From assembly GCF_001547525.1 (NCBI RefSeq), contig NZ_CM003769.1, positions 248,001-312,000 on the forward strand: a stretch of 64,000 bases of DNA, read 5' to 3'. The notes under the pieces are model-generated. The model was not told the DNA's origin. It saw only the letters and a list, made by a program, of their open reading frames with translations, and ran no database searches. A program made the translations under genes and the position numbers. Positions 1-64,000 of this stretch are shown one piece after another. Position 1 is the first letter of the stretch, and every line of letters begins with the position of its first letter. This stretch comes from Burkholderia anthina. Its GTDB lineage: Bacteria; Pseudomonadota; Gammaproteobacteria; Burkholderiales; Burkholderiaceae.

Positions 1-1
1 C

Positions 2-73
2 AACCTGTGCCGTTGCGCGACCTACCAGCGCATCCGCGCCGCGATTCACGATGCGGCCGGCGCGCTTGCCTGA
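2..73 (+). CDS. (2Fe-2S)-binding subunit of a molybdenum hydroxylase, C-terminal fragment
   Basis: Only the last 23 codons are in the window; the gene begins off the left edge. The peptide starts NLCRCATYQRIRAAI, which is the typical end of the small iron-sulfur subunit (IorA/CoxS type) of xanthine-oxidase-family enzymes. Its C-x-C pair supplies ligands to the second [2Fe-2S] cluster. The stop codon (71-73) lies 21 bp before the ATG of the large molybdopterin subunit, the usual small-large order for isoquinoline 1-oxidoreductase-like enzymes. The protein would pass electrons from the Mo centre to an external acceptor. Confidence 0.8.
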   Translation, partial: NLCRCATYQRIRAAIHDAAGALA

Positions 74-94
74 GCCTGCCGGGAGACATTGACC

Positions 95-2590
95 ATGCGT
101 ACTCGCACTGCCGGGCGCCCGGCGAGCACCGACACCCCCCACTCCGACGCTTCGCCGGCCGCCGGAACAGGTTCTCCGAAACTCGGCCGGCGCGGCTTCC
201 TGAAGCTCACGATGGCGGCAAGCGGCTGCCTGGCGCTGGGCATCGCGCCGACCCGGGCCACGGCCGAAGCGGGCAAAGCCCCGCAGTTTTCACCACCTCA
301 AGCATTCCTGATCATCGCGCCGGACAACACCGTGACCGTTGCCGTCAACCGCACCGAGTCCGGCCAGGGCGTCAGCACCGCGCTGCCGATGGCGCTGGCC
401 GACGAACTCGATGCCGACTGGCGCAACGTGCGCACCGTGCTCGCGCCCGCTGGCGAGCCGTACAAGGACCCTGTAACGGGCATTCAGATGACGGCCGGCT
501 CGACGTCGGTCAATCACTCGTTCACGCAATATCGCGAACTCGGCGCATCCGCCCGCGCGATGCTCGTCGCCGCGGCCGCGCAACGCTGGAACGTCGATCC
601 GGCCACGTGCCGGACCGCGAATGGCGTCGTCACGTCCGGCAGCTACCGCGCGACCTATGGCGAGCTCGCGCCCGCCGCGATGGCGATGCCGGTACCGCGG
701 CGGGTGCCGTTGAAGTCGCCGGACCAGTTCCGCCTCATCGGCAAGCCGACACCGCGCATCGACGCACGCCCGATGCTCGACGGCACGCTCAAGTACGGGA
801 TGGACTGGCGCCTGCCGGACATGAAGGTGGCCCTGGTCGCGCGCCCGCCGCGCTTCGGCGGGCAGGTCGCGAGCTACGACGCGGCGGCGGCCCGGGCCGT
901 CAAGGGCGTGGTCGCGGTCGTCGAGATCCCGACCGATCGCGGCGGCACCGGCGTGGCCGTCATCGCGAACGGCTACTGGCCGGCCAAGCTCGGCCGCGAT
1001 GCGCTGAAGATCACGTGGAAGGACGCCGGCTCGACCGTCACGTCCGCCGAACAGATGCAGGCGTACAAACAGCTCGCCGGCACGCCGGGAACCCTGGTGC
1101 GCACGGCCGACGCCGGCGGCGCGCCGCCGGCGGCCACGCGAATCGTGAAGGATTACGAATTTCCGTATCTCGCCCACGCGGCGATGGAGCCGCTCAGCTG
1201 CACGGTCGACGTCGGGCCGGCGAACTGCGCGTGCGGGATCAAGATCTGGGGCGGCTCGTCGCTGCAAACGGCCGATCGCGCCGCGGTCGCGAAAGCGCTC
1301 GGCGTCGCGCCGGAGAAAGTCCAGATCTTCACGATGACGTCGGGCGGCGACTACGGCCGGCGCTCGACCCCCACGTCGGACTACGTGGTCGAAGCCGCCC
1401 GCGTGTCCGCCGCGTATCTCGCGGCCGGCTATCTCGGCCCGGTCAAGACGATCTGGACGCGCGAGGACGATTTGCGCGGCGGCTACTACCGCCCGATGGT
1501 GCTGCATCGCGTCGACATCGGCGTGGACGGCAGCGGCGCCGTGCGCGACTGGCAGCACGTCGTCGTCGGCCAGTCGGTGCTGAAGGGCTCGCCGCTCGAG
1601 CGCACGACGATGCTCGAGCATGGCACCGATCCCGGCCTGACCGAAGGCGTCGCGAACAACCCGTACGGCTTCCCGATGCAGGTATCGGTCCATCAGACCG
1701 ACGCCGACGTGCCGGTCCAATCATGGCGTTCGGGCGGCCATACGCATACGGCGTTCGTGATGGAAACGCTGGTCGACGAACTCGCGCACGCGGCGCGGCA
1801 GGACCCGGTCGCCTACCGGATGGCGCGGCTGGCCGGCCCCGAGCACGCGCCCCATCGCCAGGCGCTCGCGCTGGCCGTCGACAAGTCCGGCTACGGCACG
1901 CGCACGCTGCCGGCCGGGCACGCGTGGGGCGTCGCGATGCACGAAACGGCCGGTTCGGTCGTCGCATACGTCACGGACGTGTCGATCGAAGCGCAGCAGC
2001 CGCGCGTGCATCGCGTGACGGCCGGCGTGTATGCGGGCCGCATCGTCAACCCGACCGGCGCGCAAGCGCAGATTCAGGGCGGCGCGCTGTTCGGCCTCTC
2101 CACGACGAAGCCGGGCTTTGCGATCGACGTCGACCATGGCGCCGTCCGCAACGCCGGTTTCGCCGACTATCCGCCCGTGCGCATGCAGGAAGCGCCGCCG
2201 GTCGATGTCTTCTTCGTGCCGTCGGACGCACGGCCGACCGGGTTGAGCGACGCCGGCGTGCCGCCGATCGCGCCGGCGGTGGCCAACGGTGCGTTCGTGC
2301 TGACGGGCGAGCGGCTGCATGCGTTACCGTTCGCGCCGATGCGGGTCGCATCGGCCACCCCCGCGATGCCGGCGGCCCCTGCGGCCGCCGTCGACGAGGA
2401 CCCATACGGCGACCTGCCGGCCGGCGGCTGCCGGATGCCGCGCAAGGCCAAGCCGGTCGCGTCGAAGCCGAGGACCGATCAAAGCCACGCAGGCGTCGGC
2501 CAGGCGAGCACGGTGCCGAAATTCCTGCGGCCGAAACGGCGCGCGGGCATCCCGTGCATCGACGAACTGAAGAAAGGAACGGTGACCTAG
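95..2590 (+). CDS. molybdopterin-dependent oxidoreductase, IorB-like large subunit, Tat-exported
   Basis: 831 aa from the ATG at 95; an in-frame TTG at 89 is less likely, and GGGAGA at 81-86 fits the ATG. The N-terminus has a twin-arginine signal (RRGFLKLTMAASGCLALGI) ending in an ATA-type cleavage site, so the folded cofactor-loaded enzyme should be exported. Family hallmarks of isoquinoline 1-oxidoreductase beta subunits follow: GQGVSTALPMALADELDADW, AHAAMEPLSCTVDV, WRSGGHTHTAFVMETLVDEL and an AGRIVNP segment. Two normally conserved active-site stretches are altered. GGGFGRR reads GGDYGRR, and the segment expected as GEPGxPP near the C-terminus reads SDAGVPP, with Asp719 where the catalytic Glu is expected. 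A roughly 80-residue Ala/Pro/Lys-rich tail follows. The substrate cannot be read from sequence. The TAG stop lies inside the left inverted repeat of the adjacent element. Confidence 0.85.
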   Translation: MRTRTAGRPASTDTPHSDASPAAGTGSPKLGRRGFLKLTMAASGCLALGIAPTRATAEAGKAPQFSPPQAFLIIAPDNTVTVAVNRTESGQGVSTALPMALADELDADWRNVRTVLAPAGEPYKDPVTGIQMTAGSTSVNHSFTQYRELGASARAMLVAAAAQRWNVDPATCRTANGVVTSGSYRATYGELAPAAMAMPVPRRVPLKSPDQFRLIGKPTPRIDARPMLDGTLKYGMDWRLPDMKVALVARPPRFGGQVASYDAAAARAVKGVVAVVEIPTDRGGTGVAVIANGYWPAKLGRDALKITWKDAGSTVTSAEQMQAYKQLAGTPGTLVRTADAGGAPPAATRIVKDYEFPYLAHAAMEPLSCTVDVGPANCACGIKIWGGSSLQTADRAAVAKALGVAPEKVQIFTMTSGGDYGRRSTPTSDYVVEAARVSAAYLAAGYLGPVKTIWTREDDLRGGYYRPMVLHRVDIGVDGSGAVRDWQHVVVGQSVLKGSPLERTTMLEHGTDPGLTEGVANNPYGFPMQVSVHQTDADVPVQSWRSGGHTHTAFVMETLVDELAHAARQDPVAYRMARLAGPEHAPHRQALALAVDKSGYGTRTLPAGHAWGVAMHETAGSVVAYVTDVSIEAQQPRVHRVTAGVYAGRIVNPTGAQAQIQGGALFGLSTTKPGFAIDVDHGAVRNAGFADYPPVRMQEAPPVDVFFVPSDARPTGLSDAGVPPIAPAVANGAFVLTGERLHALPFAPMRVASATPAMPAAPAAAVDEDPYGDLPAGGCRMPRKAKPVASKPRTDQSHAGVGQASTVPKFLRPKRRAGIPCIDELKKGTVT

Positions 2591-2879
2591 GGCGTGTTCA
2601 CGCTAATAACGGGCTTGCGCTGGCCCCCAGAAGGGCCGAGCGCGAGGATTGCGACGAAGCGAATACTCGACGTATTCGCGAGGAGCATGACGCAGCGATC
2701 GGCCCTTCTGGGGGCCAGCCCCACGAATGCATTTTTCAGACAGGGGAACGTGCCTTTCCGCCCACATTGCGGCGTCGTGCGTCGCTTGTTTGGCACGGCC
2801 AAACGGCGCTCCTTACTCCTTGCACTGCGGGCGGAAAGGCACGTTCGCAAGCCCGTTATTAGCGTGAACACGCCCTAGG
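2586..2879. mobile_element. MITE-like palindromic element with 34-bp perfect terminal inverted repeats
   Basis: Positions 2586-2619 and 2846-2879 are perfect inverted repeats of 34 bp. Between them lie two further long inverted repeats side by side: 2619-2639 with 2699-2719 (21 bp) and 2746-2763 with 2829-2846 (18 bp). Each loop holds a smaller hairpin (GCGAATAC/GTATTCGC near 2659-2680 and GTTTGGC/GCCAAAC near 2789-2805). A single strand could therefore fold into a three-arm, cloverleaf-like structure. The outer repeats are bounded by CTAG on both sides (2587-2590 and 2875-2878), as expected for an element duplicating TA, or all of CTAG, on insertion. IS630-type and some IS5-type transposases target CTAG. 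No transposase is encoded; short open frames starting MFTLITGLR on both strands only reflect the symmetry. It sits between convergent genes. That it is mobile and repeated in the genome is inference. Confidence 0.7.
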
Positions 2880-2954
2880 CGGCGCGGCACGCGCCTCCGG
2901 ACCAGCCGCCGCACCGACCGGCGGGGCGGCGGGGCATCGTTCCCGCCGTTGCGT

Positions 2955-3980
2955 TCAACTCCGCCCGCGCCGCATCCTGAGCGTCGCCGACGGCGATTCG
3001 CCGAACGCCCGCTTGTACTCGATCGCGAACCGCCCGAGGTGCGCGAAGCCCCATTTCAGCGCGACGTCGGTGACCGACGCGAGCCCCGGCGCGTCGCCGG
3101 CCAGCAGTTCCTCGCGCACATGTTGCAGCCGCAACTGTCGCACGAAGCCCATCGGCGTGATCCCGTGGCGATGGCGAAAGCCGGCGAACAGCGTGCTCGG
3201 GCTGACGCCCGCGAGTTCGGCGAGCCGTTCGATCGTCAGCGGCTCGTCGAGATGCGAGCGAATGTATTCTTCCACGCGCCGCACGTAGAACGGCGCAAGC
3301 GCCGTCGGCACGTGTCGCGTGCCGTTGCGCGCGCTGTTCGGGTGGCCATGCAGCAGCAGGTTGAGCAGCGTCGATTCGAGCTGCTCGAACGCGAGCGGAT
3401 GACGCAGCGGATGCGCGTCCGTCGCGATCGCGCCGGCGAGCACCGGCAGCAATTGCGCGAGACAGGTACCCTGCGGTGACGACAGGTCGAATTCCGGTTC
3501 GAATTCGACGCTCGCGCGCCGGTCGTCGCCGAAATGCCGCTGCGCGTGGCGCTCCATCACTTCGCGCTCGATGCGCAGGATGACCTGCGGGCACGCATCG
3601 CCCCAGCGCATCTTCAGCGGCAGCGTCGGTGAAAGCAGCGACGCGGTGCCCGGCGACGACACGAAGCGCGTCGCGCCGCATTCGATCTCGGCGTGGCCGC
3701 GCAGCGGAATCTGCAGCAGGAAGAAATGTTCGAGCGGCCCCGGCTCGATGCTGACGCCGGCGCCGTAATCGAGCAGATTCAACGACAGGTTGCCCCAGCG
3801 CGCATGGTGCATGCAGCTGTGCAGCGCGCGCGATTCGCCGGTCGGCGTGAGCCGGTGCGGCTTGAACACGTCGGCGACGCGCGCGCGCACCTCGTCGACG
3901 TCGTTCGACTCCAGCAGCAGCGTGTCGTGATTGAAACAGGCGGCGTCGGCCAGCCAGCCGGTTTCGGAAAATTGCGCCAT
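2955..3980 (-). CDS. AraC-family transcriptional regulator (AndR-like), divergent from the indole-type operon
   Basis: 341 aa from the ATG at 3980, chosen because a GGGAGA Shine-Dalgarno lies 7 nt upstream and the protein then starts MAQFSETGWLADAAC; a 40-residue upstream extension has no similar support. The N-terminal two thirds resemble the cupin-like AraC-binding domain of catabolic regulators such as AndR of anthranilate dioxygenase. The C-terminal roughly 100 residues carry the double helix-turn-helix (LTIERLAELAGVSPSTLF, then SVTDVALKWGFAHLGRFAI). It is divergent from the operon beginning at 4332, with 351 bp between the starts, so it is the obvious activator of that operon in response to the substrate or a metabolite. 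Regulation of itself and the operon from shared sites is inference. Confidence 0.88.
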   Translation of the reverse strand: MAQFSETGWLADAACFNHDTLLLESNDVDEVRARVADVFKPHRLTPTGESRALHSCMHHARWGNLSLNLLDYGAGVSIEPGPLEHFFLLQIPLRGHAEIECGATRFVSSPGTASLLSPTLPLKMRWGDACPQVILRIEREVMERHAQRHFGDDRRASVEFEPEFDLSSPQGTCLAQLLPVLAGAIATDAHPLRHPLAFEQLESTLLNLLLHGHPNSARNGTRHVPTALAPFYVRRVEEYIRSHLDEPLTIERLAELAGVSPSTLFAGFRHRHGITPMGFVRQLRLQHVREELLAGDAPGLASVTDVALKWGFAHLGRFAIEYKRAFGESPSATLRMRRGRS

Positions 3981-4053
3981 CGAAGTTCTCCCGTCGTGCT
4001 CGATCGCACTCGCGCCGTGCACGCATTCCCGATCTCGGGGAATCCGTCGCACG

Positions 4054-4083
4054 ATCCGGACAGCGCTCGCAGTATCCGGACAG
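4054..4083. promoter_or_regulatory. candidate AraC operator: two direct repeats ATCCGGACAG
   Basis: ATCCGGACAG occurs at 4054-4063 and again at 4074-4083, 20 bp apart, about two helical turns. Direct half-sites with this spacing are typical of AraC-family dimers. A reverse-oriented CTGTCCG core lies near 4165. The repeats are in the 351-bp divergent region, about 75 bp from the regulator start and 250 bp from the operon start. Nothing else in 3981-4331 looks like a gene. Confidence 0.5.
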
Positions 4084-4331
4084 TCCGTCCCGCGAAACAC
4101 GCAAGTTCAGCCCAAGCCACGCAAGAAGCGGACCGTTCGCGCATCGTAGAAAACTGTGCGGGCTGTCCGCATCCGCACATACCCGCGGTCGGCCGAGGCC
4201 CGCCGGCCCGCCGCGGCCGCTGTCGCAGGTTTCCGGAATTCGCGGATAACGGCCGAAGAAAGCGGATAGAAGCGCGCATTTCGTCCGCCAATACTGGGCC
4301 CGTCACCGAAACTCACAGCATGGAGGGACAC

Positions 4332-5579
4332 ATGAACGGACGTCACATCGAGGTTCCATCGCGGGACGGCGGCGCGTTCCGCGCGTACCTGAGCACGCCG
4401 GCCGGCGGAACCGGGCCGGGCATCGTGCTCTGTCACGAAATTTTCGGCGCGAACGCGACGATGCGCGACGTGGCCGATTACTACGCCGAGGAAGGCTATA
4501 CCGTGCTCGTGCCGGACCTGTTCTGGCGCCAGTCGCTGGGGATCGAGCTCGGTTACGCGGCGGCCGATTTCGAACGCGCGATGGCCCTTTATCGCGAATT
4601 CGACGAAAACAAGGGCGTGGACGACATCGGCGCCGCGCTGGACACGCTCCGCCAGCGGCCGGAATGCACGGGCGAGGCCGGCGTGCTCGGCTACTGCCTC
4701 GGCGGCAAGCTCGCCTATCTCGCCGCGTGCCGGCTGCCGGGCGTGGCCGCGGCGGTCAGTTACTACGGCGTGGGCATCGAGCATGCGCTGGACGAAGCGG
4801 CGCACCTGCGCGGGCGGCTCGTATTGCAGATCGCCGCGCAGGACCGCTTCTGCCCGCCCGACGCGCAGCAGCGCATCGCGGATGCGCTGTCGGGCCGCGA
4901 CGGCGTCGAAGTGTACGTCTACCCCGGCGTCGATCACGCGTTCGCCCGCGCCGGCGGCGATCATTTCGACAAGGCCGCCGCGGTCATGGCTCACCAGCGC
5001 GCGATCGCCGCGTTCCGCGCCGCGCTCGGCCCGCACTACGACCTGTCCGCGCTGTGGGAAACGCACCTGAAGCACGAGTTCGACACGCGCAACGTCGACG
5101 CGACGATGGCCACGATGGTCGCCGAGCCGTACGTCAACCATATTCCGACGCTGACGGGCGGCGTCGGCCACGACGAACTCAAGCGCTTCTACACGCATCA
5201 CTTCGTGCATGCGAACCCGCCCGACACGACGATCACGCCGATCTCGCGCACGATCGGCGCGAGCCAGATCGTCGACGAGCTGCTGTTCCGCTTCACGCAC
5301 ACCACCGAGATCGACTGGATGCTGCCGGGCGTCGCGCCGACCGGCAAGCGCGTCGAGATTCCGCTCGTCGCGATCGTCAAGTTTCGCGGCGACAAGCTCT
5401 ATCACGAGCACATCTACTGGGATCAGGCGAGCGTGCTCGTGCAGATCGGCCTGCTCGACCCGTCCGGCCTGCCGGTCGCGGGCGTCGACACGGCCCGCAA
5501 GCTGCTCGACGAAACCGTGCCGTCCAACGGCCTGATGCGCCGCTGGCACGACAGCGCGCCGTCGACGGAGGCGCGCTGA
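4332..5579 (+). CDS. iifA: dienelactone-hydrolase-like enzyme fused to a SnoaL/NTF2-like domain (IifA-type, indole degradation)
   Basis: 415 aa from the ATG at 4332 behind TGGAGGGA (4321-4328). Residues 1-235 are a dienelactone-hydrolase alpha/beta fold: CHEIFG near residue 35, nucleophile elbow GYCLGG with Cys122, Asp171 in AAQDRFCPP and His202 in YPGVDHAF, a complete Cys-Asp-His triad. Residues about 240-400 form a second domain resembling SnoaL/NTF2-like folds, so the protein is a fusion. It is first of a compact operon with an SDR, a StyA-like oxygenase and a flavin reductase. That order matches the iif cluster described in Acinetobacter, where IifA is a cofactor-independent oxygenase turning 3-hydroxyindolin-2-one into anthranilate. 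The role is assigned from gene order and fold; plain ester or lactone hydrolysis is the alternative. Confidence 0.72.
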   Translation: MNGRHIEVPSRDGGAFRAYLSTPAGGTGPGIVLCHEIFGANATMRDVADYYAEEGYTVLVPDLFWRQSLGIELGYAAADFERAMALYREFDENKGVDDIGAALDTLRQRPECTGEAGVLGYCLGGKLAYLAACRLPGVAAAVSYYGVGIEHALDEAAHLRGRLVLQIAAQDRFCPPDAQQRIADALSGRDGVEVYVYPGVDHAFARAGGDHFDKAAAVMAHQRAIAAFRAALGPHYDLSALWETHLKHEFDTRNVDATMATMVAEPYVNHIPTLTGGVGHDELKRFYTHHFVHANPPDTTITPISRTIGASQIVDELLFRFTHTTEIDWMLPGVAPTGKRVEIPLVAIVKFRGDKLYHEHIYWDQASVLVQIGLLDPSGLPVAGVDTARKLLDETVPSNGLMRRWHDSAPSTEAR

Positions 5580-5619
5580 CGCGGCCCCACCCTCACCCCA
5601 CGATTCCCGGAGACACCCC

Positions 5620-6408
5620 ATGAATGCCCTTGCTGGCAAAGTCGCGCTCGTCACCGGCGGCGCCACGTTGATCGGCGCCGCGGTCGCGCAGGACCTGAGC
5701 CGCGCCGGTGCGAGCGTCGCGATCCTCGATCTCGATGCGGACAACGGCGCACGCGTTGCCGCATCGCTCGGCGAACGGGCACTGTTCCTCGCGCTCGACA
5801 TCACCGACGACCGCGCGATCGAGCGTGCGATCGCGACGATCGTCGAACGGTTCGGCGCGATCGACGTGCTCGTCAACCTCGCGTGCAGCTACGTCGACAA
5901 CGGCATCCACGCGACCCGCAACGACTGGCTCGCGGCGATGGACGTCAACGTCGTGTCGGCGGCGATGCTCGCGAAGGCCGTGCATCCGCACATGGCCCGG
6001 CGCGGCGGCGGCGCGATCGTCAACTTCAGCTCGATCTCCGCGCAGTGCGCGCAGACCGGCCGCTGGCTGTATCCGACCTCCAAGGCCGCGATCCGACAGC
6101 TCACGCGCAGCATGGCGATGGATCTCGCGCCCGATCGCATTCGCGTCAACTCGGTGTCGCCGGGCTGGACCTGGTCGCGCGTGATGGACGAGCTGACGCA
6201 CGGCGACCGCGCGAAGACCGATCGCGTCGCCGCGCCGTTCCACCTGCTCGGCCGCGTCGGCGATCCGTCGGAAGTCGCGCAGGTCGTCACGTTCCTGTGC
6301 AGCGACGCCGCGAGCTTCGTGACGGGCGCCGACTACGCGGTGGACGGCGGCTATGCCGCGATGGGCCCCGAACAGGCGGTGCCGGCGATTCCGCGGCTCG
6401 CGGAGTGA
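5620..6408 (+). CDS. iifB: short-chain dehydrogenase/reductase (IifB-type)
   Basis: 262 aa, ATG at 5620 following CCCGGAGACACC. A classical SDR of normal length with Ser138, Tyr151 and Lys155 (YPTSK) and an N-terminal Rossmann fold. The nucleotide-binding turn reads TGGATLIG (12-19), so the middle glycine of TGxxxGxG is Leu, and the structural NAG is NLA. In the iif pathway the SDR oxidises indole-2,3-dihydrodiol to 3-hydroxyindolin-2-one and so prevents indigo formation. It lies 40 bp after the DLH-like gene and 64 bp before the monooxygenase. The altered glycine motif may affect cofactor preference, which is inference. Confidence 0.72.
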   Translation: MNALAGKVALVTGGATLIGAAVAQDLSRAGASVAILDLDADNGARVAASLGERALFLALDITDDRAIERAIATIVERFGAIDVLVNLACSYVDNGIHATRNDWLAAMDVNVVSAAMLAKAVHPHMARRGGGAIVNFSSISAQCAQTGRWLYPTSKAAIRQLTRSMAMDLAPDRIRVNSVSPGWTWSRVMDELTHGDRAKTDRVAAPFHLLGRVGDPSEVAQVVTFLCSDAASFVTGADYAVDGGYAAMGPEQAVPAIPRLAE

Positions 6409-6472
6409 CCGCTTCGCGCCGCCCCTTCACGCAATCATTCCGGCCGCCACACGGCCAACCAAGGACACTCCC

Positions 6473-7711
6473 ATGAGACGCATCGCTATCGTCGGCGCCG
6501 GCCAGTCCGGCCTGCAACTCGCCTTCGCCCTGCTCGACCAGGGTTACCACGTCACGCTCGCGACCAACCGCGACGCGGAGCAGATCCGCTCGGGCAAGGT
6601 CATGTCGAGCCAGTGCATGTTCCACACGTCGTTGCAGATCGAGCGCGATCTCGGCCTGAATACGTGGGAGGAAGCGTGTCCGTCCGTCGAAGGCATCGGC
6701 ATCGCGGTGCCGCACCCGGACGGCAACGGCCGCAAGGTGATCGACTGGTCGTCGCGGCTGACCCGCTACGCGCAGTCGGTCGACCAGCGCGTGAAGATGG
6801 CCGACTGGCTCGACGGCGTCCGCCGCCGCGGCGCGGACGTGCGGATCGGCGACATCGGCGTGCCCGAACTCGAGGAACTCGCGCGCAGCCACGACCTCGT
6901 GCTGCTCGCGGCGGGCAAGGGCGACATCGTCACCCTGCTCGGCCGCGACGATGCGCGCAGCCCGTTCGACCGCCCCCAGCGCGCGCTGGCGCTCACCTAC
7001 GTGAAAGGGATGACGCCGAGCGAGCCGTATTCGCGCGTGCGCTTCAACCTGCTGCCGGGCATCGGCGAGTACTTCGTGTTTCCCGCGCTGACCACCACCG
7101 GCCCGTGCGAAATCATGGTGTTCGAAGGCATCCCTGGCGGCCCGCTCGACTGCTGGGCCGACGTGAAGACGCCCGAGCAGCATCTGGACCGGAGCCTGTC
7201 GTTCCTGCAGCAGTACGTACCGTGGGAATTCGAGCGCTGCCGCGACGTCGAGCTCACCGATCCGAACGGCACGCTGGCGGGGCGCTTCGCGCCGACGGTA
7301 CGCAAGCCGTTCTTCCGGCTGCCGTCGGGCCGCACCGTGTTCGGGATGGCCGACGCGGTGGTGGTCAATGATCCGATCACCGGCCAGGGCTCGAACAACG
7401 CCGCGAAATGCGCGAACGCGTATTTCGCGGCGATCGTCGCGCGCGACGCCGCGCCGTTCGGCGAAGACTGGATGCAGCAGACGTTCGAAAGCTACTGGGC
7501 CTATGCGCAGCATGTCGTGCGCTGGACCAACTCGCTGCTCACCCCGCCGCCGCCGCACACCCTCGAACTGCTCGGCGCGGCCGGCCAGTCGCCGTCGCTT
7601 GCCAAGGTGATCGTCGACGGCTTCGACGATCCGCGTCGGTTCTCGCCGTGGTGGTTCGAGCCGTCGGCGTGCGCGGCGCTGATCCGGCAACACAGCGTGC
7701 GAGCGGAGTAA
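6473..7711 (+). CDS. iifC: StyA-like flavin monooxygenase, indole/styrene epoxidase component (IifC-type)
   Basis: 412 aa from the ATG at 6473, with AAGGA at 6461-6465. The N-terminus has the FAD dinucleotide-binding motif GAGQSG (8-13), and the body resembles StyA of styrene monooxygenase: MSSQCMFHTSLQIERDLGL, FNLLPGIGEYFVFPAL and NDPITGQGSNNAAKCANAYF, the last being the FAD-binding DPxxGQGxNxA signature. It lacks an NAD(P)H domain, as expected for a two-component enzyme fed reduced FAD by the reductase encoded 5 bp downstream. Indole epoxidation is proposed because its partners match the iif cluster; styrene or another aryl alkene is possible. No styrene-oxide isomerase or phenylacetaldehyde dehydrogenase is nearby, which argues against a styrene pathway. 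Confidence 0.78.
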   Translation: MRRIAIVGAGQSGLQLAFALLDQGYHVTLATNRDAEQIRSGKVMSSQCMFHTSLQIERDLGLNTWEEACPSVEGIGIAVPHPDGNGRKVIDWSSRLTRYAQSVDQRVKMADWLDGVRRRGADVRIGDIGVPELEELARSHDLVLLAAGKGDIVTLLGRDDARSPFDRPQRALALTYVKGMTPSEPYSRVRFNLLPGIGEYFVFPALTTTGPCEIMVFEGIPGGPLDCWADVKTPEQHLDRSLSFLQQYVPWEFERCRDVELTDPNGTLAGRFAPTVRKPFFRLPSGRTVFGMADAVVVNDPITGQGSNNAAKCANAYFAAIVARDAAPFGEDWMQQTFESYWAYAQHVVRWTNSLLTPPPPHTLELLGAAGQSPSLAKVIVDGFDDPRRFSPWWFEPSACAALIRQHSVRAE

Positions 7712-7716
7712 CCGTC

Positions 7717-8244
7717 ATGGAAACGACCGTTACCGACCGTCCGGCCCTCGACCCGATGCAGTTGCGCGCCGCGTTCGGACAGTTCCCGACCGGCGTCACC
7801 GTGATCACCACGTGCGCGGCCGACGGGCGCAAGGTGGGGCTCACCGCGAATTCGTTCTCGTCGCTGTCGCTCGATCCGCCGCTCGTGCTGTGGAGCCTGC
7901 GCAAGGTCGCGCCGAGCCGCCCGGATTTCGTCGCGGCGACCCATTTCGCGATCAACATCCTCGCGCACGACCAGATCGACCTGTCGCGCCGCTTCGCGAC
8001 GCCCAGCGCCGACAAGTTCGACGGCGTGCCGCACGCGGAGTCGGAAAGCGGCGGCGTGCCCTGCCTCGACGGCGCGAGCGCGCGCTTCGTGTGCCGCAAC
8101 GTCGGCCACTACGAAGGCGGCGATCATTTGCTCTTCATCGGCGAGATCGAGCAGTTCGACGCGTTCGGCAAGGCACCGCTCGTGTTCCATGCCGGCCAGT
8201 ATCGCGCGATCGCCGATCACCCCGATCTTTCACGCGCGCTTTGA
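7717..8244 (+). CDS. iifD: flavin reductase supplying the StyA-like monooxygenase (IifD-type)
   Basis: 175 aa, ATG at 7717, 5 nt after the TAA of the monooxygenase, so probably translationally coupled. It is a flavin reductase-like (HpaC/StyB) protein of usual size: AFGQFPTGVTVITT, TANSFSSLSLDPPLVLWSL and the EGGDHLLFIGEI motif around the flavin and NAD(H) site. It reduces free FAD/FMN with NAD(P)H, and the reduced flavin diffuses to the oxygenase. A short AT-rich stretch (8245-8267) follows before the porin gene. Confidence 0.85.
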   Translation: METTVTDRPALDPMQLRAAFGQFPTGVTVITTCAADGRKVGLTANSFSSLSLDPPLVLWSLRKVAPSRPDFVAATHFAINILAHDQIDLSRRFATPSADKFDGVPHAESESGGVPCLDGASARFVCRNVGHYEGGDHLLFIGEIEQFDAFGKAPLVFHAGQYRAIADHPDLSRAL

Positions 8245-8280
8245 TTAGTACATACAAATAATATCCAGGAGGTGGTGAAC

Positions 8281-9237
8281 ATGAAATTCGGCTCTCGCCT
8301 GCTCGTCGCCGCAGGCTTCGCGCTCGTCGGTCTCGCCGGCCACGCGCCGGCCCATGCGGCCGACCTGCCGGCGGTCAACCTCGGCATGACCAGTTTCCTC
8401 GACGGCATGCCGCCGGCCGGCGCCGGCTGGTACGGCACGCAGTACCTGCAGTACAACACGGCCGGCCGCGTCAACGACAATGCGGGCAACAAGGTCGGGG
8501 TGCCGAAGCAGGACATCGACCTGTTCGCGGGCTTGAGCCAGCTCGTCTATCAGTCGCCGCTGACGTTCGCCGGCATGCATCCGGGCCTCGACGTGATCCT
8601 GCCGTGGATCGCGTCCGCGCGGACCGACGACGGCATCGGCAACGTCGCGCTGAATGCGCGCGCCGGCTTCGGCGATCTGCTGATCGGCCCGTTCGTCCAG
8701 TTCGACCCGGTGATGGGCGCGCAGGGCCCGCGCTTCGCGCAGCGCGTCGAATTCCAGTTCATCGTGCCGACCGGCGCGTACGATCCGTCGCGCGCGATCA
8801 ATCCGGGCAGCCATTTCTGGTCGTTCGATCCGTACTGGGCGGCGACGCTGTGGCTCACGCCGAAATGGACCGTATCGTGGCGGCTGCACTATCTGTGGAA
8901 CGCGACCAACCATCGGCCGGCCACGGCACTCGGCCCGGACGTGACATCGACGCAGGCCGGCCAGGCGATCCACGTGAACTTCGCGACCGAGTACGAAGTG
9001 CGGCCCGGCCTGCGGCTGGGCCTCAACGGCTACTGGTTGCGCCAGACCACCGACATGAAGGCCAACGGGCAGGACGTGCCGGGCACGCGGGAAGCGGTAT
9101 TCGCGATCGGGCCGGGGGCGATGGTCAGCTTCTCGCCGCACGATCACCTGCTGTTCAACGCGTACTTCGAGACGTATGCGCGCGACCGGCCCCAGGGGAC
9201 GCGGATGGTACTGCGCTACGTGCATCATTTTCAGTGA
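8281..9237 (+). CDS. outer-membrane beta-barrel, phenol_MetA_deg/SphA family, probable aromatic uptake channel
   Basis: 318 aa from the ATG at 8281; AGGAGG lies about 8 nt upstream, and an in-frame GTG at 8272 would run through that site. A Sec signal peptide ends APAHAA near residue 27. The mature part has alternating aromatic/polar strands (GAGWYGTQYLQYNT, LHYLWNAT, GLNGYWLRQT) and ends in Phe-Gln after RMVLRYVHH, consistent with an outer-membrane barrel. Members of this family are often the last gene of aromatic catabolic operons and are thought to admit hydrophobic substrates. It closes the operon that starts at 4332. Confidence 0.75.
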   Translation: MKFGSRLLVAAGFALVGLAGHAPAHAADLPAVNLGMTSFLDGMPPAGAGWYGTQYLQYNTAGRVNDNAGNKVGVPKQDIDLFAGLSQLVYQSPLTFAGMHPGLDVILPWIASARTDDGIGNVALNARAGFGDLLIGPFVQFDPVMGAQGPRFAQRVEFQFIVPTGAYDPSRAINPGSHFWSFDPYWAATLWLTPKWTVSWRLHYLWNATNHRPATALGPDVTSTQAGQAIHVNFATEYEVRPGLRLGLNGYWLRQTTDMKANGQDVPGTREAVFAIGPGAMVSFSPHDHLLFNAYFETYARDRPQGTRMVLRYVHHFQ

Positions 9238-9504
9238 CGCACCGCGCGCCGGCCGCCCCGATCCGGCGCACGCCGCTTCAAACGGTTAGCAGTAGGGGGC
9301 AGCCGTGAAGGCGGTGGACTACGGCTTGTTCCATGATCGACCATGGGTCCAGGATGCATTGTCGCCGCTATGGTCGATCTGTCTCGCGGCGCCGCCTGGG
9401 GAGGGAGCCTCCATGAAGCCTGTCGCGGTGCCGGCCGCCGATTGGACCGGAGGCCGGCACACGTAGCCTTTATCGATGCGAACGCAGCCGCATCCGTGCA
9501 TCGC
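9238..9504. other. convergent intergenic region with two inverted repeats, possible bidirectional terminator
   Basis: No gene is supported here. It separates the convergent iif-type operon (ending 9237) and Tad operon (ending 9505). GTGCCGGCC at 9428-9436 pairs with GGCCGGCAC at 9452-9460 (9-bp stem, 15-nt loop), and GATCGACCAT at 9335-9344 pairs with ATGGTCGATC at 9370-9379. Neither is followed by a U-tract, so intrinsic termination is only a suggestion. Confidence 0.35.
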
Positions 9505-10479
9505 TCATTGCGCGATGCCGACGAACGTGGGCAGCAGCACGCGATACACGTGAATCATCGCCGGGCCGAGCAGCACCACCATCAGCGCGGGGAAAATGCA
9601 GAAGATCAGCGGGAACAGCAGCTTCAGCGCGATCTTCGCCGCGCGTTCCTCCGCGCGCATCCGGCGCCGCGTGCGCAGCATGTCCGACAGCACGCGCAGC
9701 GATTCGCTGATGCTCGTGCCGAACCGGTCGGCCTGGATCAGCATCGCGCAGAACGATTCGATGTCCTCCACGCCGGTGCGCAGCGCGAGATTGCGCAGCG
9801 CCGTTTCCTTCGTGAAGCCGGAGCGCATCTCGAGCAGCAGCAGATCGAGTTCGCTCGCGACCACCTCGCTGCGAAACCGCAGTTCCTCGCTCACCTTCAT
9901 CAGCGCCGCGTCGAGCCCGAGCCCCGCTTCGACGCACACCGTCAGCAGGTCGAGCGCGTCCGGGAAATCCTCGAAGATCTTCTGCTGGCGCACCTTGACC
10001 CGCTGCGACAGCACAACGTTCGGGATGTAGTAACCGATGCCGGCGAGCGCGACGAGGATCAGCGACAGCAGCGCGCGCTCGTCGCCGAGCGACGTCGTGA
10101 TCAGCGCCAGCAGCGCCGCGCACGGCAGGCCGAGCGCGAGCACCGTCTTCGCGGTGAAATACAATGCGGCCGCGCTCTGGTTGCGCCAGCCGGCATTCAT
10201 CAGCCGGATGCGCAGCGGCGAACTCTCCCAGCCTTCCTTCGGCACCGACAGCTTCGAGATCGGGGTGGACAGCTCGACCAGCTTCGCGACCCAGCGCGAC
10301 GCCATGTCGTCGCCGTCGCCCGGGCCGGCGACGGCGCCCGCCCCGGCTCCGCCGGCCTGCTCGATCCGGCGCTGGATGCTGCGCGGCGCGAACAGCAGCA
10401 TCGCGACGAGCACGCCGCCGGCCACGAAGATGAACAAGCCGCCCAGCATCACGGCCTGGACCACGCTCAGGTTTTGCAT
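9505..10479 (-). CDS. tadC: Tad pilus inner-membrane platform protein TadC
   Basis: 324 aa, starting MQNLSVVQAVMLGGL at 10479. It has the GspF/T2SS-F layout: an N-terminal membrane helix, paired helices around residues 105-150, a cytoplasmic F domain with FPDALDLLTVCVEAGLGLDAAL, and a C-terminal pair of membrane segments. TadC with TadB forms the platform on which the TadA ATPase acts to insert Flp pilins. It is the last gene of the minus-strand tad operon, 34 bp after tadB. Confidence 0.92.
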   Translation of the reverse strand: MQNLSVVQAVMLGGLFIFVAGGVLVAMLLFAPRSIQRRIEQAGGAGAGAVAGPGDGDDMASRWVAKLVELSTPISKLSVPKEGWESSPLRIRLMNAGWRNQSAAALYFTAKTVLALGLPCAALLALITTSLGDERALLSLILVALAGIGYYIPNVVLSQRVKVRQQKIFEDFPDALDLLTVCVEAGLGLDAALMKVSEELRFRSEVVASELDLLLLEMRSGFTKETALRNLALRTGVEDIESFCAMLIQADRFGTSISESLRVLSDMLRTRRRMRAEERAAKIALKLLFPLIFCIFPALMVVLLGPAMIHVYRVLLPTFVGIAQ

Positions 10480-10513
10480 GACAACCTCGCAACGGTTCGT
10501 TATTCGGCGCGCG

Positions 10514-11491
10514 TCAGACGCGAATGCGCACGATTCGGCGGATCCAGAACAGGCCGAACAGCATCGACACCAGCATCGTGCCGACCATCCGGATGCCCGC
10601 GGGATCCTCCCAGAGCACGGACAGGAATTCGCGGTTCAGCAGCGCCATCACCGCCGCGGTGCCGAACGGCAAGAGCCCGAGAATCCACGCCGACAGCCGC
10701 CCTTCCGCCGACAGCACGCGCACCTTGTCGAACAGCTTGAAGCGCTCGCGGATCAGCCCGGCGATGCTGTCGAGCAGCTCGGCCAGGTTGCCGCCCGTCT
10801 CGCGCTGGATCAGCACCGCGATCACGAAGTAGCGCAAGTCCTGCACCGGCACGCGCGTCGCGAGGTTCATCAGCGCGTCGTGCAGCGACACGCCGTAGTT
10901 GACCTCGTCGAACGTGACGCGGAACTCGCCGCCCATCGGCTCGGAAAACTCGTCGCCGACCATCCCGAGCGTGCTCGTGAACGAATGACCGGAGCGCAGC
11001 GCGCGCGCGATCATGTCGCAGATGTCCGGCAACTGCCGCTCGAGCTTGCGCATCCGTCGTGCGCGGCAGCGCAGCACGTACGCCATCGGCATCCAGCCGG
11101 CGACGAGCGCGATCGGCACCGCGGCCAGTTGCGGCAAGCGCGCGAAACTCGCCGCGAACCACGCGAACGCCGCGAACGTCGCGCCGAGCGTGATCAGCTT
11201 CGGCAGCGTCCAGTCGAGGCCCGACTGCTGGATCACGAGATCGAGCGCGTGCACGCGCGGCACGCGCAGCAGCAGCCGGTCGAACGATTTCGACTCGTCG
11301 AGCATCCGCTTCTTCAGGATCGACAGCCGCTCCTGCTGGACGTTGCCGCCGGCCGACATCGCGCGAATGCGCGATTCGATCCGGCGCGCGGCGGTGCCGT
11401 GCCGCGCGTTCCACCATTGATAGATGCCTTCGATCGACAGCACGACCGCGACGAAGGTAAGAATCACAAAACCGTAAAAGATCGCATTCAT
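10514..11491 (-). CDS. tadB: Tad pilus inner-membrane platform protein TadB
   Basis: 325 aa from the ATG at 11491, preceded by GGGGAGG. The same frame stays open far upstream through tadA and tadZ territory, but MNAIFYGFVILTFVAVVL is the real start. Typical of TadB: an N-terminal membrane helix, helices in the middle, an F domain with QLPDICDMIARALRSGHSF and REGGNLAELLD-like sequence (printed RETGGNLAELLDSIAGLI), and C-terminal membrane segments. It works with TadC in pilus extrusion. Confidence 0.92.
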   Translation of the reverse strand: MNAIFYGFVILTFVAVVLSIEGIYQWWNARHGTAARRIESRIRAMSAGGNVQQERLSILKKRMLDESKSFDRLLLRVPRVHALDLVIQQSGLDWTLPKLITLGATFAAFAWFAASFARLPQLAAVPIALVAGWMPMAYVLRCRARRMRKLERQLPDICDMIARALRSGHSFTSTLGMVGDEFSEPMGGEFRVTFDEVNYGVSLHDALMNLATRVPVQDLRYFVIAVLIQRETGGNLAELLDSIAGLIRERFKLFDKVRVLSAEGRLSAWILGLLPFGTAAVMALLNREFLSVLWEDPAGIRMVGTMLVSMLFGLFWIRRIVRIRV

Positions 11492-11523
11492 GAGGCCTCC
11501 CCGGCAGCACACGGCGCCTGTCG

Positions 11524-12891
11524 TCAGTCCGTCTCGTAACGCACGGACGGGTCGTACAGCGAATCCGGCAGGTTGATGCCGAACGCCTGCAGCCGCTCGA
11601 CGAACTTCGGCCGCACGCCGGTCGCGCAGAAGTGGCCGCGCACCGAGCCGTCGCGGTCCACGCCCGTGCGCTTGAACGTGAAGATCTCCTGCATGTTGAT
11701 GATGTCGCCTTCCATCCCGGTCAGCTCCTGGATGCTGACGATCTTGCGCTTGCCGTCGGTCAGCCGCGCCGCCTGAACGACCACCGAGATCGCCGACGCG
11801 ATCTGCTGGCGCATCGTCTTCGGCGGCAGCGTCAGGCCCGACACGCTGACCATGTTCTCGAGCCGCGTCAGCGCGTCGCGCGGCGTGTTCGCGTGGATCG
11901 TCGCGAGCGAGCCTTCGTGGCCCGTGTTCATCGCGTTGAGCATGTCGAGCGCTTCGGCGCCGCGCACTTCGCCGAGGATGATCCGGTCCGGGCGCATCCG
12001 CAGCGCGTTGCGCACCAGCGTGCGCTGCGTGATCTCGCCCTTGCCCTCGATGTTCGGCGGGCGCGTTTCGAGCCGCAGCACGTGCGGCTGCTGCAGTTGC
12101 AGCTCGGCCGCGTCCTCGATCGTCACGATCCGCTCGTTGCGCGGAATGAAGCCGGACAGGATGTTGAGCAGCGTCGTCTTGCCGCTGCCCGTGCCGCCCG
12201 ACACCAGCACGTTCACCTTCGCGCGCGACAGCGCGTCGAGCAGTTCGGCCATCGGCGGCGTCAGGCTGTGGAAGCGCACCAGGTCGTCCATCTTCAGCGG
12301 GTTGACCGCGAAACGCCGGATCGACATCAGCGGCCCGTCGATCGCGGACGGCGGGATGATCGCGTTCACGCGCGAGCCGTCCGGCAGCCGCGCATCGACC
12401 ATCGGGCTCGATTCGTCGATGCGGCGCCCCACGCGCGACACGATCTTCTCGATCACCTTCATCAGGTGCGCGTCGTCGTAGAACGTCACGTCGGTCAGTT
12501 CGAGCTGCCCGCAGCGCTCGACGTAGACCTGCCGATAGGTGTTCACGAGGATGTCGGAGATGCCGGGGTCGCGCAGCAGCGCCTCGAGCGGGCCGAAGCC
12601 GAACATCTCGTCGTACACGTCGATCGCGAGCTGGCGCCGCTCGATGTCGTTCGCCGGCATCCGCTCCTCGTCGAGGATGCGCGCGATCAGCGAGCCGATC
12701 TCCATGCGGACCTGATCCTGATGCAGCCGCGACAGGCGCTCGAGCTCCACGCGCTCGAGCACGGCCAGGTGAATTTCGCGGCGCAGCTTCTGGTATGCGT
12801 CGCGCACCGACGAATGCGCCGGGCCGGCCGGCTCGCTGCCCGCCGCCAGCGGCTGGGCCCGGTGCAACGACATCTGTTCGCGCAATGACAT
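11524..12891 (-). CDS. tadA: Tad pilus assembly ATPase TadA/CpaF
   Basis: 455 aa, secretion ATPase of the CpaF/TadA branch. Walker A GGTGSGKT is at residues 232-239, followed by an Asp/Glu box with [10 protein letters not shown], Walker B ([10 protein letters not shown]) and a His box ([10 protein letters not shown]). The N-terminal roughly 180 residues match the CpaF N-domain ([18 protein letters not shown]). It hydrolyses ATP to drive Flp pilus assembly and lies between tadZ and tadB with 18-bp and 32-bp gaps. Length is normal for the family. Confidence 0.95.
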
Positions 12892-12909
12892 GATGGTTCC
12901 CCGAAAGAA

Positions 12910-14118
12910 TTACATCGACTTGAGCTTCGGCGTGGCCTTGCGGCCGAACAGCCGGGACATCAACGGTTCGCTGTGCGTCGCGCCGCGTCCCGCGCGCACT
13001 CCGCCGTCGACGAGTTGCTTCGCGCAGCCCTGCAACGCACGCGCGACCGCCGAGCCGCGCGCGAGCCGCGACACCGGATGGCCCTGGTTGATCGCTTCGA
13101 GCACGGTGTCGGCGTCGTCGGGAATCGTGCAGGCCGCGTGCAGGCCGAGCACTTCCTCGAGCGCGGTGCGGGTGCGCTCGCTCGCGCGCGTCGTGCGGTT
13201 CACGATCAGCCGCATCTGGTCGGTCGAGTAGCCGAGCGACACGAGAATCTCCAGCAGCCGGCGGCCGGCGCGCACGTGCGGCATCGCGGGCTGCAGCACG
13301 ATCTGGATCTGGTCGCTGCGATCGAGCGCGACCATCGACAGCGGGTTGATGGCGACGCCGACGTCGAAGATCACGAAGTCGTAGCGCGGCGCGGCGACGC
13401 CGAGTATCCATTCGAGCGCGTCCTCGCGCATCTCGGCAGCCTTGACCGGGTCGCCCGCGCCCGCGAGCACGTGGAAGTTGTCCGTCACGTGCGCGACGCT
13501 CGCGTCGAGAAACGCGCTGTCGAGCCGCTCGATCTGCGCGCACAGCTGCGGCAGCGTCGACGGCGGCGCTTCGTCGCTGACGAGGAACGCCGCGTCGGCG
13601 AACTGCTGGTTCAGGTCGATCAGCAGCACGCGGCGCTTGAAGCCCTCGGCGATCTCGAACGCGACGTTGCCGGCGGCGAAGCTCGTGCCGGCCCCGCCCT
13701 TGCACGACATGAACGACACGATGCGCGTGTCGTCGGTATCGCGCGGCGTGCTTTGCGCGGCCGCCCGGCCGAGTGCGTTGCCGAGCGCCTGCGGATCGAG
13801 CGGCCACTGCAGCACGTCGCGCGCGCCCGCCCGCATCGCATCGAGCAGCACGTGCGGCGATGCGTCGGCCGTCACGAGGATGCAGGTCAGGCTCGCATGC
13901 GCGCGGCAGATGCGCTCGATCGCCGACAGCTCGGACGGCTCGAGCGACGTGCCGTCGATCAGCAGGATGTCGAACGCGTCGAGCCCGTCGGTGCGGTGCT
14001 CGATCTGCGACGGACGGCCGGTGGCGCGCGTCGTGCGATAGCGTCCGCAGTCGGCCACGAGACGCGCGATCTGCGAAAGCCGCGCGGTATCGTCGGAAGC
14101 TACGAGGATGTTGATCAT
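12910..14118 (-). CDS. tadZ: TadZ/CpaE, MinD-like localisation ATPase of the Tad pilus
   Basis: 402 aa. Residues 1-125 resemble an atypical receiver domain (MINILVASDDTARLS), followed by a ParA/MinD-type ATPase domain with the deviant Walker A CKGGAGTSFAAGN near residue 140 and VLLIDLNQQFAD as the A' motif. TadZ/CpaE proteins mark the cell pole or site at which the Tad machine assembles. The receiver-like part has no obvious phospho-acceptor context, as is usual in TadZ. Confidence 0.9.
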   Translation of the reverse strand: MINILVASDDTARLSQIARLVADCGRYRTTRATGRPSQIEHRTDGLDAFDILLIDGTSLEPSELSAIERICRAHASLTCILVTADASPHVLLDAMRAGARDVLQWPLDPQALGNALGRAAAQSTPRDTDDTRIVSFMSCKGGAGTSFAAGNVAFEIAEGFKRRVLLIDLNQQFADAAFLVSDEAPPSTLPQLCAQIERLDSAFLDASVAHVTDNFHVLAGAGDPVKAAEMREDALEWILGVAAPRYDFVIFDVGVAINPLSMVALDRSDQIQIVLQPAMPHVRAGRRLLEILVSLGYSTDQMRLIVNRTTRASERTRTALEEVLGLHAACTIPDDADTVLEAINQGHPVSRLARGSAVARALQGCAKQLVDGGVRAGRGATHSEPLMSRLFGRKATPKLKSM

Positions 14119-14140
14119 GTCGTGTGCCTCGTCTTTTCGA

Positions 14141-14584
14141 TTAGTTGCAGGCGGAGCCGCCCGTCGCGGAATTCAGGCTTTCGCGCGGCAGCGTCGTCGT
14201 GAACGGCGGCATTTTCACCGTGACGTTCATGAACGGGATCATGGTCTTGACGGTGACGTTCGTGACGCTCACCGTCACGAACGAGCACGTGTTGATGTCG
14301 CAGCTCGCCGGCGTGTAGTTCACCGACACGTTCGCGTTCGACAGCAGCGGCAGCAGCGACCGCACGCGCTTCACGACGCCCGCGGCGTTCACGTCGCACA
14401 CCACCGCGGTGCGCGCGCCGAGGCGCACGGCCTCGCTCGCAGTATTCCAGTAGAACAGCACGCGGCCGAACTCGAAGATGCCGATCAGCAGCATGATCAG
14501 CACCGACGCGATCAGCGCGAATTCGACGATCGCGACGCCGCGCTGCGTGCGCCGGCGTGACAGCGGGAAATGGCGCGCATTCAT
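14141..14584 (-). CDS. TadE-family minor pseudopilin (downstream copy)
   Basis: 147 aa from the ATG at 14584, which overlaps the stop of the preceding pseudopilin gene as ATGA. A short basic leader ends RRRTQRG, followed by VAIVEFALIASVLIMLLIG, the prepilin-like processing site and hydrophobic helix of TadE/TadF. The C-terminal part has several cysteines (CDVN, CDINTC, final CN), consistent with periplasmic disulfides. Minor pseudopilins are processed by TadV and needed for pilus biogenesis. Whether this is TadE or TadF is not decidable from sequence alone. Confidence 0.85.
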   Translation of the reverse strand: MNARHFPLSRRRTQRGVAIVEFALIASVLIMLLIGIFEFGRVLFYWNTASEAVRLGARTAVVCDVNAAGVVKRVRSLLPLLSNANVSVNYTPASCDINTCSFVTVSVTNVTVKTMIPFMNVTVKMPPFTTTLPRESLNSATGGSACN

Positions 14585-15114
14585 GACACCTGCCTCATCA
14601 CGGTGACGATGTTGCCGAAGGTGATCGACGGCAGCCCCGGGAACGCGGGGATCGGCTGGTACTGGTAGCCCGAGATCTTCACTTCGACGACGTTGATCGC
14701 GCCCGTGGCCGTGCCGCTTGGCGCGTTGTTGTTCGAATCGTAGGTGGGCAGGTTCGCGAACTGCGACGGGTCCGACGCATCGCTGCAGCCGGTCGTGCGC
14801 TGTGCGTCGCAGATCGTGACCATCGACGTCGTGAGCCCCGGCACGAGCTCGGTGCCCGACGTGCCGCACGTCGTGCTGCCGTAGACGACGAGACACTGCG
14901 CCTGCGACACCGGATACGCGCTGTCGGTCGGCAGCCAGACCGACAGGTAGCGTGCCGCATCGCGCGTGGCCTTGGTCAGCGTCTCGTACTGGTAGATCGC
15001 GCGGCCGAATTCGGCCACGCCCGTCGCGAGCATGATCATCGGCATCAGCACGAGCGCGAACTCGACGGCGACGACGCCGCGGGTGCGCGAACGACGAATC
15101 GGCGGCTTCTTCAT
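14581..15114 (-). CDS. tadE: TadE-family minor pseudopilin (upstream copy)
   Basis: 177 aa. Leader MKKPPIRRSRTRG precedes VVAVEFALVLMPMIMLATG, the TadE prepilin-like motif with the conserved Glu at +5. The mature part includes GVAEFGRAIYQYETLTKA and four cysteines in two pairs. Translationally coupled to the next gene by a 4-bp overlap and 13 bp downstream of the TadG-like gene. Confidence 0.87.
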   Translation of the reverse strand: MKKPPIRRSRTRGVVAVEFALVLMPMIMLATGVAEFGRAIYQYETLTKATRDAARYLSVWLPTDSAYPVSQAQCLVVYGSTTCGTSGTELVPGLTTSMVTICDAQRTTGCSDASDPSQFANLPTYDSNNNAPSGTATGAINVVEVKISGYQYQPIPAFPGLPSITFGNIVTVMRQVS

Positions 15115-15127
15115 GATCGTCTCTCCG

Positions 15128-16399
15128 CTATTGAACGAGCATCGGCACCTGCGTGCCCGATGCGCTGCCGCTGCCCGGCAAGCCGTGCGTCGCGCACGGG
15201 TTGTTGCCCGACACCGACGAGCCGAGGTATTCGAGGTGCGCGACGACGGCGCCGCTGCCGGCGCTGAACGGGAGCGGATCGAGCATCAGCACGCAATCCC
15301 ATTGCGTGACGTGCACCTTGCCGCTGCTGCCGGACAGCGTCGAGCAGTCGCCCTCCGGCGCGAGCGCGAGGCGCCGGTCGCTGCCGTAGGTCGCGTAGTT
15401 GCTCGCCGCCGCCGTGCCGTTGGTGGCGATGCCGCTGCCCGACGGTGGCGCGCCGTCGCCCTGGTAAGGCTTGAAGCTCGCGCGGTCGGCCACGAACTGC
15501 GTGTATGCATCACCCTTGATGCCCGGCGTTCCCGGCGGCCCGTAGTTCGGGCCGACATACGCGTAGCCGGTGAAGTCGGGCTGGCCGCTCGAGCCGTTCG
15601 CGCCGTTCGTGTAGATGCCGAAGCGCGTATTCCATGCACGCTGCGACGCCGCCTTCATGCCCGTGGTGGCCAGATCGGGCGGGCTCGTGATGTTGCAGGT
15701 ATTACCCGACAGCTCGCTCGCGAGCGTCGTCTCGTTCGTCGAACCGTCGAGCGCCGCCCAGCCGAAGTTGCCGGGCCCGTACGTCGACGACGACCCCGAC
15801 GGCGACGAAATCCAGTCGCCGACCTTGTAGGCCGGGTCGGACGGGCCGCGGCACACGAACACCGGAATCGCGCAAGTCGTCTGCCCGCCGCCGACGGTCG
15901 CGATCGCGCTCGCCGACACTTCCGCCGCATTCGCGAGCTTCGTGCCCGGCAGCACGTTCAGCACCTCGATGAACCAGTGCGCGATGCTGCTCAGCGTCGC
16001 GGTGCACTGCACGTACTTGATGTTCGCCGGCGTCGCGACCGCGTCCTTGGTCAGGAACGGGTTGGTCAGCGAATCGCTGAACGTGACGTTCGCATTCGTC
16101 GACATCTGCACCGACTTCTTCTGGAAAAACACGAAATTCAGATGGCCGGCGGCGATGCCGTCGGCTTCGGCCACCGACAGGCTGATCGCCGAGGTCAGGT
16201 CGCGCGCAGCCGACAGCGCGCAGGCATCGGCGCTGTTCTGCAGTTCGCTGCGCGTGACGTACAGCTTGCCGAGATCCAGCGCGAGCCCGACGAACCCGAT
16301 CATCACCGCCAGCGAGAGGCCGACGATGATCGCGACGGCACCGCGCTGGCGATGCAGGCTGCGACGTGTGAGTTTCGGATAGCGGGCTGCGCGGTTCAT
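15128..16399 (-). CDS. tadG: TadG-like pilus-associated protein
   Basis: 423 aa. The N-terminus (RQRGAVAIIVGLSLAVMIGF, then VGLALDLGKLYVTRSELQNS) is the Tad-domain helix typical of TadG, which anchors the protein in the inner membrane. The remaining 350 residues are a Gly/Ser/Thr/Asn-rich periplasmic region with a few cysteines and no recognisable von Willebrand A motif, unlike longer TadG proteins. TadG probably links the pilus machine to the envelope. It lies between the lipoprotein and TadE genes in the same operon. Confidence 0.82.
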   Translation of the reverse strand: MNRAARYPKLTRRSLHRQRGAVAIIVGLSLAVMIGFVGLALDLGKLYVTRSELQNSADACALSAARDLTSAISLSVAEADGIAAGHLNFVFFQKKSVQMSTNANVTFSDSLTNPFLTKDAVATPANIKYVQCTATLSSIAHWFIEVLNVLPGTKLANAAEVSASAIATVGGGQTTCAIPVFVCRGPSDPAYKVGDWISSPSGSSSTYGPGNFGWAALDGSTNETTLASELSGNTCNITSPPDLATTGMKAASQRAWNTRFGIYTNGANGSSGQPDFTGYAYVGPNYGPPGTPGIKGDAYTQFVADRASFKPYQGDGAPPSGSGIATNGTAAASNYATYGSDRRLALAPEGDCSTLSGSSGKVHVTQWDCVLMLDPLPFSAGSGAVVAHLEYLGSSVSGNNPCATHGLPGSGSASGTQVPMLVQ

Positions 16400-16424
16400 G
16401 GCGTTCTCCCTGTGCGTGGTGTCG

Positions 16425-16721
16425 TTACTGCGTGGCCTTGCCGATGCCGATCACGAACGCGTTGGCGGGCGGCACGGCCTGCTTGAACGACTTGTCGTAG
16501 TTGTCGAGCGCGGCCGCGGCGGCGTTGCCGTCGACTCCCGATGCCGACGAAGGATGTTCGCCGGCATGCGGATCGATGATCTGGGCGTGCATCACGGTGC
16601 GGACCGAATCGCCGAAGCGGCTGTCCCACACCGGGGTCGACGACATGCAGCCGGCAAGCGCGAACGCGAGCGGGACGGCGAGCGCCGCGCGGCGCACGAA
16701 TACGAGGTAGGCGGATTTCAT
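16425..16721 (-). CDS. small Tad-locus lipoprotein
   Basis: 98 aa from the ATG at 16721. A signal peptide with lipobox LAGC gives lipidation at Cys25. The mature part reads TPVWDSRFGDSVRTVMHAQI and HAGEHPSSASGVDGNAAAAA, a pattern seen in short lipoproteins next to the secretin in beta-proteobacterial tad loci. A pilotin-like or secretin-associated role is inferred from its place directly after rcpA (20 bp). Confidence 0.75.
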   Translation of the reverse strand: MKSAYLVFVRRAALAVPLAFALAGCMSSTPVWDSRFGDSVRTVMHAQIIDPHAGEHPSSASGVDGNAAAAALDNYDKSFKQAVPPANAFVIGIGKATQ

Positions 16722-16741
16722 GAGCTTCCCCTTGGATGGCT

Positions 16742-18670
16742 TCAACGATCGGTGGACTGCGGTTCCGCGCCGGCGCGCGCAATCTGCGCGTTGGGCGCCG
16801 CGGCGATCCGGTGCTTCGCGCGCACCGCCGGCTGGGCCGGCGAATCGGGGCCGGCGGCCGCGAGGCGCGCGGCGGCGGCTTCGATGCGCGCGACACGCGC
16901 CGCGGTGGCCGCATCGGGCTGCGGCGCGGCGGCCGCGACCGGCGCCGCTTTCGGCGGCTCGGCCGGCGCCGGCGGCTGCACGTCGGCTTGCGGCGCGCGC
17001 GGCGCGGGCAGCGCGGCCGGCGCGACCGGGGCTTCCGATTTCGGCGCCGGAGCGGGCGCCGGCGCCTGGGCCGGTGTCTGCGGCGCGGCGGCTGCGTCGT
17101 TCGCGGGCTGCATCGGCTGGGCGCCTGCCTTGCGCACGCCGCGGCGGCCTTCCATGTTGCCGGTCGCATACACGTCGATTTCGTTCGGCTTCGAGAAGCT
17201 GTCGGTCGGCAGCGCGACGTCGGCGGTCTGCAGCGGCTTCACCAGGTGCGGCGTGATCAGGAAGATCAGCTCGGTGCGGTCCTGCTGGAACGACGTGCTG
17301 CGAAACAGCGCGCCGAGCACCGGCACTTCGCCGACGCCGGGGATCGCCTTCAGCGCGCCGGTCGCGTTGTCCTTGATCAGCCCGCCGATCGCGAACGATT
17401 CGCCGTCGCTCATCTGCACCGTCGTCGATGCGCGCCGCGTCGTGATCAGCGGCAGGATCGACGTGCCGCCGATGTTGGTCGCGCTCAGCGTGACGCCCGT
17501 CTGCGACAGCTCCGACACTTCCGGCGCGACCTTCAGGCTGATCCGGCCGTTGGCCAGCACCGTCGGCGTGAACTTCAGCGCGACGCCGAATTCCTCTTCC
17601 TGCAGCGTGATCGACGACGTGCCGTTGCCGCTGCTCTGCGGGATCGGGATGAAGATCTTGCCGCCCGCGAGGAACGTCGCTTCCTGGCCGCTGATCGTCA
17701 CGAGGTTCGGCTCCGCGAGGATCTTCACGAGGTTGTCGGTGTTCTGCGCGTCGGCCGCGATGCTGAACGGCTTGTTGTTCGCCTTGTTGAAGATGGCGCC
17801 GCTCGTGACACCGGCAAGCAGGTTGCTGACCAGCGCGCCGCTCCACGAACCGAAGCCGCCCTGGATGTTGAACGCGCTGCCCATCTGGTTGATCAGCGTC
17901 TTCGACACCTCGGCCACCTTCACCTCGAGCATCACCTGCTGCGGCGACGTGACGTTCAGCATGTTGAGCACGCCGCCGCCCTGCTTGCCGCCGCCCGCGC
18001 CTTCGCCCGCGCTGTCGCCGTACGCATGGGCGATCTGCACGGCCTGCTGCGCGGCCTGCGAGCTCGACACGGTGCCGGCGAGCACGATCGTGCCGGCCGC
18101 GGTCGACACGTGAATGTCGCGCTCGTTCGGCATCAGTTGCAGCAGCGACGCCTGCAGGCCGCCGGCGTCCGCGCCGACCGCGACGTCGATCACGCGGCAC
18201 GCACCGCTCCTGCCCTGCACGATCATGTTGGTCGTGCCGACCGCGAGCCCGAGGATGTACAGCGTCTGCGGCGACACCATCGTCGCCTGCGCGACGGCCG
18301 GATTGCCGATCGTCCGGTTGCGGACCGGCTCCGGCATCGGCACCAGCAGCGACTTGCCGAGCGGCACCGCGACGCTGGTCGATTCGCGCACGGCGCCGAC
18401 GCAGTTCGGCCCGCGCAGCGGCCCCGCCGATGCGGCGGGCGCGGCGGCCGGCGCCGGCGACATGCTGATCGTCATCTGCATCGGCCCCTTGCCGACCGCG
18501 GCCGGCGCGCTGGCGCCGCCCTTGGTCAGCACCGCCGATTCGATGCCTTCCTGGGCGAGTGCGCCATATACGGTCAGCCATCCCGAACAGAGGATCGCGG
18601 CCATCATCGTGCCCCGTGCGACGCGTGTGCGCAGTGGGCCGGTACCTGTGCGTTGCGGTTTGATCTTCAT
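16742..18670 (-). CDS. rcpA: Tad outer-membrane secretin RcpA/CpaC with long Ala/Pro-rich tail
   Basis: 642 aa. A signal peptide ends near TVYGALAQ (about 41). Then come an N-terminal pilus-secretin domain (PEPVRNRTIGNPAVAQATMV), a BON-like segment (VSTAAGTIVLAGTVSSSQ) and the secretin core to about residue 480 (VMLEVKVAEVSKTLI, VPVLGALFRSTSFQQDRTEL, FLITPHLVKPL). The last 150 residues are almost pure Ala/Pro/Gln with some Lys/Arg, far beyond the usual end of CpaC. The secretin forms the pore through which the Flp pilus exits. It sits between rcpC and the lipoprotein gene. Confidence 0.92.
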   Translation of the reverse strand: MKIKPQRTGTGPLRTRVARGTMMAAILCSGWLTVYGALAQEGIESAVLTKGGASAPAAVGKGPMQMTISMSPAPAAAPAASAGPLRGPNCVGAVRESTSVAVPLGKSLLVPMPEPVRNRTIGNPAVAQATMVSPQTLYILGLAVGTTNMIVQGRSGACRVIDVAVGADAGGLQASLLQLMPNERDIHVSTAAGTIVLAGTVSSSQAAQQAVQIAHAYGDSAGEGAGGGKQGGGVLNMLNVTSPQQVMLEVKVAEVSKTLINQMGSAFNIQGGFGSWSGALVSNLLAGVTSGAIFNKANNKPFSIAADAQNTDNLVKILAEPNLVTISGQEATFLAGGKIFIPIPQSSGNGTSSITLQEEEFGVALKFTPTVLANGRISLKVAPEVSELSQTGVTLSATNIGGTSILPLITTRRASTTVQMSDGESFAIGGLIKDNATGALKAIPGVGEVPVLGALFRSTSFQQDRTELIFLITPHLVKPLQTADVALPTDSFSKPNEIDVYATGNMEGRRGVRKAGAQPMQPANDAAAAPQTPAQAPAPAPAPKSEAPVAPAALPAPRAPQADVQPPAPAEPPKAAPVAAAAPQPDAATAARVARIEAAAARLAAAGPDSPAQPAVRAKHRIAAAPNAQIARAGAEPQSTDR

Positions 18671-18774
18671 TTCGTCTGATCCCCCGAGAGACCGGCGCCG
18701 TGCCGGTTATCGACTTCCAAGGCCGCCGCGCGTTGCCGGCGGCCGGTTTGTTTATCTGGCTGGTTCGATCTGCT

Positions 18775-19614
18775 TCAGAAACATTCGACGCTGCCCTTCA
18801 CGCCCGACAGCACGCCGACGCAGTCGCGCCGGACTTCCGGCGCCGCATGCGACGCGACGTGCACGCGCACCGGCCGCGCATGGACGGGCGCCGGCGGCGC
18901 TTCCGGTGCGGGCGCCTTGCCGAGCAGCGTCATCTTCGTCGCGCCGCCGGTGGCCAGCGTCTTCTGGTCGACCTGGTTGCGCAGCACGAGCGACAGCGTG
19001 CCGACGCTGCGCGCGAGGTCGAGCCGTTCGGCCTGGTCGGGCGTGACTTCCAGCGTCACCGCGTTGACCACCTTCGGCGCCGTGTCGTCGCGGCTGACCT
19101 GCTGCGCGACGGCGAGCACGAGGATGTGCTCGAGCACGATCTTCGAGATGCTCTGCCCGTCGGTCTTGCCTTGCTGTTCCTGCGTGTTGACGATCACGTC
19201 GACGTAGTTGCCGGGCAGCGCGAAGCCCGCAACGCCGACCACGTCGTTCACGCGCACCGTGATCGCGCGGCTGCCGTCGGCGATCACCGCGGACAGCCCG
19301 CCCTTCGTGCCGACCGGCGCGAGCTTCGACTCGATCACCGGCTCGCCGCGCGCGAGGCTGGTGCGCACGACGCGCCCTTCGAGCGCCTTCGTATCGGTGA
19401 ACGCGCCGGTGGGCACGCTGCCCGACGGCCAGCTCACCATGTGGATCTGGTTCGGCCCGAGCGGCTCGCCCAGGTTGAGGTCGGTGGTGGCCACCGCGAC
19501 GGACGTGACCGAGCTCGTGGATGTCTGCATCAGCCAGTGGGAGGCGAATACGACCGCGGCAAGACCCGCGATCATCGCGACGACCAGCATCATGACCGCT
19601 CGACTGTTTTTCAT
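18775..19614 (-). CDS. rcpC: Tad pilus assembly protein RcpC/CpaB
   Basis: 279 aa from the ATG at 19614. One N-terminal membrane segment (AVMMLVVAMIAGLAAVVFAS), then the SAF/CpaB region: VAVATTDLNLGEPLGPNQI, an SLARGEPVIESKL motif and AITVRVNDVVGVAGFALPG, and VTLEVTPDQAERLDLARSVG near residue 200. Proteins of this family are periplasmic partners of the secretin and may bind peptidoglycan through the SAF domain. A Pro/His-rich C-terminus ends with two cysteines. 104 bp separates it from rcpA. Confidence 0.9.
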   Translation of the reverse strand: MKNSRAVMMLVVAMIAGLAAVVFASHWLMQTSTSSVTSVAVATTDLNLGEPLGPNQIHMVSWPSGSVPTGAFTDTKALEGRVVRTSLARGEPVIESKLAPVGTKGGLSAVIADGSRAITVRVNDVVGVAGFALPGNYVDVIVNTQEQQGKTDGQSISKIVLEHILVLAVAQQVSRDDTAPKVVNAVTLEVTPDQAERLDLARSVGTLSLVLRNQVDQKTLATGGATKMTLLGKAPAPEAPPAPVHARPVRVHVASHAAPEVRRDCVGVLSGVKGSVECF

Positions 19615-19649
19615 GGCAATGCTCCTCGACGAATCGTGAAAGAAACCGC

Positions 19650-21050
19650 TCAACCGGTAACGAACGTACGGCCTCCGCGCTCGATGGGCGGCGGATGGCC
19701 GCCGTCCCGTTCGGGCGCCGCGCCGAAATAACTCGCCCACGCGTCGTACAGCGCGTCGTGCGTCACCTCGGGCGGATCGCCGCGGTAACGCGCGCCGGCG
19801 GCCACGAGGCGCAGCAGGTCCGCCGGAAAGCACGCGAGAAACGCCTTGCCGGTCGGCAGATGCAACCGATGCAGCAGGAAATCGAAGGCATCGCTCGCCG
19901 AGACGAGCCCGAGTGTCGCGCAGGCCGCGTCGTATACCGCGCGGTAGTCGTCGATCGACATCGCACCGACGTGCAGCTTCGAGCCGAGGCGGCGCATGAA
20001 CGCGTCGTCGCAGAACTGCTCCGGCGCGAGGTTGCTCGAGAACACCGGCCATACGTCGAACGGCATCACGAAGCGGTTGCCGGATTCGAGCGTCATGAAA
20101 TCGACGCCGCGATCGAGCGGACGCAGCCAGCGGTTGAGCAGGTCGCGCGGCTCGACGCGCTGGCGGCCGAGGTCGTCGACGACGTACATGCCCATGTTCG
20201 CCTTCATGTGCGGCGGCGCCTGGTAGAAGCCGGCCGCTTCGTCGCGACGCAGATCGAGCTCGTCGAGCGTCAGCTCGCCGCCCGACATCACGACCGGGCG
20301 CTGGCACAGACGCCAGCGCCGATCGACCGACTGGCCGCCGCACGCGGCTTGCGCATCGACGTGCACGAGCGGGTCGTAGACCTGGATCACTTCGCCCGCC
20401 GCGCAGATCGCGTGCGGCACCGGCACGCGGCCGTGCATCAGCGAGCCGAGCCGCTCGGCGAGAAAGGTCTTGCCGCTGCCGGCCGGGCCGTAGATCAGCA
20501 GCGGCCGGCCCGCATTCAGCGCGGCGGCCGCCGCATCGAGCACCGCCGTGTCGATCACGACGCCTTCGAACGCGGCCCACACGTCGCTCTGCCCGATGTG
20601 CAGCTTGCGCACCGAATGCGCGGCCACGCTCGCGAGATACGCGTCGAGCGTCACCGGCGCGGGGCCGCTGTAGCCGCTGCGTTCCCGCTCCTCGAGCGCG
20701 AGCACGCGGCCCGCATCGGTCAGGCGGAACGTCACGTCGAGATCGGTCGCGCCGCGATGGGTCAGCTCGACGAGATGCTCGCGCACCAAGAATGCAAAGA
20801 CGTCGTCGAGCACCGCGAGCGGCAGGCAGTGCCGCTCGACCAGGTCGCCGTACGACGGGCGGCCGAGCACCAGCGTCGACTTCAGCACGAGGCCGGCGAC
20901 GAACGCCATGCTCAACCCGGTTTCCGCGAGCGAGCGCGGCGCCGGCGGCAGTTGCGCGCCCAGCTTCGTGTGGACCTCCCGCGACGGCAGCGGATCGGGC
21001 AGGCGTGCCACCTGCGCGTCGCGTCTCGGTTCGGTGTGGTTCGTGTTCAT
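19650..21050 (-). CDS. AAA-family ATP-binding protein of the tad locus
   Basis: 466 aa, soluble. The N-terminal 160 residues look like a winged-helix module related to those on T2SS-type ATPase partners. An AAA core follows with Walker A GPAGSGKT (188-195), Walker B-like MYVVDDLGRQRV and a sensor-1-like VWPVFSSNLAP. This ATPase recurs between the prepilin peptidase and rcpC genes in tad loci of Burkholderia and relatives, but its job is not established. It is distinct from the TadA motor and TadZ. Regulation or disassembly of the machine is only a guess. Confidence 0.75.
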   Translation of the reverse strand: MNTNHTEPRRDAQVARLPDPLPSREVHTKLGAQLPPAPRSLAETGLSMAFVAGLVLKSTLVLGRPSYGDLVERHCLPLAVLDDVFAFLVREHLVELTHRGATDLDVTFRLTDAGRVLALEERERSGYSGPAPVTLDAYLASVAAHSVRKLHIGQSDVWAAFEGVVIDTAVLDAAAAALNAGRPLLIYGPAGSGKTFLAERLGSLMHGRVPVPHAICAAGEVIQVYDPLVHVDAQAACGGQSVDRRWRLCQRPVVMSGGELTLDELDLRRDEAAGFYQAPPHMKANMGMYVVDDLGRQRVEPRDLLNRWLRPLDRGVDFMTLESGNRFVMPFDVWPVFSSNLAPEQFCDDAFMRRLGSKLHVGAMSIDDYRAVYDAACATLGLVSASDAFDFLLHRLHLPTGKAFLACFPADLLRLVAAGARYRGDPPEVTHDALYDAWASYFGAAPERDGGHPPPIERGGRTFVTG

Positions 21051-21093
21051 GATCGTTGCGTCCTCGTTGCGTCCTCGTTGCAGATCCGCCGCG

Positions 21094-21633
21094 CTATGCG
21101 CACGACGCGAACAGCATGCCCAGCGTGCCGGCCGCGATCGCCACGCCGTACGGCAGCGTGCCGACCGACGCGATCTCGACCGGGCCGTCGGCGGCCTCGG
21201 CGCGCGCCGCTTGCGAGCGCCGCACGATCAGCGCGCGCACGTTCGCCCACATCCGGCGCATCCGCCCGCGCAGCAGCGCGTAGACGACGGCGCCGATCCC
21301 GCCGGCCAGGAACGTGGCCAGCACGATGTAAAACGTCATTTCCGCGCCGACCCATGCGCCGATCGCCAGCATCAGCTTCACGTCGCCCGCCGCCATCCCG
21401 CGCAGCAGGTAGAACGGCAGCAGCAGGCCGAAGCCGGTCGCGGCGCCGGCGAGCCAGCCGAGCACGCCCGCGGGCACGCCGTGCAACAGGCACTGCGCAA
21501 CCAGCGCGCCGGCCAGGCCGAGCAGCACGAGACGGTTCGGAATGCGACGGGTCTCGATGTCGGTGCTGGCCGCGGCGATCGCGAGCAGCGTCACGCACAA
21601 CGGAACCGGGTAAGGCGGCGCAACGGGAAACAT
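21094..21633 (-). CDS. tadV: TadV/CpaA prepilin peptidase
   Basis: 179 aa with about five hydrophobic segments. The two catalytic aspartates of the type IV prepilin peptidase family are visible: Asp25 in ASTDIETRRIPN and Asp84 in GMAAGDVKLM. The second motif is AAGD rather than GxGD, common among short TadV enzymes without the methylase domain. It cleaves the Flp and TadE-type leaders encoded nearby. Confidence 0.88.
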   Translation of the reverse strand: MFPVAPPYPVPLCVTLLAIAAASTDIETRRIPNRLVLLGLAGALVAQCLLHGVPAGVLGWLAGAATGFGLLLPFYLLRGMAAGDVKLMLAIGAWVGAEMTFYIVLATFLAGGIGAVVYALLRGRMRRMWANVRALIVRRSQAARAEAADGPVEIASVGTLPYGVAIAAGTLGMLFASCA

Positions 21634-21661
21634 GGCGAACCTCGCGGGTCGAATCGGTGGA

Positions 21662-21880
21662 TCAGGAAGCCATCGCCAGCGCGGTGGTGACGGCGGTGCT
21701 CACGGCAGCCGTCACGGCCGCGGCGATCATCTCGTACGCATCGCCGAGCGAACCCTTCAGCGTGACGACGCTGCCCAGTACCGCGATGGCGAACATCGAC
21801 GCGAGCAACGCATACTCGATCGACGTCACACCTCGTTCGTCGGCGATCCAGCGACGGGCGACACGCACGATGGCTTTCAT
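21662..21880 (-). CDS. flp: Flp-type pilin, divergent third copy
   Basis: 72 aa from the ATG at 21880. Leader plus processing site RRWIADERG, then VTSIEYALLASMFAIAVLG, so the Glu/Tyr pair required for processing is present. It differs from the other two copies in a Ser for Ala in the motif and in an Ala/Val/Thr-rich C-terminus (IAAAVTAAVSTAVTTALAMA) in place of the shared DLDSAVAGI ending. Likely a minor or alternative pilin. Confidence 0.85.
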   Translation of the reverse strand: MKAIVRVARRWIADERGVTSIEYALLASMFAIAVLGSVVTLKGSLGDAYEMIAAAVTAAVSTAVTTALAMAS

Positions 21881-21962
21881 GATGGTCTCCGGTGTCCGGT
21901 TGACGGAATCGCCGGGGACGGCTCGAACGCTGCACCAGCCGAGCCGTCCACGGCACGCTCCA

Positions 21963-22154
21963 TCAGATGCCTGCAACCGCCGAATCGAGGTCGGCCGCGA
22001 TCGTGCTGAACACGGTCTTCAGATCCTTCCCGATGGTCGACAGCGCGAGGATGATGCCGACTGCGATCAGTGCGGCGATCAGGCCGTATTCGATGGCGGT
22101 CACGCCGTCTTCGTCGCGAATGAAACGGCCGGCTTGTTGAATGAACTTGGACAT
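21963..22154 (-). CDS. flp: Flp-type pilin, second copy
   Basis: 63 aa. Leader MSKFIQQAGRFIRDEDG is followed by VTAIEYGLIAALIAVGIIL; the Glu and Tyr at +5/+6 are the Flp signature. Its last 18 residues are identical to those of the first copy. An AAGGAGAA Shine-Dalgarno precedes the ATG. The mature 46-residue peptide would polymerise into the bundle-forming Flp fibre. Confidence 0.92.
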   Translation of the reverse strand: MSKFIQQAGRFIRDEDGVTAIEYGLIAALIAVGIILALSTIGKDLKTVFSTIAADLDSAVAGI

Positions 22155-22303
22155 GATGTTCTCCTTGCGTGGTGACTTTCAAAACCCTCGCGCACTGGCT
22201 GGTCGGACGACCGTGCATCGATACGTCGAGGAATGTCGTTGATGCCGTGTGGCGCCGACGAACGATCCGGACGATTCGGACGAACCGTTCGCCGTACCGT
22301 CCA

Positions 22304-22495
22304 TCAGATGCCTGCTACCGCCGAGTCCAGATCCGCGGCGATCGTGCTGAACACGGTCTTCAGATCCGTACCGACCGTCGCCAGCGCGGCGACGATGCCG
22401 ATCGCGATCAGCGCGGCGATCAGGCCGTATTCAATGGCCGTCACGCCGTCCTGATCCTGGGCGAACCACGCGATCTTTTCGATGATTCTTGACAT
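22304..22495 (-). CDS. flp: Flp-type major pilin, first gene of the tad operon
   Basis: 63 aa. Leader ends FAQDQDG; mature part starts VTAIEYGLIAALIAIGIVA and ends in the same IAADLDSAVAGI as the second copy. AAAGGAGAA precedes the ATG at 22495. Its place at the head of the cluster behind a long non-coding leader suggests it is the major pilin with the strongest expression. Operon promoter position is not resolved. Confidence 0.93.
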   Translation of the reverse strand: MSRIIEKIAWFAQDQDGVTAIEYGLIAALIAIGIVAALATVGTDLKTVFSTIAADLDSAVAGI

Positions 22496-23547
22496 GAGCG
22501 TTCTCCTTTCGGACTGCTATGAAATACCCTTCGTCGGTCATGACGTCGGGGGTGGGCACCACCGGCACTACTCTGGAAATCGGAAGCCGACGATCAGTCG
22601 CGGAAACGGGGCGGGCCACCGCGGTCCGTGCGAACGGGTATCGGCGAGACGGAGCATGAGAGACGCGCGTACGGTGCGACCGGCCGGATGAACCGGGCAG
22701 GTCGATCGAACTGAACGGCACGACGGCCGTCCGACGCATGGAATCCGGTTGAACGGGAGATGAATTCCCGGCAAAGCCGCAATGTGTCTTTAACGCGGCT
22801 TGCGATCCGCGATGTGCTGTGGTCTTTCATTTTTATTCCCCATGTACTGCCATGCCGATTTCTTATTGCCCTGAAGCGACCGGGTCTCTCGGGTCGTTCG
22901 ACGACGGTTGCCGCGGTGGATCGAACGGGAGCTGCGTGTACCCCGACGCGCTCCGGCCCGACTTTTTCCGCAGGTGATTCGCGAGCCGGTTCCGCTGCCT
23001 GTTGCCCGAACCGCCCGGTCGTCACATCGTCGACTGCCGTGCCAACGCTTACGCAAAGAGCGGACCATCCCGGGCGAAATCGAGGCGCACCAAGGGTTTC
23101 GGCGATCCACCCGGCCTCTCGCCAATCGCCCGGCCGCCGAAATGTTTCAACTTTGATATATGCGGCGCCGGCGCATGTAGCCGGCATGAAACCCCGTCAT
23201 CGCGCTGCACAAAGGTCCAAAAAAATTTTCTCGGGATTTTCCCGGACGCGGCGGCGCGCCCAGGCGTCGCGGGTTCCACGGCATGCCCGGCCGCTAAAAA
23301 TCGCGGAATGTTTCAGGCCAGAAACACGAATGCCGGCGGCGGCGTTTTCTCATACCAGAAACGGCGGTTTTCACCCGAATCGCTGAACACATTCAATGTC
23401 GGCCGGCCGTGCGCGGTTTGCATCACGCGATTTTTTCTTCAACAATGAATTCACCGGACAACGCCAATTCAGCGCGATTCGATCCGCAGGCACGACAACA
23501 TCGAACGGCCGCGACAGACCACGCGGCCAAACCACAGACGGGGCATC
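22496..23547. other. 1-kb gene-free region upstream of the tad operon
   Basis: Lies between the divergent flp start and the first GT87 gene. No open frame has convincing codon use or a recognisable product; base composition falls in patches (22790-22865 and 23205-23245). On the minus strand, CGGGAAAATCCCG near 23232-23244 is followed by an A4T7 run near 23218, a weak terminator-like hairpin. AATGTTTCA occurs twice (about 23142 and 23308). The size suggests a long 5' leader or several regulator sites for the pilus operon. Confidence 0.6.
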
Positions 23548-24786
23548 ATGTACACAGCCAATCGTGAAACGCGCGATCGCGCCATACGCTGTGCTCAATG
23601 GCTGACGGCCGACCGGATCATTCCGTACAGCTGCATCATGCTGATGCTCTTCGTCGCGCTCCTGATCGTCTGGGGTGTCGTGACCGAAGGCTTCACATCG
23701 AACGCCACCGCCCGACCCGGCACCGACTTCTCGGTCTTCTGGACCGCATCGCATCTCGTGTTGCAAGGCCATGCCGCGGCGGCCTACGACACGTCGTCAT
23801 TCCTGCAGGCCGAGTTCGCGCACTTCGGTGCGTATCTGCAAAACCGGCCGCTTCCCTGGCTCTATCCGCCGACGATGCTGCTGTTCATCGCGCCGGTTGC
23901 CCTCGTGCCTTTCCTGCCCGCTTATTTCCTCTTTTTCGCGGGCAGTCTTTTATGCTACGCGTTCGCCGTCTCGCGCTTGTCGGGGCTGCGCGCGCATCTT
24001 CCCGTGCCGCGCGCCGCGGCGCTCGTCGTCGTCGCGTATTCGGCGGTGTGCATGTCCGCACTGTTCGGCCAGAACAGCATCCTGACCGCCGGCCTCGCCG
24101 CGCTCGCGCTGCATCTGCTCGGCAGGCGGCCGGTGCTGGCCGGCGTGCTGATCGGGCTGCTCGCGATCAAACCGCAACTCGCCGTCGTGTTCCCGTTCGT
24201 GCTGATCGCGACGCGTGCGTGGCGCACCTTCGCGGCGGCGGCGCTCAGCGCGACGCTGTTCGCGGCGGCCGGCGTCGCGCTGGCCGGCCCCGCCGCGCTG
24301 CACGGGCTGAGTCATGCGATGTCGACGGTACGCGCGCAGCATTTCATGCTCGCGTCGTACTGGCTCGCGTCGCCGACGCCGTTCGCCGCGCTGCGGCTCG
24401 CGGGCGCGCCGGTGGCGGCCGCGCTGGCCGCCCAGGCGGCGGTCGCGCTCGTCGCGCTCGCCGCGGCTGTCAACGTATGGCGCCGCACGCGCGACATGCG
24501 GTTGCGCGGCGCGGTGCTGGCCGTCGCCACGCTGCTGACGACGCCGTACCTGTGGAACTACGAGCTGACGTGGCTCGGCATCGCGCTTTTCTGCCTGATC
24601 GCGCACGGCCTCGACGAAGGCTGGCTGCCCGGCGACCAGGGCATTCTCGTACTCGCGTGGCTGCTGCCGATCTTCGAAATGCTGAACCGGCTGATGAAGC
24701 TGCCGCAGATCGGGCCGGTAGTGCTGCTCGCGGTGCTGTTCGTCGTCGTGCGCCGTACGGCGCTCGCGTCGCGGAGCGCACGATGA
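23548..24786 (+). CDS. GT87/DUF2029-type polytopic membrane glycosyltransferase
   Basis: 412 aa, ATG at 23548. About ten hydrophobic segments; the first periplasmic loop has PGTDFSVFWTASHLVLQGHA and LPWLYPPTMLLFIAP, the Asp and the WxYPP motif typical of GT87 (polyprenol-phosphate-sugar dependent GT-C enzymes). Later motifs such as AIKPQLAVVFP and TPYLWNYELTWLG also fit. The stop overlaps the start of a paralog by 4 bp. The donor would be a lipid-linked sugar such as the one made by the GtrB-like enzyme downstream. Acceptor unknown; the Tad pilins or a surface glycan are possible. Confidence 0.75.
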   Translation: MYTANRETRDRAIRCAQWLTADRIIPYSCIMLMLFVALLIVWGVVTEGFTSNATARPGTDFSVFWTASHLVLQGHAAAAYDTSSFLQAEFAHFGAYLQNRPLPWLYPPTMLLFIAPVALVPFLPAYFLFFAGSLLCYAFAVSRLSGLRAHLPVPRAAALVVVAYSAVCMSALFGQNSILTAGLAALALHLLGRRPVLAGVLIGLLAIKPQLAVVFPFVLIATRAWRTFAAAALSATLFAAAGVALAGPAALHGLSHAMSTVRAQHFMLASYWLASPTPFAALRLAGAPVAAALAAQAAVALVALAAAVNVWRRTRDMRLRGAVLAVATLLTTPYLWNYELTWLGIALFCLIAHGLDEGWLPGDQGILVLAWLLPIFEMLNRLMKLPQIGPVVLLAVLFVVVRRTALASRSAR

Positions 24787-26162
24787 AAACGCCGTCGTTC
24801 GCCCGTCACGCGCACCCGAATGCCGATCTGCATCCGGAACTCCCGATCGCCGGCCCGCGCCGCCATCCGCACTGGCTCAATCGCGATCGCGTGCGGCTCT
24901 ATGCGGCCGCCGTGCTGCTGACGGAGCTGCTGTTCATCGCCATTTACCTGATCCGCGTGCACCTGTCGCACGGCGGCGCGCTCGAGCCGCTGTCGCAGGA
25001 TTTCTCGCCGGTCTGGAGCGCCGCATGGCTCGCCGCGCACGGGCACGGCGCCGACGCGTGGCATTACTCCGCGCTGTTCGCGGTCCAGAAGCTCGCGGTC
25101 CCGACGATGACGCTCGCGGACGGCACGCTGCCATGGCTCTATCCGCCGACGATGCTGCTGCTCGTGGCGCCGCTCGGCTGGCTGCCGTACACGCTGGCGC
25201 TCGTGCTGTGGCTCGGCATCGGAATCGCGCTGTTCGCGGCGGCGATGCGCGCGACCGTGCAGCGCGATGTCGCGTGGCTGTGCGCGCTTGCGTTCCCCGG
25301 CGCGTTCCTTACGGTGATCGTCGGGCAGACGAGCCTCTTCACCGCGACGCTCGCCGCGTTCGGCCTGCTCGCGCTGAACCGCCGCCCCGTCTGCGCCGGC
25401 ATCTGTTTCGGGTTGCTGACGATGAAGCCGCAGCTCGCGGTGCTGTTCCCGCTCGCGCTGCTGTGCGCGGGCCAATGGCGCGCGCTGGCCGCATGGGCCG
25501 CGACGATCGCCGTCAGCGCCCTGCTCGCGACGCTCGCGTTCGGCGTCGCCCCGTGGATCGCGTTCACGCACCTGATCGCCCACGTCTACACGATCGTGGG
25601 CACCGGTCATGCGAAGCTCGCACGCATGCCGACCGCATTCGCGCTCGCGACGATGGCCGGCTGGCCCGCGCTCGTCGCGCGCGGCCTTCAACTGCTGTCG
25701 GCGGCGGTTGCCGCGGTCGCCGTCGTCTACGCGTGGCGCGGCGCGTGCTCGTATGCCCTGCGCGCCGCGACCCTCGCATGCGCATGCCTGCTCGTCAGCC
25801 CCTATCTGTACGACTACGACCTGACGTGGTACGGCATCGTGATCGCGTGGTACGCACGCTATGCGTCGACGCGCGGCTGGCGGCGCTTCGACCGCGAATG
25901 GCTGATGCTGCTGTGGCCGATGCCGCTCGCGGGCCTCGCGATCGTGCCGCACCTGTCGTTCCAGTTCATGCCGCTCGCGACACTCGCGTCGCTCGCGCTG
26001 CTCGTCAGCCGGATCGCCCGGGAAAGACGCGACGTGCCGTCGATGCCCGACGCGCGCGACACCTCGACCGAGACCGGGTTCACCCACCGGCTCCGGCCAC
26101 ACCACCGCCCGGCGCACGGCATGCGCCGCACCGGTCGCCCGACGCTCGGCGCCGGCAGGTAA
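24783..26162 (+). CDS. second GT87/DUF2029-type membrane glycosyltransferase
   Basis: 459 aa from the ATG at 24783 (ATGA overlap with the upstream gene). Paralog of the preceding protein: LSQDFSPVWSAAWLAAHGHG and LPWLYPPTMLLLVAPLG, then TMKPQLAVLFPLAL and SPYLYDYDLTWYG. About ten membrane segments and a C-terminal cytosolic His/Arg-rich tail of 50 residues absent from the first copy. Tandem GT87 genes suggest two successive sugar transfers or two acceptors. No closer function can be assigned. Confidence 0.74.
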   Translation: MKTPSFARHAHPNADLHPELPIAGPRRHPHWLNRDRVRLYAAAVLLTELLFIAIYLIRVHLSHGGALEPLSQDFSPVWSAAWLAAHGHGADAWHYSALFAVQKLAVPTMTLADGTLPWLYPPTMLLLVAPLGWLPYTLALVLWLGIGIALFAAAMRATVQRDVAWLCALAFPGAFLTVIVGQTSLFTATLAAFGLLALNRRPVCAGICFGLLTMKPQLAVLFPLALLCAGQWRALAAWAATIAVSALLATLAFGVAPWIAFTHLIAHVYTIVGTGHAKLARMPTAFALATMAGWPALVARGLQLLSAAVAAVAVVYAWRGACSYALRAATLACACLLVSPYLYDYDLTWYGIVIAWYARYASTRGWRRFDREWLMLLWPMPLAGLAIVPHLSFQFMPLATLASLALLVSRIARERRDVPSMPDARDTSTETGFTHRLRPHHRPAHGMRRTGRPTLGAGR

Positions 26163-26186
26163 AGCGACATCACAAGGGGAATCATC

Positions 26187-27230
26187 ATGCGGGAATCCAT
26201 CTACACGCCGCTCGTCTCGCTGGTCGTGCCGTTCTACAACGAAGGCGAAGCCGTCGAGCGCTTCTTCGACGTCGTGATTCCGTTGCTGAGCGCGATCGAC
26301 GCGATCCGCTTCGAGATCGTCTGCGTGAACGACGGCAGCCGCGACGACACGCTGGAACGCCTGGTCCGGATCGGCGCCGCCGAGCGGCGCGTGCGTGTGA
26401 TCGACCTGACCCGCAACTTCGGCAAGGAGGCCGCGCTGACGGCCGGCCTCGACGAAGCGGCCGGCGATGCGGTGATCCCGCTCGACGCCGACCTGCAGGA
26501 CCCGCCGAGCCTGATTCCGGTGATGATCGAACACTGGCGCGACGGCGCGGAGGTCGTCGCGGCCAAGCGCAGCAACCGCGCGTGCGATTCGTTCGCGAAG
26601 CGCACCGCCGCCGCGATCTACTATCGCGTGCACAATCTACTGTCGGACGTGAAGCTGCCCGAGAACGTCGGCGATTTCCGGCTGATGGATCGCAAGGTCG
26701 TGAACGCGCTGCGCAACCTGCCCGAGCGGCACCGCTTCATGAAAGGGCTGTTCGCGTGGGTCGGCTACAAGACCGTGATCGTCGAATATCAGCGCGATCC
26801 GCGCAGCGCCGGGCACTCGAAATTCTCCGGCTGGAAGCTGTGGAATTTCGCGCTCGAAGGCATCACCAGCTTCAGCACCGTGCCGCTGCGCAGCTGGACC
26901 TACATCGGCATCGGCATCGCGGCGCTCGCGTTCGTGTACGGCGCGTTCATCATCCTGCGCACGCTGCTGTTCGGCAATCCGGTGCTCGGCTATGCGTCGC
27001 TGATCTCGGTCACGCTGTTCATCGGCGGCATCGAGCTGATCGGGATCGGCGTCGTCGGCGAATACGTCGGGCGCATCTACGACGAATCGAAGCAACGGCC
27101 CGTCTACCTGATCCGCCGCCGCTACCAGGCGCACGGCAAGGTGATCGAACTGCCGGTCGCGCGCGATGCACGCCGCCAGCCCGCACGCCGGCGCGTGCAG
27201 CCGGCCCGGCCGCGCATCGGCGCGCGCTGA
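26187..27230 (+). CDS. GtrB-like polyprenyl-phosphate glycosyltransferase (GT2)
   Basis: 347 aa. N-terminal GT-A domain with SLVVPFYNEGEAVERFF, CVNDGSRDDTLE, DLTRNFGKEAALTAGL and DADLQDPP, the metal/nucleotide DxD region. Two C-terminal membrane helices follow (IGIGIAALAFVYGAFII and LFIGGIELIGIGVVGEYVG). This is the GtrB/DPM1-like layout for enzymes that put a sugar from UDP- or GDP-sugar onto undecaprenyl phosphate. A basic 30-residue tail follows. It pairs with the GtrA-like gene 13 bp downstream and would feed the GT87 enzymes upstream. Confidence 0.87.
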   Translation: MRESIYTPLVSLVVPFYNEGEAVERFFDVVIPLLSAIDAIRFEIVCVNDGSRDDTLERLVRIGAAERRVRVIDLTRNFGKEAALTAGLDEAAGDAVIPLDADLQDPPSLIPVMIEHWRDGAEVVAAKRSNRACDSFAKRTAAAIYYRVHNLLSDVKLPENVGDFRLMDRKVVNALRNLPERHRFMKGLFAWVGYKTVIVEYQRDPRSAGHSKFSGWKLWNFALEGITSFSTVPLRSWTYIGIGIAALAFVYGAFIILRTLLFGNPVLGYASLISVTLFIGGIELIGIGVVGEYVGRIYDESKQRPVYLIRRRYQAHGKVIELPVARDARRQPARRRVQPARPRIGAR

Positions 27231-27243
27231 ACGCACCGGCGCC

Positions 27244-27627
27244 ATGATCGGCCTGCTCCAGGCCGAGCGCACGCGGCTCGTGCGCTTTGGCGTGTCCGGG
27301 CTCTCCTCGACCGCGATTCACGCGCTGGTCGCGACAGCGCTGTTCGCGCTGCGCGATGCGACGCCGGTGACCGCGAATGCGGTCGCGTTCCTCTGCGCCA
27401 CCGTGTTCTCGTATCTGGCGAATACGCTGTGGAGCTTCTCGTCGACGGTACGCACCCGCAATGCGACGCGCTTTCTCGCGGTCACGCTCGCCGGGTTCGT
27501 CGAAACGCTGCTGCTCGCGCGCGCCGCCGAGGCGCTGGATGCGTCGCGCACGATGAGCGTCGTCGCGATCGCGCTGCTGATCCCGCCGACGACGTTCGCG
27601 CTGCACCGGCTCTGGACGTATCGGTAA
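27244..27627 (+). CDS. GtrA-family membrane protein, putative lipid-linked sugar flippase
   Basis: 127 aa from the ATG at 27244. Four hydrophobic helices with the family pattern RFGVSGLSSTAIHALVATAL and ATVFSYLANTLWSFSS, ending in FALHRLWTYR. GtrA proteins are thought to move polyprenyl-phosphate sugar across the inner membrane. Being last in the row GT87-GT87-GtrB-GtrA supports one lipid-linked glycosylation module. A 293-bp AT-rich spacer follows. Confidence 0.82.
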   Translation: MIGLLQAERTRLVRFGVSGLSSTAIHALVATALFALRDATPVTANAVAFLCATVFSYLANTLWSFSSTVRTRNATRFLAVTLAGFVETLLLARAAEALDASRTMSVVAIALLIPPTTFALHRLWTYR

Positions 27628-27754
27628 GCCTCCCTTCCCGGCCCCGCCAACGATCGGCCAATCAATTAACAGATTCAATGTCGCGATATTTTTGTCACGC
27701 ATCGATTCGATTGATTCCGATTTTCAAATTAACCCGATAAATCACTTTATCGAC

Positions 27755-27770
27755 CTGTTTACTTTTACAG
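27755..27770. promoter_or_regulatory. candidate cep/lux-type box upstream of the aidA pair
   Basis: CTGTTTACTTTTACAG is a 16-bp imperfect dyad with CTGT and ACAG ends, the form of LuxR/CepR binding sites. It lies 150 bp before the aidA ATG in an AT-rich non-coding stretch (27628-27920). AidA genes of the cepacia complex are known targets of the CepIR system, which makes the match credible. Actual binding is inference. Confidence 0.5.
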
Positions 27771-27920
27771 CTTCCACAAGCAATCAAACGGGATAATCTG
27801 CATTCGCCGTCGCTTCCGCACGTGTCGATATCGGTGAAAAGCCTTGCTGCACAAGGCGATGGTGGCCGCACGAAGCAATTCGCGCAACGATAAGTCCCAT
27901 TACTTCAAACGGGAGCTTCT

Positions 27921-28424
27921 ATGTCACGCGTTACCGATGTGCTCGTTTCGTTCGATACCGAAACCATCCTCAAAAAATATCCGAATCCCAGCAAGAATCC
28001 GGCGGCGCCAACGCTGATCGACTGGCACTATGTCTATATGGTGACCAACCAGGACAACGTCATCTCCGGCCAGGCGGGCGGCGAGCTCGACCTGAAGGCG
28101 CAGGTCGGCGACCTGATCCGCTGGCGCGAAACGAGCCTGTCGCTGGGCTTCGAGAACCAGGTGGTGTTCTACAAGTTCATCGGCAACGTCGGCAACGACC
28201 TGATCTCGACGCCGACGCCGCGCGTCGCGGAGGCGTCGATTCCGGTGCCGAACACCAGCAAGCCCGAAGTGCCGACGTGCCAGAAGGTCGCGAACTACTA
28301 TTGGTCGTCCGAATGCCTGAAGGTCGGCCGCGTGACCTACCATTTCCTGTTCCAGATCATCGATCGCAATTGCCAGAGCCAGGGCTGCTTCTCGTGGGAT
28401 CCGTTCATCTCGATCCATAACTGA
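27921..28424 (+). CDS. aidA: AidA, PixA/inclusion-body family protein
   Basis: 167 aa, ATG at 27921 behind GGGAG. No signal peptide or membrane segment. The sequence MSRVTDVLVSFDTETILKKY, LIDWHYVYMVTNQDNVISG, GDLIRWRETSLSLG and the ending GCFSWDPFISIHN is the AidA/PixA pattern. In Burkholderia cenocepacia AidA is controlled by quorum sensing and needed for killing of nematodes; its molecular role is unknown. A second family member follows 64 bp downstream, separated by a GC hairpin (28438-28456), so the two are probably cotranscribed with a step in expression. Confidence 0.88.
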   Translation: MSRVTDVLVSFDTETILKKYPNPSKNPAAPTLIDWHYVYMVTNQDNVISGQAGGELDLKAQVGDLIRWRETSLSLGFENQVVFYKFIGNVGNDLISTPTPRVAEASIPVPNTSKPEVPTCQKVANYYWSSECLKVGRVTYHFLFQIIDRNCQSQGCFSWDPFISIHN

Positions 28425-28488
28425 TCGCGGCACGCGGGCGGCCGCACGACGGCCGCTCGTCCCGCCCCTTGTTGCGGAGGACGTGCTC

Positions 28489-29028
28489 ATGTCTGGTGTA
28501 CGTTGCGATGCGCTCGCGATCGTCGACGCCGTCACGCTGCTGGCGGCCTATCCCGATGCGAGCCGGGACGCCGACGCGCCCACCGTGATCGACGGCCGGC
28601 ACATCTACGTGTTGAGCCCCGGCGACGCCGGGCAGGTCAGCCACCACGACAACCGGCTCTTTGCCGGCCTGTCGCCGGGCGACCGGCTTCATCTGCGCGA
28701 AACCGCGCTGGCGCTGCGCGCGGAGGTGACCGTGCTGTTCGTCCGGTTCGCGCTGAAGGACGCCGGCATCGTCACGCCGATCGAAGCGGAGATCCGCGAC
28801 GCCGCCACGGCGGTGCCGAACGGCGACGACCTGCTGCATCCGTCGTGCCAGCAGATGAAGGACCATTTCTGGCGCGGCGAGGTGCTGGCCCCGGGCGCCA
28901 CCACGTGCACGGCCGATTTCGCGGTGCTCGATCGCGACGGCGCCGTATCGGGCTATTTCCGCTGGGAAACGACGATCGAGATCGCCGGCAGCGGGCCGGA
29001 CACGAAACAGCCCGGCGCCACACCGTAG
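28489..29028 (+). CDS. second AidA/PixA-family protein
   Basis: 179 aa from the ATG at 28489, with GCGGAGG 8 nt upstream; GTG at 28483 in the same frame is too close to that site. Family features: CDALAIVDAVTLLAAYPDA, VIDGRHIYVLSPGDAGQ, GDRLHLRETALALRAE and SGYFRWETTIEIAG. It is more diverged than the first copy. Two adjacent AidA-type genes also occur in B. cenocepacia. Function unknown. Confidence 0.82.
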   Translation: MSGVRCDALAIVDAVTLLAAYPDASRDADAPTVIDGRHIYVLSPGDAGQVSHHDNRLFAGLSPGDRLHLRETALALRAEVTVLFVRFALKDAGIVTPIEAEIRDAATAVPNGDDLLHPSCQQMKDHFWRGEVLAPGATTCTADFAVLDRDGAVSGYFRWETTIEIAGSGPDTKQPGATP

Positions 29029-29119
29029 CCGGATCGCGACGGCCGTTTCACGTTGCCGGTGAGATCGGGGCAGAGGACGGCTACGACGACGCTCACGTGC
29101 GCCCCGCCGCGTGCCGTAC

Positions 29120-30061
29120 TCAGGTACGCGGCAACCCCGGCGGATTGGTCTGCGACCGGTCGATCGCCTCGGCATCCAGCCGCCAGTGGTCCAGCGCCTT
29201 CCGGTAGCTGCCGTTCGCGATCAGCGCATTGATCGCGAGCGTCAGCGGCTCGGCGAGGCCGCTGCCCTTGCGGGTCGTGATCGCGATATCCGCGGTGCGC
29301 GGCCAGCCGCCGCTGACGGTGCCGATCAGCTTTGCATCGCCGCGCAGCGACGCCTGGTACGCGAGCATCGAGTTCACGCTGAAGATCGTGTCGACCCGGC
29401 CCGACTGCAGCGCGACCCAGCGCTCGGCCGCATCCGCGTAATACTGGATCTCGACCGGCGCGAGGCCGCGCGCGACGTTCTGCCGGTTCCATTCGAGCAG
29501 GATCTTTTCCTGGTTCGTGCCCGAATCGGTCACGACGCGCAGCCCCGCGACATCCTTCGGTTCGCGGATCGCGGCAAGCTTGCTGCCGGTCTTCACGTAG
29601 AAGCCGAGCTGATCCTTCCGGTAGGTCGAGAAGTCGAACTTCTCCTTGCGCTGCTCGGTCACCGTCACGTTCGAGATCACCGCATCGACCTTGCCGGACT
29701 GCAGCGCGAGCGGCCAGTCGGCCCACGCGAGCGGCACGATCTTCAGCTTGCGGCCGATGCTGTCCGCGATCAGTTGCGCGAGATCGGGATCGAAGCCGAC
29801 CACCGTGCGCGCGTCGGTCGCATAGGTGCTGAGCGGCGGCAGGTTCGGCGCGATGCCGATCGTCAGCGTGTTCGCCTCGGCGAACCGGAAGCCGGCCGGC
29901 AGCGCCTGCTCGACCGCCGGATTCACCGCGCCGCGCTGCCGGGCCGGCTGCTCGGGACTCAAGTCGAACGACGCGGCGTGTACCGCGACGGCGTTCGCGG
30001 CGATCAGCGCGGCGGCCAGCACGCGGGCGAGGCGTGCAACGGGAAAAGCGTTTCTTCTCAT
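29120..30061 (-). CDS. periplasmic amino-acid-type substrate-binding protein (SBP family 3), no ABC partner nearby
   Basis: 313 aa from the ATG at 30061, chosen because MRRNAFPVARLARVLAAALI begins a Sec signal peptide cleaved after AVHA; a longer start at 30124 would bury it. Bacterial SBP family 3: TLTIGIAPNLPPLSTYATD, GFDPDLAQLIADSIGRKLKI, GKVDAVISNVTVTEQRKEKF and DSGTNQEKILLEW. It normally delivers a polar amino acid or similar compound to an ABC permease. No permease or ATPase gene is adjacent. It follows the 2OG oxygenase gene on the same strand by 96 bp, so it may be cotranscribed with it. Confidence 0.85.
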   Translation of the reverse strand: MRRNAFPVARLARVLAAALIAANAVAVHAASFDLSPEQPARQRGAVNPAVEQALPAGFRFAEANTLTIGIAPNLPPLSTYATDARTVVGFDPDLAQLIADSIGRKLKIVPLAWADWPLALQSGKVDAVISNVTVTEQRKEKFDFSTYRKDQLGFYVKTGSKLAAIREPKDVAGLRVVTDSGTNQEKILLEWNRQNVARGLAPVEIQYYADAAERWVALQSGRVDTIFSVNSMLAYQASLRGDAKLIGTVSGGWPRTADIAITTRKGSGLAEPLTLAINALIANGSYRKALDHWRLDAEAIDRSQTNPPGLPRT

Positions 30062-30157
30062 GTCTTGTGGAATCCTGTTTTTATTCGGGGATGCGCGAAG
30101 CGGGCGCGGGCAGCGGGCCGGCAACGTCCGACGCCAGTCGCTGCCCCGCCGGCTCGG

Positions 30158-31279
30158 TCACGCAGGCGTCGCGTCCAGTTCGACCACGGCCGCACGCCGC
30201 GGCACCGGCTGCACGACGGGCGACGGAGGCCTCGCGTGCGCCGACTCGCCCGCATACAGCGCCTTCGGGTCGAACACGCGTGCCTGCAGCGGCGTGAACG
30301 CACGGAAATTCCACAGGCTGCGCGCGACGAACACGCGCTGCACCCAGCGGAATGCGCGGTCGTTCTCGTCGTACTGCGGATCGAAGCGGTCGCGCGAATG
30401 CAGCGTGAAATGGTTGTTGATCAGCACCAGCTTGCCCGGTGACACCTGCACGCCGAACGAAACCTCGCGCACCGCGCGATACAGGTTGGCCAGCGCTTCC
30501 TGCGCGCGCGGGTTGACGGCCAGCACCATGTCCGGATAGAACGCGACCGTCACGCGCGGCGCGTCGAGCGGCCCCGACAGCACCGCGCTCAGGTCGGTGT
30601 TGTCGCGCGGCGTGGGCGTCGCGCCGCGCCACCGGTACGGCACGCGGATGATGTAGTGCTCGCCGTAGAGTTGCGCGATATCGTCCGGCGACAGCAGTTG
30701 CAGCGCGCGGCGCGCATCGGCGAGCCGCGTGTACGGGCCGCCGCCGGCCTCGCTGCGCACGCCGAGCAGCAGCAGCGCGAACGGCGACGTGTCGCCTTCC
30801 GGCATGTGCGCCTGCGCGGCGTTCTCGATATGGAAGTCGAGCTCGACCTCGGAGCCGAGGCCCGTGTAGTCGCGCGCGGTCGCCTTGTGCGGCGTCAGGT
30901 TGTTCACCAGCTCGCGCCCTTCGTGCGCGATCGAGTACGGCTCGCCGGCGAGCGTGCTCAACGCGACCAGCACGTTCTCGCTCAGCACGCCGGCCTTGAA
31001 CGAACGGCCGGTTTCCTCGAATCGCGGGCTGCCCGTCACGCCGTCGTCGATCGGCAGGTTGTCGATCTCGATCGAGCCGTGCGCGTCCGCCGTCGGCGCC
31101 TTCGCCCGGTCGAATGCGTCGACGATCCGGTCGGGAAACGCGTTGTAGGCCAGCTTGCGAACTGCGCTGATATAGCCTGCGCCGCCGGCCGGGTCGTAAC
31201 CCAGCGCGCCGAGCGTCGTGCGGATGTGAGCGGATTCCGCTGCCGTCAAAGCGATGCGTGCATCTGCGAGATAGGTCAT
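30158..31279 (-). CDS. clavaminate-synthase-like Fe(II)/2-oxoglutarate oxygenase, probable amino-acid hydroxylase
   Basis: 373 aa, MTYLADARIALTAAES start at 31279. The iron facial triad is of the clavaminate-synthase type: His150-x-Glu152 in LDFHIENAAQAH and a distal His294 in NNHFTLHSRDRF; Arg308, 14 residues later, fits the 2-oxoglutarate-binding Arg. In this subfamily (CAS, VioC, AsnO, lysine hydroxylases) the HxE form is common and the substrates are free or tethered amino acids. A regiospecific amino-acid hydroxylase is therefore the best call, with the substrate unknown. The amino-acid-type binding protein downstream and the ATP-grasp ligases across the divergent spacer support an amino-acid-derived product. 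Confidence 0.82.
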   Translation of the reverse strand: MTYLADARIALTAAESAHIRTTLGALGYDPAGGAGYISAVRKLAYNAFPDRIVDAFDRAKAPTADAHGSIEIDNLPIDDGVTGSPRFEETGRSFKAGVLSENVLVALSTLAGEPYSIAHEGRELVNNLTPHKATARDYTGLGSEVELDFHIENAAQAHMPEGDTSPFALLLLGVRSEAGGGPYTRLADARRALQLLSPDDIAQLYGEHYIIRVPYRWRGATPTPRDNTDLSAVLSGPLDAPRVTVAFYPDMVLAVNPRAQEALANLYRAVREVSFGVQVSPGKLVLINNHFTLHSRDRFDPQYDENDRAFRWVQRVFVARSLWNFRAFTPLQARVFDPKALYAGESAHARPPSPVVQPVPRRAAVVELDATPA

Positions 31280-31685
31280 AGGTCTCTCGTATAAAGATCT
31301 GGTTCGAAGAGCGGCATGGCATCGCCGCCGCGCGCCGCCGTCCTCGGGGCGAAGCGCTCGACAAGACTAGGAGACCGTCATTGCATTTCGAAATGATATT
31401 AATTCGATTGCAAACAAAAATTATCGATATAAGTTCAGCAATGCGGACGGAACCGGTTCACCGCGTTTTGCGCCGACCCTTAACACGAATACTTGTTAAA
31501 AAATCGTTGCTTATTATTTGTATTCGCCAATGGGTCGATGCTAGTTTTCTGTCGGATTCGACGCCGCGGCCGGCGCCCGACGGGCAGCCGGCTCCCTTGA
31601 TGCGCCATACGGAAACCCGCCAGATGAATCGATACCGCCTGCCGTCCCGCACCATCCACACGTCCCGCATGCACCGGGGGCCGCG
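31280..31685. other. AT-rich divergent promoter region between oxygenase and exporter genes
   Basis: 406 bp without a supportable gene, clearly lower in GC (31380-31550). It holds the promoters for the minus-strand oxygenase/binding-protein pair and the plus-strand MFS/ATP-grasp genes. Possible -10-like stretches include GATATTAATT (about 31396) and TTATTATTTG (about 31511). I see no confident operator; a loose Fur-like match near 31388-31406 is too weak to call. Confidence 0.5.
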
Positions 31686-33134
31686 ATGAGCGACCGTGCC
31701 CCGGCGCTCGACCGCGTCGACCGCGCGCTGACCGCCACCGCCACCACCGGTTCGCCGCGCACGTCGCTGCGCGCCATCTTCCCGACCGTCGCGGCCGCGA
31801 GCCTCGGCTTCGCGATCGTCCAGCTCGACGTGACCGTCGTCAACGTCGCGATTCCGAGCCTCGGCCATGCGTTCGGATCGAGCGTCCACGGGCTGCAGTG
31901 GATCGTCGATGCTTACACGCTGTCGTTCGCCGCGCTGCTGCTGACGTCGGGCACGCTGGCCGACCGCTTCGGCAGCCGCCGCCTGTTCGCGTACGGCCTT
32001 GCGCTGTTCCTGCTCGCGTCGCTCGGCTGCGCGCTCGCGCCGTCGCTGGCGGCGCTGGTCGCCGCGCGGGTCGCGCAAGGCGTCGGCGCCGCGATGATCC
32101 TGCCCACGTCGCTCGCGCTCATCACGCATGCGTGCGCCGACGATGCCGCCGCGCGCGTGAAAGCCGTCGCGTGGTGGAGCGCGACGGGCGGCGCGATCAG
32201 CGCGGCCGGGCCGACGCTTGGCGGCGTGCTGATCGATTCGCTCGGCTGGCGCGCGATCTTCTTCATCAACCTGCCGATCTGCGCGTTCGGGCTGTGGCTC
32301 ACGCTGCGCCACGTGCAGGATTCGGCCGCCGCGCGCACGCGGCTGTTCGATCCGGCCGGGCAGATCGTCGCGGTGCTCCTGCTCGGGCTGCTGACGGGCG
32401 GCATCATCCGGGCCGGGGCGCACGGGATCGGCGACCCTTACGCGGCCGGCGCGTTGATCGCGACGGTCGCGCTCGGCGCGTCGTTCATCGCGATCGAACG
32501 GCGCGTGGCCGCGCCGATGCTGCAACTCGCGTTCTTCCGGATCGCGCGCGTGCCGGGCGTGCTCGCAATCGGCGCGATCACGAATGCGGCGTTCTACGGG
32601 CTGATCTTCTCGCTCAGCCTCTATTTCCAGAACGCGCGCGGCTTCACGGCAACCGAATCGGGGCTCGCGCTCGCGCCGCTCACGATCATCATGCTCGCCA
32701 ACATCGCGAGCGCGCGGCTCGCGGTCCGCCACGGATTCCGCGCGACCGTCATCGTCGGCCTCGCCGTGTCGCTCGCCGGCTACGTGTGGCTGTGGCGGAC
32801 GCTCGCCGCGCACACGCCGTACGCGCTGCTGGCGCCCGGGCTCGTGGCGATGGCGATCGGCGGCGGCATCGCGATTCCCGCTCTGACGTCGACGATGCTC
32901 GGCAGCGTCGAGGCCGGCCGCTCGGGCACCGCGTCCGCGATCCTCAATACCGCGCGTCAGGTGGGCGCCGCGATCGGCGTCGCGGCGCTCGGCGCGCTGG
33001 TCGCCGGCCAGGGCGCGGCAATCGTGGCCGGCGCGGCGCGCGCGTTCGCCGTCGCGGCCGTGCTCGTCGCACTCTGCGTCGTGCTGGCCGTGCGCTGGCC
33101 TCGCGACGCCCGCGATACCGGCACGCGGGCCTGA
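31686..33134 (+). CDS. DHA2-type MFS exporter (EmrB/QacA family)
   Basis: 482 aa, ATG at 31686. About 14 membrane segments. DHA2 motifs are present: LDVTVVNVAIPSLGHAFG in helix 1, LADRFGSRRLFAYGLALF between helices 2 and 3, and RVAQGVGAAMILPTSLALI (motif C region). Family members export drugs or secondary products by proton antiport. It heads the plus-strand group with the ATP-grasp ligase 55 bp downstream, so export of the ligase product, or resistance to it, is the natural reading. Confidence 0.85.
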   Translation: MSDRAPALDRVDRALTATATTGSPRTSLRAIFPTVAAASLGFAIVQLDVTVVNVAIPSLGHAFGSSVHGLQWIVDAYTLSFAALLLTSGTLADRFGSRRLFAYGLALFLLASLGCALAPSLAALVAARVAQGVGAAMILPTSLALITHACADDAAARVKAVAWWSATGGAISAAGPTLGGVLIDSLGWRAIFFINLPICAFGLWLTLRHVQDSAAARTRLFDPAGQIVAVLLLGLLTGGIIRAGAHGIGDPYAAGALIATVALGASFIAIERRVAAPMLQLAFFRIARVPGVLAIGAITNAAFYGLIFSLSLYFQNARGFTATESGLALAPLTIIMLANIASARLAVRHGFRATVIVGLAVSLAGYVWLWRTLAAHTPYALLAPGLVAMAIGGGIAIPALTSTMLGSVEAGRSGTASAILNTARQVGAAIGVAALGALVAGQGAAIVAGAARAFAVAAVLVALCVVLAVRWPRDARDTGTRA

Positions 33135-33189
33135 GCACCTTGCCGCACGCACTCCTTCAACCGATTTTCCATCCGAGCGAGAGGAATCC

Positions 33190-34458
33190 ATGCAGCATCG
33201 CTTCATCGATACCGTCCTGATCGTCGACGGCGCGTCGACCGCCGCCTACCTGGCCCCCGCGTTTCGCGCATACGGCATCCGTTGCGCGCACGTGATCAGC
33301 GACCCCGACCTGCCGGCCATCTACCGCGACCAGTTCGTGCCGTCCGACTACATCCGGCAGGTCCAGCATCGCGGCGACATCGACGCGACGCTCGCGCAAC
33401 TGGGCGACCTGCGGATCGGCGCGGTGCTGCATGGCCTCGACGCGGCGCTCGAGCTGGCCGACACGCTGGCCGAGCGGCTCGACGTGCCGTATCGCAACCC
33501 GCTCGCCACCTCCGCCGCGCGACGCGACAAGTTCGCGATGAACGAACGCATTCGCCAGGCCGGGCTGCGCGCGCCGGCGCACTTCCACAGCACGTCGGTC
33601 GATGAAGCGCTCGATTGGGCGCGCGCGCAGCGCACGCTGCCGCTCGTCGTGAAGCCGGCGCGCAGCGCGGGCGTGGCCGGCGTGAAGATCTGCCGAACGC
33701 TCGAGCAGGTCGAGGCCGCCGCGCGCGACGTGCTGAACACCCGTTCGCTGTACAACCAGCCGAACGACGACATCGTGATCCAAAGCTATTCCGAGGGGCA
33801 GGAATACATCGTCGATTCGGTATCGTTCGAAGGCCGCCATCGCGTGGTCAGCCTGTGGGAAGTGCATCGCGACCGCACGCACGCGCCGCGGCTCGACAAG
33901 ATGCTGGTGCTGAACCATGCCGACCCGCGCTACGCACCGCTGCTCGACTACGCGGCCGACGTGCTCGATGCGCTGGACGTGCGCTTCGGGCCGACCCACC
34001 TCGAGCTGTTCGATACGGCCGACGGCCCGACCATCGTCGAGCTGAACGCGCGGTTGCACGGCAGTCTCGATCCGCGGCTGACGAGCGCGGTCAGCGGCGA
34101 GAATCACGTATCGGCCACCGTCGAAGCAGTGCTGCATCCGGAGCGGCTGTTCGGCGACGTCGCCGCGCCGACGGATTTTCGCGGGTACTGCGGTCACGTG
34201 CTGCTGCTGTCGTCGCGCAACGGCGTGCTGCGGCAGGATTTCACGTGGCAGGCGATCCAGGCGTTGCCGTCGTTCGTCGGGCTCAAGCAGTGGATCAAGG
34301 TCGGCGACACGCTGCGCGTGACCACCGACCTGCAAACGGCGCTCGGCACGGTCGGCCTGTACAGCCCGACCTTCGAACGGCTGCTCGAGGATTGCCGGCG
34401 GATTCGCGAAATCGAGGCCGATTTCTTCGCGGACGAAGGCGCGGTCGCGCCGGTCTAG
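33190..34458 (+). CDS. ATP-grasp ligase 1, probable amino-acid/peptide ligase
   Basis: 422 aa, ATG at 33190 after GAGAGGAA. N-terminal pre-ATP-grasp domain (1-105), then the ATP-grasp fold: Lys114 (RRDKFAMNERI), Lys155 in LPLVVKPARSAGVAGVK, IVIQSYSEGQEYIVDSVS, and metal ligands Glu272 (HLELF) and Glu284/Asn286 in TIVELNARLHGS. It resembles the carboxylate-amine ligases that include L-amino-acid ligases (BacD-like) and carnosine-synthase-like enzymes. These activate a carboxylate as acyl phosphate and join it to an amine. It carries no carrier-protein or biotin motif. Substrates unknown; neighbours suggest hydroxylated amino acids. Confidence 0.8.
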   Translation: MQHRFIDTVLIVDGASTAAYLAPAFRAYGIRCAHVISDPDLPAIYRDQFVPSDYIRQVQHRGDIDATLAQLGDLRIGAVLHGLDAALELADTLAERLDVPYRNPLATSAARRDKFAMNERIRQAGLRAPAHFHSTSVDEALDWARAQRTLPLVVKPARSAGVAGVKICRTLEQVEAAARDVLNTRSLYNQPNDDIVIQSYSEGQEYIVDSVSFEGRHRVVSLWEVHRDRTHAPRLDKMLVLNHADPRYAPLLDYAADVLDALDVRFGPTHLELFDTADGPTIVELNARLHGSLDPRLTSAVSGENHVSATVEAVLHPERLFGDVAAPTDFRGYCGHVLLLSSRNGVLRQDFTWQAIQALPSFVGLKQWIKVGDTLRVTTDLQTALGTVGLYSPTFERLLEDCRRIREIEADFFADEGAVAPV

Positions 34459-34476
34459 GGTCGCGGCGTGCCCGTG

Positions 34477-35352
34477 TCAGCGCGCGAGCAGCGCACCGGC
34501 CTGCCGGCCGAGCACCGCACGCAACGCGTCAAGTTCGGGCAGCGCGGGCGCTTCGTCGGGCGTGACGAGATAGGTCGTCACGCTGTCGAGATCGTCGAAC
34601 GCATGCGCGCGCAGTTCCTTGCGCGCCACGTGCTCGGTCGTGATCCGCTTCGGCAGGATCGCGACACCCATCCCGGCCGCCACGCAGCCGAGGATCGCGC
34701 CGAACGTGCCGAACGACGACACCGATTCGATCGCGACGCCGCGCGCCTTCAGCCAGTGCTCCGCGACCGCGCGGTACGGGCAGCCGTCGTGAAACGCGAG
34801 CAGGCGCACCGCGTTGTCGGCCAGCAGTTGCCGGCGCGTGACGGTCGCGGCGCTCACCAGCACCATGTCCTCCGCGAACGCGGGCTCGTAACGCAGCCCG
34901 GGCCGCACGACCGCGCGTGCGGTGAGCGCCGCGTCGATCCGGCCGCGCAGCAGCGCATCCGCCAGATCGGGCTCGCTGCCGATCTGCACCGCGAGGCCGA
35001 GCGCCGAGTCGCGCTCCTTCAGCGCGGCGGCCAGCGCAGGCAGCCGCGTGGCGGCCGTGCTTTCCATCGAGCCCAGCCGGAAGCGACGGGCAACCGGCGT
35101 TTCGCGCACCACCTGCGTCGCTTCGTCGACGAGACGCAGGATGCGGTCGCAATACGGCATCAGCCGGCGCCCGGCATCGTTCAACACCAGCCGCTTGCCA
35201 TGGCGGTCGAACAGCGGTGCGTCGAGCGATTCCTCGAGCTGACGCAGCCGCGCCGTGACGTTCGACTGCGTGCAGCCGAGCCGTTCGGCCGCGCGCAACG
35301 CGCTGCCTTCCTGCACGACGGCCCGGAAAGTTTCGAGCAATGGGATGTTCAT
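34477..35352 (-). CDS. LysR-family regulator within the ATP-grasp cluster
   Basis: 291 aa. N-terminal winged helix-turn-helix (LLETFRAVVQEGSALRAAER, then LGCTQSNVTARLRQLEESL) and LysR substrate-binding domain (RFRLGSMESTAATRLPALA, GVAILPKRITTEHVA). It points left between ATP-grasp 1 and the permease gene, so it is divergent from the permease/ATP-grasp 2 pair. The 160-bp spacer carries TCAGTTT twice (35354 and 35375), 21 bp apart. Control of the surrounding genes is inferred from position. Confidence 0.87.
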   Translation of the reverse strand: MNIPLLETFRAVVQEGSALRAAERLGCTQSNVTARLRQLEESLDAPLFDRHGKRLVLNDAGRRLMPYCDRILRLVDEATQVVRETPVARRFRLGSMESTAATRLPALAAALKERDSALGLAVQIGSEPDLADALLRGRIDAALTARAVVRPGLRYEPAFAEDMVLVSAATVTRRQLLADNAVRLLAFHDGCPYRAVAEHWLKARGVAIESVSSFGTFGAILGCVAAGMGVAILPKRITTEHVARKELRAHAFDDLDSVTTYLVTPDEAPALPELDALRAVLGRQAGALLAR

Positions 35353-35514
35353 ATCAGTTTCTCTTGTTACCGATTCAGTTTATATCATTTTACTTCGCCC
35401 ACCATCCGGATTAGCCTAGCGCGTATTCCGTGCCGGCCCCTTCCGAGGAATCCGCATGCCATTCGCTGCCTGCTTCGGCTTCACTCCCGTTCGCCGCCGG
35501 CCCGAGGTTCGTCC

Positions 35515-36459
35515 GTGCGCGCACTGATCGCCGCGCTGGTGCGGCGCGGCCCGACCGTGCTCGCGTGCGGCGTCGGCCTCGGGCTGCTGGTGCCGCCGCT
35601 CGCGGCGCTCGCGCGGCCGCTGATGCCCGTTACCGTGTTCCTGTTCGTGCTCGGCACGCTGCTGCGCGTCGAGCCGAGCGCCGTGCGCGCGGTCGCGCGG
35701 CGCCCCGCCGTGTCGCTGCTGCTGCCCGCGCTGACGATGATCGCGTGCCCGATCGCGCTCGGCGTCGCCGCGCGGCTCGCGGGTTTGCCGTACGACTGGG
35801 TCGTCGCGCTGGTGATCGCGTACTGCGCGCCGCCGTCGAGCGGCACGTCGACGATTGCGCGCATGCTGTCGCTCGACGCCAGTGTCGCGCTCGTCGCGAC
35901 CCTCGCGTCGATGGTGTTCGTACCGCTGACCGCGCCGCTGCTGACGGCCTGGTTCAGCCACGACGCCGCGGTGTCGATCTCGCCGTCGAGCCTCGCGCTG
36001 CGGCTCGCGCTGCTGATCGGCAGCGCCGAGGGCGTCGCGCTGCTCGTGCGGCGCCTTGCCGGCGCGCGGCTCGCGCGCCATGCGACGCCGATCGACGCGA
36101 CCGTCGTCGTCGCGCTGCTGATCTTCGCGCTCGGCACGATGGCCGGCATGCAGCAGTCGATCATCGACGCACCGCACCGCGCACTGGCCGCGATCGCGCT
36201 CGCATTCGCCGTCAACGCCGGTTTCCAGATCGTCGCGTACGGGCTCACGCCCGGCGATGTCCGCACGCGCCTGAACGTCGCACTGATCGTCGCCAATCGC
36301 AACGTCGGGCTGATGTGGGCCGCGCTCGGACTGGCCGCCACGCCGACCATGGCGCTCGTGTTCGCGTGCGCGCAGTTGCCGATCTATACGTTGCCGCGCG
36401 TCGTTCAGCATCTGCTGCCGCGCCTCGAAGCGCAGCGCCTGCGCCGGCGCGCACGCTAG
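35515..36459 (+). CDS. BASS-type (bile acid:sodium symporter-like) permease
   Basis: 314 aa from the GTG at 35515, preceded by CGAGG; no in-frame ATG gives a better start, so the exact start is less sure. About nine to ten hydrophobic segments. The family signature region reads LVIAYCAPPSSGTSTIARML followed by SLDASVALVATLASMVFV, close to BASS proteins. These move organic anions such as bile acids, pantoate or keto acids with sodium. Its place 28 bp before ATP-grasp 2 suggests import of a precursor or export of the product. Confidence 0.65.
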   Translation: MRALIAALVRRGPTVLACGVGLGLLVPPLAALARPLMPVTVFLFVLGTLLRVEPSAVRAVARRPAVSLLLPALTMIACPIALGVAARLAGLPYDWVVALVIAYCAPPSSGTSTIARMLSLDASVALVATLASMVFVPLTAPLLTAWFSHDAAVSISPSSLALRLALLIGSAEGVALLVRRLAGARLARHATPIDATVVVALLIFALGTMAGMQQSIIDAPHRALAAIALAFAVNAGFQIVAYGLTPGDVRTRLNVALIVANRNVGLMWAALGLAATPTMALVFACAQLPIYTLPRVVQHLLPRLEAQRLRRRAR

Positions 36460-36487
36460 CTCTCCCGTCCTCGATCAAGGATTCACC

Positions 36488-37738
36488 ATGAAGCGACTCA
36501 TCGTGATCGGCGCACGCGCCACCGGCAGCAGCGTCGCGCTGGTGCGCGCCGCCCTCGCGCGCCAGGTGGCCGTGACCGTCATCACCGCGCCCGGCCATCG
36601 TCTCGACGGCGTGTTTCCCGCGGGCGTCGAGACGGTCAACCTCGCGCCCGACGCCGACCAGCTCGCCGGTTGGCTGCGCGCGCGCTTTCCGGACGAACTC
36701 GACACGCTGCGCGTGACGACCGCGCACGACACCTATGCGCGCACCGCCGCGTGGGTCGCCGATGCGCTCGGGCTGCCCGGCCCCGATGCGCGGCACGTCG
36801 CGCACGCGGTGTCGAAGTCGAACCAGAAGGCGTTGCTCGCCGCGCACGGCATCCCGGCCGCGCAGTTCGTGTCGGGTACGCTGGCCGCGCCGGCGGCGCT
36901 CGCGGCGGCCGCCGCCCCATTGCGCTTTCCGGTCGTCGTCAAGCCGTCGGAAGGCTCCGCGAGCGACGGCGTGCGCCGCTGCGAGGACATCGCCGCCGTG
37001 CGCGCGCAGCTCGATGCGCTCGCCGCCGTGCAGGCCGATGCACGATCGCTTGCGACCGAGCGGATCGTCATCGAGGAATTCCTGGAGGGCAGCGAATACT
37101 GCGTCGAGTATTTCGACGGCCGCTACGTCGGCGCGCTGCGCAAGCTCAAGCGGCATGGCGCGGGTTTTCTCGAACGCGGGTATACGTCCGAACTCGATCT
37201 CGACGCCAACACGCTGCGCGCGCTGATCGACGTCGGCACGCGCGCGACCGCCGCCGCCGGGCTCACGTGGGGGCCCGTGCATCTCGACTGCATCGTGCAC
37301 GACGGCGTGCCGCACGTGATCGAACTGAATCCACGCATCGCGGGCAGCTTCATCTGCGACATCGTGCGCGACGGCTACGGCTTCAACGTGGTCGAAGCAT
37401 TGCTCGACAGGCTCGACGGAAAAACGTTGACGATTCCCGAGCTGTTCGAGCCGCACGCGTATGCGCGCGCCGAATTCCTGCTCGACAGCGATCCCCGTGC
37501 GTGGCGCTTCGCGCAGGCCGGCGAGATCGACGACGGGGCGGTAAGGATCAGCTACGGGCCGCAAGTGCTGCCCGATCGCGAACGGCGCGCGTTTCTTTAT
37601 GTGCGGGTCAAGGTGCCGGCTGTGCACGGTTCGGCGCGCGACGCCGGTTGTACGGCCGGGCGTGGCGATGTCGCGCAGCCTGCGCGCATCCCCGACTCCT
37701 CTGCCTACCCGACGCTACCGGCCGGAGAAGTGCCTTGA
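36488..37738 (+). CDS. ATP-grasp ligase 2
   Basis: 416 aa, ATG at 36488 after CAAGGA. N-terminal Rossmann-like domain (RLIVIGARATGSSVALVRAA), ATP-grasp domain with Lys114 (SNQKALLAAHGI), Lys152 in FPVVVKPSEGSASDGV, IVIEEFLEGSEYCVEYF and metal ligands Glu279/Asn281 in VIELNPRIAGSF. The C-terminal 100 residues form a lid or substrate domain ending in a Pro-rich tail. Same broad family as ATP-grasp 1 (both about 420 aa) but little sequence shared outside the fold, so the two probably join different substrates in sequence. No known pathway recognised. Confidence 0.8.
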   Translation: MKRLIVIGARATGSSVALVRAALARQVAVTVITAPGHRLDGVFPAGVETVNLAPDADQLAGWLRARFPDELDTLRVTTAHDTYARTAAWVADALGLPGPDARHVAHAVSKSNQKALLAAHGIPAAQFVSGTLAAPAALAAAAAPLRFPVVVKPSEGSASDGVRRCEDIAAVRAQLDALAAVQADARSLATERIVIEEFLEGSEYCVEYFDGRYVGALRKLKRHGAGFLERGYTSELDLDANTLRALIDVGTRATAAAGLTWGPVHLDCIVHDGVPHVIELNPRIAGSFICDIVRDGYGFNVVEALLDRLDGKTLTIPELFEPHAYARAEFLLDSDPRAWRFAQAGEIDDGAVRISYGPQVLPDRERRAFLYVRVKVPAVHGSARDAGCTAGRGDVAQPARIPDSSAYPTLPAGEVP

Positions 37739-37908
37739 CATATGCGCGGGGTTATCGATCGGGCATAGCCGTATCGCACTTCGAGCGCGGTCGCGCGCCT
37801 CTGCTGAAAAGTCGCAACGAACGCATCCTTACGACCCGCTTTTCATCTCGCGAAGCACGGACGTAACGATAGCGAGCCAATCCGCTTGCTATTGCGATTC
37901 GAGATGAA

Positions 37909-39105
37909 CTACCGGGTCAGCCGCACTTCGGGTGAGCGCGGTCTGCCTGCGCTGGCGGGAGGCATCCCGCGCCAGAAGAAAAACACGAGCGCGCCTGCGA
38001 GCGCCTGTGCACCGACGACGAATGCGACGCAGCCCACCCAGCCCCAGCGATTCCACGCGGGAACGGGCAGGACTGAGCCGAGACTCCCGCCGAAGTAATA
38101 GAAGGAAAGGTAAATGCCGATCGCCGTCGATCTTGCACCCCGCGCCACCCGCGAGATGAACGCGTTGGCCGACGCCTGCTCGACGAACACCGCGGTGGAA
38201 CTGAGCGCGAGGCCGGCCAGGATCGCGATGACGCTGCTCGACAGTGTCAGCAATGCACCGACGATCGCGAGCCCGGTCGCCGCAAGGGCGAGATCGCGCG
38301 GGCCGCGTTGCGCCGCGACGCGGCCCGCGAGCGGCGTGACGATGACCGCGACGAGAAATACCGCATAGATCGCACCGATCTCGACCGTATCGAAGCCAAA
38401 TGGCGCACGCGCCAGCCGCAGTCCGACGAAGGTGAACGTCGCGACCTGCGACGCGAGCACGCATGCGCCGACCAGGAACGACGCGAGCAGCGGGCCGCGC
38501 GTCAAGAGCGTCCAGCGAGATGCCGACGCACCTTCGTCGTCCGGACGCGCGGCGCCGGCGGCCGGCAGGCACGCATGGATCGCGAGGCCCGTTGCCAGAC
38601 ACAGGAACGCGATGACGTCGAGCGCGTGACGCCAGCCGAACGCGGACGTCAGGCTATTCGTGACGAAACGCCCGGCGAATCCGCCGAGTGTCGTGCCGGC
38701 GACGAAGAACGCACTGACCTCCGTCGCCGCGTCGTGGCTGAAGACCTCGCCGATGCACGCAATCGAGATCGCGAAGATGAACGGCATCAGCACGCCCGCG
38801 GCAAAGCGGGCGGCGAGGAACGATGAAAAGCTCGCCGCGTGCGCAGACCAGAGAACGGGAAGCGCACACGCGACGGCGGCGCACGAAATGACCGTTCGGC
38901 GATCGAAGCGGGCGGCCAGCGCGCCGACGAACGGAGCGATAATGGCGACCGCCAAGGTGGTGGCGCTGACGCCCTGGCCGGCTTGTTCCGGGCTCACGTC
39001 AAATGCCGCGGCAAGTTCGTGCAGGATGCCCTGAGTCGAATAAAGATTGAGAAAAGCCGCAAACCCGCACAGGAAAAATGCGGATCGAATGGTTCTGTTG
39101 CCCAC
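37909..39105 (-). CDS. MFS transporter (arabinose-efflux/YnfM-like)
   Basis: 398 aa from the GTG at 39105 (VGNRTIRSAFFLCGFAAFLN), which has CAGGG upstream; an ATG at 39198 would reach to the start of the divergent LysR gene and add a charged non-membrane stretch, so it is rejected. Twelve hydrophobic segments; LAARFDRRTVISCAAVACAL is motif A, and APFVGAL precedes it. Close in layout to drug/sugar efflux permeases of the YnfM/NepI kind. Divergent from the LysR at 39201 with about 95 bp between, so likely its target. Substrate unknown. Confidence 0.78.
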   Translation of the reverse strand: MGNRTIRSAFFLCGFAAFLNLYSTQGILHELAAAFDVSPEQAGQGVSATTLAVAIIAPFVGALAARFDRRTVISCAAVACALPVLWSAHAASFSSFLAARFAAGVLMPFIFAISIACIGEVFSHDAATEVSAFFVAGTTLGGFAGRFVTNSLTSAFGWRHALDVIAFLCLATGLAIHACLPAAGAARPDDEGASASRWTLLTRGPLLASFLVGACVLASQVATFTFVGLRLARAPFGFDTVEIGAIYAVFLVAVIVTPLAGRVAAQRGPRDLALAATGLAIVGALLTLSSSVIAILAGLALSSTAVFVEQASANAFISRVARGARSTAIGIYLSFYYFGGSLGSVLPVPAWNRWGWVGCVAFVVGAQALAGALVFFFWRGMPPASAGRPRSPEVRLTR

Positions 39106-39200
39106 TGGTGACGCCCTGTCTGGTTTGTGTGACAGTCTGACGAGTGGGCGACACGCGCGCCAATACTGTTTTCGTGGCCATTGATACCGAAACGACAAAA

Positions 39201-40094
39201 ATGCTCGACCTACGCCGCCTCCGCTATTTCGTGACCGTCGCCGACGAATTGCACTTCGGACGCGCGGCGTTGCGTTTGCGTATTGCCCAGCCGCCTTTGA
39301 CGCGCCATATCGCCGCGCTGGAAACCGACCTCGGTATCCGGCTGTTCGAACGATCGACGCGCGCGGTCCAGCTCACGCCGGCAGGCGCGCTGTTTCTCGA
39401 ACACGCGAGGAGCGTCATTCATGCCGTCGACGAGGCGGAGGCAACGGCGCGCAAGATGGCGCAAGGCATGGTCGGTCGCGTCGTGATCGGCTATGCGAGC
39501 TCCATTCCGATGTCCGACGCGTTTTCGGACATCATCCGCAATGCAAGCCGCAGCATGCCGGAAGTGGAGTTGGCGTTTCGGGAAGTATCGACCGCGAGTC
39601 AACGCCAGCAGATCGCCGCCGGCACGATGGACGTCGGATTCGGTTGGGCCGCGGCAAAGACGTCGGAAGCGTGCATCGGGTCCCTCGTCGTGTCGCGCGA
39701 GCCGCTCGTCGCCGCGGTTCCCGCCCAGAGTCGATACGCGGGCAAGGCGACGATCGAGTTCCGTGAACTCGTCAACGAGAACTTCGTCACGTTCCCCGCG
39801 GGCTACGGTTCCGCGCTGAACGCGGCGCTCGACGATCTGTGCGCCCGCGAGGGCGTTGCGCCGCGGATCGGGCCTACCGCGTCGCAGATCACGACGCTGG
39901 TGTCGCTGGTGGCAGCGGAACGCGGCGTCGCCATCGTGCCCAGCTTCACGTCGACGTTGCAACGCTCGGGTGTCGCTTACGTGCCGCTGGCGACGCCGCA
40001 TGTTCTCGAATTGGTCGTCACGTGGTCCGAACCGTTTTCGTCAACCTGCGTCGAGCAGTTCATCGAGTTCGCGAGGTCGGTCGCAGCCGGCTAG
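39201..40094 (+). CDS. LysR-family regulator (CatM/BenM-like branch)
   Basis: 297 aa from the ATG at 39201, so that it begins MLDLRRLRYFVTVADELHFG as in the CatM/BenM/CbnR branch; an upstream in-frame start adds 19 unconserved residues. The HTH continues AALRLRIAQPPLTRHIAALE and a substrate-binding domain follows, with GRVVIGYASSIPMSDAF at about residue 90. Divergent from the MFS gene, which it probably controls. Confidence 0.88.
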   Translation: MLDLRRLRYFVTVADELHFGRAALRLRIAQPPLTRHIAALETDLGIRLFERSTRAVQLTPAGALFLEHARSVIHAVDEAEATARKMAQGMVGRVVIGYASSIPMSDAFSDIIRNASRSMPEVELAFREVSTASQRQQIAAGTMDVGFGWAAAKTSEACIGSLVVSREPLVAAVPAQSRYAGKATIEFRELVNENFVTFPAGYGSALNAALDDLCAREGVAPRIGPTASQITTLVSLVAAERGVAIVPSFTSTLQRSGVAYVPLATPHVLELVVTWSEPFSSTCVEQFIEFARSVAAG

Positions 40095-40294
40095 GACAGG
40101 CGCTATGCTTCCAGGCCCTTCTGCACGTACCACGACGGCGGCGTGAGCAACGCGGTCGGCACGCGCGATTCGCCCCGGGGCAATCCTGGCAGACGACAAG
40201 GTCCAGCGACGGGACGTCGCGTCCTTCCCCGGGGAACCGGCCGAGCCAGAGCCGGGCCATGGCAAGCAGATGATTTGCGTCGCCCACCGCGCCT

Positions 40295-40909
40295 TCAACG
40301 CAACGGCGACCACGCCTCCGGCAGGCCGATCGTCGACGTCGCCCTTTCGATCTGCTCCGGCCCCCCTGCCGGCGGCCACAGGCCCGCTGCATAGTGTTGC
40401 TTTCGCAACGCCATGCGTGCTTCCAGACTCGGGAATCCCCAGATGTGCGTGATGCGCGGCGGCCCATCGAGCGCATACATGTTGCAAACGAGATGCGATG
40501 TATAGGCTTTGGCCGGGCCCACCGCACGTTCCCACGCGGAAAGGGTCGGCGCAATTCCGCCGGCTTTCAGCCAGTAGCGGCGAATCTCGTAGAAGCCGCC
40601 CAATGCGCCCGGTTCGATGTCGGGTAGAAAAGGAAACAGCGCATAGCTTTCCATGTCCAATCGAACGGATGCGCTTTCAATCCCGAAAGGTCGCTCGGCA
40701 TGCAATGCCCGATCGCGTTCATGCTGCAATTCATCCCTCGTCTCGAAGCCGCGCAGCACGACGATCCGCGATAGCTCGCCAATTTCCGTGCGCCATGCGC
40801 CAAGCAGCCTTCCTTGCGCGTCGGCATTCGATACCCACCGATGCGCACGGCGGGACACCGTATCCTGGTCCAGCAGCGGACACGACAACGTCGTGAGTTC
40901 GTACAGCAT
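40295..40909 (-). CDS. NIPSNAP-family protein
   Basis: 204 aa from the ATG at 40909 with GGAGGG upstream. Two ferredoxin-like alpha/beta halves; the second is a NIPSNAP domain (GGFYEIRRYWLKAGGIAPTL, then a WERAVGP and ITHIWGFPSLEARMALRK). The first half is a degenerate copy beginning MLYELTTLSCPLLDQ. Cytosolic; NIPSNAP proteins in bacteria have no settled role, though dimeric alpha/beta-barrel relatives act on aromatic or quinone-like compounds. Divergent from the LysR at 41006 with 96 bp between. The 200 bp downstream (40095-40294) hold no gene I can support. Confidence 0.75.
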   Translation of the reverse strand: MLYELTTLSCPLLDQDTVSRRAHRWVSNADAQGRLLGAWRTEIGELSRIVVLRGFETRDELQHERDRALHAERPFGIESASVRLDMESYALFPFLPDIEPGALGGFYEIRRYWLKAGGIAPTLSAWERAVGPAKAYTSHLVCNMYALDGPPRITHIWGFPSLEARMALRKQHYAAGLWPPAGGPEQIERATSTIGLPEAWSPLR

Positions 40910-41005
40910 TTCTGCCCTCCTTTCGCTTGCATGTCGCAATGTATTTCCAAAGCGATGGCCGATAAACGCGCATCACCTTGAAACAGAATCCAGTACCATT
41001 GCGCA

Positions 41006-41926
41006 ATGGATCTCCTCAAGGCGATGGCCGTATTCGTCCGCATCGTGGAAACGGGTAGCCTGACAGCGGCCGCGCAAGCGTCCGGTCTGTCGCCGACCAT
41101 GGTCGGCAATTACCTTCAGGCCTTGGAAACCCGGCTCGGCGCGGTCCTCGTTCACCGCACGACCCGCAAGCAGAAAGTCAGCGCGTTCGGCCACGCTTAC
41201 TACGAGCGCTGCGTCGAAATCCTCGGGCTGGTCGACGACACGGAACGGCTCGCGCTCGATCATCTCCAGCAGCCACGCGGGCGTTTGCGCGTGACCGCGC
41301 CCGTCGTGTTTACGAACGAGTGCCTGATTCCCGCGCTCGCGGACTATTACCAGCGCTACCCGGAGATCAAGCTCGATATCGTCGCCACCGACTCGCTTGC
41401 CGATCTGTTCGATGAAGGTTTCGAGGCAGCCATTCGCATCGGCGCGATCGCCAACCCCGATGTCGTGGCGCGTCCGCTGGCGTCCTATCGGCTGGTGCTG
41501 TGCGCGTCGCCCGCTTACGTTCACGCACATGGCGCGCCCACCACGCCGAACGCGCTTGGCGAACATCACTGCCTGACGTACGCGTATCCGCCTCGATCGG
41601 CGTGGCACGCGGCACAAACTCAATGGATGCTGGAAGGTCCGGATGGACCGATGAGCGTCGCCGTGGACGGCAGACTGAAAATCGACAATGCGGAAGCGTT
41701 GCGCCGGGCGGCATTGAGAGGGCTGGGTATCGCGATGCTTCCTTCCATGTTGATACGCGAGGACATTCGCGAGAAGCGCCTCATCGAGATCATGCCGGAC
41801 TTCGCCGCCCCCGAAAGGTCGATGAATCTGCTGTATCTGCAAGAGAGGCAGAAATCACCGAAGCTTCGTAGCTTTACTGAATTCGTGGTGGACCGGTTCG
41901 GCGCCGAAACGGTCCACGGGATCTGA
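41006..41926 (+). CDS. LysR-family regulator (AaeR/DsdC-like CrgA branch)
   Basis: 306 aa, ATG at 41006. HTH: AMAVFVRIVETGSLTAAAQA and SGLSPTMVGNYLQALETRLG; substrate-binding domain from about 90 (GRLRVTAPVVFTNECLIPAL). The branch with MDLLKAMAVFVRIVETGS start and FDEGFEAAIRIGAI motif typically regulates a divergent oxidoreductase or hydrolase. Here the divergent gene encodes the NIPSNAP protein. Confidence 0.88.
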   Translation: MDLLKAMAVFVRIVETGSLTAAAQASGLSPTMVGNYLQALETRLGAVLVHRTTRKQKVSAFGHAYYERCVEILGLVDDTERLALDHLQQPRGRLRVTAPVVFTNECLIPALADYYQRYPEIKLDIVATDSLADLFDEGFEAAIRIGAIANPDVVARPLASYRLVLCASPAYVHAHGAPTTPNALGEHHCLTYAYPPRSAWHAAQTQWMLEGPDGPMSVAVDGRLKIDNAEALRRAALRGLGIAMLPSMLIREDIREKRLIEIMPDFAAPERSMNLLYLQERQKSPKLRSFTEFVVDRFGAETVHGI

Positions 41927-42109
41927 TCCGGCTGCGGCCGATCGCGAAAGATGCCGTATTGCATCGGCACCTCGCGATTTCGATCCGATGTGCGTTTCCG
42001 TTCTCGCCCACCGCGAGCGTTGATCCACACCGGCCCGCGAGGCAATAGCGCCGAGGCGATGGTGTTCGAATCGGATCGCGCCGCCGCTCGCGTCTGCCGG
42101 GCGTTGCCC

Positions 42110-42334
42110 TTAGCCGCGCGTATCGACCCAGTGGCGTGCCCACCGTGCCGAATGCGCGAGCGCCTGTGCTTCGCTCGCGAAGTAATCGAGCGAATAGAAC
42201 TGGTAGCGGCCTTCGTCGTGCATGCTGTCGACGCGTTCGAGCAGCAGGTTGGATGAAAAGCTCCCGTCGGGCAAGCGATGCGTCGAGGGTTGGACGGCAT
42301 AGCCGTTGTATTGTTGAATTCGTTTGTCGTGCAT
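42110..42334 (-). CDS. small conserved hypothetical protein
   Basis: 74 aa from the ATG at 42334 (MHDKRIQQYNGYAVQPSTHR). The open frame extends upstream but this start gives a compact protein; no clear Shine-Dalgarno is visible, so the start is uncertain. It continues with DGSFSSNLLLERVDSMHDEG and ends SARWARHWVDTRG. Short proteins of this pattern, often next to cold-shock genes, recur in Burkholderia. The fold looks like a single small alpha/beta unit; no function is known to me. 278 bp separate it from the cold-shock gene on the same strand. Confidence 0.6.
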   Translation of the reverse strand: MHDKRIQQYNGYAVQPSTHRLPDGSFSSNLLLERVDSMHDEGRYQFYSLDYFASEAQALAHSARWARHWVDTRG

Positions 42335-42612
42335 TTTAATTTTAATGATGTTCGAGTGCGTGCGGGCCGTGCGAGCGGCACACGGGTACGCCGATTCAAA
42401 AGCCATTGCGGACCGAATCTGACGCAGTCGGAAAGCGGAAATAAGGCGTTGCGGCCGGAGGGGAATGAAGTGCAACGAGACGTGTGGCGCTTGGCAAGCT
42501 GCTAACCCAATCGATGCAGCTGCAGGCAATCGCGCCAACTTGAGGAGACGAAGCTCCGTGGGGATGTCGCTGCGGCCCGGCGTCCGTCGCGGGAGGCCGG
42601 GCCCTTCAAACT

Positions 42613-42816
42613 TTACAGCGGCTTGATGTTGGCCGCTTGCAGACCCTTCGGGCCTTGCTTCGTTTCGAAGCTCACTTTTTGGTTTTCAGCCAGCGTCTTG
42701 AAGCCGTCGGCGCGGATTTCGGAGAAGTGAGCGAACAGGTCGTCACCGCCGTTGTCCGGAGTAATGAAGCCAAAGCCTTTGCTGTCGTTGAACCACTTGA
42801 CGATACCGGTATCCAT
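42613..42816 (-). CDS. CspA-family cold-shock protein
   Basis: 67 aa, the usual size. RNA-binding motifs RNP1 (KGFGFI) and RNP2 (DLFAHFS) are intact: [40 protein letters not shown]. It is a single-stranded nucleic-acid-binding chaperone. A GGCCCGGC/GCCGGGCC stem at 42574-42603 lies just after the stop but lacks a U-tract. The 5' side (42817-42870) is AT-rich and carries AAGGAA before the ATG, as expected for a csp leader. Confidence 0.96.
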
Positions 42817-43267
42817 GAAGATTCCTTGAGAAAAAAATACGAAAATTTGCTCTGTTGAAGAGCGCTTGAAGCGTCAAGGAGGGAGAGGACAACGAATACC
42901 GCCGGGGAGGAGCGAGCAATTGATGAACAGCAATCGGACTTCTTGGACTTCGGTGCATACACTAACGGCCAGCAACCGCCACGTCAATCGTTATCTTGTA
43001 ACTGTGTACCGGATAGCCGCTTGGAGGACGAGACCGGGAGATGCGCTACGTCGCCTCGCGCATGGGCCAGCGTCGAAAGAGAAGCGCTCCGACCCCGAGT
43101 CGTCACGACGAGATCCAAAGCAGTCCACAAGATTGGACGAGGAACGTTCTCGGTCCAGAGCGTGTTTCGATCGTCGCGCGCATACGGCTCGACTCATCGG
43201 AGCGCGACGCCCCAATCGAAGGCAGCCGGAAGCTGTCGTCAACCCTGAACCGCACCGCCCGCCTGCT
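42817..43267. other. gene-free region between csp and the hydrolase gene
   Basis: 451 bp. The first 100 bp are the csp leader and promoter on the minus strand. Frames crossing 42866-43260 are shadows without family resemblance. No strong terminator or operator is seen for the hydrolase gene ending at 43268. Confidence 0.5.
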
Positions 43268-44545
43268 TCACTCCTTCGCGAACGCGAGCAGGCGTTCGCC
43301 GAGTTTCTCCGGTTGCTCCTGCTGGATCCAGTGACCTGCGCCGTCGATCAGTTCGATGCCGCGCATGCTCGTCGCCGCCTTCGTTCGCATCAGATCGAGC
43401 GCGCCCGGCGCCGAATAGGTGCCCCAATCGCGCTTGCCGCCAATGAAGAGCGACGGAACGTCGATCGTTCTGCCCGAAAACAGGCGCAACTCCGCGTTCA
43501 GGTCGGGATCGGACAGCACACGATAAGCCTGAAGCGCACCCTGAAACCCGGTGCGGCCGTACTCCGCCGTGTACACGCCCAGTTCCGCGTCGGTCAGCCA
43601 TTTGCAGGCAAGGGCTTCCGCGGCGGACGGCTGGAATGGCGCGACGGTTTCGGGCATCGTCTTGCCGAGATCCATCACGTAATACGTGGGCATTTGCGCA
43701 AGCTCCGCGGCGGTGAGCGCCTTGAGCGGATGCGGCTTGTTCCCCGGCCAATCGGCGCTCTTCACATGGAAAAATGCACGAAGAAACGCGGACAAACCTT
43801 GGGGTGGATGCCACATGTCCCGGTTGGCGTTCCGTGTGCTCAGGTATTGCTGGTAATACGCTCTCGGCGGATCGAGCGCGGCAAGCGCCGCCGCCAGCTT
43901 CCCGCTTTCACTGTTCGGGCGAGCCGACGATGTCTCGTTTCGCGCCGTGTCGAACGGAAGCGCGGGCGGGCCGGGGAACGGTGCGCTCATCAGCACCACC
44001 GACGGAAAGACGTCAGGCCGCGCCAGCGCACAATACGCGGCCACGGGCGAGCCGAGGTCGTGTCCTGCCAGCATCGACGTATGCCGATACCCCAACGCCG
44101 AAACTAGTCCGAGGGCGTCGCGCGCCATGTTCAGGAAGCCGAAGGACCCGAGCGGGGCGTCATAGTCGTTCGCCCAGCCGGTGGTGCGTCCATACCCCCG
44201 CTGGTCGGGTGCGACGACGTGGTATCCCGCGTCGGCCAGGATGGGCATCAGATGCCGCCAGCCGTAGGCCAGATCCGGAAAACCGTGCAGAAGCAACGCG
44301 AGCGGCCGGCCGGCGCTTTCATGACCGGCTTCGAGAATATGGACATCGAGGCCGTTCACCCCGTGAATCATGCGCGAGCGCACCCCTTTGGGAAGCGTTC
44401 CTGCGGCGTAGGTCGGCATGGCCAAATCGCCTTCTCCTGTCGGGTTTGCGCGGGCAGGACGAAGCCACGCGGCAACCAGGCCGGCCGCGCCCATCGCGAG
44501 GACGGCTCGTCGCGGCGCCGATGGCTTGCTGTTGTCGACGGGCAT
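43268..44545 (-). CDS. epoxide-hydrolase-like alpha/beta hydrolase with export signal
   Basis: 425 aa from the ATG at 44545. N-terminal PRRAVLAMGAAGLVAAWLRP with cleavage after ARA looks like a Tat-type or Sec signal, so the enzyme is probably periplasmic. The fold has the epoxide-hydrolase/dehalogenase set: oxyanion HGFP (87-90), nucleophile Asp163 in AGHDLGSPVA and catalytic His405 in GAGHWIQQEQP. Soluble epoxide hydrolases open epoxides to diols through an aspartyl ester. Its promoter overlaps a tandem palindrome (44561-44593) that faces a TetR gene, so it is probably induced when the regulator binds a small hydrophobic ligand. Confidence 0.8.
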   Translation of the reverse strand: MPVDNSKPSAPRRAVLAMGAAGLVAAWLRPARANPTGEGDLAMPTYAAGTLPKGVRSRMIHGVNGLDVHILEAGHESAGRPLALLLHGFPDLAYGWRHLMPILADAGYHVVAPDQRGYGRTTGWANDYDAPLGSFGFLNMARDALGLVSALGYRHTSMLAGHDLGSPVAAYCALARPDVFPSVVLMSAPFPGPPALPFDTARNETSSARPNSESGKLAAALAALDPPRAYYQQYLSTRNANRDMWHPPQGLSAFLRAFFHVKSADWPGNKPHPLKALTAAELAQMPTYYVMDLGKTMPETVAPFQPSAAEALACKWLTDAELGVYTAEYGRTGFQGALQAYRVLSDPDLNAELRLFSGRTIDVPSLFIGGKRDWGTYSAPGALDLMRTKAATSMRGIELIDGAGHWIQQEQPEKLGERLLAFAKE

Positions 44546-44560
44546 CGTGGCGCTCCGTAA

Positions 44561-44593
44561 TATGGTGATCACCATAGTATGGCGATCGCCATA
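44561..44593. promoter_or_regulatory. tandem palindromic TetR operator
   Basis: TATGGTGATCACCATA (44561-44576) and TATGGCGATCGCCATA (44578-44593) are perfect 16-bp palindromes separated by one base, so their centres are 17 bp apart. They differ at only two symmetric positions. They lie between the divergent hydrolase (start 44545) and TetR (start 44627) genes. Two TetR dimers per operator on this spacing are well known in the family. Very likely the autoregulatory site. Confidence 0.85.
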
Positions 44594-44626
44594 GCCCGGT
44601 CAAGCGAAACGTGGTACGTTTGCCGC

Positions 44627-45208
44627 ATGACACGCAAGACTGACGCTCGCGCTCGCGCGATTGCCACGGCGGAACGGCTGTTTCGCATCCAGGGCTACAC
44701 CGCGACCGGACTGACCCAGATCCTCGAAGAAAGCGGCGCCCCCAAAGGATCGTTCTACTTCCACTTCCCACGCGGCAAGGCGCAGCTCGCGGAGGAAGCC
44801 ATCGATCATTACGTCACGAATCGAATTGCCGTCTTGCGGAACATCTCGGCTGAGACGACCGGTCATGCGCTGAATTTTGTTCGCCGGATCCTCAGCACAT
44901 TTGCCGCCGAAATGGTCGCCACCGATTTCCAGTACGGGTGCCTGATGCAAAACCTGGCGAACGAACTGCCCGCGCTCGACGCCGAACTCACCCAGCGGGT
45001 CGCGCGCGGGTTTGCCGATTCGACCGAGGTCATTGCGGCGCATTTCCGGGGGTGCGGTTTCGCTTCCGCACGCGCATCGTCAGCCGCGGCCGCGCTGGTC
45101 GCCGCGCTCGAAGGCGCCCGCACGATTGCGCGTCTGGAACGCTCGCCGGCCGTGTTCGACGCGCTGGCGGAGGTCAGCGGCCAAAGGTGGGCGGCTTCAG
45201 AAGGGTGA
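44627..45208 (+). CDS. TetR-family repressor
   Basis: 193 aa from the ATG at 44627 (MTRKTDARARAIATAERLFR); an upstream in-frame extension would run through the operator. HTH: TGLTQILEESGAPKGSFYFH. The C-terminal ligand domain contains GCLMQNLANELPALDAELTQ, as in AcrR-type regulators of the YcdC_C/TetR_C_16 kind. Divergent from the hydrolase gene with the tandem palindrome between them, so it should repress both until a ligand binds. Confidence 0.9.
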   Translation: MTRKTDARARAIATAERLFRIQGYTATGLTQILEESGAPKGSFYFHFPRGKAQLAEEAIDHYVTNRIAVLRNISAETTGHALNFVRRILSTFAAEMVATDFQYGCLMQNLANELPALDAELTQRVARGFADSTEVIAAHFRGCGFASARASSAAAALVAALEGARTIARLERSPAVFDALAEVSGQRWAASEG

Positions 45209-45356
45209 TTCGGCCCGATGTTCCCGTGACGAGTCGTCCGTGACTTCTGCCGATCACGGGGCATCGCCCGTTGCCGAGATGCCGCGAATGCTGTCGACTG
45301 CGTTCGCTCGAATGGCGCAGCGGTAACCGGGCAACATGAACGGTGGGGAAACTGGC

Positions 45357-45878
45357 ATGCAGACGCATTCAAAGAAAACCGAACAGGTCGGCCTCCCCGC
45401 GCACTCGAGGCTGAGCCGCTCATACGGCACGGCGGATTTCGCCGACGCATTTTCGGTGGCCTTGCCGGCCACCGCCTGTAACGACGCGGCGTCTCTCGCC
45501 CGACACATCTTTACCGGGCAACCCAAGTGGATCGCGCTGCTGCTACGCATCCGGGACCTGGTCGTGTGGCCGTTCGGCCTGAAAGGAACGGCTGATTTGA
45601 AAGCCGCGAACGGCGACCGAATCAGCATTTTTCGCGTGTTCGAACGACACGACGACGAGATCATTCTGGGCGAGGACGACACGCATCTCGATTTCCGTGT
45701 GTCGGTGCTCGTGCAGCCCGCATCCGATGGCCTGCCCCGGCGACTGACGCTCACCACCCTCGTTTTCTACAATCGTCCGTTGGGCCGGGTTTATCTCGGC
45801 GTCATCGCGCCTTTCCATCGCCTCGTCGTGCGATCCTCGCTCGACCAGGCACAGGCGCTCGGATGGCCGGGCCGATAG
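45357..45878 (+). CDS. DUF2867-family protein
   Basis: 173 aa from the ATG at 45357, which has GTGGGG 8 nt upstream; an ATG at 45336 in the same frame is possible. Features: SYGTADFADAFSVALPATAC, GQPKWIALLLRIRDLVVWPF, HDDEIILGEDDTHLDFRVSV and TTLVFYNRPLGRVYLGVIAP. This is the DUF2867 pattern, a cytosolic alpha/beta protein of unknown role that often accompanies NmrA-type or SDR genes and regulators. It follows the TetR gene by 148 bp. Confidence 0.7.
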   Translation: MQTHSKKTEQVGLPAHSRLSRSYGTADFADAFSVALPATACNDAASLARHIFTGQPKWIALLLRIRDLVVWPFGLKGTADLKAANGDRISIFRVFERHDDEIILGEDDTHLDFRVSVLVQPASDGLPRRLTLTTLVFYNRPLGRVYLGVIAPFHRLVVRSSLDQAQALGWPGR

Positions 45879-45997
45879 CCGCCGGAAAGCCCGGCGCCGC
45901 CGCAGGCGCCGTCACGGCGACATCGACGGTCGCGACGGCGTTTTCATTTGCCGGTGGTCTGAACGACCGGCCTTCCTCGCGACGCCGAGGCCGCGGA

Positions 45998-46900
45998 TCA
46001 ATGCGAAGCACCGAACAGTCGAATCACGACGCCGCGCAGCCACCGGTTGCCGGCCTCGTGGTGATAGCGCGCGTGCCAATGCTGCCGTACCGCGAAGCCT
46101 TCGACGGGAATCGGGCACGCATGAACCGCCAGATCGTTGGCCTGCGCCAGCGTCTCGCCGATATGACGCGGTAGCGTCGTGATCAGGTCGGTCGTCTGCA
46201 CGATCGCCCCCAACCCCAGAAAGCCCGGCAATTCCAGCACCACGTCCCGCTCGATACGCGCCTGCCGCAGCGCCTGTTCGAGGAGTTGTGCCCCCGTTCC
46301 CGCCGTAATGGCGACATGCCCCTCCGAACGATATTGCTTTACCCCAAGCCGGCCGCGAATCCGCGGGTGATGCCGGTTCACCAGACAAATCCAGTCCTGG
46401 TCATACAGCTTCTGCTGGTAAATACCGCCGCCAAGCCACGGCACGTAGCCGATCGCGAGATCGGCTTCGCCGGATTCGAGCGCCCGCTCCGTATTGCCGT
46501 CGATCCGTGCGGCTTCCAGCCGGACGCCCGGCGCCTGCGCGCGGACATGGGCCAGCAGCCGCGGCAGCAGCGTCACGTGGCTCGCGTCGGTCATGCAGAT
46601 GCGAAAGCGCCGCTGCGCGGTCGCCGGATCGAACGCGATCTCCCACGCCGTGAAGCGCCGCAGCGATTCGAGGATTTCCCGGCATGGCCCGATCAGTGCG
46701 TCGGCTTGCGGTGTCGGCGCCATGCCGCCGGGCGTGCGAATGAAGAGCGGATCGTGCAGATGTTCCCGCAGGTGCCCGAGCCAGATGCTGACGGTCGGCT
46801 GGCTCTGGCCGAGCTGCTCGGCGACGCGCGTGACGCTGCGCACGTCGTACAGGAGATCGAATAGCTGAAGCAGCTTCAGGTCCGGCAGATCGGCGGGCAT
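45998..46900 (-). CDS. LysR-family regulator (LinR/PnbR-like), divergent from the CoA-transferase operon
   Basis: 300 aa from the ATG at 46900 (MPADLPDLKLLQLFDLLYDV). HTH: SVTRVAEQLGQSQPTVSIWL. The substrate domain starts RRFRICMTDASHVTLLPRLL, typical of the NodD/LinR/PnbR branch that controls catabolic operons. It faces the five-gene operon starting at 47000, with 99 bp between, where CCATTG is repeated (about 46928-46943). Likely its activator. Confidence 0.88.
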   Translation of the reverse strand: MPADLPDLKLLQLFDLLYDVRSVTRVAEQLGQSQPTVSIWLGHLREHLHDPLFIRTPGGMAPTPQADALIGPCREILESLRRFTAWEIAFDPATAQRRFRICMTDASHVTLLPRLLAHVRAQAPGVRLEAARIDGNTERALESGEADLAIGYVPWLGGGIYQQKLYDQDWICLVNRHHPRIRGRLGVKQYRSEGHVAITAGTGAQLLEQALRQARIERDVVLELPGFLGLGAIVQTTDLITTLPRHIGETLAQANDLAVHACPIPVEGFAVRQHWHARYHHEAGNRWLRGVVIRLFGASH

Positions 46901-46999
46901 CGTCGCATTATTGTCCGTGGCAATGACGCCATTGTATCCATTGCATTGTCGACATGAGCGGCGGCTCCTATCGTGAGGCCATACGTCAAGGAGACACCA

Positions 47000-47950
47000 T
47001 TGAAAATTGCAATTCTGGGTGCTGGCGCGCTGGGCTGTGCGATCGGCGCCACCCTCACTGAAGGCGGTCACGAGACCTGGTTGATCGACCGCTCGCCCGC
47101 GCACGTCGACGCGATGTGTCGCGACGGCCTGCGGGTCGACGACGCCCGCGGCACGCGCCAGGTACGCGTCCATGCGACGACGCAGGCCGCCGAAGTCGGC
47201 GTGGCCGACTTGGTGGTGGTCCTGGTCAAGTCGTTTCACACCGATGCGGCCATCCGCGGCGCGCAGTCGCTGGTGGGGCCCGATACCGTCGTGCTGTCGC
47301 TGCAGAACGGCCTCGGGCACGAGGACATCCTGAGCGACGCCGTCGGCCGCGAACGCGTCCTCGCGGGCAAGACCTACGTCGGCGGCGTGCTGCGCGGGCC
47401 GGGCCATATCGAATCCGGCGTGATCGGCAAGCACACCTACATCGGTGAACTCGACGGACGCATCACGCCGCGCGTGCAGGCGATCGCCGCCGCGTTCGAT
47501 ACCGCCGGCCTCGCGACGACGATCAGCGACAACATCGTCGGCACGATGTGGGACAAGCTGCTGGTGAATGTCGCGACCGGCGCGCTGACCGGCCTCACCG
47601 GCCTCACCTACGGGCAGCTTTACGACGAGCCGCTGCTCAAGGCGACGTCGCTCGCGGCCGTGGCCGAGGCGATCGCGGCGGCGCAGGCAGCCGGCGTCAG
47701 GCTATCGATGACCGATCCCGAACAAGCGTGGACGCTCGCCGCCGAGGGGCTGCCGGCAGCCTTCAAGACCTCGATGCTGCAGAGCCTGGAGAAAGGCTCG
47801 ATCACCGAGATCGACTTCATCAACGGTTCGGTCGTGCGCGCCGGGCAGCGCCACGGCGTGCCGACGCCGGTCAATGCCACGCTCGTCGCCTGCATCAAGG
47901 GGCTGGAGCGCGCGATGGCCGATCGCCAACGCGAGGAGGCAGCCGCATGA
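47000..47950 (+). CDS. 2-dehydropantoate 2-reductase-like (ketopantoate-reductase family) oxidoreductase
   Basis: 316 aa from a TTG at 47000: AAGGAG at 46988-46993 is 6 nt upstream and the protein then starts MKIAILGAGALGCAIGATL, the canonical Rossmann start. An ATG further upstream would lie before that site. Family motifs: GAGALGCAIG, VVLVKSFHTDAAI, LSLQNGLGHED and TMWDKLLVNVATGALTGLTG, plus ITEIDFINGSVVRAG. True PanE makes pantoate, but this copy sits in a catabolic-looking operon, so it may act on another 2-oxo or beta-keto acid. First gene of the operon; its stop overlaps the next start (ATGA). Confidence 0.82.
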   Translation: MKIAILGAGALGCAIGATLTEGGHETWLIDRSPAHVDAMCRDGLRVDDARGTRQVRVHATTQAAEVGVADLVVVLVKSFHTDAAIRGAQSLVGPDTVVLSLQNGLGHEDILSDAVGRERVLAGKTYVGGVLRGPGHIESGVIGKHTYIGELDGRITPRVQAIAAAFDTAGLATTISDNIVGTMWDKLLVNVATGALTGLTGLTYGQLYDEPLLKATSLAAVAEAIAAAQAAGVRLSMTDPEQAWTLAAEGLPAAFKTSMLQSLEKGSITEIDFINGSVVRAGQRHGVPTPVNATLVACIKGLERAMADRQREEAAA

Positions 47951-48339
47951 GCGCCACGAAAGCCTATCTCGAACACGTTGCGATCTGGGTGAAGGACATC
48001 CGCTGGCACATCCGTTTCTTCGAGGAAGTCCTCGGCATGACGCTGCGCGAAGTGGACGGCACGCTCGACGCACCGCGGCAGTACTGGACGCTCGGCGGCC
48101 TGCAGTTCATCCACGCGCCGGAACATGACGGCCCGGAAGGCCGGCTCGCCCATCTCGGCGTGATGTGCGAGGACCTGGAGGCCGCGCTGGCCGCCGCGCG
48201 GCGGTTCGACGTGACCGAGATGCCGCAGGGGCGCAACTGGATTCGCCTGCCCGACGGGCTCGCCGTCGAGCTGATTCAGGCCCGGCCGGCTTGCTGCGTC
48301 GCGCAGGCGCTGGCGATCAACCCGCGCGCGGAGGCATGA
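47947..48339 (+). CDS. VOC/glyoxalase-fold protein
   Basis: 130 aa, overlapping the upstream stop by 4 bp. One vicinal-oxygen-chelate module: LEHVAIWVKDIRWHIRFFEE, LGMTLREVDG, LQFIHAPEH, AHLGVMCEDLEAALAAA and IRLPDGLAVELIQ, with His10 and Glu at the end as likely metal ligands. Small VOC enzymes act as lyases, isomerases, epimerases or dioxygenases. The CoA-transferase and hydratase nearby make a methylmalonyl-CoA-epimerase-like role possible, but this is inference. Confidence 0.78.
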   Translation: MSATKAYLEHVAIWVKDIRWHIRFFEEVLGMTLREVDGTLDAPRQYWTLGGLQFIHAPEHDGPEGRLAHLGVMCEDLEAALAAARRFDVTEMPQGRNWIRLPDGLAVELIQARPACCVAQALAINPRAEA

Positions 48340-48800
48340 CCATGACGATCGTCGAGAAATACTGGGACGACGCGCGCGAGGGCGACACGTGCACGAGCCC
48401 GACCTACCGGGTAACCAAGGAGCGCATTCTCGCGTATGCCGACCTCACCGGCGACCATACGCCCGTTCACGTGGACGAGGCATACGCGAACGCCAGCCAT
48501 TTCGGCTGCCTCGTCGCGCACGGGCTGTTCGGGCTATCCATCGCCGACGGTCTGAAAACGCAGAGCGACTATCGCTTCCTGCCGGGCATGTCGCTCGGCT
48601 GGACCTGGGATTTCCTGCTGCCGATCAAGGTCGGCGACGTGCTGCACGTGACGTTCCGCGTCGGCTCGATGCGGGCCAGCAAGAGCCGCCCGGACTGGGG
48701 CATCGTCGTGCTGCCGTCGGAGCTGATCAATCAGGACGGGCAGGTCGTTCAACGCGGCGAACATCGTCTGATGGTGCCGCGCCGTCCGGAGGCACTGTGA
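48336..48800 (+). CDS. MaoC-like enoyl-CoA hydratase
   Basis: 154 aa with a 4-bp overlap at both gene borders on the 5' side (ATGA). Hot-dog fold: ILAYADLTGDHTPVHVDEAY carries the hydratase-2 catalytic Asp and His (Asp-x4-His), and FGCLVAHGLFGLSIADGL the following helix. It would add water across a 2-enoyl-CoA, such as mesaconyl-CoA or another branched acyl-CoA produced with the adjacent CoA-transferase. Confidence 0.85.
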   Translation: MTMTIVEKYWDDAREGDTCTSPTYRVTKERILAYADLTGDHTPVHVDEAYANASHFGCLVAHGLFGLSIADGLKTQSDYRFLPGMSLGWTWDFLLPIKVGDVLHVTFRVGSMRASKSRPDWGIVVLPSELINQDGQVVQRGEHRLMVPRRPEAL

Positions 48801-50023
48801 TGCAGGCCCGTCCCCTCGAAGGCATTCGCGTCGTCGACTACAGCCATTTCCTCGCCGGCCCGTATGTCGGGCGCTGTCTCGCGGCGCTCGGCGCCGAAGT
48901 CATCAAGGTCGAGCGTCCCGGCACCGGCGACGCCGGGCGACAGCACGCAACCGTGCTCGACGACCAGCAAAGCGGCTACTTCCTGCAGCTCAACATGGGC
49001 AAGCGCGGCGTGAGCGTGAACATGAAGGACGCGCGCGGCAAGGCGTTCATGCAGCGGCTGTGCGACTCCGCCGACGTCTTCATCGAAAACTATCGTCCGG
49101 GTGCGCTGGACAAGCTCGGGCTCGGCTATGCCGAACTGTCGGCGCGCAATCCGGGCCTCGTCTACTGCTCGATTTCGGCGTACGGTCACACCGGCCCCGA
49201 TGCGCATCGCGCGGGCTTCGGGCTGATCGCCGAAGCGAAGAGCGGGATCATGCAGATGGTCGGCACGCCGGGCGAGCGCCCGCCGCTGCTGCGCATTTCG
49301 CTCGGCGACATGTACACCGGCATTCATGCGGTCGCGGCGATCAACGCCGCGCTGCTGGGGCGCGTGAAGAGCGGCCGCGGTCAACACGTCGACATGGCGC
49401 TGTACGACACGCTGGTGTCGATGCACGAATACGCGGTGCAGTGCTACACGCTCAAGGGCGTGCTGCCCGAGCAGACCGGACACGACATGCCCACCTCGAC
49501 GCTCTATGGCGTATTCCGCGCCGCGGATGGCGATCTCGTGATCGCCGCGCAGGTTGACGACGCATGGAAGCGCTTCGCCGAACTGATCGCGACGCACGGC
49601 GGCCCGGCGGGCTTCGGCGCCGACACGCGGTTTCACGACAGCACCGGACGCAACGCGCACCGCGCGGAAATCCTGTCGGTGGTCGAGCCGTGGGTGGCCG
49701 TGCGTTCCGTCGCGTCGGTACTGGATCTGCTGGACGGCATCGACGTGCCCTGCGCGAAGGTGCAGCGCATCGACGAGGTGTTGAACGATCCGCAGATCCA
49801 GGCCCGAGGCATGGTCGTCGAGCAACAGCATCCGCGCTACGGGACGCTGCGCCTGCCCAACTTGCCGTTCCGGTTCTCCGATTGCGATACGACGATTCGC
49901 GACGTCGCGCCCGATCTCGGGGAGCACAACGCGGTAGTCGCGCGTTCCCTCGGGTTCGATGCGGCCGAAATCGACGCGATGCAGGCCGACGGCGTCCTCT
50001 ATTCGAAAGCGAGCCAATCATGA
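48800..50023 (+). CDS. CaiB/BaiF family (class III) CoA-transferase
   Basis: 407 aa, ATG at 48800 overlapping the previous stop by one base. Class III features: LEGIRVVDYSHFLAGPYVGR, LGAEVIKVERPGTGDAGR, DVFIENYRPGALDKLGLGY and the catalytic Asp in GDMYTGIHAVAAI. Family members move CoA between acids, for example from succinyl-CoA to a dicarboxylate. It activates the operon substrate for the MaoC hydratase. Confidence 0.9.
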   Translation: MQARPLEGIRVVDYSHFLAGPYVGRCLAALGAEVIKVERPGTGDAGRQHATVLDDQQSGYFLQLNMGKRGVSVNMKDARGKAFMQRLCDSADVFIENYRPGALDKLGLGYAELSARNPGLVYCSISAYGHTGPDAHRAGFGLIAEAKSGIMQMVGTPGERPPLLRISLGDMYTGIHAVAAINAALLGRVKSGRGQHVDMALYDTLVSMHEYAVQCYTLKGVLPEQTGHDMPTSTLYGVFRAADGDLVIAAQVDDAWKRFAELIATHGGPAGFGADTRFHDSTGRNAHRAEILSVVEPWVAVRSVASVLDLLDGIDVPCAKVQRIDEVLNDPQIQARGMVVEQQHPRYGTLRLPNLPFRFSDCDTTIRDVAPDLGEHNAVVARSLGFDAAEIDAMQADGVLYSKASQS

Positions 50024-50853
50024 CCGACCAATACGCGGTGATCGGCAATCCGATCGGACACACGAAATCTCCGCTGATTCACGGCCTCTTCGCGCAAGCG
50101 ACGCGGCAGGACCTCCGCTATACGGCGATCGAGGGTCCGCTCGAGCCGGCAGGCGCCTTTGCTGCCGCGGTGCGTGCGTTTTTCGACGGCGGCGGCAAAG
50201 GTATCAACGTCACCGCGCCGTTCAAGCTCGACGCGTTCGCGATGTCGGACGAACGCAGCGAGCGTGCGCGGCTCGCGGGCGCGGCCAATGCGCTGAAGTT
50301 CGACGGCGGCCGCATCCTGGCGGACAACTTCGACGGCATCGGGCTGGTTCGCGATATCGAAGCGAACCTCAATCTGCCGATGGCCGGCAAGCGTGTGCTG
50401 GTGCTCGGTGCGGGCGGCGCGGCGCGCGGCGCGCTGTTGCCGTTCCTCGAAGCCGGCCCGGCGGAACTCGTGATCGCGAATCGCGACGTCGACAAGGCGC
50501 GCGCACTGGCCGCGCAAGTCGCCGGGCGAGGCCCGCTGGTTGCCGGCAGCTACGCGGACCTCGCGCGGATGGGACGTTTCGACCTGGTCGTCAATGCGAC
50601 GTCGGCCAGTCTGACGGGCGACCTGCCGCCCGTCCCGCCGAGCGTGTTCAGTCCGAAGGGAACCGCCTACGAACTCGCTTATGGCAAGCGTCTCACGCCG
50701 TTTCTCCGCCTCGCGAAAAACGCCGGCGTGCACGGGATCGCGGACGGCGTCGGCATGCTGGTCGAGCAGGCGGCCGAAGCGTTCGCATGGTGGCGCGGCG
50801 TGCGCCCCGAGACCAGCGCGGTGATCGATCGGCTGGCCGTGCCGTTTGATTGA
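50020..50853 (+). CDS. shikimate-dehydrogenase-family (AroE-like) oxidoreductase
   Basis: 277 aa, ATG at 50020 overlapping the previous stop. Motifs: VIGNPIGHTKSPLIHGLFAQ, the shikimate-binding NVTAPFKLDAF (Lys of the usual NVTxPxK is present), GAANALKFDGG, DNFDGIGLVRDI and the NADP loop VLGAGGAARGALLPFLEAG. A genuine housekeeping aroE would normally be elsewhere, so this may be a paralog acting on quinate, shikimate or a related hydroxy acid within the operon. Last gene of the five. Confidence 0.85.
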   Translation: MTDQYAVIGNPIGHTKSPLIHGLFAQATRQDLRYTAIEGPLEPAGAFAAAVRAFFDGGGKGINVTAPFKLDAFAMSDERSERARLAGAANALKFDGGRILADNFDGIGLVRDIEANLNLPMAGKRVLVLGAGGAARGALLPFLEAGPAELVIANRDVDKARALAAQVAGRGPLVAGSYADLARMGRFDLVVNATSASLTGDLPPVPPSVFSPKGTAYELAYGKRLTPFLRLAKNAGVHGIADGVGMLVEQAAEAFAWWRGVRPETSAVIDRLAVPFD

Positions 50854-51192
50854 ACAGGCGACGGGACCGGCATGCGGGCGATCCCGATGCGCGACGGCAT
50901 CGATTGCGACATGCTCGGCAGGCGCGAGACGGCAGGCCCGGCGCCTCCCCGGTGAACGACCTGCGGCGAGCGAACGCGCAACCGGTCGACAATGCCGAAT
51001 ACGATCGGTTGCGCGTCGCACGCAAGCCCATGCCAGCATCATTGCGCGGCCAGCCGGCGATCGATGCGCCGGCGTGTTCGGCACCGCTTCCACCCCGCAT
51101 TTTTTCAGCTTGCCGCCGCAGTGCTCGCACGCTGGGCGCCCTTGCCTTGCCGCTGCCTTCACCGCACGCCCGATACCCTGCCGAACACCGTC
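50854..51192. other. gene-free spacer between AroE-like and MFS genes
   Basis: 339 bp. No open frame looks like a protein; frames that join it to the MFS gene are rich in Arg/His and lack any membrane helix. I see no strong terminator, and no operator-like dyad. Confidence 0.5.
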
Positions 51193-52425
51193 ATGCCGGA
51201 CACCACGCGCCCCGCTCGCCTGAACTTCGCGCTCATGTTGCCGCTGCTGCTCGCGGCCCAGCCGGTGGCGACCGACAGTTACCTGCCGGCGCTACCGGAA
51301 ATCGCTGCAACGCTGGGATCGGCCAGCGTCAGCCTCACGGTTTTCGCGTTGATATTCGGTATCGGACAATTGCCGATGGGCAGTCTTTCCGACCGGTTCG
51401 GCCGCCGTCCCGTCTTGCTGACCGGCCTTGCGCTCTATGCGCTGACCGCATTGGCGGCGGCGCTCGCGTCAACCGCCGTGATGCTGGTGGCCGCGCGTGC
51501 GATGCAGGGCTTCGCGATGGCCGCGATACTGGTATGCGCCCGTGCGGCGGTGCGCGACCGGTATTCGGCCGGCGACGGCCCATACGTGATGGCGCGCGGT
51601 TTCATGGGAATGGGGATGATGGCGTTCCTTGCCCCGATTCTCGGTGCGTACGTCACGCAGCACGCCGGTTGGCGATGGGTACTCGCGGGGATGAGCCTGT
51701 ATGCGTTCGGCTTGCTCGTCATGTGCTGGTACGGCTTCGAGGAAAGCGCCGCCAGTATCGCGCCGCGCCGGAACTCGACCGGGGACGTGCGCGAGATATT
51801 CGGCAATGCCCCATTCAGGGTATGGACGCTGCTGGCCGCGTCGACGTACACCGGCATGTTCTGCTTTCTGCTGCTTTCTCCGACGATCTATATCCGGAAC
51901 CTCGGCATCTCGCCCCAGCGATACGGCTGGATACCGGCGAGCGGGACGCTCGTCTATGTCCTGAGCACCTACGGCTGCCGCCGGTTGCTCCGACGTCAAA
52001 GCATGCTGCGAACGGTGCGCCAGGGCGCGACGTTGAGCCTTTCCGGCGCGGTGATCCAGGCATTGGGGTGTGCGCTGCTTCCCGGCAGCATCTGGCCGCT
52101 GCTCGTCGGGCATGGCGTGTATTGCCTCGGCCACGGGATCCATCAGCCATGCGGGCAGGCAGGGGCGGTCAGCGGCCTGCCTCACCTCGCCGGCCGCGCG
52201 GTATCGTGGTCCGGCTTCATCATGATGTTCTTCGCCTTCAGCGTGGGACAGACGGCGGCGGTTTTCACCGATCCGCGCTATCAATCGGGGGCGTGGCCGA
52301 TGGTGGTGCCGATGCTCGTCGTCGGCGTCACGCTGGTCACGATCGCGTTTGCGTGGTTGCCGAAAATCGGTGGCACGACGTTGGTCGCGGCAACGGTTCC
52401 GGCGCGGGCGGTGGATGGTCGATGA
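51193..52425 (+). CDS. Bcr/CflA-type MFS drug exporter
   Basis: 410 aa from the ATG at 51193 (MPDTTRPARLNFALMLPLLL); upstream in-frame sequence is Arg/Cys-rich and not membrane-like. Twelve membrane segments with Bcr/CflA motifs: ATDSYLPALPEIAATLG in helix 1, GQLPMGSLSDRFGRRPVLLT and RAMQGFAMAAILVCARAAVR. It expels drugs or other small molecules with protons. Its orientation after the CoA-transferase operon could indicate cotranscription, but the 339-bp gap argues against that. Confidence 0.84.
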   Translation: MPDTTRPARLNFALMLPLLLAAQPVATDSYLPALPEIAATLGSASVSLTVFALIFGIGQLPMGSLSDRFGRRPVLLTGLALYALTALAAALASTAVMLVAARAMQGFAMAAILVCARAAVRDRYSAGDGPYVMARGFMGMGMMAFLAPILGAYVTQHAGWRWVLAGMSLYAFGLLVMCWYGFEESAASIAPRRNSTGDVREIFGNAPFRVWTLLAASTYTGMFCFLLLSPTIYIRNLGISPQRYGWIPASGTLVYVLSTYGCRRLLRRQSMLRTVRQGATLSLSGAVIQALGCALLPGSIWPLLVGHGVYCLGHGIHQPCGQAGAVSGLPHLAGRAVSWSGFIMMFFAFSVGQTAAVFTDPRYQSGAWPMVVPMLVVGVTLVTIAFAWLPKIGGTTLVAATVPARAVDGR

Positions 52426-52493
52426 GGTGCTTCGGGCAGTTGGCTGGCGAAGCAACGCGAACGCCTGCCCGACGTCGCGTCGATCAGCCACGC

Positions 52494-53258
52494 TCAGATC
52501 TGTTGCTGCCCGCCATCGACGAACAATTCGATGCCGTTCACGAAGCTCGCATCGTCTGAAGCGAGGAACAGCGCCGCGCTCGCGATCTCGGCGGGCTCGC
52601 CGAGGCGTCCCATCGGAATCTGGGCCGCCAGATAATCGGCCAACCCCTGACGCTGAGCCGCATCGTCACCGGCAAGATCAAGCAGGCCGGGCGTGCGGGT
52701 CGCGCCGGGGCTGATCGTGTTCACACGAATGCGGCGCTCCTTGAGGTCGAGAATCCAGCTGCGCGCAAACGCGCGCACCGCCGCCTTCGAAGCCGAATAC
52801 ACGCTGAACGCAGCGGTACCCGCGCTGCCCGCCGTCGAGCCGGTCAGAATCACCGATGCACCCTCGGCAAGCAGCGGCAGCGCCTTCTGCACGGTGAACA
52901 GCACGCCCTTTACGTTGCGATCGAACGTTTCGTCGTAATGCGCCTCGGTGATGCTGCCGAGCGGCAGCATCGAACCGCCGCCGGCGTTCACGAACAGCAC
53001 GTCCAGGCGCCCGTGCTCTTCCTTGATTTGCGCATACAGCGCGTCGAGTTCATCAAGCTTCGTGGAATCGGAACGCACGCCGGTCGCGTGGCCGCCGGCT
53101 GCGCGAATCCCTTCCACGGCGGCATCGAGTTCGGCCTGGCGGCGGCCCGTGAGATAGACGTGCGCGCCGTCAGCCGCGAAGCGCTGGGCGGTGGCGAGGC
53201 CGATGCCGCTGGTGGCGCCGGTGACGAGTGCGATCTTGTTGTCGAGCTTGCGTGCCAT
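52494..53258 (-). CDS. short-chain dehydrogenase/reductase
   Basis: 254 aa from the ATG at 53258. Classical [11 protein letters not shown] (14-21), [11 protein letters not shown], catalytic Ser in ILTGSTAGS and YSASK. NADPH preference is suggested by Arg residues after the second strand (TGRRQAEL). Divergent from a LysR gene with 136 bp between, so probably its target. Substrate not assignable. Confidence 0.88.
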
Positions 53259-53351
53259 GGTATTGCTCCTTTGGATCAGTGGTGTTTGCGTCAGGTGTCG
53301 CGTAGTGCGATGTGAGGAGAATATCGACGGCCTGATCTTTTCGAAATAGAA

Positions 53352-53382
53352 TTGATCGCAATCAAACGTTGCATAAATGCAA
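53352..53382. promoter_or_regulatory. candidate LysR operator: two adjacent dyads
   Basis: TTGATCGCAATCAA (53352-53365; arms TTGAT/ATCAA) and TTGCATAAATGCAA (53369-53382; arms TTGCAT/ATGCAA) are 17 bp apart centre to centre. The second ends 12 bp before the LysR ATG and overlaps its ribosome site, which suits autorepression; the first would serve the divergent SDR gene. Confidence 0.45.
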
Positions 53383-53394
53383 GGATGAGGCGCA

Positions 53395-54312
53395 ATGGCG
53401 TACCTACCCGACTTCGAAGGGCTCGCGATGTTCGCGAAGGTGGCCGAGCACGGGTCGTTTGCGGCCGCGGCGCGCGCGACCGGGGTGTCGGTCGCCACCG
53501 TCTCGCGCGGCGTGGCCCGCCTGGAGGAACGGCTCGGCGCGCGGTTGTTCAATCGGACGTCGCGCCAGCTCTCGCTGACCGAGTTCGGCCGGACGATCAG
53601 CGAGAAAGCCGGCGAGATCTATCGCCAGGCCGAGGAGGCGGAAAGCTCGGCGCGCGAGATGTCGGTGCAGCCCCGCGGGCTGGTGCGCCTGACCGTGCCG
53701 ATGTCGTTCGGGCTGCGCTGGGTCGCGCCATTGCTGCCGGGCTTCTTTCGCGCGTATCCGGAAGTGTCGATCGACCTGCATTTATCGGATGCGTCGGTCG
53801 ATCTGATCGCCGATGGATTCGACGCCGCATTGCGTATCGCCGCGCTGCCGGATTCGTCGCTGGTCGCGCGGCGGTTGTGCGCAGTCACGCAATTCGTGGT
53901 GGCGTCGCCGGAATATTTGCGTCGCGAAGGAAAACCCATGCATCCGCGCGAACTCGCGGATCGCCCCTGCCTCTCGTACGCCTATCGCGCGCGTAGTGCC
54001 GTCTGGCGTTTCACGAACGACGCGGGCGACGAGGAGTCGGTCATGCCGACGGGCCCGCTACGCGTCACCAACGCCGATGCGCTGTTGCCGACGCTGCTCG
54101 ATGGTCTCGCGATCGCCGAGCTGCCGGAGTTCATCGCCTACGACTATCTGGCCGATGGCCGTCTCGAAGCCATTCTCACCGACTGGTCGCTGACGAAGGG
54201 TGGGCTTTATTTCGTTACGCCGTCGGCACGGGCGCGCCCCGCGAAGGTGACGGCATTGTCCGACTACTTCGCCGAACATCTGGGCAATCCAGTCTGGCGA
54301 TGGCCAACGTGA
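53395..54312 (+). CDS. LysR-family regulator
   Basis: 305 aa, ATG at 53395 behind [33 protein letters not shown] and [20 protein letters not shown]. The substrate domain contains [20 protein letters not shown] and [18 protein letters not shown], the CrgA-like branch. Divergent from the SDR gene it probably regulates. A degraded cysteine-synthase remnant lies just downstream. Confidence 0.9.
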
Positions 54313-54399
54313 CGCGCGCGGAAAACGCTGGGGATACCTGATCTTCAAGGACTTGATCAGGTTCGACTGATCGACCTCTACGGCCCCCAGAGAAGGCCG

Positions 54400-54523
54400 T
54401 CGGCCGACCGTCTGCGCGAACGACTTCAGATACTTCACGCCCGTGTCGCACATGATCGCGACGACGTGGCGTCCGGGCCGAGGCGTTCGGCGAACCGCAA
54501 CCCCGCCCGTCTCGCCGGCCATC
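54400..54523 (-). pseudogene. C-terminal remnant of a PLP-dependent cysteine synthase, frameshifted
   Basis: On the minus strand one frame reads RHVVAIMCDTGVKYLKSF, the well-conserved C-terminal strand and helix of CysK/CysM-type cysteine synthases. A neighbouring frame just upstream reads GLRFAERLGPDAT, which is the segment that normally precedes it, so a frameshift separates them. No N-terminal part exists: the remnant abuts the end of the NmrA-type gene at 54531. It looks like debris from a deletion or rearrangement. Identification rests on a short stretch. Confidence 0.5.
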
Positions 54524-54530
54524 CGATGCG

Positions 54531-55397
54531 TCAGACCGTACGCGACACCAGTTCGCCCAGCACCGTGTCCAGCGCGACGCGGCCACGCAGGATTTCGTCA
54601 GGATCACTTTCGAAATCGATCCAGCCTTCGTTGAAACCGTCCAGCATGCGCATGCGCGGGAGCGGATGCTTCATGCCCTGCGCGCGAAACAGCGCTTCCC
54701 ACGTTCGCCTGTCGACGGCTTCCGCGCGCATCTGCCGGCCCAGAACGCGAGCGAAGGCCTGTGCAAGATCGTCGGGACTCACCCGGCGCGGCCCTTCGAG
54801 CTCGACGACACGCACACCGCTCCACGTCTGCTGGAGCAGTTCCGCCGCCACGCGGCCGACGTCCGCGGTGGCCACCATCGGCACGGGCTTGTCGAGCGGC
54901 TGCAGGTAACTGGCGACGACGCCATCGTCGCGCGCGGACGCGACATCCCACGCGGCGTTCTCCATGAACCAGCCGGGCCGCAGGAACGTCACCGGCATCG
55001 GCAGCTCGCGCAGCGTCTGCTCCATCAGCGTGAGTTGCGTGAGCAGATTGGTCTCGTGTGCCTGCGCGCCGATCGTCGACAGGCATACGACCTTTTCGGG
55101 GCTCGCCTTCAGCAGCGCGGCGGACACGGCCTCGATCACCTTCCGCGCTTCGGGAAACCCGGGCGCCGGATCGAACACCGGCGGCAGCAGGATGAAAACG
55201 CCCGTCGCGCCGGCGAACGCGGCGGCGAGCGACGAAGCGTCTTCCATGAAAGCGGTCGCCATCTCGCACCCGCGCGCCGCCCACGCCGCGGCCCGCGTCG
55301 CATCGCGCACGACCGCGCGCACGGGCCGACCCGAGGCCAGCAGCTCACGGGCCAGCGCGCCGCCGACCTTGCCGGTGATTCCAGTGATTGCATACAT
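54531..55397 (-). CDS. NmrA-like NAD(P)-binding protein
   Basis: 288 aa from the ATG at 55397 with GGAGAA upstream. It starts MYAITGITGKVGGALARELL, an atypical-SDR glycine motif (TGITGKVG), followed by VRAVVRDATRAAAWAARGCE, VFILLPPVFDPAPGF and VTFLRPGWFMENAAW. NmrA-like proteins bind NAD(P) and act as redox sensors or quinone-type reductases; they lack the Tyr-Lys pair of true SDRs. A LysR gene is divergent from it (start 55607). Confidence 0.82.
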   Translation of the reverse strand: MYAITGITGKVGGALARELLASGRPVRAVVRDATRAAAWAARGCEMATAFMEDASSLAAAFAGATGVFILLPPVFDPAPGFPEARKVIEAVSAALLKASPEKVVCLSTIGAQAHETNLLTQLTLMEQTLRELPMPVTFLRPGWFMENAAWDVASARDDGVVASYLQPLDKPVPMVATADVGRVAAELLQQTWSGVRVVELEGPRRVSPDDLAQAFARVLGRQMRAEAVDRRTWEALFRAQGMKHPLPRMRMLDGFNEGWIDFESDPDEILRGRVALDTVLGELVSRTV

Positions 55398-55606
55398 TGC
55401 TCGTTCTCCATGTGTGAATGCGTGGGTCGCATTGTGGACAAACACAGAACGAAACAAAACGACATGGATGGCATCAGATTAGTGACAACGCGTCATCAAT
55501 TCGGCATGATCGATGCGCACGCCCGGCAATGGGCATCATGCGGCGTGGGCGTGCCGGCCTTCCGGGGGGCGCTCGCGATCCGCCAACCGTATTCATTCGA
55601 GCAACC

Positions 55607-56539
55607 ATGAGATCCAGTAGCGAGAAACTGTCCGGCGGCATCAGCGTGTTCGCCGCCGTGGTCGACGCCGGGACGTTCGCGGCCGCCGCCGACGTGATCG
55701 GCATGACGCCGCCGGGCGTCAGTCGAGCGATTGCGCGGCTGGAAAGAAAGCTGAACATCCGGCTGTTCAACCGCACGACGCGGTCGGTGTCGCTGACCGA
55801 AGAGGGCCGCCGCTTTTACGAGCAGGTCATGCCCCATCTCGCCGGGCTGGAGGAAGCAGCCGCCGCAGCCGCGGGTGGCGCCGCCGCGGTGCGCGGCAAG
55901 CTGCGCATCAATCTGGATCCCGTCGTCTATCGCGCCATTCTCGGGCAACGGCTCGATGCGTTCATGGACGCCCATCCCGAACTCGAAATCGAGCTCATCG
56001 CGCGAGACAGCCTGGGCGACCTCGTGACGGACGGCTTCGACCTCGCCGTACGATTCGGCGAACCGCGGGCCTCCAGCCTGATCGCGAGAAAGCTGCTCGA
56101 TACCGGCGTCGTGACGGTCGCGGCGCCCTCGTACATCGCGCGCCGGGGCCGGCCGGAAAAACCCGAGGACCTCGAAAACCGCAACCACCGCTGCCTCGAA
56201 TTCCGCAACCCGGAGACAGGCAAGCCGTTCGCGTGGGAATTCCATCGCAAGCGCAAACGCATCGTGGTCGACACCCGCGGGCGCCTCACGGTCAACGATC
56301 CAGGCGCCCTGCTCAACGCATGCGTCGCCGGTTCCGGCATCGCGCAGATGCTGCTGCTCGGTGCCGAGCCGCTGATCGCCGACGGCCGGTTGATCAATCT
56401 CTTTCCCGAATGGGCGGACGAGCGGTATCCGTTATACGCGTACTACCCGTCCCGGCATCACGTGCCGGCCAAGACCCGCGCGTTCCTGGATTTTCTGGTC
56501 GAACTGTCGGGCATGCACGGGGGCGTCGGCACGCGCTAG
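55607..56539 (+). CDS. LysR-family regulator
   Basis: 310 aa from the ATG at 55607 (MRSSSEKLSGGISVFAAVVD); upstream in-frame sequence is not conserved-looking. HTH: AGTFAAAADVIGMTPPGVSR. The substrate domain has KLRINLDPVVYRAILGQRLD, and DGFDLAVRFGEPRASSLIAR as in the CrgA branch. Divergent from the NmrA gene with a 209-bp spacer. Confidence 0.87.
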   Translation: MRSSSEKLSGGISVFAAVVDAGTFAAAADVIGMTPPGVSRAIARLERKLNIRLFNRTTRSVSLTEEGRRFYEQVMPHLAGLEEAAAAAAGGAAAVRGKLRINLDPVVYRAILGQRLDAFMDAHPELEIELIARDSLGDLVTDGFDLAVRFGEPRASSLIARKLLDTGVVTVAAPSYIARRGRPEKPEDLENRNHRCLEFRNPETGKPFAWEFHRKRKRIVVDTRGRLTVNDPGALLNACVAGSGIAQMLLLGAEPLIADGRLINLFPEWADERYPLYAYYPSRHHVPAKTRAFLDFLVELSGMHGGVGTR

Positions 56540-56589
56540 TGCTCCGGCGCCGGCTCGCGAGCGCGCGGCGGCCCGCCGGCGAGCGCCAG

Positions 56590-57327
56590 CTACACTGTCT
56601 GCGCGAGGGCAGGATCGATCTCGCGCGCGGTCAGTCCGAATCTCGCCATGCGGGCGCGATGGTCCGGCGAGCCGAGATAGGCGCGAAGTTGCCGATCGCA
56701 CACGTCGAGAAGACGCCGGTTTTCCCGGTTGAATGAAAACGCGCCGAGCGCAGGCGCTCGCCGTGCGCCGTTGACGCCCGGCTCGTGCGCGACGGCCTCG
56801 ATCATCGCGCTGCCTATGCGGCTCGCAACGATTCGATTCCCCAACGCCGTGCTCGCATAGGCGTCGATCACGCCGGAGAGAACGGCCGCGATCGCGTCGG
56901 CTTGCTGTTCGAACACGACGATTTGCCGCCGACTCACGCCTGACGCCATCGCGGAATCCTGCTGGACCTGTCCGGCAATGATGCCGAGGCGCGCATCGGG
57001 ACGTTCGGCGATCGACGCATAGCTCGTCAGCGCTTTCGGGTTGCCGGGACGCACCAGAAAGCCGTCCTCGATGCCCCACACCGGCACGCTGAACGCGACG
57101 GTATCGGCGCGCTGCGGCGTCACGAACAGCGGCACGTTCATGTCCCAGTGACCCGATGCGACGCCGGGTAGCAATTCGCTGAACGTCGTCGGGCAATACT
57201 CGATCCGGGTAACGCCGATCTGTCGCAGGATCGTCGCCGCGAGCTCCAGATCGGCACCCATGGCGGTGCCGTCCGCTTCGGTCCAGCCGAACGGCGGTTC
57301 CTCGATGTACGCAATGGTTACCTTCAT
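56590..57327 (-). CDS. SBP family 3-like protein lacking a signal peptide
   Basis: 245 aa starting MKVTIAYIEEPPFGWTEADG at 57327. Type-3 periplasmic-binding fold: GADLELAATILRQIGV, DMNVPLFVTPQRADTVAFSV, GIIAGQVQQDSAMAS and ALGAFSFNRENRRLLDVCDR. No hydrophobic leader or lipobox is present and no in-frame upstream start supplies one, so the protein is either cytosolic or misses its leader. It follows the ABC transporter ATPase gene on the same strand by 159 bp. That transporter has no other binding protein in view, so a link is tempting but unproven; SBPs of nitrate/taurine-type transporters belong to a different family. Confidence 0.7.
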   Translation of the reverse strand: MKVTIAYIEEPPFGWTEADGTAMGADLELAATILRQIGVTRIEYCPTTFSELLPGVASGHWDMNVPLFVTPQRADTVAFSVPVWGIEDGFLVRPGNPKALTSYASIAERPDARLGIIAGQVQQDSAMASGVSRRQIVVFEQQADAIAAVLSGVIDAYASTALGNRIVASRIGSAMIEAVAHEPGVNGARRAPALGAFSFNRENRRLLDVCDRQLRAYLGSPDHRARMARFGLTAREIDPALAQTV

Positions 57328-57486
57328 CGCATTGTCCTGCAGGCCGAAGAATCGATCAGGAGTTCATCAGCTTACCGTGGGAAGTCGAGATCCACGAAGA
57401 GCGGACAAAATTAATTCGGGTGTAAGCAAATTGACGACATTATTTTGGCGAGACCGTCAGGCGTTCCAGAATGAACTGGCTCCACG

Positions 57487-58398
57487 CTATTCGACGTTGT
57501 CCGCCACGTCCGTCATCCGGATCATGTGCGGCTTGATGCCGTCGTCTTCGGCCGTCGCGGCCTCCTTCGGATGAATCAGCGCTTCGAGCCGCGCCTTCGT
57601 CGCGATGAACTCGGGCGTATTGACCTGCGAGTAATCGCGCGGCCGCGGCACCGGCACCTCGATCAGTTCCTGCACGCCGCCGGGGTTCGCCTTCAGCACC
57701 AGGATCCGGTCGGCCAGAAAGATCGCCTCGTCGAGGTCGTGCGTGATGAACAGGATCGTCACGTCGATGTTGCGCCAGATGTCGAGCAGGTGCGTCTGCA
57801 TCCTCGCCCGCGTCTGGGCGTCCAGCGCGCCGAACGGTTCGTCCATCAGCAGGATGCGCGGACGGTTCGCGAGCGCACGGGCGATCGCCACGCGCTGCTT
57901 CATCCCGCCCGACAACTGGTGCGGATACACGTCCGCAAAACGCGTCAGCCCGACGAGATCGAGCCACTGCAGCGCCTCGCGCTCGGCCACGCCGCTACTG
58001 CTGCCGTTCATTCGCAGACCGAACATCACGTTCTTCTTGACCGTGAGCCACGGAAACAGCGTATAGCCCTGGAACACCATCCCGCGATCGGCGCCCGGCC
58101 CGTCCACCGGTTTGCCGTCCAGCAGCACGTCGCCGCTCGTCTGCGCGTCGAGCCCGGCGAGGATCCGGATCAACGTCGATTTGCCGCAGCCGGACGGGCC
58201 GATCACGCACACGAACTCGCGCCGGTGCGTGCGGAAACTGATGTCGTCGAGCGCGACACACTCGCCCTGCGGTGTCGTGAAACGCTTGCCGACGTGCCGC
58301 ACGTCGAGTATCACGTCGCGGGCCTTCAGTCGCGCGAAGCGCTCGCGCACCGCGTCGGATTGAATCAGGTAATCGGGGACGGCTTGCGGGTTCTGCAT
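57487..58398 (-). CDS. ABC transporter ATPase, nitrate/taurine/SsuB-like, urea-carboxylase-associated
   Basis: 303 aa, [20 protein letters not shown] start at 58398. Complete ABC motifs: Walker [11 protein letters not shown]-loop GYTLFPW, signature [14 protein letters not shown], Walker B RILLMDEP and switch His in [15 protein letters not shown]. About 30 extra residues at the N-terminus and a 40-residue C-terminal extension. Paired with the permease gene 45 bp upstream; together they would import the substrate of the carboxylase/hydrolase encoded earlier in the operon. Confidence 0.92.
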
Positions 58399-58443
58399 GA
58401 TGCCCTCTGCTGAAATCGGTCGATGGATACGTGCGGGCGGCGC

Positions 58444-59418
58444 TCACGCTTTCAGCGTGCGGTCCCACGGAAAGAGCCGGCGGCCGAGCAGCGCGAGCAC
58501 GATATCGGTGCCGAGGCCGATGATCCCGATCATCAGGATCGCCGCATACACGTTGTCGAAATGCTGGTAGCGCGCCTGCTGGCTGATGTACCACGTGATG
58601 CCCGAACTCGTGCCGACGAGCTCGGCGACGATCAGGTAAGTCCACGCCCAGCCGAGCAGGATCCGCTGATCGCGATACAGGTCGGGCAGCACGCCCGGAA
58701 TCACGACGTGCGTCAGCAGCTTCAGTTTCTTCGTGCCGAGCGTCATCGCGGCCTCGAACAGCCCGTATTCGAGCTTGCGCGTGGTGTTCGCGACGATCAG
58801 CACCTGCTGGAACAGCGTGCCGATCACGATGATCGCGATCTTCGGCGCGTCGTAGATGCCCAGGATCGCGACCATCAGCGCGCCGAACGCGGGCGCCGGC
58901 AGATAGCGGAAGAACTCCAGGAACGGCTCCTGCAGCCGCGCGAGCGCACTGAAGGTGCCGCAGACGATGCCGAGCGGCACGCCGATCGCCGACGAAATCA
59001 CGAAGCCCCAGAAGATGATGCGGATGCTGTGCCACAGGCTTTCGTGCAGCCACACGCCGTCGCGCGACGCGGGCGGTGTCGTGAACGCCGTGTAGAACGC
59101 GCGCAATACCTGGTGCGGCGCCGGCAGGTAGACCGGATTCGCGCGCTCGCCCTCGGGCACGGCTGCGTGCGCCGCACGCGCATGCGCGAGCTCGTCGTCG
59201 AACACTTCGCGATCGATCTGCATGCCGGCCTGGAAATAGTCGACGCTGCCCGGATTCGTGATGCGAATTTGCGGATGCCAGACGAACGGGACATAGCTGA
59301 TCAGGCACCAGACGGCGAACGGCAGCAGGAAGGACGCCAGCCCGAGCGTCCATTTGCCGCGCGTCGTCAGCTCGCGCCGCACGGCGAGCCAGCCGGTCGT
59401 GTTGCGGGTCGTTGTCAT
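58444..59418 (-). CDS. ABC transporter permease, nitrate/taurine-like, with large periplasmic insert
   Basis: 324 aa from the ATG at 59418 (MTTTRNTTGWLAVRRELTTR). First helix LGLASFLLPFAVWCLISYV, then a roughly 85-residue periplasmic loop (QAGMQIDREVFDDELAHAR region) before the BPD_transp_1 domain, whose EAA-like loop reads EAAMTLGTKKLKLLTHVVIP. The extra loop is typical of permeases next to urea-carboxylase genes. A 64-bp gap follows the allophanate hydrolase gene. Confidence 0.88.
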   Translation of the reverse strand: MTTTRNTTGWLAVRRELTTRGKWTLGLASFLLPFAVWCLISYVPFVWHPQIRITNPGSVDYFQAGMQIDREVFDDELAHARAAHAAVPEGERANPVYLPAPHQVLRAFYTAFTTPPASRDGVWLHESLWHSIRIIFWGFVISSAIGVPLGIVCGTFSALARLQEPFLEFFRYLPAPAFGALMVAILGIYDAPKIAIIVIGTLFQQVLIVANTTRKLEYGLFEAAMTLGTKKLKLLTHVVIPGVLPDLYRDQRILLGWAWTYLIVAELVGTSSGITWYISQQARYQHFDNVYAAILMIGIIGLGTDIVLALLGRRLFPWDRTLKA

Positions 59419-59482
59419 CGGAATCTCCGTATCGTTTCGGGTGCCGGTCGCGCGAATGCCGCGGCATCGCGCGACCGTGCGG

Positions 59483-61354
59483 TCATTGCCGTGCGTCGCT
59501 CGCGGCCTGCGCGCGGTACGCCCGCCAGCCGCCGAACCGCGTGATGTCCTGCGCATCGTCGAGCGCCACGTGCTCGCACAGGAAGCCTTGCACGGGCGAA
59601 CCGTCGGCGAGCGTCAACGTGCCGATGCCGAGCGGCGCCGCAATACCGGCGACGAAGCTGCCGTACGCGTCGACCGGCATCTCCCAGATTTCGACCGCGA
59701 TCGGCGCGCCGCCGTCCCGCACGCGCACGAGCCCCGGCTTGGCGACGCCGCCGCTTGCATCGGCGGACAGCGCATAGAGACGATAGGCCGGCGCGGTCGT
59801 GGTCGCGCCGACGAAGCGCGCGCCGCGCTGCGTGAGCTGCCCGTTCAACGGTTCGCCGCGCAGATGCGCGCCGACGACGGTCACCCGCACGACACCCGCC
59901 GATGCGGCGCCCGGCGGCATCGCGGCCGCAGGCGGCCGTACGTCGCCGCCCGCCGCCACGCCGTCGCCCCATGCCTGCGCGAGATCGAGCAGCCGCGCAT
60001 CGTCGTGCGCGCGACCGACGAACGTGATGCCGAACGGCAAGCCCGCATGCGGCCCGGTCGCGCACGTGCCTGCCGGCACCGCGATCGCCGACAGGTCGAG
60101 CAGGTTCACGAAGTTCGTGTAATAGCCGAAGCGTGAATTGATCGCGATCGGATCGGCTTCGAGCGCATCGACGGTCGCGGTCGTCGCCGAGGTCGGCATC
60201 ACGATCGCGTCGAGGCCGTCCCACGCGCGGGCCGCATCGACGCGCAGCGCCGCAAGCCGGTCGAATGCGGCGAACGCATCGGCGGCGCTGAAGCGCGACG
60301 CGCCGCCGAGGATCTCGCGAATCACCGGATGCAGCGCATCGGGCTCGCGCGCGGCGAACGGGCCGATCGCGGCGAGCCGCTCGGCGACCCACGGGCCTTC
60401 GTACAGCAGCCGCGCGGCGGCCAGGAATGGGCCGAAGTCGATCTCGACGATCCGCGCGCCGGTCGCGCGCAGCCGTTCCAGCGCCGCACCCCATGCCGCG
60501 CGATACGATGCGTCGCCGAAGAATTCGAGCTGATCGGCACGTGGCGTACCGAAACGCAATTGCGCGAGCGGCCGCGCCGGCTGCGCGCGCAAGCCGTCCG
60601 CGCCCAGCAGCGGCTGCCAGGCGCGCCCGTAAGGATCGCCTTCCGTCACGCCATGCGCGGCGGCGAACACGGTGCGCGCGTCGTCCGCCAAGCGGGCGAA
60701 CACCGACACGCAATCGAGCGACCGGCAGGCCGGCACCACGCCGAGCGTGCTGAGCACGCCCCGGGTCGGCTTGAGCCCGACGAGCCCATGAAATGCGGCG
60801 GGTACGCGCCCGGAGCCCGCCGTGTCGGTGCCGAGCGAGAACGTCGCGACGCCGAGCGCGACGGCCACGGCCGAGCCGGAACTCGAGCCACCCGACGCGT
60901 AGCGCGGGTCGAGCGCATTGCGGCACGCGCCGTATGGCGAGCGCTGCCCCGAGAGCCCGGTCGCGAACTGGTCGAGATTCGTCTTGCCGACGGGAATCGC
61001 GCCGGCCGCGATCAGCCGCTCGACCACGGGCGCGCTGCGTTCGGGCGTATATGCGTAGGCGGGGCAGCCCGCCGTAGTCGGGATGCCGGCGACGTCGATG
61101 TTGTCCTTGACCGCGAACGGCACGCCGTAGAGCGGCAACGACGCGATGTCGCGCCCGGCCAGTGCGTCGGCATACGGCATCATCTCGTCGCGCGTCAGCG
61201 GCCGGATCCACGCATGGTGCGGGTCGCCCGCGTCGAAGTGCGCGGCGATCGCGTCGACGAGCGCATGCGGCGTCAGGCCGCCCGCCGCGTAGCGTGCGCG
61301 CAGCGCGGCAATCGAGTGCAGCCCGGGCAGGATCGAGCGTTCCGTCGTACTCAT
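59483..61354 (-). CDS. atzF: allophanate hydrolase
   Basis: 623 aa, ATG at 61354 overlapping the carboxylase stop (ATGA). N-terminal amidase-signature domain with the Ser-cisSer-Lys triad: Lys83 in AVKDNIDVAG, Ser157 in GGSSSGSAVAVA and Ser181 in DTAGSGR. The C-terminal 170 residues are the allophanate-specific domain (FLCEHVALDDAQDITRFGGW at the end). It cleaves allophanate to ammonia and carbon dioxide. Normal length; the order carboxylase then hydrolase is the usual one. Confidence 0.94.
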   Translation of the reverse strand: MSTTERSILPGLHSIAALRARYAAGGLTPHALVDAIAAHFDAGDPHHAWIRPLTRDEMMPYADALAGRDIASLPLYGVPFAVKDNIDVAGIPTTAGCPAYAYTPERSAPVVERLIAAGAIPVGKTNLDQFATGLSGQRSPYGACRNALDPRYASGGSSSGSAVAVALGVATFSLGTDTAGSGRVPAAFHGLVGLKPTRGVLSTLGVVPACRSLDCVSVFARLADDARTVFAAAHGVTEGDPYGRAWQPLLGADGLRAQPARPLAQLRFGTPRADQLEFFGDASYRAAWGAALERLRATGARIVEIDFGPFLAAARLLYEGPWVAERLAAIGPFAAREPDALHPVIREILGGASRFSAADAFAAFDRLAALRVDAARAWDGLDAIVMPTSATTATVDALEADPIAINSRFGYYTNFVNLLDLSAIAVPAGTCATGPHAGLPFGITFVGRAHDDARLLDLAQAWGDGVAAGGDVRPPAAAMPPGAASAGVVRVTVVGAHLRGEPLNGQLTQRGARFVGATTTAPAYRLYALSADASGGVAKPGLVRVRDGGAPIAVEIWEMPVDAYGSFVAGIAAPLGIGTLTLADGSPVQGFLCEHVALDDAQDITRFGGWRAYRAQAASDARQ

Positions 61355-64000
61355 GCGACCTCCTCGGCGGCGCCCGCCTTCATCACCATCAGCCGCTGGC
61401 CGGCCACCACCGCCGCGCCAGGCGCGCAATCGATCGTTTCGATCGTGCCGTCTTCCGTTGCCGTCACCGCCACCTCCATCTTCATCGACTCGACGATCGC
61501 GACGACCTGCCCTTCGGTCACGCGCTCGCCGGCTTCCACCAGCACTTTCCACACGCTGCCCGACACGTCCGCTGCGATCGCCCGCTGCGTGTCGTCGAGC
61601 GCGGCCGCCGCCCGGTCCGCTTGCGGGTCGCCCTGCTCCGCGTCGCCGACGTATTCCGCATGGCCGGCCGCGCGCCACCGCTCGCGCTCCGCGTCGAACG
61701 CGGCCTGCTGCGTCGCCTTGAACGCAGCGATCGAATCCGCCTCGTCGTGCAGGAAGCGGTTGTAGGCACGCAGATCGAATACGGATTCCTCGATCTTCAG
61801 CGTCGCGCGGCCCGCGATGAAATCCGCACGCAGCGCAGTCAGTTCGGCCTCGCTGACTTCGTAGAAGCGGATCTCGTCGAAGAAGCGCAGCAGCCACGGC
61901 TTGCCGGCTTCGAATTCCCGCGTGGTGCGGTGGCGATTCCACATCTGCACGGTGCGGCCGACGAACTGATAGCCGCCCGGCCCTTCCATCCCATACACGC
62001 ACAGATACGCGCCGCCGATGCCGACCGCGTTCTCCGGCGTCCATGTGCGCGCGGGGTTGTATTTCGTCGTCACGAGCCGGTGCCGCGGATCGATCGGCGT
62101 CGCGACGGGCGCACCGAGGTAGACGTCGCCGAGCCCCATCACCAGATAGCGCGCGTCGAACACGATGCGCTTCACGTCGTCGATGCTCGCCAGGCCGTTG
62201 ATGCGCCGGATGAACTCGATATTGCTCGGGCACCACGGCGCATCGGGCCGCACCGACTGCATGTAGCGCTCGATCGCGACGCGCGTCGACGGGTCGTCCC
62301 ACGACAGCGGCAGATGGACGATGCGGTTCGGCACGCGCATGTCGGCCACGTCGGCCAACTCGCGCTCGGCCGCCTGCAGATGCGCGAGCAGCGCATCGAG
62401 CGGCAGCGTCCGCGCGTCGAACTGCACCTGCAGCGAGCGAATGCCCGGCGTCAGGTCGAGCATGCCGGGCAACCGGTGCGCGTCGAGCCAGCACATCAGC
62501 GCGTGCACGCGAAAGCGCAGGTTCAGGTCGAGCATGAGCGGCCCGTATTCGACGAGCACGTTGCGATCGCCCGAGCGCCGGTAGACGACGCCGATGCCGC
62601 CACCCGCGGACGGGTCGCGGTGCAGCACGCAATCGTCGGATGCGCCGGATGAAGCCGTTGCCACGTCACGCGTCGCATCCACGATCGCGGCAGCCGGCTT
62701 CCCGGCCGATATCCCGGCCGACACGCCCGCGCGCACGAACCGCACGGTGTCGCCCGGCCGCAACTGCCCGAGCTTCCACAGCTCATCGCGCACGACCGTC
62801 ACCGGGCACACGAAGCCGCCGAGGCTCGGCCCGTCCGGTCCGAGAATCACGGGCATGTCGCCGGTGAAATCGACCGCGCCGATCGCATACGCGTTGTCGT
62901 GGATGTTCGACGGATGCAGCCCCGCCTCGCCGCCGTCCGCACGCGCCCATTGCGGCTTCGGGCCGATCAGCCGCACGCCGGTGCGGCTGGAGTTGTAATG
63001 GACGGTCCACTGCGTGCCGTAGAGCATCGCGATGTCGTCCGGCGTGAAGAAATCCGGCGCGCCATGCGGACCGTCGAGCACCCCGAGCGTCCATGCATGG
63101 GTCAGCGCGGGAATGTCGGCCGCGGCCAGCGTCGCGCCGGCGTCGCCGCGCCCGGCGTCCGCGTGCAGATGCAGCACGTCGCCCTTGCGCAGCGCGCGGC
63201 CGGCATGGCCGCCGAACTGGCCGAGCGTGAAGGTCGCCTTGCTGCCGAGATAGTCGGGTACCTGCAGCCCACCCTTGACGGCGAGACACGCGCGCACGCC
63301 CGCGCCCGTCACGCCGCCCAGCTTGAGCACGGCACCCGCCCGTGCGCGCACGACCTGCCAGAACGACACCGCTTCGCCGTCGAGCGTGGCCGCGAGCGGC
63401 GCACCGCCGAGCACGAACAGCGTCGCGGTATTGAAGCGCAGCGTCGCGCCGACCATCGTGAATTCCAGCCCGGCCGCGTCGCGCGCGTTGCCGAGCAGCG
63501 CGTTCGCGAGATCGAACGCACGATCGTCCATCGGCCCCGACGGCGGCACGCCGACGCTCCAGTAGCCGACCCGCCCGGGCGCCTGCTGCACGGTGGTCTG
63601 CACGCCGCCGTCGAGCACGTCGATCGTGTGCGGCGCAAACGCGAAGCGCGAGAGGAAGGCAGTGGTCGGCGCACCGCGCGCGAACGTGTCGGAGCCGACG
63701 ACGGCGCGCAGGTAGTCGAGATTGGTCTCGATCCCGTACAGCTCGGTCTGGTCGAGCGCGGCACGCAGCGCGGCGAGCGCGTCGCGCCGCGTGTCGCCAC
63801 GCACGATCAGCTTCGCGAGCAACGGATCGTAATGCGCGCTGATCTCCGTGCCCGCGTCGATCCAGCCGTCGACCCGCACGTTCTCCGGAAACGCGACGTG
63901 CGTAAGCAGCCCGGCGCTCGGCTGAAACTGCTTGTGCGGATCCTCCGCATAGAGCCGCACCTGGATGCTCGCGCCGCGCGGCGCGACGGCAAGCGTGTCG
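61351..64000 (-). CDS. urea (or guanidine) carboxylase, C-terminal 883 codons; 5' end outside the window
   Basis: Visible parts in order: end of the biotin-carboxylase C-terminal domain (VRLYAEDPHKQFQPSAG, HYDPLLAKLIVRGDTRRDAL), the KipI/KipA-type carboxyltransferase halves (PGRVGYWSVGVPPSGPMDDR, then VVRDELWKLGQLRPGDTVRF; YVGRRSGDRNVLVEYGP printed YRRSGDRNVLVEYGPLML) and the biotinyl domain with the lysine in VESMKMEV close to the C-terminus. The enzyme carboxylates urea with ATP and bicarbonate to allophanate, which the next gene hydrolyses. Many enzymes with this layout and a nitrate-type ABC transporter prefer guanidine. The deciding genes upstream lie outside the window. Confidence 0.93.
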   Translation of the reverse strand, partial: DTLAVAPRGASIQVRLYAEDPHKQFQPSAGLLTHVAFPENVRVDGWIDAGTEISAHYDPLLAKLIVRGDTRRDALAALRAALDQTELYGIETNLDYLRAVVGSDTFARGAPTTAFLSRFAFAPHTIDVLDGGVQTTVQQAPGRVGYWSVGVPPSGPMDDRAFDLANALLGNARDAAGLEFTMVGATLRFNTATLFVLGGAPLAATLDGEAVSFWQVVRARAGAVLKLGGVTGAGVRACLAVKGGLQVPDYLGSKATFTLGQFGGHAGRALRKGDVLHLHADAGRGDAGATLAAADIPALTHAWTLGVLDGPHGAPDFFTPDDIAMLYGTQWTVHYNSSRTGVRLIGPKPQWARADGGEAGLHPSNIHDNAYAIGAVDFTGDMPVILGPDGPSLGGFVCPVTVVRDELWKLGQLRPGDTVRFVRAGVSAGISAGKPAAAIVDATRDVATASSGASDDCVLHRDPSAGGGIGVVYRRSGDRNVLVEYGPLMLDLNLRFRVHALMCWLDAHRLPGMLDLTPGIRSLQVQFDARTLPLDALLAHLQAAERELADVADMRVPNRIVHLPLSWDDPSTRVAIERYMQSVRPDAPWCPSNIEFIRRINGLASIDDVKRIVFDARYLVMGLGDVYLGAPVATPIDPRHRLVTTKYNPARTWTPENAVGIGGAYLCVYGMEGPGGYQFVGRTVQMWNRHRTTREFEAGKPWLLRFFDEIRFYEVSEAELTALRADFIAGRATLKIEESVFDLRAYNRFLHDEADSIAAFKATQQAAFDAERERWRAAGHAEYVGDAEQGDPQADRAAAALDDTQRAIAADVSGSVWKVLVEAGERVTEGQVVAIVESMKMEVAVTATEDGTIETIDCAPGAAVVAGQRLMVMKAGAAEEVA

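Follow-up and report, generated by a model that had tools for sequence, protein, structure and literature searches.

Gene content and boundaries of the locus

The window analysed is a 64,000-nucleotide stretch of Burkholderia anthina contig NZ_CM003769.1, and the locus described here occupies positions 29120..37738 within it. By Pfam/NCBIfam profile scan, all features named in the initial annotation were found in place, as follows.

29120..30061, minus strand: solute-binding protein SBP_bac_3 (open reading frame 29120-30124, likely ATG at 30061), with a signal-peptide-like N terminus
30158..31279, minus strand: clavaminate-synthase-like Fe(II)/2-oxoglutarate oxygenase (TauD profile and invariant active site)
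31280..31685, no strand: divergent promoter region between oxygenase and exporter, with a conserved AT-rich block at 31380-31445
31686..33134, plus strand: DHA2-type MFS exporter (MFS_1)
33190..34458, plus strand: ATP-grasp ligase 1 (PRK07206 group), 422 aa, L-amino-acid-ligase-like
34477..35352, minus strand: LysR-type regulator (Pfam/NCBIfam profiles)
35353..35502, no strand: divergent promoter region between LysR and permease, holding AAATGATATAAA
35503..36459, plus strand: permease, weakly SBF/BASS- or AEC-like (open reading frame 34468-36459; start approximate, near 35503)
36488..37738, plus strand: ATP-grasp ligase 2 (BL00235/BacD-type), 416 aa, L-amino-acid-ligase-like

The binding protein is the last gene of the oxygenase operon. 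In agreement with the initial annotation, no NRPS, PKS or siderophore domains occur among the listed Pfam/NCBIfam matches of the 10 proteins encoded at 27921-39198, and condensation, adenylation, ketosynthase and carrier domains are absent from their Pfam matches; for the exporter and LysR, the NCBIfam negatives refer to the best 25 matches each. The cluster ends also hold as first drawn, since the right-hand genes MFS2 (37909-39198) and LysR2 (39144-40094) adjoin the cluster in just 2 of the 13 named loci and were rejected as parts of it. The aidA/aidA'-like genes were likewise set aside, being linked in only 8 of the 13 and also present in G037, G049, G018 and G034, where the making genes are missing.

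Beta-hydroxy amino acids chelate iron, which would fit a product in which hydroxylated amino-acid conjugates act as a metallophore or cell signal rather than as an antimicrobial peptide. No TonB receptor or metal-uptake gene was found among the 10 proteins scanned. The cluster adjoins genes resembling the quorum-controlled aidA/aidA' pair (BCAS0293/0292), which would also suit such a role; the available portions of the aidA papers (PMC2753556, PMC3426421, PMC3502180), however, name no BCAS028x, 0290 or 0291 neighbour, if the cluster genes are so numbered. A metal-chelating or signalling product is, on balance, quite improbable.

The oxygenase and the binding protein

The oxygenase matches PF02668 (TauD) at 40.3 bits, above the curated cut-off of 27, and its H150-x-E152...H294 triad is invariant in all 49 aligned sequences, as are E120, R311 and R315; its first description as a clavaminate-synthase-like enzyme with an HxE triad was accurate. 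The best solved relative is the asparagine oxygenase AsnO (2og5, 100.7 bits). From the AsnO alignment, we take H150, E152 and H294 to be the iron triad and R311 to be the 2OG-binding Arg. E120 and R315 align with AsnO E125 and R305, which presumably have a head-group role, and the position of AsnO N146 is occupied by Leu. The equivalog cut-offs of GntD (81.4/345), Cs1 (80.9/450) and VioC (57.6/418.6) are not reached. It is probable from these features that the enzyme is an amino-acid hydroxylase, with a free amino acid as the predicted substrate. Genome G022 (together with a LysR and another MFS) and a 21-kb locus of Trinickia soli carry homologues (71-72%) but not these ligases; thus, the oxygenase has other uses. 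A phylum-wide scan at E 1e-40 returned 2 of 398, namely the host and a 39% relative interrupted by an internal stop codon; a family scan gave 25 of 398.

The binding protein scores 95.6 bits against SBP_bac_3 (cut-off 26.4). It had been described as having no ABC partner, and none adjoins it; however, its paralogues (70% and 56%) on another contig of the host genome lie around an ABC transporter. The cluster protein, whose ABC partner lies elsewhere, is a copy of a genus-wide one; the latter has as neighbours an ABC transporter, an FMN monooxygenase of the NtaA/DmoA type and a binding protein of the SsuA type. The position of the Asp that we take to be the amino-binding residue is Val in 13 of 13 orthologues. 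This replacement was rejected as a clue to the ligand, because the two chromosomal paralogues also lack the Asp, and it is therefore a subfamily trait.

The ATP-grasp ligases

Ligases 1 and 2 score 41.8 and 63.2 against ATP-grasp_4 (cut-off 27), and generic ATP-grasp domain models are the only Pfam models that they match above cut-off. Ligase 1 exceeds the PRK07206 cut-off (310.1 bits against 302), and its best solved relative is the L-amino acid ligase 30vh (E 5e-50). By profile, ligase 2 matches 3vot (BL00235) at E 6.9e-43 and BacD at E 5.8e-29. The ExNxR stretches, read directly, are VELNARLHGS in ligase 1 and IELNPRIAGS in ligase 2. The LAL C-terminal domain PF18603 reaches 20.9 in ligase 1, below its cut-off of 29.4, and gives no match in ligase 2. 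Being alignable over only ~185 residues at 31% identity, the two host proteins share little but the fold, just as the initial annotation had it. No NCBIfam equivalog is at cut-off for either one, and the closest solved relatives are L-amino acid ligases, so that membership of unrelated primary-metabolism families was rejected. Both proteins group with the L-amino-acid ligases by sequence, and amide-bond formation is predicted. An order-wide scan with ligase 1 at E 1e-60 found the host alone (1 of 399).

Transport, regulation and promoters

The exporter, of DHA2 type, scores 161.9 bits against MFS_1 and stays under the cut-off of TIGR00711 (197.9/230.2). The permease lies where it had been placed, but its BASS label is weak: SBF reaches 20.1 against 24.3, Mem_trans reaches 21.0 against 25.7, and its family assignment on these profiles is unsure. 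The LysR regulator is likewise present and profile-matched; among the matches listed, its closest model is the putrescine-utilisation regulator PtrR, below cut-off (199.9/400 bits).

In the oxygenase/exporter promoter region, AAATGATATTAA lies at 31391-31402, within the AT-rich block, and AAATGATATWAA is present in 17 of 17 aligned loci. In the LysR/permease region, AAATGATATAAA lies at 35379-35390 on the minus strand; its first 11 bases recur in all 19 aligned loci, remnants included, and all 12 in 16 of the 19, the last base deviating in L045, L101 and L102. Only two copies of the motif exist in the whole window. The motif was chosen post hoc, after inspection, and simulated regions matched the best 12-mer common to both promoter regions in 14% of cases (25-mer, 5.5%). 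An operator for LysR common to both divergent promoters is suggestive only.

Distribution, linkage and selection

The oxygenase, ligase 1, ligase 2 and a binding-protein orthologue of at least 87% (range 87-100%) are co-inherited, occurring in the identical 24 of 65 Burkholderia genomes. Elsewhere, an oxygenase-exporter-ligase-ligase core is linked in Paraburkholderia, Robbsia and Pantoea/Rahnella plasmids, in three different arrangements (P. bryophila, Robbsia andropogonis and the plasmids). The exporter homologues linked to it are 66% (P. bryophila), 50% (Robbsia) and 51% (Pantoea), and a permease homologue (65%) lies beside the core in P. bryophila. The Pantoea/Rahnella cassette (8.9 kb, 7 genes, 50.9% GC) also encodes a third ligase, a PLP enzyme resembling oxoamine synthases and an FMN monooxygenase, as is expected for a biosynthetic cluster. 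At megablast sensitivity, it is absent from the E. coli genomes of the collection. These comparisons indicate that the cluster has spread horizontally and moves as a unit between distant bacteria.

The genes might instead have come together by accident on a variable replicon and have unrelated roles, and it is true that LysR and the permease persist without the remaining genes and that the oxygenase persists alone in other genomes. However, because four genes share one and the same set of 24 genomes out of 65 and the four-gene core is linked in four other genera in differing orders, grouping by chance is excluded for the core, and the accidental reading as a whole is highly improbable. The expectation that the genes would co-occur elsewhere was thus upheld.

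Median omega is 0.11-0.21 for all seven cluster genes, which means purifying selection. The sample comprised 17 of the 24 producer genomes (the host, the 13 named loci, L103, L104 and L106). Loci L083, L084 and L105 were searched and left out; L083 and L105 come from the genomes of L047 and L053, and L047 lacks the right half of the cluster.

A role in nutrient scavenging or detoxification was also considered. An amino-acid-like compound would be imported through the binding protein and the permease and opened by the oxygenase for catabolism, the ligases would conjugate it (e.g. by glutamylation), and the pump would remove waste. The origin of the binding protein from the genus-wide copy with its transporter and monooxygenase neighbours, the sub-threshold PtrR match and the oxygenases without ligases in G022 and Trinickia are all compatible with this. 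On the other hand, two or three peptide-ligase-like enzymes would be unusual in catabolism, and by profile scan the Burkholderia unit contains neither a dehydrogenase nor an aminotransferase or lyase. In addition, the distant linked cores in Paraburkholderia, Robbsia and Pantoea/Rahnella have no orthologues of the binding protein or LysR (the sole LysR match is 25%), yet keep the ligases and pump. Scavenging is therefore considered unlikely.

Remnant loci

The permease is present in 28 of the 65 genomes, namely the 24 producers and four remnants, in which it is kept beside a zinc-peptidase-like gene and the oxygenase and ligases are missing. In three producers this M14-type gene comes after ligase 2, and in the four remnants it comes after the permease. 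At E 1e-30, 21 of the 24 producers, the host among them, lack a match to it; the loci of Paraburkholderia, Robbsia and Pantoea have none either. PF00246 (M14) stays under its cut-off for the L094 protein (18.5/21.6) and gives no match for that of L102. The M14 zinc carboxypeptidase motif consists of HxxE, a later His and a catalytic Glu, and the protein conforms to it, with QHANE, HGYPAH and TE.PD invariant in 7 orthologues. Its relatives are annotated as M14 family metallopeptidases, and their genes sit with oligopeptide-type ABC transporter genes.

All that G049 and G018 retain of the binding protein is a decayed 3' stub (window 29120-29255), and three remnants nest among producers in the trees; the making genes were therefore lost. 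The second tree is compatible with one remnant clade or several. The GT2 tree contains two genomes in duplicate, as L051/L114 and L058/L115. The trees and the dN/dS analysis omit G057, which is 82% complete and has its permease at the end of a contig. LysR is retained in L094, L101 and L102. What is new here is that the making genes have gone while the permease and the peptidase-like gene, and LysR where readable, have stayed. The retained genes look constrained by sequence, a signal that may date in part from before the loss, and the arrangement suggests that the permease and the peptidase-like gene may form a separable uptake-and-hydrolysis module.

Proposed pathway and comparison with known systems

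The initial annotation saw here the parts list of a non-NRPS peptide or modified amino acid. Co-occurrence and kinship with L-amino-acid ligases strengthen that view, in which the chemistry is predicted. It is reasonably probable that this horizontally spread cluster serves, without an NRPS, for amino-acid hydroxylation, short-peptide assembly and export; its substrates, step order, product structure, LysR regulation, permease direction and bioactivity are what we infer. First, the oxygenase would hydroxylate a free amino acid. Ligases 1 and 2 would then form one amide bond each via an acyl phosphate, and the resulting di- or tripeptide, containing the hydroxylated residue, would be exported by the DHA2 pump. 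LysR may govern both divergent promoters. Finally, the permease may re-import the product or a product-derived amino acid, and in some species the M14-type peptidase would cleave the peptide. The binding protein may supply a chromosomal ABC transporter with a precursor or with the product.

Several known systems share parts of this scheme. In dapdiamide synthesis (Pantoea agglomerans), a short peptide is made via the ATP-grasp ligase DdaF, of which ligase 1 is a distant relative (206.7 bits against an equivalog cut-off of 840). No other dapdiamide model occurs among the matches listed for the 10 proteins, and the Burkholderia unit differs in its oxygenase of the clavaminate-synthase/AsnO kind and its two divergent ligases. 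A parallel to bacilysin lies in the profile matches of ligase 2 to BacD and BL00235; however, bacilysin comes from another phylum, the Burkholderia unit has two ligases and a hydroxylase, and the anticapsin genes that belong to the bacilysin system were not seen in it. The tabtoxin cluster, compared by its parts list rather than by sequence, has a clavaminate-synthase-like enzyme, ATP-grasp ligases and an exporter, whereas nothing resembling beta-lactam synthetase or DapD turned up in the profile scan of the Burkholderia unit. AsnO, VioC and clavaminate synthase belong to the same superfamily as the oxygenase (HxE...H plus Arg), but the unit has no NRPS partner and the oxygenase stays below the GntD, Cs1 and VioC cut-offs.

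A related cassette lies on Pantoea plasmids, and 12 known Pantoea antibiotic clusters have been surveyed (PMC11350110). According to the available part of that survey, Pantocin B (35% GC, 13 ORFs) and PNP-3 (8.5 kb, 8 genes) are restricted to Pantoea, unlike the cassette, which also occurs in Rahnella. Judged by size, gene count, GC and host, the cassette is unlikely to be one of the 12. The gene set had been said to match no recognised Burkholderia pathway, and no description of it was found in a literature search covering available portions of papers (including PMC4010436, PMC2922099 and PMC7744662).

Genome mining readily misses clusters that lack NRPS and PKS genes. The present cluster is small; it is frequent in the Burkholderia cepacia complex and also occurs in plant-associated relatives, and each of its enzymes can be assayed singly in E. 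coli. A more tentative possibility, which we regard as rather doubtful, is that the product is a secreted, undescribed ligase-built peptide over which Burkholderia species have parted into producers and non-producers. The latter, having lost oxygenase, both ligases and binding protein, would use the LysR, permease and M14-type peptidase that they kept as an immunity or peptide-piracy module tuned to the peptide. The remnant loci provide candidate immunity or uptake genes, and with them a handle on the role of the product between bacteria.

Cluster organization

The seven genes of the cluster lie on a contig (C2) of 963 kb, in a genome of 7.27 Mb in 4 contigs, and are arranged about two divergent promoters.

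Arrangement of the cluster genes (window coordinates)
Within 29120-37738, leftward: binding protein and oxygenase, on the oxygenase side of the first divergent promoter
Within 29120-37738, rightward: exporter and ligase 1, sharing that divergent promoter with the oxygenase-binding protein pair
Within 29120-37738, leftward: LysR, at the second divergent promoter
Within 29120-37738, rightward: permease and ligase 2, at the second divergent promoter, opposite LysR

The gap between the oxygenase and binding-protein genes is 33 bases, or about 96 with the likely ATG start of the binding protein. A tandem pair of PixA-family genes (27921-29028), about 30% identical to each other, abuts the cluster. 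In published passages, aidA is BCAS0293, with BCAS0292 downstream (PMC2753556, PMC3426421, PMC3502180); together with family membership, this indicates that PixA1/PixA2 are probably the quorum-controlled aidA/aidA' pair. To the right of the cluster lies an MFS2 and LysR2 pair (37909-40094); of 13 named loci, just 2 have this pair beside the cluster.

Each of the two divergent promoters contains one copy of the motif AAATGATATWAA, and these are the only copies in the 64 kb window (0.02 expected at one mismatch); the motif was found in 17/17 aligned oxygenase/exporter promoters and 19/19 aligned LysR/permease promoters, the last base differing in three. Since the motif was picked post hoc and pairwise simulation gave 14% for a 12-mer, a common candidate LysR site in both promoters is offered as a suggestion only.

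Oxygenase and ligases

The oxygenase profile matched asparagine oxygenase best (100.7 bits), followed by other amino-acid hydroxylases and clavaminate synthase. All 49 aligned sequences keep the residues E120, H150, E152, H294, R311 and R315. The AsnO counterparts of E120 and R315 are E125 and R305, a pair that holds the amino-acid head group. Of the NCBIfam models, PRK07206 (hypothetical protein) alone reaches its cut-off for ligase 1, and the best match among solved structures is the L-amino acid ligase 30vh (E 5e-50). No NCBIfam model reaches cut-off for ligase 2, whose profile matches BL00235 (E 6.9e-43) and BacD (E 5.8e-29). Both ligases contain an ExNxR...GS stretch (VELNARLHGS in ligase 1, IELNPRIAGS in ligase 2), the region that in ATP-grasp enzymes serves magnesium binding and catalysis.

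Co-inheritance in Burkholderia and its family

The same 24 of 65 Burkholderia genomes (producers) hold the oxygenase (92-100% identity), ligase 1 (94-100%), ligase 2 (85-100%) and the cluster-type binding protein (87-100%), and the median pairwise dN/dS across the seven genes is 0.11-0.21 (17 of the 24 producers). Among named relatives, the closest oxygenase is that of B. cenocepacia (97%), so the host is taken to belong to the Burkholderia cepacia complex. Among 398 family genomes sampled, ligase 1 was detected at E 1e-60 in 25, namely 23 Burkholderia and two of other genera, whose loci (L078 and L079) match those of Paraburkholderia bryophila (L056) and Robbsia (L057) at identical percentages. 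In L083 (Burkholderia lata), about 14 kb of other genes separate LysR from ligase 1, and in L048 (B. arboris) ligase 1 is split over two frames near the 3' end, by a frameshift or sequencing error.

One further genome, G022, holds an oxygenase (72%) adjoining a LysR gene (55% to the cluster LysR) and a different MFS gene, at 56% GC vs 65% in the surroundings; the search across the 65 genomes found nothing matching ligase 1 there, and its ligase 2 match is weak. This low-GC LysR-oxygenase-MFS locus without ligases (L080:8952-12342, oxygenase 71-72%) is a second context of the same oxygenase family. In a further Burkholderia genome, a pair of ATP-grasp genes separated by about 3 kb (G060:C22:7965-12971), with 33% and 32% identity to ligase 1, possibly represents a different ligase cluster.

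Binding-protein homologues are present at E 1e-60 in 61/65 Burkholderia genomes. The host paralogues (70% and 56%), on another contig (L091:4794-13931), flank a fused ABC permease-ATPase and an NtaA/DmoA FMN monooxygenase; therefore the cluster binding protein may work with that transporter in trans. An SsuA-type binding protein adjoins this region.

The four-gene core in other genera

In P. bryophila, the oxygenase, exporter, ligase 1 and ligase 2 are linked (79, 66, 72 and 47% identity) in the order oxygenase / exporter-ligase 2-ligase 1, and the permease is also present (61-65%). In Robbsia andropogonis, the same four genes are linked on a single strand (73, 50, 53 and 49%). The core is likewise linked on plasmids of Pantoea alfalfae (66, 51, 52 and 53%), P. 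agglomerans and Rahnella sikkimica, in an 8.94 kb cassette; with the P. alfalfae version as query, identity across three records was 92.7-100%. This cassette additionally encodes a third ligase (43% to ligase 2), a BioF/Kbl-like PLP enzyme (PRK07505, 485 bits vs cut-off 342) and an NtaA/DmoA-type FMN monooxygenase (TIGR03860, 350 vs cut-off 280). No binding-protein or LysR orthologue was found in the Paraburkholderia, Robbsia and Pantoea/Rahnella core loci, the Pantoea locus alone having a LysR of 25%. In the Rahnella locus L063, ligase 1 is split over two frames near residue 83 (frameshift or sequencing error), and a Pantoea stewartii plasmid carries a distant oxygenase (31%) adjoining an aminoacyl-tRNA-ligase-like gene (L086:1143-3131).

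Because the Robbsia exporter and ligase 1 are nearer to Pantoea (64 and 66%) than to Burkholderia (50 and 53%), and the cassette GC (53%) is below that of its neighbourhood (60%), the comparison points to movement of the core between classes. The retention of the same core in three differing gene orders is strong evidence that the oxygenase, exporter, ligase 1 and ligase 2 function jointly.

Remnant loci and the M14-type gene

The permease is found in 28/65 genomes, namely the 24 producers and four remnants (G001, G018, G049 and G057). In the remnants, neither the oxygenase nor ligase 1 was matched and all ligase 2 matches were weak (E 1e-5 or worse), absence being less sure in G057 (82% complete, 1100 contigs). 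In all four, a gene encoding 567 residues lies directly 3' of the permease; its product carries the M14 zinc signature (QHANE, HGYPAH and TE.PD), and its Pfam M14 score is slightly below cut-off.

L094:6269-7972 (remnant locus; also in L113, L114 and L115): M14-type gene, directly 3' of permease or ligase 2

At E 1e-30 this gene is present in 8/65 genomes: the four remnants, the producers G031, G058 and G061, where it lies directly 3' of ligase 2, and G047 (60%). Its Azospirillum and Variovorax relatives accompany ABC transporter genes (binding protein, permeases and ATPase by annotation), which are of the oligopeptide type, judged by gene set.

In G049 and G018, the gene order is aidA' - binding-protein stub - LysR - permease, the stub corresponding to window 29120-29255 (74-77% nucleotide identity). 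In G001, other DNA precedes LysR-permease; in G057, a contig end cuts the permease and the LysR side is unreadable. G001, G018 and G049 group with producers both in a tree of GT2, a gene flanking the cluster (UFBoot 89), and in the permease and LysR tree (UFBoot 97). Because both trees nest these three remnants with producers and the stub persists, loss of the making genes is the simplest history. The junction, identical in G049 and G018, suggests a single loss event; neither tree unites the three remnants as their own clade (inner supports 9-76 and 20-43, respectively, with the producer locus L104 intermixed). Comparisons between remnants gave dN/dS values of 0.06-0.14 (permease), 0.16-0.18 (LysR) and 0.13-0.16 (M14-type gene). 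If the loss was one event, these three genes remained under selection afterwards; if instead the making genes were lost recently and more than once, some of the constraint dates from before the losses. G037, also nested among producers (GT2 tree, UFBoot 99), is in a different state, with about 2 kb in place of the host's 11.2 kb, and G034 keeps a 63-base binding-protein trace.

Proposed mechanism and novelty

A ligase-built short peptide is a known kind of cluster. In membership tests, none of the known cluster families compared is matched as a whole, and no description of the gene set was found in the open-access literature, most subscription journals and preprints lying outside this coverage. 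So far as could be tested, this gene set, in which a CAS-like hydroxylase is combined with two divergent ligases and with a peptidase module that is separable, is a new form of such a cluster.

In the proposed mechanism, an amino acid would be hydroxylated by the oxygenase, two ligations by ligase 1 and ligase 2 would follow, and the product would be exported by the DHA2 pump. An uptake-and-hydrolysis arm would consist of the permease, joined in some species by the M14-type enzyme; producers without the M14-type gene, including the host, would rely on export or target tolerance. Immunity or piracy would be expected to leave a hydrolysis arm behind in genomes that no longer have the making genes; the main alternative is that the permease has an unrelated second use.
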